NCBI GenBank assembly: GCA_016867315.1
Contig: VGJV01000007.1
Coordinates: 1 to 43,026 of the forward strand
Source of the DNA: Candidatus Liptonbacteria bacterium
GTDB lineage: Bacteria; Patescibacteriota; Minisyncoccia; UBA6257; 2-01-FULL-56-20
Reading direction: 5' to 3'
Length of the DNA stretch: 43,026 nucleotides
The notes under the pieces were generated by a model. That model was not told the origin of the DNA and did not search any database. It was given only the letters and a program-made list of their open reading frames with translations. Both the position numbers and the translations under genes were made by a program. Shown piece after piece: positions 1-43,026 of the stretch; the first letter of the stretch is position 1, and each line of letters opens with the position of its first letter.

Positions 1-61
1 TTTTCGCCGCTGTTCCTTTCGCTGGATTCAGCCGATGAATCTCGCGCGGTTTCAATAATCG

Positions 62-517
62 TTAAGCTGACAGGCGAAAGTTGTAACATAAATTGCTTTT
101 ACTGCTACGAGAAGCGAAAGCCGCATCGTAGGAGTAGGCGTCAGTGACCGCTCCGTTCGCATCGGTAAGCGCCAGCGTTGTTCCAACAAGATTAAAATGG
201 TATGTGGCACTTGTGTTGTCGGCAGCGATGCGCTCGACCAATCCGAGCCCGTAAACGTAATGCGCGAGAATGTTTCCAGCCGCGTCGGTTTCGGCCAGCA
301 CTTGTGAGAGCGGCGGTCCGCGATCAAGAATAAAGCGGCGCTCGAAGCCGTTCTCGACAATACTCAGGCGGTTACCAAGCCCGTCGTACCGCATCACCGC
401 GTTGACACCGTTAACAATCGCACTGGTGAGTTGATGATCGGCATTCCAACCAATACCCTCGATGGCTTTAAACGGTTCGAAATCGCGAGTTAATATTAAA
501 AATAAAAGAAGCACCAA
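62..517 (-). pseudogene. RHS/YD-repeat protein fragment (truncated or degenerate)
   Basis: Translation has RHS-like repeats (MRYDGLGNRLSIVENG, YVYGLGLVERIAADN, ..TDANGAVTDAYSYDA), then diverges and stops; no full-length RHS frame. Confidence 0.6.
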
Positions 518-676
518 ATGGTGCTCTTTTGTTGTTGGGAATTTTGTAAGGCAACTCCCCTGCCGATTGCATTAATCCATAACGAGAAATCGAAGGGCTC
601 TGGCTCTCTTTTCGTCGTCTCCGGCAAGTTGGAGAATCGCTTCGGGAGAACCAACCTCTTTAAGTTCCCCACTCAA

Positions 677-1003
677 CTAGTCGATTTCTTTCTCTATTTT
701 CCATATTCGGGCGCTTGCTTGAGCCCAACAGGTGAAAGCCACGAACGCGAGAATGGCAGTGAACCCCATGAGGAGATTCCATAGAATATGCCGTTCCACT
801 GGAAGAGTGCCTGTGGTGCCGAGCAGGAGCATGCCAAGGATCGCGATCCCCACCACTCCCGACATTCCGTACGCACATTTTCTCTTTCGTAGATGTGGCT
901 TGCAGGCACGAGAAAGTTCTCGAGCGCGCGTAAGAATTCTTTCCACTTCGTCTACCTCGCCTGGATCGAGACTGTATTCATTAATTCTCATGATTCCTTT
1001 CAA
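677..1003 (-). CDS. Small membrane protein, two predicted TM segments
   Basis: 108-aa ORF with two hydrophobic segments; start overlaps the end of the 1000..1497 ORF by 4 nt (ATGA-type coupling). Confidence 0.5.
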   Translation of the reverse strand: MKGIMRINEYSLDPGEVDEVERILTRARELSRACKPHLRKRKCAYGMSGVVGIAILGMLLLGTTGTLPVERHILWNLLMGFTAILAFVAFTCWAQASARIWKIEKEID

Positions 1004-1497
1004 ACATTCGTTGCCCAGAAGTGTTCGTCGGTGACTTCATCCGAGAGAAGCTCTGTTTCGAATCGCTCTTTCATGATTCGGAAGAACTTTTTTCGGTCTG
1101 TGCCGCCGCACTCTCCGCCAAAAACCCCTCCGAGCAAATCTCTCCCGTACCTGATACTCGCCGCGGCTCCTACGGTCCATAATTCGAGCATGAGCCGAGC
1201 CTCGGCGAGATCTTTTAGTCTCCCTGTCCAACATACGAAGGGAGCTCCCGTTCTTTCCGAATAGTGCACGTGCACAATGTGCTGGCCTTTGAATGGGAGG
1301 AGAAAGTCTTTTGAGGGCACGAGGATTTCCATTTCATGATGTGGAAGCGCAGGAATTCCTTGCGGGAACGGAGCATAAAATAGTTTTGGGTCCAGAAAAA
1401 AATCCTCTGGAGTACTCACGAGGTGGGGCTCAATCTCAAAACAACGGAGATCTCGGCTGGAGGTCTTCACATTGAATCGCATGGGTTTCAGTTTCAT
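1000..1497 (-). CDS. Hypothetical protein
   Basis: 165-aa ORF, soluble-protein-like composition, coupled to the downstream ORF. Confidence 0.5.
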   Translation of the reverse strand: MKLKPMRFNVKTSSRDLRCFEIEPHLVSTPEDFFLDPKLFYAPFPQGIPALPHHEMEILVPSKDFLLPFKGQHIVHVHYSERTGAPFVCWTGRLKDLAEARLMLELWTVGAAASIRYGRDLLGGVFGGECGGTDRKKFFRIMKERFETELLSDEVTDEHFWATNV

Positions 1498-1568
1498 ACT
1501 GTCCTATCTTTCTTGGGTTGAAGAGAGGTTCTGTATTGAATGGAGAAAAACAACTGAAAAGTAGAGGT

Positions 1569-1886
1569 ATGAACCAAAAAAATACTCTCACCAGCAACAA
1601 TTCACCCCTCGGCACACTTCCCTGCATTATCTGCCATAAAAAGCTTGAGCATGCAGTCCCGGAAGTAGGCGAAGGGAATCAACCGGACTGTGGTGTCGCA
1701 TGCACTACGCCCGGCCACTACGGGTCTCGGGTCTTTGATCCCGACGACGGCCACTTCCTCGAATTCAATGTTTGTGACGACTGTCTGCGCAAGGCAGCGG
1801 CCGAACATTTGATCGCGCTCGGATTCAAAGGAAGAGATTCCTTAAGACTCTGGGCACCGGGAATCGAGGATTTCTCGGATAACTGA
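1569..1886 (+). CDS. Hypothetical protein with CxxC pairs (possible zinc-binding)
   Basis: ORF 1518..1886; internal ATG at 1569 preceded by AGAGG. Contains CIICHKK and CDDC motifs. Confidence 0.5.
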   Translation: MNQKNTLTSNNSPLGTLPCIICHKKLEHAVPEVGEGNQPDCGVACTTPGHYGSRVFDPDDGHFLEFNVCDDCLRKAAAEHLIALGFKGRDSLRLWAPGIEDFSDN

Positions 1887-1895
1887 CGTCCAACC

Positions 1896-1923
1896 CAAAC
1901 CCCTGATGGAGATCAGGGGTTTG
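1896..1923. terminator. Bidirectional hairpin terminator
   Basis: 12-bp perfect stem caaacccctgat/atcaggggtttg with 4-nt loop between two convergent genes. Confidence 0.7.
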
Positions 1924-1929
1924 CAATTT

Positions 1930-3114
1930 CTAGGTGATATCCTTGAATCCTTCGAGGGCTTTCGCTTTGTCGTGGTCGCGGATTTTTTCGAGGGCTTTGG
2001 CTTCAATCTGCCGAATACGTTCACGGGTGACCCCGAAGGCCTTCCCTACTTCTTCCAAGGTGTGCGTTACGCCGTCCTCCAAGCCGAAGCGCATCTTTAA
2101 AATTTTCTGTTCCCGTTCGGTGAGGTCTACCAAAATATCCTTGATGAGATCGCGAAGCAGCGCGCGGGCGGTAAGTTGAGCAGGAGTCGCATTCTTTTCG
2201 TCGGGAATAAAATCAGAGAGTGTGGAATCTTCTTCATCGCCGATGGGCGTCTCAATCGAGAGCACTTCCTGCGAAATTTTTTGAATGTGGCGGATTTTCT
2301 CCACATCCATGCCCATTTCGGCGGCAATTTCTTCCGCTAAAGGTTCACGGCCTAATTCCTGAATGAGTTGGCGGCGCATCTGAGTATACTTTGAGATCGT
2401 TTCCACCATGTGCACCGGAATACGCACCGTGCGGGATTGGTCCGCCAAAGCACGCGTGATCGCCTGCCGAATCCACCAGGTGGCGTAGGTCGAGAATTTG
2501 AAGCCTTTGCGGTAATCGAACTTTTCGACGGCGCGGGAGAGTCCGATGTTCCCCTCTTGAATCAGGTCGAGGATCGAGAGATGCGGCGTGCGGTTGATGT
2601 AGCGCTTGGCGATAGAGACCACGAGCCGGAGGTTCGCTTTCATGAGCTTCTGCCGCGCTTCTTCGTCTCCTTTCTCCACACGCTTCGCGAGCTCGCGCTC
2701 TTCTTCCTTGGTAAGGAGCGGAGTTTTTCCTATTTCCTTCAAATACATCTGCACCGCGTCGGGCACTTCCCCCTCGAAGGCGGTCGCTTCTTCCAATTCT
2801 TTTTTTGTTACTTCTCCTTTCGAGATATCAATAAGCCCGCCGGTTTCCACCACTTTGATTCCGGCTTTTTCCAAGCGGTCATAAATTTCTTCGAGGAAAG
2901 ACAGGTCCTGCTCGATCGTCGGGAAGTGATAGAGGATTTCATTATCCGTCACAAAACCCCGCGGGCGACCGCGTTCTACCAGTTCCTGGAGGGCAGTTTC
3001 GTCGAGCTTCTTTTTGCCCTCTCCCTTTTTAGGCTTGGCAGGCTTTTTGGACGGCTTACTTCGTGCCGGCGCCTTTGCTTTCTTTTTAGGTTTCTGCACT
3101 TTCTTTTTGGCCAT
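1930..3114 (-). CDS. rpoD: RNA polymerase primary sigma factor (sigma-70)
   Basis: [54 protein letters not shown] and [18 protein letters not shown], with a Lys-rich N-terminus. Confidence 0.97.
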
Positions 3115-3220
3115 AGAAATTAGAGTTTACTCTCCCGCCTTAGACGGGATTCCCGCACAGAACTTGGGCGGGAAGAATATTCCCGATTATAAGCCAACGC
3201 GGAATAATATGAAAGTGCCG

Positions 3221-4924
3221 TTAAGATATGTTGGGTATCTCCTGTAATTCCTTGAGCGCAGACTCAATTCCCTTCTCATCTCCGCGAGACTCCGCGAGGC
3301 GTACTGCCCGGATAAGCGCTTCGCGGCGTCTTTTAAAGAATTCTTTTCTTATCTCCCCTTTTAAAGATTCAAAATCCTCTCCGCTCGTCGCTTCCGCACG
3401 GAAGAAAATCCCATCGAGCACCGAATCCACCTCCGGGTCTCCGCTCGTCTTTTTGCCTGTTTTCAAAAGTTCGAAACCTCTCCGATAGAGCGGAGAGAAG
3501 AATTCCACACAGTTTTCTGCCAGTGAGAAATCCCCTTTCGCCGCGGCAAAGGCAAGAATTTGCTCGCTCAAAAGTTCGAGGCGGCTCCTTACCTGCCTAG
3601 GCTGAGCCTCTTCTTCTTTTGCCGGAGTATTGAGCGGGGCAGAAGCTACCTTCTCTGCTTCTTCTCGGAGCACTCTCTCTTCTATGGCAGTACGCCGAGA
3701 AAGTTCTTTGAACCAAAAGTCGCGATGCACCGCGCTCGCGATATTTCCAATTTTTCGAAGCACCGCCCGAAGCCGCATGAGTCCCTCTCTATCCGAAAAA
3801 TCCGAAACTCCTTTGAGATATTTTTCAAAATAAAACATCGCCACAGGCTGCGAATTTTTCACAGCCGCATGGAGTTTTTCCGGATCTGCAGCCGCCGCTT
3901 CGGCAGGATCTTTCACTCCCTCCAAAGTGACCACTTTCACATGGAAGTCTTCCACTTGAGCCAAATCTATCGCCCGCTCCCCTGCCGCCCAACCTGCTTC
4001 ATCGTTATCGAAAGAAAAGACTACTTCCTCCGCTACCCGGCGCAATGTTTTCAAATGCTCTCCGGTCAAGGCTGTCCCGGAACTCGCCACCACATTCGTT
4101 ACTCCTGCCTGCCAGGACATCAGACAATCCATTTGGCCCTCTACAATAAATGCACTCTTCGCTTCGCGAATGGAATTTTTGGTGGTCCAGAAACCATAGA
4201 GAAGTTTCGATTTTTGAAAAATAGGGGTTTCGGGGGTATTCACATATTTGGCCGGTTCCTCGCCGCTCGAGAGTACCGCGCCAGGCAAGATGCGGCCTGT
4301 GAATCCCGCCACTTTGCCGAAGTGATTATGAATGGGAAACATTACTCGGCTGCGGAAGCGGTCGATCACCATCCCCCTATCCGTGCGGAAGGCCAGGCCT
4401 GCCTGAATAATTTCTTCAGAACTATAACCCGCCTTAATTAAATGGAGCGTGAGGGATTCGGGGCCGGGAGGCGCCCAGCCAATTTCGAAATGCTCTATCG
4501 TATTCGGAGCCAGTTTTCTTTCCTCTAAATACTTTTTCGCGACGGCGTTCGTAGAAAGTTCTTTTTTCCAAAAATCTTTGGCGGCGGTATTTACGTCATA
4601 GAGCGCGCCCGAGAGTTTGTATTCCGTGGGATTCAAACGCTTCAATTCCACACCTGTTTTCTCGGCGAGCACTCGGAGGGCCTCACCGAACTCGATATTC
4701 TCGTAGCGCATGAGAAAGGCGAAGGCATCTCCCCCCAAGGCACATCCGAAACAGTGCCAACTCTGCCGGTCGGGAGAGACCATGAAAGAGGGCGTGCGTT
4801 CCTTATGGAACGGACAGATTGCTTTGAAATTTTTTCCGGCGGGCTGGAGAATCAGATATCCTCGCAAAAAATCAACGATATCGAGACGTTCTTTTATCAG
4901 TTCCACCGGTGTTCCTCCAGGCAT
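3221..4924 (-). CDS. dnaG: DNA primase
   Basis: N-terminal zinc-binding CPFHKERTPSFMVSPDRQSWHCFGC, TOPRIM region FSFDNDEAGWAA. Confidence 0.97.
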   Translation of the reverse strand: MPGGTPVELIKERLDIVDFLRGYLILQPAGKNFKAICPFHKERTPSFMVSPDRQSWHCFGCALGGDAFAFLMRYENIEFGEALRVLAEKTGVELKRLNPTEYKLSGALYDVNTAAKDFWKKELSTNAVAKKYLEERKLAPNTIEHFEIGWAPPGPESLTLHLIKAGYSSEEIIQAGLAFRTDRGMVIDRFRSRVMFPIHNHFGKVAGFTGRILPGAVLSSGEEPAKYVNTPETPIFQKSKLLYGFWTTKNSIREAKSAFIVEGQMDCLMSWQAGVTNVVASSGTALTGEHLKTLRRVAEEVVFSFDNDEAGWAAGERAIDLAQVEDFHVKVVTLEGVKDPAEAAAADPEKLHAAVKNSQPVAMFYFEKYLKGVSDFSDREGLMRLRAVLRKIGNIASAVHRDFWFKELSRRTAIEERVLREEAEKVASAPLNTPAKEEEAQPRQVRSRLELLSEQILAFAAAKGDFSLAENCVEFFSPLYRRGFELLKTGKKTSGDPEVDSVLDGIFFRAEATSGEDFESLKGEIRKEFFKRRREALIRAVRLAESRGDEKGIESALKELQEIPNIS

Positions 4925-4969
4925 AAGTACACCTATTCTAGGCTAGTATGGAGCAGGGATGCAACTTGA

Positions 4970-4999
4970 GAATCTAGAATCTAGAAGCTAGAATCTAGG
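4970..4999. repeat. gaatcta tandem repeat upstream of dnaG
   Basis: gaatctagaatctagaagctagaatctagg. Confidence 0.7.
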
Positions 5000-5097
5000 A
5001 GTTTGTAACTCACCGTCGCGAGTGGGTCCCGCACATGTGGGACGAAGCTTGCTATGGCGAGCGAAGGCCCTCCTTCGCTAAAGCCTTGGAGGACAAT

Positions 5098-5168
5098 GCG
5101 GGATTAGTACAGTGGCAGTACGCGACCTTCCCAAGGTTGAGACGAGGGTTCGATTCCCTTATCCCGCT
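5098..5168 (+). tRNA. tRNA-Gly (CCC anticodon)
   Basis: Acceptor gcgggat/atcccgc, anticodon arm cgacc-ttCCCaa-ggttg, T-arm gagggTTCGATtccctt; CCA not encoded. Confidence 0.9.
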
Positions 5169-5269
5169 CACAGACACGATTCCTCCCGCCAGGAGGCGGG
5201 ATTACGCCATTGTAATCGCGCTGCGCTTGAACAATGGACGAGAACTTATCCCGCTCCCGCACGCGCACA

Positions 5270-5938
5270 TTAACTACTATCTCCATCCCCTCCTTCGTCT
5301 CCCACCAGCGGAACAAAATTAAACCCGTGATAAATCCGCGTATTGTAGTCTCCCGTGGAAAGCTTGTCGTGCACCTCGATCGTCGTGCCTACCGGGGCTA
5401 CAATCCTTCCTCCTACTCGGAGCTGCTCTTTCCACGCTATGGGAATGGTTTCGCCCGTAGCCGCGGAAATGATCTTGTCGAAGGGCGCATGAGACTTACA
5501 CCCCTTCATACCATCTCCCGATACAATCTTCGCAATCCCTTTTTCTTTGAAACCATATTTTTTGATATTGGCTTCGGCGATTTCACTTAATGCCAGGAGT
5601 CGTTCCATACCCACCACAAGTGGAACTCGAGAAACTTTTTTTATACCTTCGCTCGCAATATAACCCAACAACGCAGTCTGCCAGCCTGACCCCGCCCCGA
5701 TTTCCAATATCCTTTCTCCCGGCTGGGGCATCAATAACTCCAACATAAATGCGACCGTCGTGGGGGACGAAAGAGCTTGCCCAAAGCCTATGGGCAGAGG
5801 GTAGTTCTCATATGCCTCCCTACTGAACGCAGGGGGAACAAAGTCTTTTCTATCTACTCGTTCGAAAGCTCTCACCAGGGAGGGGGTCTGTAGATATTTG
5901 CGAGCTATGAGCTCCGCGAGCATTTCCTCTTTATTCAT
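5270..5938 (-). CDS. pcm: Protein-L-isoaspartate O-methyltransferase
   Basis: VDRKDFVPP..YENYPLPIGFGQALSSPTTVAFMLELL, ILEIGAGSGWQTALLGYI. Confidence 0.93.
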   Translation of the reverse strand: MNKEEMLAELIARKYLQTPSLVRAFERVDRKDFVPPAFSREAYENYPLPIGFGQALSSPTTVAFMLELLMPQPGERILEIGAGSGWQTALLGYIASEGIKKVSRVPLVVGMERLLALSEIAEANIKKYGFKEKGIAKIVSGDGMKGCKSHAPFDKIISAATGETIPIAWKEQLRVGGRIVAPVGTTIEVHDKLSTGDYNTRIYHGFNFVPLVGDEGGDGDSS

Positions 5939-5997
5939 TAAGAGAGGGCTAAATTTTCATATTGCGCCCTCTTCTCGCCCGCGTCAACACGCCCCCC

Positions 5998-6552
5998 TTA
6001 AGGGTTCTTTTTAATCTCCTTTCCGGTCCATTCAAATCCTGGAGTAAGCATTATGATGCTTGCTTCTCGCTTCGCACGGTCCAGCCATTCCGAGAATTCC
6101 AATCCCCTAAGATACAGCCGACCAGCGAGTATTTCCCGCTCCACCTGAGGCACCAATACCATCGCACGAAATTCCTCCGGACTTACTCCGTATATAATTT
6201 TTGCCGCTTCGATCAATTCTTCGTCTTTCGCGAAGACTTCTACCCGCTCCTCAATAAGATCTTTCGCTCCGTCCCCTATTTCTTTTTTCACCTCGGCTCG
6301 AATCAGCGAAGTTTCGATGAGTCCTTCGAGCACTGCCCCTTCGAGGCCTGCCGTAGAAGGCGTGCTCGTCGCGCCATATACCTGCGCCGCATTTATAAAA
6401 TATTTTTTAGCCGCACGAAACTGGCTTGAGAATTCCCGCGCAGACAAGAGTTCTCCTCCCACCCATGCGACCGGGTAATAGCCCTCTCTCACCAAAAAGG
6501 CTAAGCCTATAGTGATCGCGATGATACAAAGAAATATTCCGTAGCGTTTCAT
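5998..6552 (-). CDS. Membrane-anchored SurA-N-like protein
   Basis: N-terminal TM, then VNGE-like segment (VAWVGGELLSAREF) and helical SurA_N-like region. Confidence 0.5.
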   Translation of the reverse strand: MKRYGIFLCIIAITIGLAFLVREGYYPVAWVGGELLSAREFSSQFRAAKKYFINAAQVYGATSTPSTAGLEGAVLEGLIETSLIRAEVKKEIGDGAKDLIEERVEVFAKDEELIEAAKIIYGVSPEEFRAMVLVPQVEREILAGRLYLRGLEFSEWLDRAKREASIIMLTPGFEWTGKEIKKNP

Positions 6553-6563
6553 GGACGTAATGC

Positions 6564-6851
6564 TTATTCCGAACTGGCGCTCGAGGCTTTGCTCGGCACA
6601 AGGATCAGCAGCTTCTCATCCGCTCCTCGATAGTTAAAGCGGGCTCTCATCTCCTTTTCTAAATTTTCCGGCCGACTAAAATACTTCACATTAGCCTCAA
6701 TGGAAGCGGTTTCTTTTTGAGCTTCTTCTAATTTATTTTCCACCCCTTGCAATTCCCGACTCAGCTGATTTCCCTCCCTCATAAAACGCGCGATTTCGAT
6801 TCCCATCACGACGAGAACCAAGAATAAGGCGAAAATGGCTGCGAGACGCAT
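6564..6851 (-). CDS. Septum formation initiator (FtsB/DivIC-like)
   Basis: N-terminal TM followed by coiled coil, ~95 aa, E..AR..FNYRGADEKLL C-terminal pattern. Confidence 0.65.
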   Translation of the reverse strand: MRLAAIFALFLVLVVMGIEIARFMREGNQLSRELQGVENKLEEAQKETASIEANVKYFSRPENLEKEMRARFNYRGADEKLLILVPSKASSASSE

Positions 6852-6864
6852 ACCCTCATGCTAC

Positions 6865-6897
6865 AATTTCTAATTTCTAATTACTAATTCCTAACTT
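6865..6897. repeat. TTTCTAA-type degenerate tandem repeat
   Basis: aatttctaatttctaattactaattcctaactt between the lepA stop and the ftsB-like gene. Confidence 0.7.
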
Positions 6898-8734
6898 ATT
6901 TCTTAAGGATTTCTCTGAACACTTCGGGGGCGAGCTTTACCCGAGCCATACTTTCGAGCTTCTTTTTTCCTTCTTTTTGCTTTTTCCACAATTTCATTTT
7001 CCGCGTGCGATCTCCCCCGGTTTTGCCGAAATTGCCGAGCAGTTTTTTCATGGCAGGAATAGTTTCGCGAGCGATAATTCTTCCTCCCGCCTGCGCTTGA
7101 ATTGCTTGGGCGAATTGTTGCTTGGGAAGAATTTCTTTCAGGCGTTCCACCATCAGGCGAGCTTCCCGCTCCATACTTCCCGTGGGCACGATCCGGGTGA
7201 GCGCAGGTACTCCCTCCCCCGCCAGCAATATCTCCACCTTTGTCACATCCGCGGCCGCTTCATCTACAATTTCATAACTGAAAGAAGCGAAGCCCGCGGA
7301 AGCGGATTTTAGGCGATCATCAAAATCCCGAATGAGCTCCCGAAGCGGCATGCGGGCGCGAAGCGCGAGATGCGCTCCGAAGTTTTTGATCTCTTCCACG
7401 GAGAGTTCAAAGGACTGCTGCATCGTGAGCACTTGATTCAGATACGAGGGAGGCACCACGATCTCGAGTTCAATAATAGGCTCCCATACCTTGTCGGGGT
7501 TAGGAGGAAAATCCTGCGCCTGTGTTACTCGCCACGTCTTGCCTTTTTCTTCTATTCGATACGCCACGGAAGGGAAACTCGTCAAAAATGATAAATTGAA
7601 TTCCCGCTCGAGACGGCTCGAAGCGATTTCGAAATGGAGTTGCCCCAAGAAGCCCACTTTAAACCCCCGACCCAAGGCTTCGTTTGAATCCGGTTCGAAG
7701 GACAATGCCGGATCGGTAAGCTTTAATCTCGAAAGAGCCCGCTCTAAGTCCTCAAATTGAGTTTCTCCGTCGGGATAAAACGATAAGAACACCACGGGCT
7801 GCGGCTCGCGATATCCTTCCAATACATAATCTTTCACGTTCGACGCAGACGCATTTACCGGAATCCCTACAATAGTATCTCCAATTTTTACCTTCGAAGG
7901 ATCTTTCTGTCCCGTCGCGATGTAGCCTATCTCTCCCTCTTTTAAAATTCCCGCTGGGGCAAATCTAGGAGCGAAATAGCCCACTTCTTTAATTCGGATT
8001 TTCGCGCCTGTCGCCGCAAAATGAATTTCGTCTCCTGCTTTAAGTTCCCCTTCGGTGAGCCTCACATACGCCACAATTCCTTTGTGATCGTCATATAAGG
8101 AGTCGAAGATGAGCGCTCGACTTATATTCGGAGCGGCATGGAGCGGCTTCGGCGGAGGCACCTGTTTCACTACTTTTTCGAGAATGGCCTCGACTCCCGC
8201 TCCGGTCTTCGCAGAGACCCGGAGAATATTTTCTTTCGGAGTATCTAAGAGTGCGCCCACTGAAGCTACTATCTCTTCAATACCTGCGCCTTGCACATCA
8301 ATTTTATTTACCGCTCCAATAATTTTCAGATTTGCTCGGCGCGCGGCTCGCAAATTGGCGAGCGTTTGCGCCTGGATGCCTTTCGTGCCATCTACGAGAA
8401 GGATCGCGCCTTCGACCGCCGCGAGGGCTCTCGAAACTTCGTACGAGAAATCCGAGTGGCCGGGAGTATCAATTAAATTCAAAGTATACTTTGAATTTAA
8501 TTGAGCATGAGTATGAGTATTATCATCCTTATTCTTATGCTCATACTGCATTCTTACGGGAGCCATTTTGATCGTGATCCCTCGTTCCCGCTCGAGTTCC
8601 AGCTGATCCAAATATTGCGGCTGCATTTCCCGCGCCGTGATTGTGCCGGTCGTCTCTAGAAGACGATCTGCCAGAGTGGATTTTCCGGAATCGATATGGG
8701 CGATAATAACGAAGTTTCGGATGTGATTATCCAT
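6896..8734 (-). CDS. lepA: Elongation factor 4 (LepA)
   Basis: IRNFVIIAHIDSGKSTLADRLLE, DTPGHSDFSYEVSR, NKID, EF4-type C-terminus (GGRIIARETIPAMKK...). Confidence 0.97.
   Translation of the reverse strand: MDNHIRNFVIIAHIDSGKSTLADRLLETTGTITAREMQPQYLDQLELERERGITIKMAPVRMQYEHKNKDDNTHTHAQLNSKYTLNLIDTPGHSDFSYEVSRALAAVEGAILLVDGTKGIQAQTLANLRAARRANLKIIGAVNKIDVQGAGIEEIVASVGALLDTPKENILRVSAKTGAGVEAILEKVVKQVPPPKPLHAAPNISRALIFDSLYDDHKGIVAYVRLTEGELKAGDEIHFAATGAKIRIKEVGYFAPRFAPAGILKEGEIGYIATGQKDPSKVKIGDTIVGIPVNASASNVKDYVLEGYREPQPVVFLSFYPDGETQFEDLERALSRLKLTDPALSFEPDSNEALGRGFKVGFLGQLHFEIASSRLEREFNLSFLTSFPSVAYRIEEKGKTWRVTQAQDFPPNPDKVWEPIIELEIVVPPSYLNQVLTMQQSFELSVEEIKNFGAHLALRARMPLRELIRDFDDRLKSASAGFASFSYEIVDEAAADVTKVEILLAGEGVPALTRIVPTGSMEREARLMVERLKEILPKQQFAQAIQAQAGGRIIARETIPAMKKLLGNFGKTGGDRTRKMKLWKKQKEGKKKLESMARVKLAPEVFREILKK
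8471..8502. repeat. 32-nt perfect palindrome inside lepA
   Basis: aattaaattcaaagta|tactttgaatttaatt. Confidence 0.9.
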
Positions 8735-8752
8735 GCGCGAGAAGAATACCTT

Positions 8753-10627
8753 TTACGGCTGAGAAAAGGAAGCGTCGGGCTCTAGACTTAGGTTCACTAT
8801 CAGTCTGCCTGGGAGCGTAGTAGTTGCGAGAGACCAAACGGGCAGCTTGGTTTCCTTAAAACGGAGGCCCGTTGGAGCCACGATCGTGAATTCATATTCT
8901 CTTTCAGTGCCTGCCTGCTTCTCAAATACAAATGTATATTTCGTGCCCGCTTGCGGAGTTGCCAATAGTTGATGTTCATAACTCAAAGATATTCCTTTCT
9001 CTCCTCTTAACGGAGTTTTCAAATATGTACTCCATGTCCTCTTCCCTGCCTCGCGATGAGTTTCAATATTCAGGAACCCGGGGACTTTTTCTTTAGAACG
9101 CTCCAAGTCCTCTAAAAGCGGATCGCGGGCGAAGCCTTTCGCATATCGATCCGTGGAGGGCAACGTTATCGCCTCTCCTCCAGAGAAATCTACAAGACGG
9201 GACTGAGGCGGGGTGATAATTTGGAGAAAATCAGTGTTGGGAAGTCGATTCCATTCATATGTACTTTTATCGCCCTCATGTTTTCGCACGAGCATCAACT
9301 GATTTCGAGTTATCCCATCATTTCCAATCTGACTTTCCCAGATAACTTTTGTACGTACATAACGATCAGTTTTCCCGCCTTCCACATTCGCATCTACAAT
9401 CGCAAGATAATCTCCTTCGAAATCCGGAGGGAGTTCAAATACTTCTCCTCCTATTCCATATTGTTCGATTCCCGCTTGGAGCACAGAATCTTTCATATAG
9501 ACCATAATATCCTTATCGAGAATCCAGCTTCGGAGGAGTTTTAATACACTTTCCCTATCCTCCTCTTCCAAGGCTTCGAGACGGGAAAAAATCTCTTTCC
9601 ATAAAAAATTCAGCCCCTCCTTGGGCGCGACCTCTCCCCGCGCCTGCTTTTCCTGAACACTTTTTTGCAGTACTTCCAAAAAGTTCTCTGCGCGCACACT
9701 TCCCAACTCTTTAATCTCCAGAGGTCCTACATATCTCAAAATATCTTCGATAGGCCGAGGAGATATGGCAATTATGCTATCGAAGGTTTTGACTTCATTT
9801 TTATATAGGCGAGAACCTTCAAGAAACTCGGCTACATGCGCCGCAGAAGTAGGGAAATCGAAAAACCAGTTTGCATCCGCCGCTTTCCATCGGCGCATAA
9901 TCCCCTGAAGCGGCCGCGGGGGTACAATGTTTCTTTCAAATTCCCTATCTGCTTCGAGAATATCTCGAATAGTAGAGCTTACGATTCCATCTTTGATATA
10001 TATTTCGGCGAAGCTACCGAGAAATCCCCCTGCGGGCCGCATCTCTCCCGGGTTTTGAAAAAGAATTGCAAATCGCCTGCCTTTTTTCGCATCCAGCCAT
10101 GCTAAACCGTCTTGTAAGAATTTCTCTGCAGCTTCAATATCGAATGCAAACGGAGTTATTAACTCAGGAAATACTCCTCCTAAATTTTGCACCCCAGAGG
10201 TGACCGCCCGCGTTTCTTCATTCGCCTTTCCTAAAGCTTTTTGGATGTTTCGGAGACGCGCGAGAATTTCTTGGATATTCCCCGCCGCAAGCGCCTCAAG
10301 GGCATGCACTTCGATATATTCTAATTCTCCGGCGAGGGCAATACCTGAGCCGGCCAGCGCAAAAACTCCTTTGAATATGCTTGGCGCTCCGGAGAAGAAT
10401 AGTTGGGCGGCTTTGAGATTTTGCTCTATGCCCTTCGCTGCTTCCTCCGCCTTAGTAAAATTCTCCCCTGCTTGTATGCTATTGAGCGACTTTAGGTTCT
10501 CCACTCCCTTTTTCATGTGGACTGCGCCTTTTTCGAGAGAGGAGGAAGCTCTCCCCAAGGAACCCGCCACCCAAATAACCGCGACGAGAATTCCTATTAT
10601 AATGGTGGGAACGGCGATTTTTTTCAT
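8753..10627 (-). CDS. DUF4012-family membrane-anchored protein
   Basis: N-terminal TM; ILFQNPGEMRPAGGFLGSFAEIYIKDG, typical of DUF4012 proteins. Confidence 0.8.
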   Translation of the reverse strand: MKKIAVPTIIIGILVAVIWVAGSLGRASSSLEKGAVHMKKGVENLKSLNSIQAGENFTKAEEAAKGIEQNLKAAQLFFSGAPSIFKGVFALAGSGIALAGELEYIEVHALEALAAGNIQEILARLRNIQKALGKANEETRAVTSGVQNLGGVFPELITPFAFDIEAAEKFLQDGLAWLDAKKGRRFAILFQNPGEMRPAGGFLGSFAEIYIKDGIVSSTIRDILEADREFERNIVPPRPLQGIMRRWKAADANWFFDFPTSAAHVAEFLEGSRLYKNEVKTFDSIIAISPRPIEDILRYVGPLEIKELGSVRAENFLEVLQKSVQEKQARGEVAPKEGLNFLWKEIFSRLEALEEEDRESVLKLLRSWILDKDIMVYMKDSVLQAGIEQYGIGGEVFELPPDFEGDYLAIVDANVEGGKTDRYVRTKVIWESQIGNDGITRNQLMLVRKHEGDKSTYEWNRLPNTDFLQIITPPQSRLVDFSGGEAITLPSTDRYAKGFARDPLLEDLERSKEKVPGFLNIETHREAGKRTWSTYLKTPLRGEKGISLSYEHQLLATPQAGTKYTFVFEKQAGTEREYEFTIVAPTGLRFKETKLPVWSLATTTLPGRLIVNLSLEPDASFSQP

Positions 10628-10725
10628 AGAGAGGAGCCTTTTGGCTCTTCAAGAACAATACTCGAGAATCGCCAAAAATTCATCAGAGAGCCATACAGAC
10701 TTCCTTACGGTATAGTACATATAAT

Positions 10726-12633
10726 ATGACTTTTTCTCGTTTTACTCTGCCTTACTATATTTTGGGCTTTTTACTTGCTGCAGCACTCGGCCTTCTCCTG
10801 TGGGGAGCTTTTACTGACGCCCTTATCGTAGACGAACAGGCCCATATTCCTGCGGGATATGCATACCTTTATAGATTGGATTACCGTTTAAATCCGGAGC
10901 ACCCTCCCCTCCTCAAGGCACTGTCGGCATTCCCTTTAGGGTTTTTACGTCCCGCATTTCCAGACGATCGGCCCTCTTGGCAAGAAGAAATTAATAGTCA
11001 ATGGACAGTGGGGGACGAATTTCTTTTTCAAGTGGGGAATGATGCCAACCTTCTTATTCCACTCTCCCGATTAGGATCTATACTTCTCACACTCCTTGCA
11101 ATATTTTTTCTTTACCGGCTGGGCCGAGAAAACCTCGGCAGTTGGTGGGCACTTATTCCTGCTGCTCTTTTTGCCCTCTCTCCCACTATCTTGGGACATG
11201 GACATTATGTAACTACTGATGTGGCGGCAGCTTTTGGAGTGATTCTCGCCACATTTTATTTTCTTCGATTTCTCAAAGCTCCTTCTCAAGATCGACTGTT
11301 TGCGGCGAGTGTCGCTCTGGGGATTGCGCTCCTTATTAAGTTTTCTACCGTGTTCCTGTTGCCATACTTTTTCCTTCTCTCTCTTTTTTCCGCCTGGATC
11401 GCTTCTCCCACCTGGAGTCGAGCACTCCTTACCGCAGTAAAAAATAGAGTAGGGCCTACCCTACTCATAACTTTTGCGGCATATGCTTTTGTCGTGTATC
11501 CCGTCTATGCCGTTTTTACGTTGCGCTATCCGGAGGCTCGCCAACAGGCAGACACTGCATATCTCCTCTCTTCCTTCGAAGGGGGGCCTCCAGCCGCAGG
11601 GACGATCTGTAAGCCAATGCGTTGCATTGCGGAAGCGACTATCGCCGCCACTAAGAATCCCTTCACTCGTCCACTCGCGCAATACTCCCTGGGGCTGCTT
11701 ATGGTCATGCAGCGGGAGGGCGGGACGAACACCAATTATTTTTTAGGAGGAGTTTCTTCGAGCGGCACTCCACTCTACTTCCCACTCGTCTTCGCACTTA
11801 AGGAACCCTTGCCCTCGTTTCTCTTTGTACTTGCTGCATTGGTGGGAATTCTTTTCCTTTTCTTCCGTAATTTGCCTTATTGGCGCAGGTTCCACAAATT
11901 TGCCGCGAATAATTTTGAAGTATGTGCCTTCCTGCTTTTTGCAGGAATTTACCTGGGATGGAGTTTGCGCAGTAATCTAAATATTGGGCTTCGTCATATT
12001 ATTCCCGCACTTCCCTTCATATACCTCGCGGCTGCGTGGATATGGAGACAATGGCTCGAAGGAGGGCTGATTAGCGCGAGGAATGCTCCGGAATCTTTCT
12101 CTCGCACGAGCCATGCAACACTTCAATGGACCTTCGCTCTTTTCTTAGGAATGTGGCTTATTACCGAAACTGCGCTGGCGGGGCCTTATTTTCTTTCCTA
12201 CTTCAATCAAATTGCCGGGGGCACATGGAACGGCTACCGCTATGTCACAGATTCTAATTATGATTGGGGGCAGGATTGGCTTCGATTACAAGCCTGGATT
12301 CAAAAGAGAAACAGCGACAATGATCCTGGGAATAATATAGAAAAAATCGCCATAGACCATTTCGGAGGCGGAAATCCACGTTATTATCTGGGAGAACGGG
12401 CGGTAGTGTGGGCTTCCTCCAAGGGCACGCCTACCACCGAAGAGATTCGATGGCTGGCGGTTTCAGTGAATACTCTCCAGAGCGCTATTCAACCCACTGT
12501 TAAAGGATTTACCCGAAACCCGGAAGACGAGTACCGCTGGCTTACGAACTTCCGGCCTCCAAAACCGGGCATGGGAAATATTCCCACACCCGATTTCCGG
12601 GTGGGCACTTCGATATTCGTATATAAACTTTAG
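10726..12633 (+). CDS. GT39/PMT-like integral membrane glycosyltransferase
   Basis: Multi-TM; DEQAHIPAGYAYLYRLDYRLNPEHPPLLKALSAFPL and DSNYDWGQDW motifs. Confidence 0.85.
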   Translation: MTFSRFTLPYYILGFLLAAALGLLLWGAFTDALIVDEQAHIPAGYAYLYRLDYRLNPEHPPLLKALSAFPLGFLRPAFPDDRPSWQEEINSQWTVGDEFLFQVGNDANLLIPLSRLGSILLTLLAIFFLYRLGRENLGSWWALIPAALFALSPTILGHGHYVTTDVAAAFGVILATFYFLRFLKAPSQDRLFAASVALGIALLIKFSTVFLLPYFFLLSLFSAWIASPTWSRALLTAVKNRVGPTLLITFAAYAFVVYPVYAVFTLRYPEARQQADTAYLLSSFEGGPPAAGTICKPMRCIAEATIAATKNPFTRPLAQYSLGLLMVMQREGGTNTNYFLGGVSSSGTPLYFPLVFALKEPLPSFLFVLAALVGILFLFFRNLPYWRRFHKFAANNFEVCAFLLFAGIYLGWSLRSNLNIGLRHIIPALPFIYLAAAWIWRQWLEGGLISARNAPESFSRTSHATLQWTFALFLGMWLITETALAGPYFLSYFNQIAGGTWNGYRYVTDSNYDWGQDWLRLQAWIQKRNSDNDPGNNIEKIAIDHFGGGNPRYYLGERAVVWASSKGTPTTEEIRWLAVSVNTLQSAIQPTVKGFTRNPEDEYRWLTNFRPPKPGMGNIPTPDFRVGTSIFVYKL

Positions 12634-12636
12634 TGG

Positions 12637-13446
12637 TTATTTGTAGTACACTCGGTTTTCCACTCTCATATCTACGTATTCAATCTTTCCTAAAGGAGGA
12701 AACTTTCCGGAGTTTGAGAATATATCACGCACCACCTGCACGGCCTCCCGCAATGGGAATCGGAGGCTAAAATAAAATCGCGGGCCTTTGTGCGTGATCA
12801 CCTCCACCTCCTCATTCGCCACATCGCCCAATTTTACTTCTTGGAGCGTGGCCCCACTCGCCCGAAGGGCGGTGAATATCTCTAATAAATTTTCCATAAC
12901 TTTTGCATCGAGCACCGGGTTTCCGATTCCTAAGGGACGACCGGAGTAATCGTGTACCGTTTTCAAAAGTCCTCCTTCGCCATCCAAGGCTCGCGCAAAA
13001 AGAATCCCTTCTTTATCAAACCACCAGCAGGAGGTAAGAGAAGACATCACGCACCAAATTCCTATTGCTTCTCTTTCCTTCACTTGCAGTTTTACCTCTT
13101 GAGCACGGAAGCTCTTCGAAATAGAAAGTTCCGCGACCGCCGGAAGGAGCGCGAGGTTCGCATATTTATTCTCTGGCCAGGCAAAAAGGCGTTCTATTCC
13201 CAGTAATTTTCCCACCGAACTTTGGAGTGCAATTCCTTGCGCCACGGCGAGTACCTCTTCTGCCTTTAGGCGCTGATTTCCTTCCACTATTACATTTTTT
13301 ACATTAAAAAGGGGCGCGTATCGCACCATCCATGCTGCCCCAATGAGCACCAGGCCCCCTATTCCCACGCCACATATTCCTACCAACCGTCGGCGCTCAG
13401 AACGTTTGAGCTTTTCCCCTTCGGAAAGATAAGAAGAGACCTTCAT
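12637..13446 (-). CDS. ftsQ: FtsQ-like POTRA-domain cell division protein
   Basis: N-terminal TM, FNVKNVIVEGNQRLKAEEVLAVA POTRA motif, FtsQ-like C-terminal region. Confidence 0.75.
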   Translation of the reverse strand: MKVSSYLSEGEKLKRSERRRLVGICGVGIGGLVLIGAAWMVRYAPLFNVKNVIVEGNQRLKAEEVLAVAQGIALQSSVGKLLGIERLFAWPENKYANLALLPAVAELSISKSFRAQEVKLQVKEREAIGIWCVMSSLTSCWWFDKEGILFARALDGEGGLLKTVHDYSGRPLGIGNPVLDAKVMENLLEIFTALRASGATLQEVKLGDVANEEVEVITHKGPRFYFSLRFPLREAVQVVRDIFSNSGKFPPLGKIEYVDMRVENRVYYK

Positions 13447-13449
13447 GGG

Positions 13450-13545
13450 AAATTTCTAATTTCTAATTAACCTAATTTCTAATTGGGGATTTGCACATTG
13501 GGATTTAGTTAGAAATTAGATATTAGGATTTAGAAATTATACTAA
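13450..13545. repeat. TTTCTAA-type repeat, two inverted blocks
   Basis: aatttctaatttctaattaacctaatttctaatt ... ttagttagaaattagatattaggatttagaaatta between ftsQ and alr. Confidence 0.7.
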
Positions 13546-14664
13546 TATCCGTTCCATTAAAGGATTCAAGCGCGTAAGCAATTCATATTGCGTCGTACCG
13601 ATCGTACGACCCACTTCTTGCGCTCGGATTTCCTTTCCCTTCTCTCTTCCGAGAAGCGTGACTATATCTCCTGGGCGGCAAGTAATTTCTGTCACATCCA
13701 CTGCAGTCATGTCCATGGAAACCCGGCCCAACACCTTCGCAAATTTTCCTTTGATGAGCACGGAGCCTACACTCGAGAGAGCCCTTGGGAATCCATGCCA
13801 GTACCCTATGGGCAAAATGGCAAGTTTTCCTGGGTATCGCATCCGCTCCGTGATGTCGTACCCAATATAGTCCCCTTCTTCGAATTTTTTCACTTCACTT
13901 ATTACCGTCTTCCATTGAAGCACAGGGGCAAGCTCTACCTGTGGAAGCTGCATTTCAAGTTCGGGGGAAGCATGAAACCCATACAACCCCATTCCCACCC
14001 GCACTGCATCAAAGTGATATTTTGGACTTAGACTTGTCCCCCCCGTCGCTGCCGCATGCGCAAGAAGATGTGGGTATCCCCCTGTAGTAAAAAGATTTAA
14101 GGCCTTTTTGAAATTCTCGATTTGGCGTTCAGTGTAGAGAGGGTACGTCACGTCCTTAGCGGCGGCGAGGTGGGTGAAGACACCCCTAAAGCAATTTCTA
14201 ATTTCTAATTTCGAATTACTAATAATTTTAATTACTTTCGGGACATCTTCGAGATAAAAGCCTTGGCGATGGAAACCCGTGTCGATCTTCAAGTGAAACT
14301 CAGGCTTTTCTTTACTTTCGGCGAGCGCTTTCAATGCCTCGAAGTTCGAAACACTTAGCGTAATATTATTCTTTACGGCATCTTTAAGCCGCGCAGGAAG
14401 GGTCGGCCCCAACACTAATATGGGCTTTTCGATTCCCTCTTCTCGTAAGCGATTAGCCTCCACGATGGAATCTACACATAAGCCATCTACCCCAAAGGTC
14501 GCCATCAACTTCGAAAAGAGCACTAAATTGTGCCCATACGCGTTCGATTTTACGACCGCCCAAAGTTTCACACGCGGCTTTATAAGTTTCCGGAAGGCTT
14601 GATAATTCTGTTTTGCCGCGCGCGTATCGATTTCGATCCATGTGCGAAGGCCTTGGGTATCCAT
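13537..14664 (-). CDS. alr: Alanine racemase
   Basis: WAVVKSNAYGHN PLP site, KIDTGFHRQGF, GVFTHLAAAKD, LGRVSMDMTAVDVT. Confidence 0.96.
   Translation of the reverse strand: MDTQGLRTWIEIDTRAAKQNYQAFRKLIKPRVKLWAVVKSNAYGHNLVLFSKLMATFGVDGLCVDSIVEANRLREEGIEKPILVLGPTLPARLKDAVKNNITLSVSNFEALKALAESKEKPEFHLKIDTGFHRQGFYLEDVPKVIKIISNSKLEIRNCFRGVFTHLAAAKDVTYPLYTERQIENFKKALNLFTTGGYPHLLAHAAATGGTSLSPKYHFDAVRVGMGLYGFHASPELEMQLPQVELAPVLQWKTVISEVKKFEEGDYIGYDITERMRYPGKLAILPIGYWHGFPRALSSVGSVLIKGKFAKVLGRVSMDMTAVDVTEITCRPGDIVTLLGREKGKEIRAQEVGRTIGTTQYELLTRLNPLMERILV
14193..14234. repeat. TTTCTAA-type repeat inside alr
   Basis: aatttctaatttctaatttcgaattactaataattttaatta within the alr frame. Confidence 0.65.
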
Positions 14665-15935
14665 TAGCCGATAATTTTCTTTCCTACATATTTCTGAAGC
14701 ACCTTGGGAATCTCCACTTTTCCATCTTTACGTTGATAATTTTCGAGAATTGCGAGGATGGGGCGTTGCGAAAAGACTGTCGCGTCATTCATATGCACAA
14801 ATTCGGTCGCGTCTTTCCGTCGGATTTTTGTATTCAATCGGCGAGATTGATAATCTCCCATAAAGTCTGATGTGTGGGTTTCACGATATTTACTTTCTGA
14901 AGGCAACCACGTGTTAATGTCGATCTGCCGGATATCGGGGCCTCCCATATCCCCCGTACAAATCTGCATCACTTCATAAGGAAGTTCGAGCTGCTGCATA
15001 CAATATTCCTGGATCGCCACGATGAAATCCTGCTCCTTCCTGGAATTTTCTGAAGTGGTGAAACTTTCTATCTCCAATTTATCGAATTGATGCACGCGGA
15101 GAATGCCTTTCGTATCTTTTCCATATGAACCCGCTTCGCGGCGGAAGGCCGTGGAAAATCCCACATAACGAATTGGAAATTCTTCTTCGGGGATCGTTTC
15201 TCCTATGTGGAGAGGGCCTAATGTGTGTTCTGCAGAGCCCACGAGATAAACATCGTCCGTTGGGATATAATACCGCTCCTCCTTGGGTTCGAGCCGCGCC
15301 ATTTTTTGCATCACTTCCGGGCGGATCATCACGGGAGGAATCACCGGCACAAATGGCTTTGCACTGTATCCTTTTTGAACTTTCGCCGCGATTTTCTTTA
15401 AAATCTTTTCGTTCGTGAGCACGCTCAGCCCGAATTGAATAAGCGCGAACTCAAGCATCGCCGCCTCCCCCTTCAAATACCCGAACCGCGCGCCCGACAC
15501 CTTCGCCGCGGTTTCGGTGTCGATCAAATCGAACGCTTCGCCGATCGCCATATAATCCTTTACGGGGAAATCAAATTTTCTCGGCTCGCCCCATTTTCGA
15601 AGGACCTTATTTTCACCCTCATCTTTCCCGACTGGAGTATCTTCCGATGGAATATTAGGAATTCGCATCCAAAGCTCACTTCGCTTTTCTTCGAGAGTTT
15701 TGAGCTCTTCTTCGGCCTGTTTTATTTTCTCTCTATTTTGCTTCGCTTCTTCAATTTTTCGTTCTTGAGACAGTTTTTTCTGTTCTGCGCGATGACTTTC
15801 AAGCTGAACGGTCGCTGCGCGCCATTCCGCGTCAATTTTCAAGAATTGATCTACTAAGCCGGGATCGGCTTTTTTAGCCGTAATTCCCTTTTTCACCAAC
15901 TCCGGATTTTCGCGTAAAAGCTTTATATCGAGCAT
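14664..15935 (-). CDS. serS: Seryl-tRNA synthetase
   Basis: MLDIKLLRENPELVKKGITAKK, coiled-coil arm, class II motifs (FRREAGSYGKDTKGILRVHQFDK). Confidence 0.97.
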   Translation of the reverse strand: MLDIKLLRENPELVKKGITAKKADPGLVDQFLKIDAEWRAATVQLESHRAEQKKLSQERKIEEAKQNREKIKQAEEELKTLEEKRSELWMRIPNIPSEDTPVGKDEGENKVLRKWGEPRKFDFPVKDYMAIGEAFDLIDTETAAKVSGARFGYLKGEAAMLEFALIQFGLSVLTNEKILKKIAAKVQKGYSAKPFVPVIPPVMIRPEVMQKMARLEPKEERYYIPTDDVYLVGSAEHTLGPLHIGETIPEEEFPIRYVGFSTAFRREAGSYGKDTKGILRVHQFDKLEIESFTTSENSRKEQDFIVAIQEYCMQQLELPYEVMQICTGDMGGPDIRQIDINTWLPSESKYRETHTSDFMGDYQSRRLNTKIRRKDATEFVHMNDATVFSQRPILAILENYQRKDGKVEIPKVLQKYVGKKIIG

Positions 15936-15987
15936 TGGCTACATAGTACTCCAACCTTTAAAAATCGTGAATCCCTTGGAAAATTCA

Positions 15988-16018
15988 GAGGCGCGTCTCA
16001 TTTCGGAAACGCGCCTCA
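15988..16018. terminator. Hairpin, likely terminator
   Basis: 9-bp GC-rich stem gaggcgcgt/acgcgcctc in the serS upstream intergenic region. Confidence 0.45.
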
Positions 16019-16037
16019 AATTTGTGGGCATCTTGGA

Positions 16038-16250
16038 CTACTCAAACTTTCGATGCGCAAGGAGATCAACTGCCATCTCTAGCGTCATTGGACGCTTGAG
16101 AGTCTTTGCGATTACGAGAAGAAATCGTAAATCCTCCAGAGTGACCTGAATTCCAATAATCCAGGGCAACTTGAAGTAGCGGTGATCTGCAAACCTATCG
16201 GTGCGTTGTCGTCGACGAGACATATGAATCCTTGGTTGATTGTTTGTCAA
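16038..16250 (-). CDS. Small hypothetical protein
   Basis: 70-aa ORF with plausible C-terminal helix (TLEDLRFLLVIAKTLKRPMTLEMAVDLLAHRKFE); not recognised. Confidence 0.35.
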   Translation of the reverse strand: MTNNQPRIHMSRRRQRTDRFADHRYFKLPWIIGIQVTLEDLRFLLVIAKTLKRPMTLEMAVDLLAHRKFE

Positions 16251-16325
16251 AGTGTTGAACGTTATGCATTAAGAGTGCGAAAAGTCAATACTCTCTTCCT
16301 ATCAAAACCTGCTATTATTGAGCGC

Positions 16326-18077
16326 ATGAAGTCGGGAGAAAAAAACATTGATACGATTCGCCATTCTTTGGCACATCTTCTCGCAGCGGCGGTGCGCGAG
16401 CTTTACCCCGACGCACAGAACGCAATCGGGCCGGCTGTAGAAAACGGCTTTTACCAAGATTTCGAATTGCCCAAGCCAATTTCTGACAATGACCTCCCCG
16501 CGATTGAAAAAAAGATGCGGGAACTTTTGCCGCAGTGGGCGGAATGGACCAAAAAGGAGGTGACCCTGGCTCAGGTTAAAAAAGAGTTCTCTTGGAACAA
16601 GTATAAGATGGAGCTGGCGAAAGAATTCGCGAAGGAGAAAAAGACGCTCACATTCTATATTTGCGGCGGGTTTGTGGATCTCTGCAAAGGCGGCCACTCC
16701 ACTCCCCCGAGCGAGATTGATCCAAAAAGTTTCAAACTCGATCGCGTGGCGGGGGCCTACTGGCGCGGGGACGAAAAAAACAAAATGCTCACCCGCATCT
16801 ATGGGCTGGCATTCAATACTAAAGAAGAACTTGAAGCTTATTTGAAGCAGCGAGAAGAAGCGATACGGCGCGATCATAAAAAATTGGGTCCCGCACTCGA
16901 TCTTTTCACCTTCTCGGAACTTGTAGGAGCGGGACTTCCTTTGTGGACTCCGCGCGGCATGATCCTTCGGGAACTTCTCGACAACTTCGTGTGGGAACTG
17001 CGTAGAGCGCGAGGGTATGAAAAAGTGGAGATTCCCCACATCACCAAGAAAGACCTTTACGAGCGGAGCGGACACTGGGATAAGTTCAAAGATGAACTTT
17101 TCCGCATCAAAACCCGAGAAGGACACGAGTTCGCGATGAAGCCCATGAACTGTCCGCATCACACCCAAATTTATGCGCGGCGAAAATGGAGCTACCGGGA
17201 ACTTCCCCAACGTTATGCAAACACCACGATGGTATACCGTGACGAACAAACTGGAGAGCTGGCCGGCCTCTCCCGCGTGCGTTCAATCACGCAGGATGAT
17301 GCGCATGTATTTTGCCGTCAGTCTCAAGCCGTGGAAGAAATGGGTAAGATTTGGGATATCATCACGGAGTTTTATCGGGGCTGCGGGTTTCCCGAACTCC
17401 GCATTCGGCTCTCTTTCCATGATCCGAAGCATCCCGAAAAGTATCTAGGAACTCCTAAAGTCTGGAAGAGCGCAGAGGCCGAGCTCCAAAAACTTGTGAA
17501 GGAAAAAGGCGCGGAGGCTACTGTCGCCCTCGGGGAAGCGGCCTTCTATGGGCCGAAGGTGGACTTTATCGCGAAGGATTCTATTGGGCGCGAGTGGCAG
17601 GTAGCCACCATCCAACTCGACATGAACATGCCGGAACGGTTCAATCTCTCCTGCATCAACGAAAAAAGCGAGGAGGAACGGATCGCGATGCTCCACGCTG
17701 CTATCATGGGTTCCACCGAACGATTCCTATCAGTACTCATCGAACACTTTGCGGGTGCATTCCCTTTGTGGCTCTCCCCCGTGCAAGCGGCCGTGATTCC
17801 CGTGAGCGACAAGTTCATCGCGTATGGCGCGAAAGTCCGCGACACGCTCCAAAAAGAAGGAGTGCGCGTGGAGATGAAGCATGCGGACGAAACCTTGGGG
17901 AAACGCATTCGCGAAGCGGAAATGATGAAGATTCCCTACATCCTTGTCGTGGGCGATAAAGAAGTTACGAATGAGAGTGTCAGTGTGCGGCACTACAAAC
18001 GCGGCCAAGAAGGAGAAATGAAACTGGAGACTCTGGCTCAAAAAGTTCGCGAGGAGATCATAAAAAAGATCATCTAG
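16326..18077 (+). CDS. thrS: Threonyl-tRNA synthetase (no TGS domain)
   Basis: IRHSLAHLLAAAVRELYPDAQNAIGP, CKGGH, MKPMNCPHHTQIYARRKWSYRELP; ORF opens at 16182 (GTG), homology begins at ATG 16326. Confidence 0.96.
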   Translation: MKSGEKNIDTIRHSLAHLLAAAVRELYPDAQNAIGPAVENGFYQDFELPKPISDNDLPAIEKKMRELLPQWAEWTKKEVTLAQVKKEFSWNKYKMELAKEFAKEKKTLTFYICGGFVDLCKGGHSTPPSEIDPKSFKLDRVAGAYWRGDEKNKMLTRIYGLAFNTKEELEAYLKQREEAIRRDHKKLGPALDLFTFSELVGAGLPLWTPRGMILRELLDNFVWELRRARGYEKVEIPHITKKDLYERSGHWDKFKDELFRIKTREGHEFAMKPMNCPHHTQIYARRKWSYRELPQRYANTTMVYRDEQTGELAGLSRVRSITQDDAHVFCRQSQAVEEMGKIWDIITEFYRGCGFPELRIRLSFHDPKHPEKYLGTPKVWKSAEAELQKLVKEKGAEATVALGEAAFYGPKVDFIAKDSIGREWQVATIQLDMNMPERFNLSCINEKSEEERIAMLHAAIMGSTERFLSVLIEHFAGAFPLWLSPVQAAVIPVSDKFIAYGAKVRDTLQKEGVRVEMKHADETLGKRIREAEMMKIPYILVVGDKEVTNESVSVRHYKRGQEGEMKLETLAQKVREEIIKKII

Positions 18078-18111
18078 TGCTCCTTCCCCCGCCTTCGCGA
18101 GGAGTTTTTTT

Positions 18112-19065
18112 ATGAACAAGTCTCTTCCAAAAGTTTTGGTAATCGTGGGCCCGACCGCGAGCGGCAAGACTGCACTTTCTATTCGTCTTGCTAAGAAACT
18201 TAAAGGGGAGATCGTATCGGCAGATTCTCGACAAATTTATATAGGAATGGATATAGGAACCGCTAAGCCCCTGCAGGGTTTTAGGGGTAAAATCCAAAAT
18301 CCAAATGCCAAATCTCAAAAAAATCTTTATATCTCAGAAGGGATACCGCATCACCTGATTGATATCAAGAATCCGAATGAGGATTATGCGGTAGCGGAGT
18401 ATAAGCGCGATGCGATTAAGGCGATTCGCGGAATTCTGAAACGTGGAAAGCTCCCAATTCTCGTAGGAGGTACGGGGCTTTATGTGCGGGCCGTGGTGGA
18501 AAATTTAGATATTCCCAAAGTAGTAGCAGACGAAAAGCTCCGCCGGAAACTCGAGAAGGAGGTCGAGAAGAAAGACTTGGAACACGTATTCAAGAAACTG
18601 GTGGCGCTTGATCCCGAGGCTGCGTATATCGTCGACCCTAAAAATCCCCGGCGCGTTATCCGGGCGCTCGAAGTTACTCTTGCCACGGGAAAACCTTTCA
18701 CTGCCCAGCGCAAGAAGCAATCCCCTCTTTTTGAAGCGAAGATACTAGGGCTTACGCCTGCTCCTGCTGCACTTCGGAAAAGAATCGAGAAGCGCGTGGA
18801 CCAAATGATCAGTGACGGCCTCGTCGAAGAAACAGAGGAGTTATATGAACAATATGGAAAAGTAAAAGCTTTGGATGCGATTGGCTACCGGGAACTTGTT
18901 GACTACCTCGACGGGAAAATTTCACTCCAAGAAGCAATTCGGCAGATTAAATTAAACACGTGGCATTATGCCCGCCGGCAGATGACGTGGTTTAGAAAAA
19001 CTCCGAATGTGCACTGGATCAAAAAAGGAAAACTGCCTACGCTCACGCGCAGGCAGTTCTCTTGA
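18112..19065 (+). CDS. miaA: tRNA dimethylallyltransferase
   Basis: VIVGPTASGKTALSIRLAKKLKGEIVSADSRQIYIGMDIGTAKP, HHLIDI, VGGTGLYVRAVVE. Confidence 0.97.
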   Translation: MNKSLPKVLVIVGPTASGKTALSIRLAKKLKGEIVSADSRQIYIGMDIGTAKPLQGFRGKIQNPNAKSQKNLYISEGIPHHLIDIKNPNEDYAVAEYKRDAIKAIRGILKRGKLPILVGGTGLYVRAVVENLDIPKVVADEKLRRKLEKEVEKKDLEHVFKKLVALDPEAAYIVDPKNPRRVIRALEVTLATGKPFTAQRKKQSPLFEAKILGLTPAPAALRKRIEKRVDQMISDGLVEETEELYEQYGKVKALDAIGYRELVDYLDGKISLQEAIRQIKLNTWHYARRQMTWFRKTPNVHWIKKGKLPTLTRRQFS

Positions 19066-19082
19066 ATTAGAATTCCCACTCT

Positions 19083-19760
19083 CTAAAGGCAGACTCTCAG
19101 ATTAGGGTCATGGTTTTGAGGATCTTCCCGTTCTATCCAAAAACCTTTTCTCCCATTGAATTTTCCGCATATTACCAGTTTTCCTTGGGGATCTCTTTCT
19201 CCCACGTGATACCAATTTCCGAGGAGAGAGGTTTTTCGATCTTCTCTTAATCCGATCGCACTTTCCGTTACCATTGCACTCCGCGCTCGCTTCACTACTC
19301 CTAACGCTTTAATCTTTTCTTCCTGCGCATCATGCGGCATGTCTTCCCCTTTCCCGGAAAGATCTATGAGATAATAACCCTCAGGGAAATATCGGTTTGC
19401 CCAAAAGTTTTCTGAAGGGTCAAGCCACCAGTCCTGCTCGAGATCGAAACAGGGAGATTTGAAGCGAAATTCCCCTGTCCGAGCGCGTTGGGCTCGAAGC
19501 GAAAAACCGAATAGCCATACAAGATACCACATATACTCCCGCGTGCGATTTTCTGTAGCGCAGTTTATGAGCGTGGCCCGGGTGTAGCGCAGCATGATCT
19601 TTTCTGGAGGAGGAGCCTCCATTCTCCACACTATCGCGGCTTGTTTTGCGGAGAGTACTCGCTCCGGTTTTAAAATTGATCGGGCAGATTCCACCAAGGG
19701 GCCTTGCCAGACACGTTTTGGACTAATAGCAGCTCGCAGGAGCTGTAACCATTGTTTCAT
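19083..19760 (-). CDS. Hypothetical protein
   Basis: ORF 19083..19805; ATG at 19760 preceded by AAAGGAG. No recognised family. Confidence 0.6.
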   Translation of the reverse strand: MKQWLQLLRAAISPKRVWQGPLVESARSILKPERVLSAKQAAIVWRMEAPPPEKIMLRYTRATLINCATENRTREYMWYLVWLFGFSLRAQRARTGEFRFKSPCFDLEQDWWLDPSENFWANRYFPEGYYLIDLSGKGEDMPHDAQEEKIKALGVVKRARSAMVTESAIGLREDRKTSLLGNWYHVGERDPQGKLVICGKFNGRKGFWIEREDPQNHDPNLRVCL

Positions 19761-19856
19761 ACACAGCTCCTTTTGTGTCCGAAGTCGCGGTCGGACGTTC
19801 CGCAATCCTTGTGAAATTTATAAGGATCTAATCACACAATAGCACGTCGGGAACTT

Positions 19857-21254
19857 CTATTTGGAAAGCGCCTCTAAAATAAGCTTTTTTAGAATTTCTG
19901 GATTTCCTCTTCCCTTCAGACGCCCCATCGCTTTTCCAATCAGGAATTGCAGGCTCTGGGCTTTACCTTTTTTGTAATCTGCCACCGCCTGGGGAGTTTC
20001 TTCTACTATCTCTCCAACTATTTTTTCCAATTCTCCTGTATCCGAGATGGCATATTGGCTTTCGTCTTTCAAAATCGTTTCGGGATCGGCATCCTTTTCG
20101 AGCATTTTAGCCAGCATATCTTTGGCCTGACGACTTGTGATCTTGGATTGATTTAAAAGGAATACGAGATGTGCCAAATGCTCCGGATTCAATTTCGAAT
20201 CTTTAAGCGGCTGCTCCCCCAACATTCCCCGGACATCAGAAAGCAAATAATTAGCGAGTAGCGAGTAGCGAGTAGCTGGTAGCTGCGCCTTGAGTTCACT
20301 CGCCGCCTCCTCAAAGTAGGAAGCGAACGCAGGCTCGGAAACAAGCAGCTCCACCTGTTTCGCCTCGAGATCATATTCTTTCGCAAACCGCGTTCGTTTT
20401 GCCTGCGGCAATTCGGGCAATTCCCTCGCCAAGAATTCCGGTTCGAAGATTTCGGTACTGAATGGAGGCAAATCCGGCTCGGGGAAATAACGATAATCAT
20501 GCGCTTCTTCTTTAGAACGCTGACTTACCGTTTTTTGATTCGCTTCGTCCCATCCGCGAGTTTCCTGGGAAACTTTTTTGCCCGCGCGAAGAAGCTCTTC
20601 TTGGCGCGCCAATTCGTAGGTCACGGCATCTTTCATTGCCCGAAAGGAGTTGATGTTTTTAAGTTCTACTTTGGTGCCCATATTTAAACTCACATTTGCT
20701 TCCAAACGCATGTGCCCCTTCTCCATATCCGCATCGGAGACTCCTAAATACCGCAGGATGAGCTGCAGTTCTTTTCCAAATTCGGCAGCTTGTTCCGCGC
20801 TCGTAATATCCGGCTCTGTTACGAGTTCCATGAGCGGTACACCGCCTCGATTGAAATCTACGAGTGAACTCTCCCCCGCATGCACGAGCGTCCCCGTATC
20901 TTCTTCAAGATGAATGCGGCGCAAGCGTACTCCCAAAAGATTTCCGCCAATCACGAGTGGCTGGTCATATTGAGAAATTTGATAACCCTTCGGTAAGTCC
21001 GGATAAAAATAGTTTTTGCGGTCGAATTTCGTGACCGGATTTATTTTCCCGCCCAACGCAAGACCTACTCGAATCACATGCTTGATCGCTTCCTTGTTGA
21101 TTGTGGGAAGCGCGCCGGGCTGCCCTAAACATACCGGGCACACGTTTTTATTAGCCTTCTTTTCATCCGCGTCGTTCAAGGAATCGCAGAACATTTTAGT
21201 CCGCGTCTTCAATTCCGCGTGAATCTCGAGCCCAATCGTAGGTTTATATTCCAT
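19857..21254 (-). CDS. gatB: Asp/Glu-tRNA amidotransferase subunit B
   Basis: YKPTIGLEIHAELKTRTKMFC, KNYFYPDLPKGYQISQYDQPL, VELKNINSFRAMKDAV. Confidence 0.98.
   Translation of the reverse strand: MEYKPTIGLEIHAELKTRTKMFCDSLNDADEKKANKNVCPVCLGQPGALPTINKEAIKHVIRVGLALGGKINPVTKFDRKNYFYPDLPKGYQISQYDQPLVIGGNLLGVRLRRIHLEEDTGTLVHAGESSLVDFNRGGVPLMELVTEPDITSAEQAAEFGKELQLILRYLGVSDADMEKGHMRLEANVSLNMGTKVELKNINSFRAMKDAVTYELARQEELLRAGKKVSQETRGWDEANQKTVSQRSKEEAHDYRYFPEPDLPPFSTEIFEPEFLARELPELPQAKRTRFAKEYDLEAKQVELLVSEPAFASYFEEAASELKAQLPATRYSLLANYLLSDVRGMLGEQPLKDSKLNPEHLAHLVFLLNQSKITSRQAKDMLAKMLEKDADPETILKDESQYAISDTGELEKIVGEIVEETPQAVADYKKGKAQSLQFLIGKAMGRLKGRGNPEILKKLILEALSK
20251..20285. repeat. 7-bp tandem repeat (agcgagt) inside gatB
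   Basis: ttagcgagtagcgagtagcgagtagctggtagctg within the gatB frame. Confidence 0.75.
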
Positions 21255-21275
21255 TGGATTTCCTCTACTTTACCT

Positions 21276-21851
21276 TCAAATGTTCAAAAACTGAAGGAAT
21301 TGCTGAATTTTGCTTTTTTTGATCTTATTTTCTTTCGCATAGTCCACAAGAATCGCGAGCTGGCGCTCGGCCATCGTATGCGCGAGCTTTAGTTTTCGCG
21401 GATGCAAAATGTTTGGAGAAACTTGCCGGATCTCATAATAGAAAGCTACCAGGTCTACAATTTTTAAATCTATTTCCATATCCTCTTCCTCTTTCATATT
21501 CAGTGCCGTCACAATATTTTTTTGAATCTCCTTGAGACGGGCTTTGGAAGTTTTGGTTTTGAACATAGGAAGGATATCTCCGGTCACGGCTTCATGGAGA
21601 TCATGCAGCAGGGCTCGGGCAGCGAGCTTATTCGTCTTCGCCTCATCGAACTTATTAAACTTCGCCCAGTAGAGCGCGATAAAGGCCGAGGCCACTGAAT
21701 GCATGCCTACATTCCAGTTGCCGCCAAACCCGCTCACACCAAAAGCCCGCGGGATATTAAAGATATTCATGAGCAGATCCAAATTCGGATTATGCTCTAC
21801 TTCTTCCAAGATTCCCTGCGGCGTAAATATGTCTTCGGAACGATATTTCAT
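21276..21851 (-). CDS. HD-domain phosphohydrolase (YfbR-like)
   Basis: NVGMHSVASAFIALY...ALLHDLHEAVTGDI HD motif arrangement. Confidence 0.75.
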   Translation of the reverse strand: MKYRSEDIFTPQGILEEVEHNPNLDLLMNIFNIPRAFGVSGFGGNWNVGMHSVASAFIALYWAKFNKFDEAKTNKLAARALLHDLHEAVTGDILPMFKTKTSKARLKEIQKNIVTALNMKEEEDMEIDLKIVDLVAFYYEIRQVSPNILHPRKLKLAHTMAERQLAILVDYAKENKIKKSKIQQFLQFLNI

Positions 21852-21856
21852 GGCAA

Positions 21857-21889
21857 AATTTCTAATTCCTAATTACTAATTTCTAACTA
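21857..21889. repeat. TTTCTAA-type repeat between the HD gene and tmk
   Basis: aatttctaattcctaattactaatttctaacta. Confidence 0.7.
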
Positions 21890-22570
21890 AATCCCCAGTT
21901 CACCACTCACCATTTTCCAAACCTTTTCATGGATTGCTTCTATAGGAAGCAGCTTACCATTTTCTACACACTTTATGAGGCGGAAATCCGCCGGGAAAAG
22001 CTTTACTATCTCCAGATACACTTCCTCTGCGCGCTTCAAATGTGCCAGGTCGGCTTCATGAATGTCGTGCGTTTTGCCGTGCAAATACGCCCGCTCGGTT
22101 TTTTTACCCACAAGCTCTTGGGCTACTTCGGCGGGGACGTGAAGTACGATGCTCACATCCGGCTTCGGAATTTTGAGCATTTCATACTCCACCTCATAGT
22201 CCCATTCGAAAAACTTTTTCCTTTCTTCAGAGGTTTGGAATTTCCCGCCTTGATGCGCGAGATTCGAACCTACATAACGGTTCGAAACTGCAATGCTCCC
22301 CTCTTCCAGGGCCGCGCGCAGCGCAAAGGAAGCTTCATATCGATCGAGTGCATAAAAAAGCGAGGCGCGATAAGGGCCTACCGCTTCCGCAGTACCGAAT
22401 TTGCCGTTTAAATAGCTTTCCGCGAAAAACGCAGAGGGCTTTCCGTATTGAGGGAAATCGAAGCGGGCTACTTTTTGGCCCGACTGCTCCAGCCGCTCTG
22501 TGAGTCGTTTGAACTGCTCGGTTTTTCCGCTACCGTCCGTGCCTTCGATTACAATAAACTTTCCCGGCAT
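21887..22570 (-). CDS. tmk: Thymidylate kinase
   Basis: FIVIEGTDGSGKTEQFKRLTERL P-loop, DRYEASFALRAAL, SNRYVGSNLAHQ. Start at internal Met (22570). Confidence 0.88.
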   Translation of the reverse strand: MPGKFIVIEGTDGSGKTEQFKRLTERLEQSGQKVARFDFPQYGKPSAFFAESYLNGKFGTAEAVGPYRASLFYALDRYEASFALRAALEEGSIAVSNRYVGSNLAHQGGKFQTSEERKKFFEWDYEVEYEMLKIPKPDVSIVLHVPAEVAQELVGKKTERAYLHGKTHDIHEADLAHLKRAEEVYLEIVKLFPADFRLIKCVENGKLLPIEAIHEKVWKMVSGELGI

Positions 22571-22605
22571 GATGGAGAAATTATAGCGTGAAGAGTCACA
22601 ACTCA

Positions 22606-22626
22606 AAACCGCCTTTCGGGCGGTTT
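22606..22626 (-). terminator. Intrinsic terminator-like hairpin downstream of the 22632..23894 gene
   Basis: aaaccgcc-tttcg-ggcggttt stem; minus-strand T tract. Confidence 0.65.
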
Positions 22627-22631
22627 ATAGT

Positions 22632-23894
22632 TTAGTATAGAAGTTTCAAATCAGTTCCCACTTCATATATATTCGGATTATCGCCGAGATCAGTCGAAAC
22701 AACGTCCCTAGCGCCTCCCTTATTGAATCTCTCGTCCTCCATCCGCGCGTTCAGCTCAAAAGTTTGGCTCTGAGGATCACATGCGTAGCTATAATAGTAT
22801 CCGCTCGAATTTTTCATCTTTATCATTTGCAGAGGATCGAGCGGAAGTTCTGAAAGTGGCGAACCTCCCCGTATTGCGGTGAAGTTTATCGGGAGCCAGC
22901 CGGTTCCATCTATTGCGGTACTCCCCTCGAGAGAGCTGAAGATTTTTCCCTTCTCGGGACACAGTGAAGGATTGCTCACATCGGCGAGGTACAGAGTGAT
23001 TAGGGATTTTAAGGTAGTTATATTGTTTACTCGCGTGCTATCGCGCGCCATTCCAAGTAGTTGAGAGGGGTTACTGGCACGTACGAAGAGTATAAGAATA
23101 ATGCCAACAACTCCGAGGATTCCCAAAATACCTAACGCACTAAATTTTTTTCTTGCTTTAGTATCAGGAGTTACTGCTCCTTTTAAAGCTCTAAGGTGCT
23201 GGTATACCAAGAACATATAGGCAGCCCAGATTGGAGTAATTACTATAGCCTTCAAAAATCCCACAACTCCTCCGGTAATCACCAGTGGAGTTTTAGATAG
23301 CGCCGTGAATACCACGGCGGAGGATGCGAGCACAAATCCGATAATCCATGTCAGTGCCGCAATAAAGAAAATGCGCCATGCTACTTGCCCCCAGTAACCT
23401 TTTACATACTCTCTGCTTTTAAGCAGCGCTTCCATACCTCGCGCATCTTCTGTTACAAATGCAAAAAGCGAAAGACTAAGCGAGACTCCGAGAATAATTC
23501 CTGGAACCACTAGCAACACAAGTCCTCCCATGATCGTCAAAGAAAGCACGATGGCAATGCCCAAGAAAGGAAAAATGTGGGCTAGTCCCTTCTGAAGAGT
23601 TCTTCCAAGATTGATATTGGAATCACTGACTCCGTAAAACAAAGCAAGTTCAACCCAAAGGGTAAGAAAAAGCAGAAGCAGTCCATAGACTAATGGGGAA
23701 AGTGAACCAGGGACAGGAGCGTACTTACTGCCGATCGGAACTCCTATTTACACAAGGAACAAAAGAAGACCAATGGGGAACAGAACCCCCCAACGGATTT
23801 TGTAGAGTGATATGGCTTCTCCCAATAGAGCCCCTGCCGATGGCAAAGCAGGTGTTGGATTCATCGGAATCGGAACTGATCCTTGATTCTCCAT
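22632..23894 (-). pseudogene. Multi-TM membrane protein with pseudopilin-like C-terminus, interrupted by an in-frame TAA
   Basis: The same frame extends upstream of the listed ORF (TTG 23642) to an ATG at 23894 (MENQGSVPIPMNPTPALPSAGALLGEAISLYKIRWGVLFPIGLLLFLV*IGVPIGSKYAPVPGSLSPLVYGLLLLFLTLWVELALFYGVSD...); only stop is TAA at 23748..23750. Confidence 0.6.
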
Positions 23895-23899
23895 TACTT

Positions 23900-24325
23900 C
23901 TATTCTACCACCTCAATGCCCATCGAGCGAGCGGTACCACGGATGATTTTCTCCGCAGCGTCCAGATCGCGGGCATTCAAGTCCGGCATTTTCTTTTCGG
24001 CGATTTCGCGTACCTGTGCTTTCGTGACCTTCCCCACTTTCGCCTTCAGGGGATCTGCCGCGCCCTTCTCTACCTTCGCGGCTTTCTTCAAGAGCGCCGA
24101 GGCTGGAGGAGTTTTCAAAATAAAAGTGAAACTCCGGTCTTCGTAGATCGTGATTTCCGCAGGCACTACGTCTCCCATCATTTCTTTCGTTTTGTCGTTG
24201 AACTGTTTGCAGAATTCCGCGATGTTAATGCCATGCGGACCGAGGGCCGTTCCCACTGGAGGCGCAGGATTTGCTTTGCCAGCGTCGAGCTGTAACTTCA
24301 AAGTTGTTTTGATTTTCTTAGCCAT
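23900..24325 (-). CDS. rplK: Ribosomal protein uL11
   Basis: [36 protein letters not shown]. Confidence 0.98.
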
Positions 24326-24338
24326 GTTGGGGCAGAAG

Positions 24339-24425
24339 GTAGAATCTAGAAATTAGAAAATAGAATAGCATACGAATTTTAATCTGTCCACTACTACTTT
24401 CTACTCTCTATTTTCTACTTTCTAA
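24339..24425. repeat. Inverted blocks of (T)TCTA-type repeat between rplK and ssb
   Basis: gtagaatctagaaattagaaaatagaatag ... tactttctactctctattttctactttcta. Confidence 0.65.
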
Positions 24426-24895
24426 AACGGTAGATCTTCTTTTTTTATACCTCCTTCGGGTTCATCGAGGTTAATGGAAGGAATCTCTTCCGTGGGAGCG
24501 GGCTCCGGTTCAGTCTGGGGCGTGCCTGCGGGCCTTCCGCCTCCCATAGGAGAGTCCCCTCCGCCCATTCCGCGAGGGCCGAGCTGGAGACGCTCTAAAA
24601 TGATTTCCGTGGATTTGCGCGTTTGACCCTGCTTGTCCTGCCAGGAACGCGTTTGAAGTCTTCCTTCTACAAACGCAATGCTCCCCTTCTTCAAATATTG
24701 ACTGGCAATCTCCGCACTTCGCCCCCACGCGACGATATTATGAAATTCGGTTTCGTTCTGTTTTCCTCCGGCCTTATCGGTCCACATTCGGTTCGTCGCA
24801 ATACTAAAACTTGTGACAGAAGCTCCTCCTGGAGTAGTCCGGAGCTGAGGATCGGCCGTGAGACGACCAATGAGGAACACTTTATTCAAATTCAT
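24422..24895 (-). CDS. ssb: Single-stranded DNA-binding protein
   Basis: MNLNKVFLIGRLTADPQLRTTPGGASVTSFSIATNR..., acidic C-terminal EDLPF tip. Confidence 0.97.
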   Translation of the reverse strand: MNLNKVFLIGRLTADPQLRTTPGGASVTSFSIATNRMWTDKAGGKQNETEFHNIVAWGRSAEIASQYLKKGSIAFVEGRLQTRSWQDKQGQTRKSTEIILERLQLGPRGMGGGDSPMGGGRPAGTPQTEPEPAPTEEIPSINLDEPEGGIKKEDLPF

Positions 24896-24934
24896 GGGTG
24901 TTTTTACTATACTCCACCCCTTAGGCGCTCACAA

Positions 24935-25354
24935 CTATTGAAGGATCTCTTCGATCTTCTTCTCTAATGCTTCGTTCGTGAGCGAGCCTCCGGGAGCAGC
25001 TTCGGTACGAGGCGCAGAACGAGATCCGCGCTTTGGCTTTTCTCCCCCTTCCGGGGCGCCTTCGGCTTTTTCGCCATACAGTCGAATTACGAGAAAGCGC
25101 AGAATTTGCTGCCAGATCTCAAAATCTTTTTCGAGACGCACAATTGCCTCCGGCATTGCCTCCAGCCGGAGAAAGCCAAAATATCCCGAGGTGACTTTTT
25201 TGATTGGATAAGCTAACGAGAGCTTTTTTACTAAACCGGGATTCGTCACCCTGCCATACTGCGCCGCACGCGTGGCAACGTCTTTAACTTCGGCCTCCTC
25301 ACGAACGAGAAAGGCGAGTTCGTATTCCCTTAATTCTTGGTCTTGTTCCTGCAT
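24935..25354 (-). CDS. rpsF: Ribosomal protein bS6
   Basis: YELAFLVREEAEVKDVATRAAQYG.., KKLSLAYPIKKVTSGYFGFLRLEAMPEAIVRLEKDF; adjacent to ssb. Confidence 0.85.
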   Translation of the reverse strand: MQEQDQELREYELAFLVREEAEVKDVATRAAQYGRVTNPGLVKKLSLAYPIKKVTSGYFGFLRLEAMPEAIVRLEKDFEIWQQILRFLVIRLYGEKAEGAPEGGEKPKRGSRSAPRTEAAPGGSLTNEALEKKIEEILQ

Positions 25355-25395
25355 TGTTGTCCAGAAAGGTTACTTGAATATCGTAGGCGCGTCAA

Positions 25396-32226
<6,831 letters not shown>

Positions 32227-32540
32227 TTTTGTATTATCTTTCGTTCGCGTTGCGTGTAGATTGCTCCGCATACGCAAGGCGCAACGAGTAGGTTAGTACT
32301 TTGTACAGCTGCGAGGAGCAACGCCGCGGCCGGAGCAATCAGCCGCAACCGCAGGATATGGCTCTTTTATATTATCTCTGCGGCACTCCTCCTTGCGGTA
32401 TCGACATACCGCTGCGTCGTCGTTTCTTGATTTAAAAATAAAAGAGCTCATATCGCGGACGGAAATAATACGAAAATGAGTTCTGCTAAACATATAAAAT
32501 TAATTAATATTTAAATTAAAACGATATGTAACGCGCATAA

Positions 32541-32573
32541 AGGAAGCCTACCCCCGCAAGGGGTTTCTTCCTA
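32541..32573 (-). terminator. Hairpin terminator downstream of mltG
   Basis: aggaagcctacccccgcaaggggtttcttcct stem-loop overlapping the stop region of the mltG ORF. Confidence 0.5.
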
Positions 32574-33560
32574 TCGTTTCACCTTTAGGTATTTAACCCG
32601 ATTTTGCTCTTGCTCGTCAAGGGTTTCACTAAAAATAGTTTTTCCCGTCTTCGGATCGCTCAGGTAGTACCAATATCGCGATGGATAAGGAGCAAGAACT
32701 GCCGAAATCGCACGTATTCCGGGGCTTCCGATGGGCTGAGGAGGAAGTCCCACGCGCAGGTACGTATTGTAGGGGGAAGGGACTGTGAAGTCAAGCGGCG
32801 AAAGCGGGTAACATTCCGTGGGAGTTCCCGCCTTCATTTTTTTGATATAGCAGATAGTCGCATCCACTTGAAGCGGCATTCCCGCCTCAAGTCGCTTTTT
32901 AAGCACTCCCGCTACCACCCGCTGATCTTCATATTCAGGCACTTCTTTTTCTAGCAAGGAAGCGAGAATGAGATTCTCCGCGAAGCGCCGGGGGTCTTTA
33001 TCAAGAAGAGGCCGCGCCTTGAGATTGAAGTTTTCGAGTAATCTATCCACCACTTCTTCTATCGAAGATCCCAGAAAAAAATTATATGTATCTGGAAAAA
33101 GGTAGCCCTCAATGCGCCGCGACGCGGCGTACGCGAGAAGCTCTCCTTCCCCCGCTACTCCGCTCGCTGCAAGGGCCCGATCGACTTCATATATAGAACT
33201 CCCTTCCGGAATTACTACCTGCACTTCCCGAAGCGCCCCTTCCGCGAGCGTTTTTAAAATACTCGGCGCGCTCATCGAAGGAGTCAGTTCGTAGAGACCT
33301 GGCTTCAGAAGAGGCGCAGCACCTCGCAGAAGCCCATACACCTTAAGAACCAGCGAAGAGCGGATAAGTCCTTCGTCTCGCAACTGATCTACTATTTCTC
33401 TGAAACCTGCGCCTCGTTCCACTTTAAAAGTGCGTACGGGCACTTCTCCCCACGACAAGGGCATCAATCCCCAAACAAAAATAAGCGCCGCGAACGCTCC
33501 GGCGGCGACTAATCCCCCCTGCACTCGCTTGTCTTTCAAATACACCATCTCTAATCTCAT
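32571..33560 (-). CDS. mltG: Endolytic murein transglycosylase (MltG/YceG-like)
   Basis: IEGYLFPDTYNF, ILASLLEKEVPEYEDQRVVAGVLKKRLEAGMPLQVDATICY, PSPYNTYLRVGLPPQPIGSPGIRAI. Confidence 0.95.
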   Translation of the reverse strand: MRLEMVYLKDKRVQGGLVAAGAFAALIFVWGLMPLSWGEVPVRTFKVERGAGFREIVDQLRDEGLIRSSLVLKVYGLLRGAAPLLKPGLYELTPSMSAPSILKTLAEGALREVQVVIPEGSSIYEVDRALAASGVAGEGELLAYAASRRIEGYLFPDTYNFFLGSSIEEVVDRLLENFNLKARPLLDKDPRRFAENLILASLLEKEVPEYEDQRVVAGVLKKRLEAGMPLQVDATICYIKKMKAGTPTECYPLSPLDFTVPSPYNTYLRVGLPPQPIGSPGIRAISAVLAPYPSRYWYYLSDPKTGKTIFSETLDEQEQNRVKYLKVKR

Positions 33561-33678
33561 CCCTCACTTAAAAAGGAGCGTTTATGCGCTCTTATTTTTA
33601 TAAATAACATTGAGACCTTTATAAATCTTGCTAATCTGTATCATCATTCATTCCAAAACTCCTTCTTAAGTGAGGGAC

Positions 33679-34737
33679 TCATGAACGCATTCGTATCGAG
33701 TTTACAATAGCAATCAACACGAAATTCGCAACTAAACTCGATCCCCCATAACTTACAAAAGGAAACGTGAGCCCCACCACGGGCATTATCCCCAACGTCG
33801 AGCCCACATTTACGAGAAATTGCATGGCGAACATTGAGGCCACCCCAATACAGACGAACGTTTCGAAGTTTCTGTCCGCCACAAGGCCGACTCGAATAAT
33901 CCAAAGTTCAAGAAATACGAACGCGGCGAGCAAGAGTAGGCCTCCCGCTATCCCCCACTCTTCTATAAAGGCGGCGAGCACAAAGTCGCTTGCGGGCTCC
34001 GTAAGAAATCCCAACTGAGTTTGCGTTCCCTGTCCATATCCCTTTCCCCAAAAACCAGCGGAACCAATCGCAATCTTCGATTGATTCACGCTATAGTTCA
34101 ATCCCAGCACATTTCGCTCCGGGTAAAAAACATTTGTGATACGCTCCCGCTGATAATCTTTCAAAACGTTCGACCAGCCATATACGCCCACCACTAAAAA
34201 TATGAGCAGGGCGAGGAGTATCCGGCGCAACGGAAGCCCGGCGAAAAGAAGAAAGCCGAACCAGATTGTCGCAAGAATAAATCCCGATCCCAAATCGGGC
34301 TGCATCGCGACAAGGCCCGCGGGAATTGCGAAGAGCACAAAAGAGATTGCGATCGTACTCCACCGCGCGACTCCTACGTGCCGCCTACTGAAATAGCTTG
34401 CGAAAAGAAGAATCAAGGCAATCTTCATAAGTTCCACGGGCTGGAAGTTTACCGGACCTAAAACCAGCCAGCTTCGAGTTTGACGCACCACCGGACCGAA
34501 GAACGTCACATATACAAGGAGCAATACCCCTATTCCGTAGAGCGAGGGAATTACCCAGCGATAGTTAAAAACCGCTCGCCAATCAAAGAAGAGAAAGAAG
34601 GCAAAAATTACCGTGCCAATTCCCAACCAGGTAAGTTGCAGTAGGGCCAACTGCGAAGAGATGCTTGAGATGGCTAAAAAACCTCCGAGAAGGAGGAGGC
34701 CCAAGGGCACAAATAACCCCAAATCCAGAATTTTCAT
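33679..34737 (-). CDS. rodA: SEDS-family protein RodA/FtsW
   Basis: Multi-TM; FQPVELMKIALILLFASYF, QPDLGSGFI, GLTFPFVSYGGSSLVANFVLIAIV. Confidence 0.93.
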   Translation of the reverse strand: MKILDLGLFVPLGLLLLGGFLAISSISSQLALLQLTWLGIGTVIFAFFLFFDWRAVFNYRWVIPSLYGIGVLLLVYVTFFGPVVRQTRSWLVLGPVNFQPVELMKIALILLFASYFSRRHVGVARWSTIAISFVLFAIPAGLVAMQPDLGSGFILATIWFGFLLFAGLPLRRILLALLIFLVVGVYGWSNVLKDYQRERITNVFYPERNVLGLNYSVNQSKIAIGSAGFWGKGYGQGTQTQLGFLTEPASDFVLAAFIEEWGIAGGLLLLAAFVFLELWIIRVGLVADRNFETFVCIGVASMFAMQFLVNVGSTLGIMPVVGLTFPFVSYGGSSLVANFVLIAIVNSIRMRS

Positions 34738-34748
34738 GGCTTACCTGC

Positions 34749-35498
34749 CTACTCGCGAAACGCGTGCAATTCCACGAGCGTCTTACTTACATCTACATCC
34801 GGGATGTCCGGGTGGTACACGCTAAACGCACGATATACCGAGGGCGCCACCTCCGCAATCTCCGTCTTCGAAACGCCTACAATTTCTCCGAATTGACCTA
34901 GGAAAATAGACACCACTTCTACCGCTTTAAACGCCTTCGCATCGTCATTTAGCAATTCCCCTTCTACCAGGAGCTTCCCTTCTTCTCTTTTTGTCGAAGC
35001 GTTTTGCACGCGGAGCATCGGACGCTTCCAAGCTTCCGCTGGAAGCCATTGAGGATTTTGGAATTCGATCTTTGCTCCCGTAATATTTCCCACTGCCAGA
35101 TTTGGAAACGCGAGGGTTTTTATCTCTCCGCCATAAATGTAGGAGTTGCCTTGGAATTGTTTGGTGGAAGAACCATCTTCGAGCGTGAGCACATACCCAA
35201 AGTTCCACGCCGCGAAATCGGGATTCGCGTTCACCACTTCCGCGAAGAGCGTGGTGCGCTCCGCATCGATCGGAATTTGTTTCAATCCATTTAGAGCCTC
35301 GATGGGTTTCAAGGTGGGAGGAATGCACACTTCGGCGCACGCACCTCCGCAATCAATCCCCTGCTCTTTTCCATTTTGGATGCCGTCGAAACACGTCGGG
35401 GCAGGTTTTAAAAATCCAAAATACATTCCTACCGGAATGCCGATAAAGATTACGAGGTAGAGAAGACCGTAGAGGAGTTGTTTGGAGAGACGACGCAT
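34749..35498 (-). CDS. Membrane-anchored protein with C-DGIQNGKEQGIDCGGAC-C motif
   Basis: N-terminal TM, Cys-rich motif CFDGIQNGKEQGIDCGGACAEVC, beta-rich C-terminal region; ATG chosen at 35498. Confidence 0.7.
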   Translation of the reverse strand: MRRLSKQLLYGLLYLVIFIGIPVGMYFGFLKPAPTCFDGIQNGKEQGIDCGGACAEVCIPPTLKPIEALNGLKQIPIDAERTTLFAEVVNANPDFAAWNFGYVLTLEDGSSTKQFQGNSYIYGGEIKTLAFPNLAVGNITGAKIEFQNPQWLPAEAWKRPMLRVQNASTKREEGKLLVEGELLNDDAKAFKAVEVVSIFLGQFGEIVGVSKTEIAEVAPSVYRAFSVYHPDIPDVDVSKTLVELHAFRE

Positions 35499-35554
35499 AT
35501 AGGGATTATAAATGGTTCGGCTGCCGGACGCTATTGCGTGCGGCAGCCGATGTG

Positions 35555-35740
35555 TTAGCACGAGTAATATTCGCCTGTCTCTGAATTAGGACATTTCTCT
35601 CCTCCAGTGCGGGTGTGCTCTGGCAACTTATTTCCTAGAATGTCGGAGAGGGAAAACACTTTTCCGCAGAGACCACATTTCGCCTTGGGCTCCATCTCCG
35701 CAGGAGCCTTTATCACTGGTTCGGATGTAGAGTTCATAGA
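35555..35740 (-). CDS. Small CxxC protein (possible zinc finger)
   Basis: ATG at 35740 preceded by GGAGG; contains CGLCGKVFSLSD...HTRTGGEKC. Confidence 0.55.
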   Translation of the reverse strand, partial: SMNSTSEPVIKAPAEMEPKAKCGLCGKVFSLSDILGNKLPEHTRTGGEKCPNSETGEYYSC

Positions 35741-36002
35741 ATTATTACCTCCACACGTAAGTCGTGACCAATGCAGACGAATGCAGTGCCTGGAACATCG
35801 TATGTGCAGAGCGACCATATGCTCGCTATCAAAAAAGCGAAGCTGCATTGTACGTATGCCCATCCGCGCTGTAATTTCGTTTTGCGTTTTCTTGGGGGTA
35901 TTGGTTTTAAAAAGGTTCTTTTCAATCGTCTTCACCTCCAATCTGTATCTGTAATTGTTAAATGCCATATCTGAAGTATATAACAAAAAAGCTGCGGAAC
36001 TT

Positions 36003-36125
36003 GAATGTCGGCATATCCTACTTTCCCGATCCCCGAAGGGACAAGTATCATCGGATTACGACGCTTTCACTTCTCTGTTCGGAATGGGAAGAGGTGGAGC
36101 ACGTCGCAACAAAACACCGACATTC
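36003..36125 (-). rRNA. rrf: 5S rRNA
   Basis: Minus strand carries 5S core ccacctcttcccattccgaacagagaagtgaaagc; ends pair as gaatgtcgg/ccgacattc. Confidence 0.9.
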
Positions 36126-36266
36126 AAATTTCGCAACACTTGAAATCGCATGGCACAGCGCGCCGTTGTTCCTATCGGAACTATGGCGAAGCATAGCCCG
36201 CCTTCGCTCGTAGAGAGCTTCGGCGAGGCAAAGATTTTGTATGCGCAGAGCGCAACAAAATCTAGT

Positions 36267-36290
36267 GTAAGTCAGTATTGGGATGGCTGG
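36267..36290 (-). repeat. 23S processing stem, 3' arm
   Basis: gtaagtcagtattgggatggctgg, complementary (one G-U) to 40313..40336. Confidence 0.8.
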
Positions 36291-36587
36291 TGCTAATCCA
36301 GCGCAGCATGAGCAGGTCATTAGTACTCCTCGACTCAAATCCTTGCGGATCTTACATCTAGAGCCTATCAACGTGGTAGTCTTCCACGGACCCATCACCT
36401 AATCTTGGGGTAGGCTTCGTGCTTAGATGCTTTCAGCACTTATCCCTTCCGTACATAGCTACCCAGCGCTTCAGCGGGTGCCAAAGCTGGTAGACCAGAG
36501 GTACGTTCAGCCCGGTCCTCTCGTACTAGGGCCAACTCCCCTCAAGTGTATAACGCCTGCAACAGATAGAGACCGACCTGTCTCACG

Positions 36588-37328
36588 CATGTTTCCACGC
36601 ATTACTGCGTGCATTGGACTATACCTTTATCTTTTCCGCAGTTACGGATGAAGATAATCGACGTGTAGTCTCTACGGGGTCATACGTTTCGCACTGTTAA
36701 ACGAAGCAAGAACACTTAATGCCGTTATTCTTCTTTTCTTCGAATAATTTAATTCTTTGTACCGATCAATGAGTGCTGCTAGTTTCAAAAATTCTTCCTT
36801 AGAAGAAACTTTTTCTTTTTGATCGAGAATTTGAATCAGGAGAGAAGCTTGTTCTCTCTTGAATATCAGATAGGGATGAATCTGAGAAATAAGATCGCGC
36901 ATTGTTTGAGTATCACCGATAGTAAATTCGGCAATACCGTCATTGCGTTTTCTTATGTATCCTGCTCCAATTTCTTCTTTTATCCGCTCGAGAAATCTAA
37001 TTTCTTTTTGCGATTGATAAAAAACAATGTTTGGAGCAATTTGAAATCCATATCGATATTGTGTATTCGGTTTCAGACGTACATAAATACTGCCGTCTCC
37101 ATCGAGGAAACCGGCAACATATGCCGCCATCATTTCGTTTAACCTGCGCATTGTAGACTTCCCTCGGTATTATCCTAGCATATGACAGGTTATCATTCCA
37201 TGCTTGGACTCCACCGATATGAGTCGATTGTGCTTCTTTATATTTCTATAAAGAGCCGCCGTGATTTGATGTCCTTCTCGGATTCAGACCGTACAATCCA
37301 CGATGCATACTTCATGATCATGAACTCT
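36588..37328 (-). mobile_element. Group I intron in 23S rRNA (E. coli 2593-equivalent site)
   Basis: Exons rejoin as ..GGGUUCAGACCGU|CGUGAGACAGGUCGGUC. Sense 3' end has R (UAGAGACUACACG), P8 (UUAUCUU/AAGAUAA), S (AAGGUAUAGUCC), P9 (CACGCA-GUAA-UGCGUG) and terminal G. Confidence 0.92.
36672..37151 (-). CDS. LAGLIDADG homing endonuclease, I-CreI-like, intron-encoded
   Basis: YVAGFLDGDGSIYVRLKPNTQYRYGFQIA..., EEIGAGYIRKRNDG, QIHPYLIFKREQASLLIQIL, DRYKELNYSKKRRITALSVLASF; parallels I-CreI throughout, single LAGLIDADG motif. Confidence 0.93.
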   Translation of the reverse strand: MRRLNEMMAAYVAGFLDGDGSIYVRLKPNTQYRYGFQIAPNIVFYQSQKEIRFLERIKEEIGAGYIRKRNDGIAEFTIGDTQTMRDLISQIHPYLIFKREQASLLIQILDQKEKVSSKEEFLKLAALIDRYKELNYSKKRRITALSVLASFNSAKRMTP

Positions 37329-39438
37329 ACGGTCTGAACCCAGCTCACGTGCCCTTTTAATTGGCGAACAGCCAAACGCTTGGGAGCTTCTCCACCCCCG
37401 CGCTAGGGCGAGCCGACATCGAGGTGCCGAGCGTTGTCGTCGATAGGAACTCTCGGACAACACCAGCCTGTTATCCCCGGAGTAGCTTTTATCCGTTGTC
37501 TCCGGCCTTTCTATGAAGTGCCGTCGGGTCACTAACTTCCGCTTTCGCGTCTGCGCGACTTGTAGGTCTTGCAGTTAAGCCGGCTTGTGCGTTTACACGT
37601 CCTGCCCGATTTCCATCCGGGCTAAGCCGACCTTAATAAACTCCTCCGTTACTCTTTGGGAGGAAAACGCCCCATTTAAACTGCCTACCAAGCACTGTTC
37701 CATGACGTTTTTGCCGTCGAGGTTAGACATTAAAGATTCAAAGATGGGTGTTTCATTGGCGCCTCCACCCTGTCCGAAAACAGAGCTTCAAAGGCTCCCC
37801 ACTACGCTACGCATTAAACCCCTAATGCCAATACCAGGCTGCAGTAAAGCTTCCGGGGTCTTTTCGTCTTGCTGCAGGTATCCCGCGTCTTCACGGGAAT
37901 CGCATTTTCGCCGAGCATGCCGCTGAGACAGTTCTCCAGTCGTTACACCTTTCGTGCGCTTCGGAACTTACCCGAAAAGGAATTGCGCTACCTTAGAACG
38001 ATTATAGTTATCGCTGACATTGACGAGGGCTTCGCTCGCTCAGCCGTACATCCTTGCGGACATACGACCGGCAAGATTAACCTTCTCGCATCGGTCAGGT
38101 GTCACCCCCTATACATCCTCTTGCGAGTTCGCAGGGAGCTGTGTTTTTGGTAAACAGTCGCCAGAGAGACTTTCATTGCAGACCACCTTGCGGTGGTCAG
38201 GCCTTATCGCGAACTTACGGCCGCTTTTTTGCCTAGTTCCTTAGCGGCAGGTCACTCGTTCCCCTTAGGCTTCTCGCCTCACCCACCTGTGTCGGTTTAC
38301 GGTACGGAAACCATGTGTAATACATAGGGCTTTTCTAGGAAGGCCATTCGATTCTGTTCACGAGGTAAATTCCTCGCGTTCCCGCTACGCATGCGCGCCA
38401 CGGATGCCAAACCAATAAGACACAGAATCTTATCTCCTTCGTCCCCCTACTTAACACACACGGCTGGGACGGAATATTAACCGTCTGTCCATCGGCTGCG
38501 GTTTTCACCATTGCCTTAGGGCCGCCTAACCCGTGGTTGATTGCCAGTGCCACGGAAACCTTGGATTTTTGGGGTTCCAATTTCGCATTGGGATTGTGGC
38601 TACTCATTCCAACATTTTCTCTTCTCTGCACTCCAGTCGCCCTCGCGGGTCGACCTTCAGTGCGCAGAGAATGCTCTCCTACCGCTCGCCGGCTAATGCC
38701 GACGAACCCACAGCTTCGGTAACGTGCTTGAGCCCCGGTACATTTTCGGCGCCCCCTGCCATCGAATAGTGAGTTGTTACACACTCTTTAAAGGATGGCT
38801 ACCTCTAAGCCAACCTCCTATCTGTCTCTGGCAGAAGACTACCTTTAACACTGAGCACGTATTTAGGGACCTTAGCTAGTGATCTGGGCTGTTCCCCTTG
38901 CGAACATGGAGCTTAGCCCCCACATTCTAACTAGTATACTTGCGCTCCTGGTATTCGGAGTTTGATTGATCTGTCGGCCTTTCGGCCTTTACAGATCATC
39001 CAGTGCTCTACCCCCAGGGCTACGTATACCGCTATACGAAAATATATTTCGGAGAGAACCAGCTATTACCGAAATCGATTAGCTTTTCACTCCTTACCTC
39101 GGCTCATCCGAAGGTTTTGCACAACCAACCAGTTCGGGCCTCCCCCTCGCTTTCGCGAGGGTTCACCCTGGCCAAGGCAAGCTCTTCCGGCTTCGGGTCT
39201 ATTATGTGCTGCCCGCAATCAGTGAACTCTGCGCGCGAGGCGCAAAGTTCATTGATGCTACGCCCTATTAAGACTCGGTTTCCCTATGCCTCCGTCGCTT
39301 ATAGCGACTTAGACAAGCAACACACAATAAGTCGTTGGATCATTCTTCAATAGGCACACTGTCAGGCTTGCGCCCTTCAGTTCCTTGTAAGCAAATGGTT
39401 TCAGGTTCTATTTCAACGGCCTCACCGGCCTGCTTTTA

Positions 39439-39469
<31 letters not shown>

Positions 39470-39548
39470 ATCATCAAAAGTATTTAGCCTTACGAGATAG
39501 TACTCGCAACTTCCTTCGGGGCTACTTGACCTCGAAGTACTCAAGATG

Positions 39549-39818
39549 GTCTTGTATCTCACCAATATCGCGAAATTTGAAAGCGGGAAAATGAGACGAG
39601 TTCGAGGCGCGAGGACGAAGACGTACTCGGAGAGTACGTCGAGGAGGATTAACGAAGAAATCGGCCATTTTCCCGCTTTCCCTTCAGGGCAAGCGAATTT
39701 TGACCAGCTTCTTTGTTGCTCATCGCTCGAGTACCGTCAAGGTACACATCGCTCTTCGCGCCGCGAATCTGCTCAAAATTCGCGTCGCCAAATTCGTGAA
39801 ATTGGTGAGATACAAGAC
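39549..39818 (-). other. IVS-like insertion in 23S domain I
   Basis: 18-bp perfect inverted repeat gtcttgtatctcaccaat (39549-39566)/attggtgagatacaagac (39801-39818) enclosing further hairpins, in a loop where I recall no comparable segment in E. coli 23S. Confidence 0.8.
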
Positions 39819-40312
39819 ATGAAACTAAGAAGTTCATCAGTTTTCGCCTACGGGGCTATCACCGTCTTTGGCTCCGCTTTCCAGCGAGATTCGACTAACC
39901 AATGAATTTGTAACTTCTCCTTATCTCGCAAATCGCACTGCACTTTGGGTGCCTTGCGATTTGCAAAACAGCGTTTCACTCTTATGACCCTTCTTATTCT
40001 TGCGAATAAAAAGTTTAGGCTCTTCCCTTTTCGCTCGCCGCTACTAAGGGAATATACGGTTGTTCTTTATTCCTCCGCTTACTGAGATGTTTCACTTCAG
40101 CGGGTGCACGTCCATGATTGCTCACGGACAGTTGAGGGTTACTCAACTAGGTTTCCCCATTCGGAAATTCCCGGATCGTCGGTTGCTACGCACCTCCCCG
40201 AGACGTATCGCCGCTATGCTGCGTCCTTCGTCGCCTTTTGATGTCTAGGCATCCACCATTCGCCCTTATAGCTCATTCTGCGCTGGACTTCCCAAGCTTT
40301 CGCCTGGGCCGA

Positions 40313-40336
40313 CCAACCATCCCAATACTGACTTAC
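40313..40336 (-). repeat. 23S processing stem, 5' arm
   Basis: ccaaccatcccaatactgacttac, complementary to 36267..36290. Confidence 0.8.
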
Positions 40337-40454
40337 GTATTCAACATGTGCATGCTCTACACACACATTGAATTATTTTGCCCCCGCCCATCGCGTGCGA
40401 TCCGCGAGGCGAGGACCCGGTATTCTTATTTCAAACTCCCATCCTTCTCTCGAT

Positions 40455-40478
40455 TAAAAAAGCCGCTTCAGAGCGGCT
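40455..40478 (-). terminator. Intrinsic terminator/attenuator in the 23S leader
   Basis: Minus strand AGCCGCT-CTGA-AGCGGCT-TTTTTT. Confidence 0.7.
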
Positions 40479-40553
40479 CGTTGACTCACGCCAAAAAAAG
40501 GCATCAGCCGCTCGATTGGTTAAGCTTTTTTATGAACCTCATTCGTGAGTAGT

Positions 40554-40581
40554 ATTGTACGCGGGCTTTAGAGGATGTCAA
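40554..40581 (-). promoter_or_regulatory. Sigma-70-type promoter for the 23S-5S unit
   Basis: Minus strand TTGACA-N16-TACAAT. Confidence 0.7.
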
Positions 40582-40593
40582 CCCCTGATTAGG

Positions 40594-40599
40594 TATAAT
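40594..40599 (+). promoter_or_regulatory. -10 box upstream of the MFS gene
   Basis: TATAAT 7 nt before the ATG at 40607. Confidence 0.4.
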
Positions 40600-40606
40600 A
40601 AAATCA

Positions 40607-41890
40607 ATGAATTCCGGCACTCAGACTCGTAGTCAAATTTGGAAGCTTTCTTCCATCTTTGCACTCATCTATTTTCTTTCTCCGAATGGACTCGCCGCCC
40701 TTCCGGGACTCAGCATAAATTACCTTCTTAAAGAAACTCTTCAGATGACTGCTTCGCAGGCGTCGTATTTCGGCGCGCTCACTATATTAGGGTGGGCATT
40801 AAAACCTCTTTGGGGAATTATTTCGGACATCTTTCCGCTCTTCGGCTATCGGCGAAAGTCCTATCTCATCCTTACCACGTTGGGGGCCGCGATCGTGTGG
40901 TTCACGTTGGGTCAAATAGAACAGTACAGCGCCGGAACGCTTCTCATGCTCTTCACTCTCTCCTCTATCTCGTATGCCTTCATGGACGTGCTCTGCGATG
41001 CACTGATGGTCGAGACGGGCAAGCCCTTGAATCTCACCGCACGATTTCAATCCGTACAGTGGGCTGCAGTGTACATTGCGGCGATCGTCACTGGATATGC
41101 AGGTGGATGGGTGGCTGAGAATTGGAGCACGCGGCAAACATTTACTATGAACGCGCTCTTCCCTCTTCTTATTCTCGGGATCGTACTTCTTTTTCTTCGA
41201 GAGTCACGAGTTTCCGATACTACCGCTCACGCTCGAATTTCTTTGAGTGCACTTCGCGAAGCGGCGCGCGACAGACAATTATGGATACTCGCCTTTTTCC
41301 TTTTCTTCGTGGCGTTTAGTCCTTCCTTCGGCGCTCCCTTCTTTTATTACGCGGTCGACACTCTGAAATTTGACCCGATGTTTTTTGGACTCACCGCTTC
41401 GATCGGAGCCGCTTTCGCAGCACTAGGCGCAATTCTTTATGGCAAATTTGGAAATAAACTTCGCACGCGCCCCCTCGTAAAGTTCGCGATTCTCATTGGG
41501 GTGATTGCGACGCTCTTTGAGCTGATTTACTTCTTACCTTATATCCAAACCCATCCTGAAATCGGGCGATGGATTTATATTTTCTCCGCAGCACTCTTGG
41601 GGGCAGTCGGGGCGATTACATTCCTTGTGATGCTCAATGCCGCGGCGATCGCTTGCCCGCGGTACAGTGAGGGCACGGTCTTCGCGACACTCACCGCATT
41701 TTGGAACATCGGCTTAGTGGGCTCCTCGGCTCTGGGCGGATATCTCTTTGAAATTATCGGACTCCAGCCTTTGATCATTGTCTCCGCGCTTTTCACGGCA
41801 GCGGCGTGGTTCTTGCTTCGCCCCATTCGGTTTGCGGATGAAACTCCTCGCGAAGAAGCTTCCGCCGCAACTCCTGCGCTCACTGTTTAG
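40607..41890 (+). CDS. MFS transporter, folate-biopterin transporter (BT1)-like
   Basis: 12-TM-type ORF; LSINYLLKETLQMTASQASYFGALTILGWALKPLWGIISDIFPLFGYRRKSYL pattern. Confidence 0.82.
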   Translation: MNSGTQTRSQIWKLSSIFALIYFLSPNGLAALPGLSINYLLKETLQMTASQASYFGALTILGWALKPLWGIISDIFPLFGYRRKSYLILTTLGAAIVWFTLGQIEQYSAGTLLMLFTLSSISYAFMDVLCDALMVETGKPLNLTARFQSVQWAAVYIAAIVTGYAGGWVAENWSTRQTFTMNALFPLLILGIVLLFLRESRVSDTTAHARISLSALREAARDRQLWILAFFLFFVAFSPSFGAPFFYYAVDTLKFDPMFFGLTASIGAAFAALGAILYGKFGNKLRTRPLVKFAILIGVIATLFELIYFLPYIQTHPEIGRWIYIFSAALLGAVGAITFLVMLNAAAIACPRYSEGTVFATLTAFWNIGLVGSSALGGYLFEIIGLQPLIIVSALFTAAAWFLLRPIRFADETPREEASAATPALTV

Positions 41891-42240
41891 AGATCTACCG
41901 CTTTTAAGGTTTGTTTCCAATTCTCGAACCGCAAAGCGCGGTCGTCGATATAAAACTTTGCGGGGGGTTTATAGCTCGTTACTACGTCAAATGGAATTTT
42001 GTATTTCTTCAAATAGGCCTCCACTGCAACTTTTCCCGCGCGAGTACGCGTGCGCGAGGAACACACTTGCACGTAATATTTCTTCTTTAAGGCTGCCATT
42101 GCTTCGCGTGCGCCTTTGACCGGGATATCGTAGATACTTCCATCATCAAAGCCTTTACGGTACGCGTGAATCACACCGTCGAAATCTATGCAGATCGGTG
42201 GCCGTGGAAATTTGAGTTTCTTAGTGCGGTATAATTTCAA
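41887..42240 (-). CDS. HAD-like hydrolase
   Basis: ICIDFDGVIHAY (DxDGV motif), late YIDDRALRF; overlaps the MFS stop by 4 nt tail-to-tail. Confidence 0.7.
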   Translation of the reverse strand: MKLYRTKKLKFPRPPICIDFDGVIHAYRKGFDDGSIYDIPVKGAREAMAALKKKYYVQVCSSRTRTRAGKVAVEAYLKKYKIPFDVVTSYKPPAKFYIDDRALRFENWKQTLKAVDL

Positions 42241-42848
42241 AGTATTCTAAATGAATCGAGAGTAGAGGATACTATTGTTGCATCGGCTTCTTGCCATTTC
42301 AAGAAGTTGAATAAAATTGAGAAAACTCTATTCCCCTGTTTTATAAAATAGAAATCTAAGCCATATTCTTGGTCGGGATATTCAAATCGAGCAAAGTTAA
42401 CCGAATAGGAATTAATTACAAGATTTTTTTCCGTCGCGAGAAGGGGTTTAATCCCTAAACTCTTTTCGAGCTTACCTTCAACGCTTCGAAGTGTTTTTTT
42501 ATAAAGTTCCTCTTGAGTTAATTTAAGCTCTTCCTTATCGATGATATTTGCTGCCAATATCTTAAACTCCCTCGAACCATCAAGCGGATTTGCCACTATA
42601 ATGGATGCATTTTCAACCTCGCTTTTTTGGGCTTTCCATCCCTCCGGAAGTATAACTTCAAAAAATCTTTTTTCAGTTTTGTAATATCTACCCTCCACAG
42701 GAGTTAAGCCTCCTTTAAGCTGAGAGTATACTTGAGAGGTTGTTGTAGGAGACGGCAGTATAAGATCGAACAAGATGAATGAAGCGGTAACCACAATCAT
42801 TATTGGGAGTACTAGAAGAAACTGGGACTTAACCTTGAAGAAGTTCAT
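42237..42848 (-). CDS. Membrane-anchored/secreted hypothetical protein, PsbP-like fold possible
   Basis: N-terminal TM; FEVILPEGWKAQ...FYFIKQGNRVFSILFNF...TLDSFRIL. Confidence 0.5.
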   Translation of the reverse strand: MNFFKVKSQFLLVLPIMIVVTASFILFDLILPSPTTTSQVYSQLKGGLTPVEGRYYKTEKRFFEVILPEGWKAQKSEVENASIIVANPLDGSREFKILAANIIDKEELKLTQEELYKKTLRSVEGKLEKSLGIKPLLATEKNLVINSYSVNFARFEYPDQEYGLDFYFIKQGNRVFSILFNFLKWQEADATIVSSTLDSFRIL

Positions 42849-43026
42849 TTTTAAAAATTATACATGATGGGACCCACTGGGAATCCTTGAAATCATTTTG
42901 TCGCAATTGCTGAACGCCGCTCGAACCTTTTTTGAACAGAAAATACTGGAATGATTGCCGCGCTTCGCGCGGCAGAAATTGAACGCTCGGGCGGGCAAAA
43001 AGGAAGGGGGTTGGGGGGAAGGAATT

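Follow-up and report, generated by a model that had tools for sequence, protein, structure and literature searches.

The 23S rRNA gene of this Candidatus Liptonbacteria genome is interrupted, which raises the question of what the interrupting element is and of how its RNA handles an exon to which part of it is complementary. The window, i.e. the whole stretch of 43,026 nucleotides analysed here, carries the gene on its minus strand (37247-40278 in the whole-window search, with the 3' part recovered by a local search), and a 741-nt insert (37328..36588, minus strand) interrupts it. Judging from sequence comparisons, we consider it very probable that a mobile L2593-type group I intron has inserted here, equipped with an enzyme of the I-CreI family and with an anti-5'-exon element whose pairing partner is the final 13 nucleotides of the upstream exon.

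The insertion site

The flanks of the insert rejoin as GGGUUCAGACCGU|CGUGAGACAGGUCGGUC, a junction that corresponds to E. coli 2593/2594 in the numbering of this conserved sequence. The intron (741 nt, 36588..37328, minus strand) thus directly follows the counterpart of E. coli U2593, where introns of the L2593 family are inserted. In the family, 14 of 38 genomes carry the uninterrupted site GAGCUGGGUUCAGACCGUCGUGAGACAGG. It is exact in 13 of them, among which are the two other members of the genus, and has a single mismatch in one; these empty sites fix the intron boundaries to the base at both ends. The original prediction had placed a group I intron at the 2593 site, with the conserved 23S sequence split at 36588-37328 and the exons joined as GACCGU|CGUGAGACAG. 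Its coordinates turned out to be exact, the junctions and the empty sites bear out the position, and the proposed joining agrees with the intronless genomes of the genus and of the family.

The ribozyme core

The Rfam family Intron_gpI matches positions 36595-36815 with 30.6 bits, which is below the 50-bit gathering score of the family, and with E values of 1e-5 in a local search and 2.1e-6 in a genome search. The low score probably reflects the 480-nt ORF that interrupts the core, which a generic model does not accommodate well. The Rfam search that had been suggested as a check thus supports a group I intron by its E values, and the core helices and the covariation of P3 and P4 do so as well, although the score itself falls short of the gathering value.

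We read the core by comparison with relatives, which gave P1, P10, P2, P3, P4, P6 flanking the ORF, P7, P8, P9 and the terminal G, all on the minus strand. The internal guide sequence GCGG (37256..37259), identified from the relatives, lies within the hexamer GGCGGC (37255-37260) and forms P1 with the exon sequence CCGU, leaving a U.G wobble at the 5' splice site. Of 79 relatives, 76 have this hexamer unchanged, and every relative that lacks a hairpin at the splice site is among them; the guide gives a U.G pair at that site in 38 of 38 cases. The strand UCACG (37260..37264) forms P10 with the 3' exon CGUGA; it covaries with the 3' exon (CGUGA, CGUAA or CGCAA) among the relatives, where it is paired at 92% with compensatory changes. 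P1 and P10 are therefore both formed from a single guide sequence (UCACG-GCGG), as is characteristic of group I introns.

The P2 hairpin CUUUAUAGAAAUAUAAAG (37236..37253) was read from the sequence. P3 is formed by AAUCGAC (37223..37229) and GUCGAUU (36656..36662), and P4 by UCGGU (37213..37217) and ACCGA (37164..37168). Both are supported by covariation: P3 is paired at 96.9% in 59 relatives, an automatic set outside which the window falls, its own P3 having been read by eye, as against 89.5% at best once the strands are exchanged between sequences; for P4 the values are 99.3% and at most 94.6%. P7 pairs GACUA (36666..36670) with UAGUC (36617..36621), the latter belonging to a segment, UAUAGUCC, that is kept in the relatives. 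P8 is the hairpin AUCUU..UCCG/CGGA..AAGAU (36629..36655) and P9 the hairpin CACGCA-GUAA-UGCGUG with its GUAA tetraloop (36596..36611), both seen in the sequence and in the Rfam alignment. The terminal G (omega G, 36588) is fixed by the empty site. P8, P9 and the terminal G before the 3' exon are hence all readable in the sequence, as had been claimed, and together with P3, P4, P6 and P7 they make up a conserved group I core with its P3/P7 pseudoknot and 3'-terminal G. P7 leads directly to P3 in the window intron (36672-36655); many relatives have an extra hairpin between these strands.

Other group I elements appear in the same genome. An ORF-less group I intron of 195 nt sits directly 3' of the anticodon of a tRNA-Phe(GAA) gene (L001, contig C1, about 1515-1709, plus strand), the joined exons of which score as tRNA-Phe with ARAGORN. 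A 209-nt insert with a group I match of 42 bits occupies a tRNA-Asp(GUC) gene (L002, contig C4, minus strand), and its joined exons score as tRNA-Asp. Both split genes are missed by standard tRNA scans. Elsewhere in the window, RpoB and RpoC are fused in one frame of 2293 aa (25396-32277, minus strand), and the RpoB/RpoC junction lies within one long open frame in nearly all family genomes that have it.

The endonuclease and its relatives

The ORF in loop L6 (36672..37151, minus strand) codes for a 159-aa protein with a single motif, which matches Pfam LAGLIDADG_1 at 6.6e-13. A PDB sequence search ranks I-CreI, I-MsoI and I-CvuI as the closest proteins of solved structure, and the match to I-CreI extends over residues 4-154 at about 1e-26. 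An AlphaFold2 model built from an alignment of 34 family members reaches a pLDDT of 91, and the top Foldseek matches of this model are I-CreI structures (TM-score about 0.9, 1.8 A). The family assignment thus stands on motif, sequence, alignments and predicted fold, and the description of the ORF as I-CreI-like, paralleling I-CreI over nearly its whole length, is well founded. In I-CreI, D20, Q47 and K98 are catalytic, and R51 is a further basic residue of note. The counterparts of the first three (D19, Q46 and K98) are invariant among the 34 family sequences; the position of R51 is occupied by E in the window protein, and the next position by K.

Relatives of the window protein were found at 1e-5 in 75 of 380 genomes drawn from the phylum. 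Most of the close relatives are situated at 2593, and they fall into two host sets, one with ACCGU exons and the guide GGCGGC, to which the window belongs, the other with AACGU exons and the guide GCGUUCU. A scan of 84,980 species (GTDB) confirmed the expected CPR host, since the nearest 80 loci are all labelled CPR/Patescibacteria or unnamed bacterial MAGs. The nearest relatives, in a Paceibacterota MAG (L034) and a Daviesbacteria MAG (L035), belong to a group of CPR proteins that are 57-63% identical to the window protein, as against 32% for I-CreI. No relative was detected at 1e-5 in plasmids and phages, and the IMG/VR matches are proteins of only 24-33% identity.

Does the window enzyme share a homing lineage with I-CreI, as the original prediction had it, pointing to transfer between chloroplasts and CPR bacteria? 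The same site, the same fold, 32% identity and the conserved catalytic residues speak in favour of this idea, and the enzymes do belong to one family. We built a tree of 98 proteins in which I-CreI and I-MsoI alone represent the plastid enzymes; I-CeuI, the intended root, had an extreme branch (9.9) attached to an odd row (L103), and both were dropped. A branch with support 100/96 sets apart 76 ACCGU-host CPR proteins, among them that of the window. Across it, I-CreI and I-MsoI sit on long branches, together with the AACGU set and those CPR proteins that are encoded elsewhere than at 2593. A common clade would unite the window protein with I-CreI and I-MsoI and leave the other CPR 2593 enzymes outside, which is not the grouping seen in the tree. 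A tree that holds these three together is 27 log-likelihood units worse (p-AU 0.08), so that such an exclusive grouping is disfavoured by the sequences, if not formally rejected. Furthermore, group I introns of subgroup IA3 are known at LSU 2593 in archaea (Nawrocki et al. 2018, PMC6125680), and the site must consequently be old and widely invaded. A chloroplast-CPR transfer is thus unlikely. With the window protein embedded in a CPR-only group, the data lend no support to a recent transfer, and its direction cannot be read from them; they are compatible with an old shared ancestry of the 2593 enzymes.

An element complementary to the 5' exon

In the window, 67 nt separate the 5' splice site from the guide sequence, and these include a putative anti-5'-exon element. 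The 5' exon ends in the 13 nt GGGUUCAGACCGU (37329..37341, minus strand), a strand of the peptidyl transferase centre whose final CCGU forms P1. The element ACGGUCUGAAUCC (37280..37292, minus strand) is the complement of all 13 nt, with one G.U pair. The rest of the predicted masking hairpin consists of the first 36 nt of the intron (37293..37328, minus strand), themselves folding into a stem. The predicted energies are -22.9 kcal/mol for the exon/anti-exon helix and -5.1 for P1, and the whole hairpin is predicted at -38.3 kcal/mol. The GU of the exon CCGU is common to P1 and to the anti-exon helix, which are thus mutually exclusive at those two bases.

Comparison of the relatives distinguishes introns according to the length of the P1 loop, with no extension (5-7 nt), a short loop (17-48 nt) or a long loop (57-109 nt). 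A complement to the exon is present in 27 of 27 relatives with a long loop, with a median run of 10 bp, whereas other exon stretches give runs of 5-6 only against the same loops. These 27 loci were collected by their protein, not by the element, and the register was set by best complementarity. In 26 of them the complement to exon positions -13 to -5 is ungapped with every cell paired; exon position -6 is G-C in 16 and A-U in 10, and position -8 is C-G in 23 and U-A in 3. As for the short loops (25-50 nt), a shuffle test on single loops, which is a weak test, reached p 0.05 in 8 of 27, and we therefore do not count this class as shown.

We also scanned 384 genomes of the window's class with a pattern in which both the host and the intron letters were left free. 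This returned 46 places in 44 genomes, and a reversed control pattern returned none in the same genomes. The class scans yielded 43 distinct places, in which exon position -6 is G-C in 21, A-U in 20, G-U in 2 and A-C in none (Fisher 2.6e-10), and position -8 is C-G in 40 and U-A in all three with U, with no other combination. Positions free of the pattern are mostly paired as well (-1, U-A in 37; -2, G-C in 40; -4, C-G in 38). G.U pairs are tolerated at position -11, as expected for RNA. A composite alignment with 38 distinct rows shows a nine-pair helix in which each of the 342 cells is paired; six of the nine pairs never vary, because the exon is so conserved, and the regular expression that gathered the rows fixed those columns, so that only the variable columns test the pairing. 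The host and intron changes at position -6 coincide on the ORF tree, with four changes each. Tree-independent contrasts, three at -6 and two at -8, are all concordant, which is too few for significance alone. The predicted exon/anti-exon pairing thus rests on covariation with the host rRNA.

The distribution of the element is patchy. It is scattered on the ORF tree, with 24 changes of loop class, which implies that it is often gained, lost or exchanged. Its absence from the closest ORF kin of the window, L034 and L035, indicates that it is dispensable. It also occurs in ORF-less introns of 245-320 nt, which argues that it belongs to the ribozyme. No such element was found in AACGU hosts among 380 genomes. 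Three same-site introns of Andersenbacteria (L041, L044 and L045) end in CAG before CGCAAG exons, and a short self-complementary P1 loop replaces the anti-exon element in them. A Staskawiczbacteria MAG (L089) has an intron at 2593 that measures 1272 nt and exceeds that of its near relative L088 by over 500 nt.

The exon hairpin could conceivably be an unusually long P1, with no separate masking helix, as it is the sole strong pairing at the 5' splice site of the window and the minimum-energy fold. As a candidate for P1, the 14-bp exon hairpin was rejected on the comparison of the 79 relatives, in which the guide GGCGGC provides the U.G pair. The hairpin puts U-A at the splice site instead of the canonical U.G; the conservation of the guide extends to relatives without a hairpin, and next to the guide lies the P10 strand, which changes together with the 3' exon. 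In addition, the exon C at position -3 faces a non-pairing letter in 37 of the 43 hairpins, the window being one of the six with G there. Altogether, we regard a long P1 as very unlikely.

Even less probable is a role of the complement at the DNA level, for instance as an inverted endonuclease half-site serving binding or autoregulation, with no RNA helix. Its 13 nt do correspond to the left half of the presumed target in inverted orientation. However, a DNA site would account neither for the tolerated G.U pairs and the retained mismatch at -3, nor for a spacing that varies from 25 to 51 nt, nor for the presence of the element in ORF-less introns, nor for the compensatory changes that it shows with the host exon. 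We give equally little credence to the hairpin being an RNase III site from which the insert is excised without ligation, like the classical intervening sequences of bacterial 23S rRNA. The long and nearly perfect duplex of the window would suit that enzyme, but the insert has a complete group I core, P10 covaries with the exons and the hairpin is missing from many same-site relatives. Moreover, the intron position is inside the peptidyl transferase loop, where a break would presumably not be tolerated.

Discussion

The reading that we favour, a mobile group I intron with an element directed against its own 5' exon, allows a course of events to be proposed. By analogy with the families concerned, the intron RNA would remove itself in two transesterifications that join GACCGU to CGUGAGACAG, and a dimer of the encoded protein would cut intronless 23S genes at the 2593 site, with repair copying the intron in. 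The anti-exon helix would form as soon as the upstream exon and its complement have been transcribed. The exon strand, destined to become part of the peptidyl transferase centre and helix 93, would then stay in this helix while transcription runs on for hundreds of nucleotides to complete the ribozyme and the 3' exon. Handover of the exon to the guide sequence would have to precede splicing, because P1 and the helix compete for the GU of CCGU, which only one of them can pair at a time. After ligation, the exon strand would pass to helix 93.

We infer that the anti-exon strand forms a masking helix in competition with P1. Our best guess as to its use is that of a placeholder for the exon strand while the intron is being transcribed, and the mismatch that most relatives keep at -3 has the look of a compromise that allows the guide to displace it. 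It is tempting to speculate further that, in many CPR L2593 introns, the helix is a built-in chaperone or checkpoint that masks the 5' splice site as well as the peptidyl-transferase strand, splicing occurring only after strand exchange to the guide and intron removal being tied thereby to the correct assembly of the active centre. We put this forward tentatively, as somewhat more doubtful than not. A masking role, a tether for the 5' exon between the two steps and a brake on splicing would all fit the sequences, and the data do not separate them. Since the predicted masking helix is far stronger than P1, it might also hamper splicing of the window intron. In the Tetrahymena intron, over-stable P1ex pairing is thought to be selected against (PMC7877785). 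P1ex and P10 of that intron (PMC7877785) resemble the present case in that mutually exclusive helices are exchanged at the 5' splice site during splicing; however, P1ex pairs intron with intron, whereas the element described here pairs with 9-13 exon nucleotides, including those at the splice site.

Several known systems share the other features of the locus. The main text of Tsurumaki et al. (2024, PMC11270868) reports LAGLIDADG_1 proteins in inserts at 23S positions 1917, 1931, 1952, 2593, 2604 and 2657 across CPR bacteria, all single-domain enzymes, one of which, I-ShaI from another site, is an active homodimer. Their 2593 inserts match that of the window in host group, site, protein family and group I-like structure, and an intron with a LAGLIDADG_1 enzyme at 2593 in CPR is thus, going by that text, already known in kind; it describes neither an exon-complementary element nor covariation between host and intron (PMC11270868). 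The archaeal IA3 introns, likened here by their description, have the same site and are expected to have the same ribozyme subgroup, in archaeal hosts (PMC6125680). The chloroplast L2593 intron of Chlamydomonas reinhardtii with I-CreI, as well as the introns of I-MsoI and I-CvuI, resembles the window in its site and in its single-motif enzyme of about 160 aa, with a fold TM of about 0.9 and equivalents of D20, Q47 and K98. It differs in its host sequence, AACGU instead of ACCGU, with a guide sequence changed to match, and its enzyme differs by its 32% identity, its R51 in place of E and its separate position in the tree. Nothing relevant to an earlier description of such exon-intron helices was found in the open-licence literature, an absence that is weak evidence.

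As for the enzyme, the hope of a source of a new I-CreI-type nuclease is fulfilled in a modest sense. The window protein is one more natural member of the I-CreI family, with a host site a few positions off that of I-CreI, which is useful but ordinary given that the kind is already documented in CPR (PMC11270868). The part that deserves attention is the exon-covarying masking helix, a repeated and testable case of co-evolution between a selfish intron and its host exon. The locus also carries a caution for the reading of other introns, namely that P1 should not be assumed to be whichever hairpin is strongest at a 5' splice site. The element occurs in about one in nine sampled genomes of one CPR class. 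In these bacteria, the co-evolution of intron and exon would reach further than the handful of bases that P1 and P10 require, and it would do so in the rRNA of the peptidyl transferase centre.
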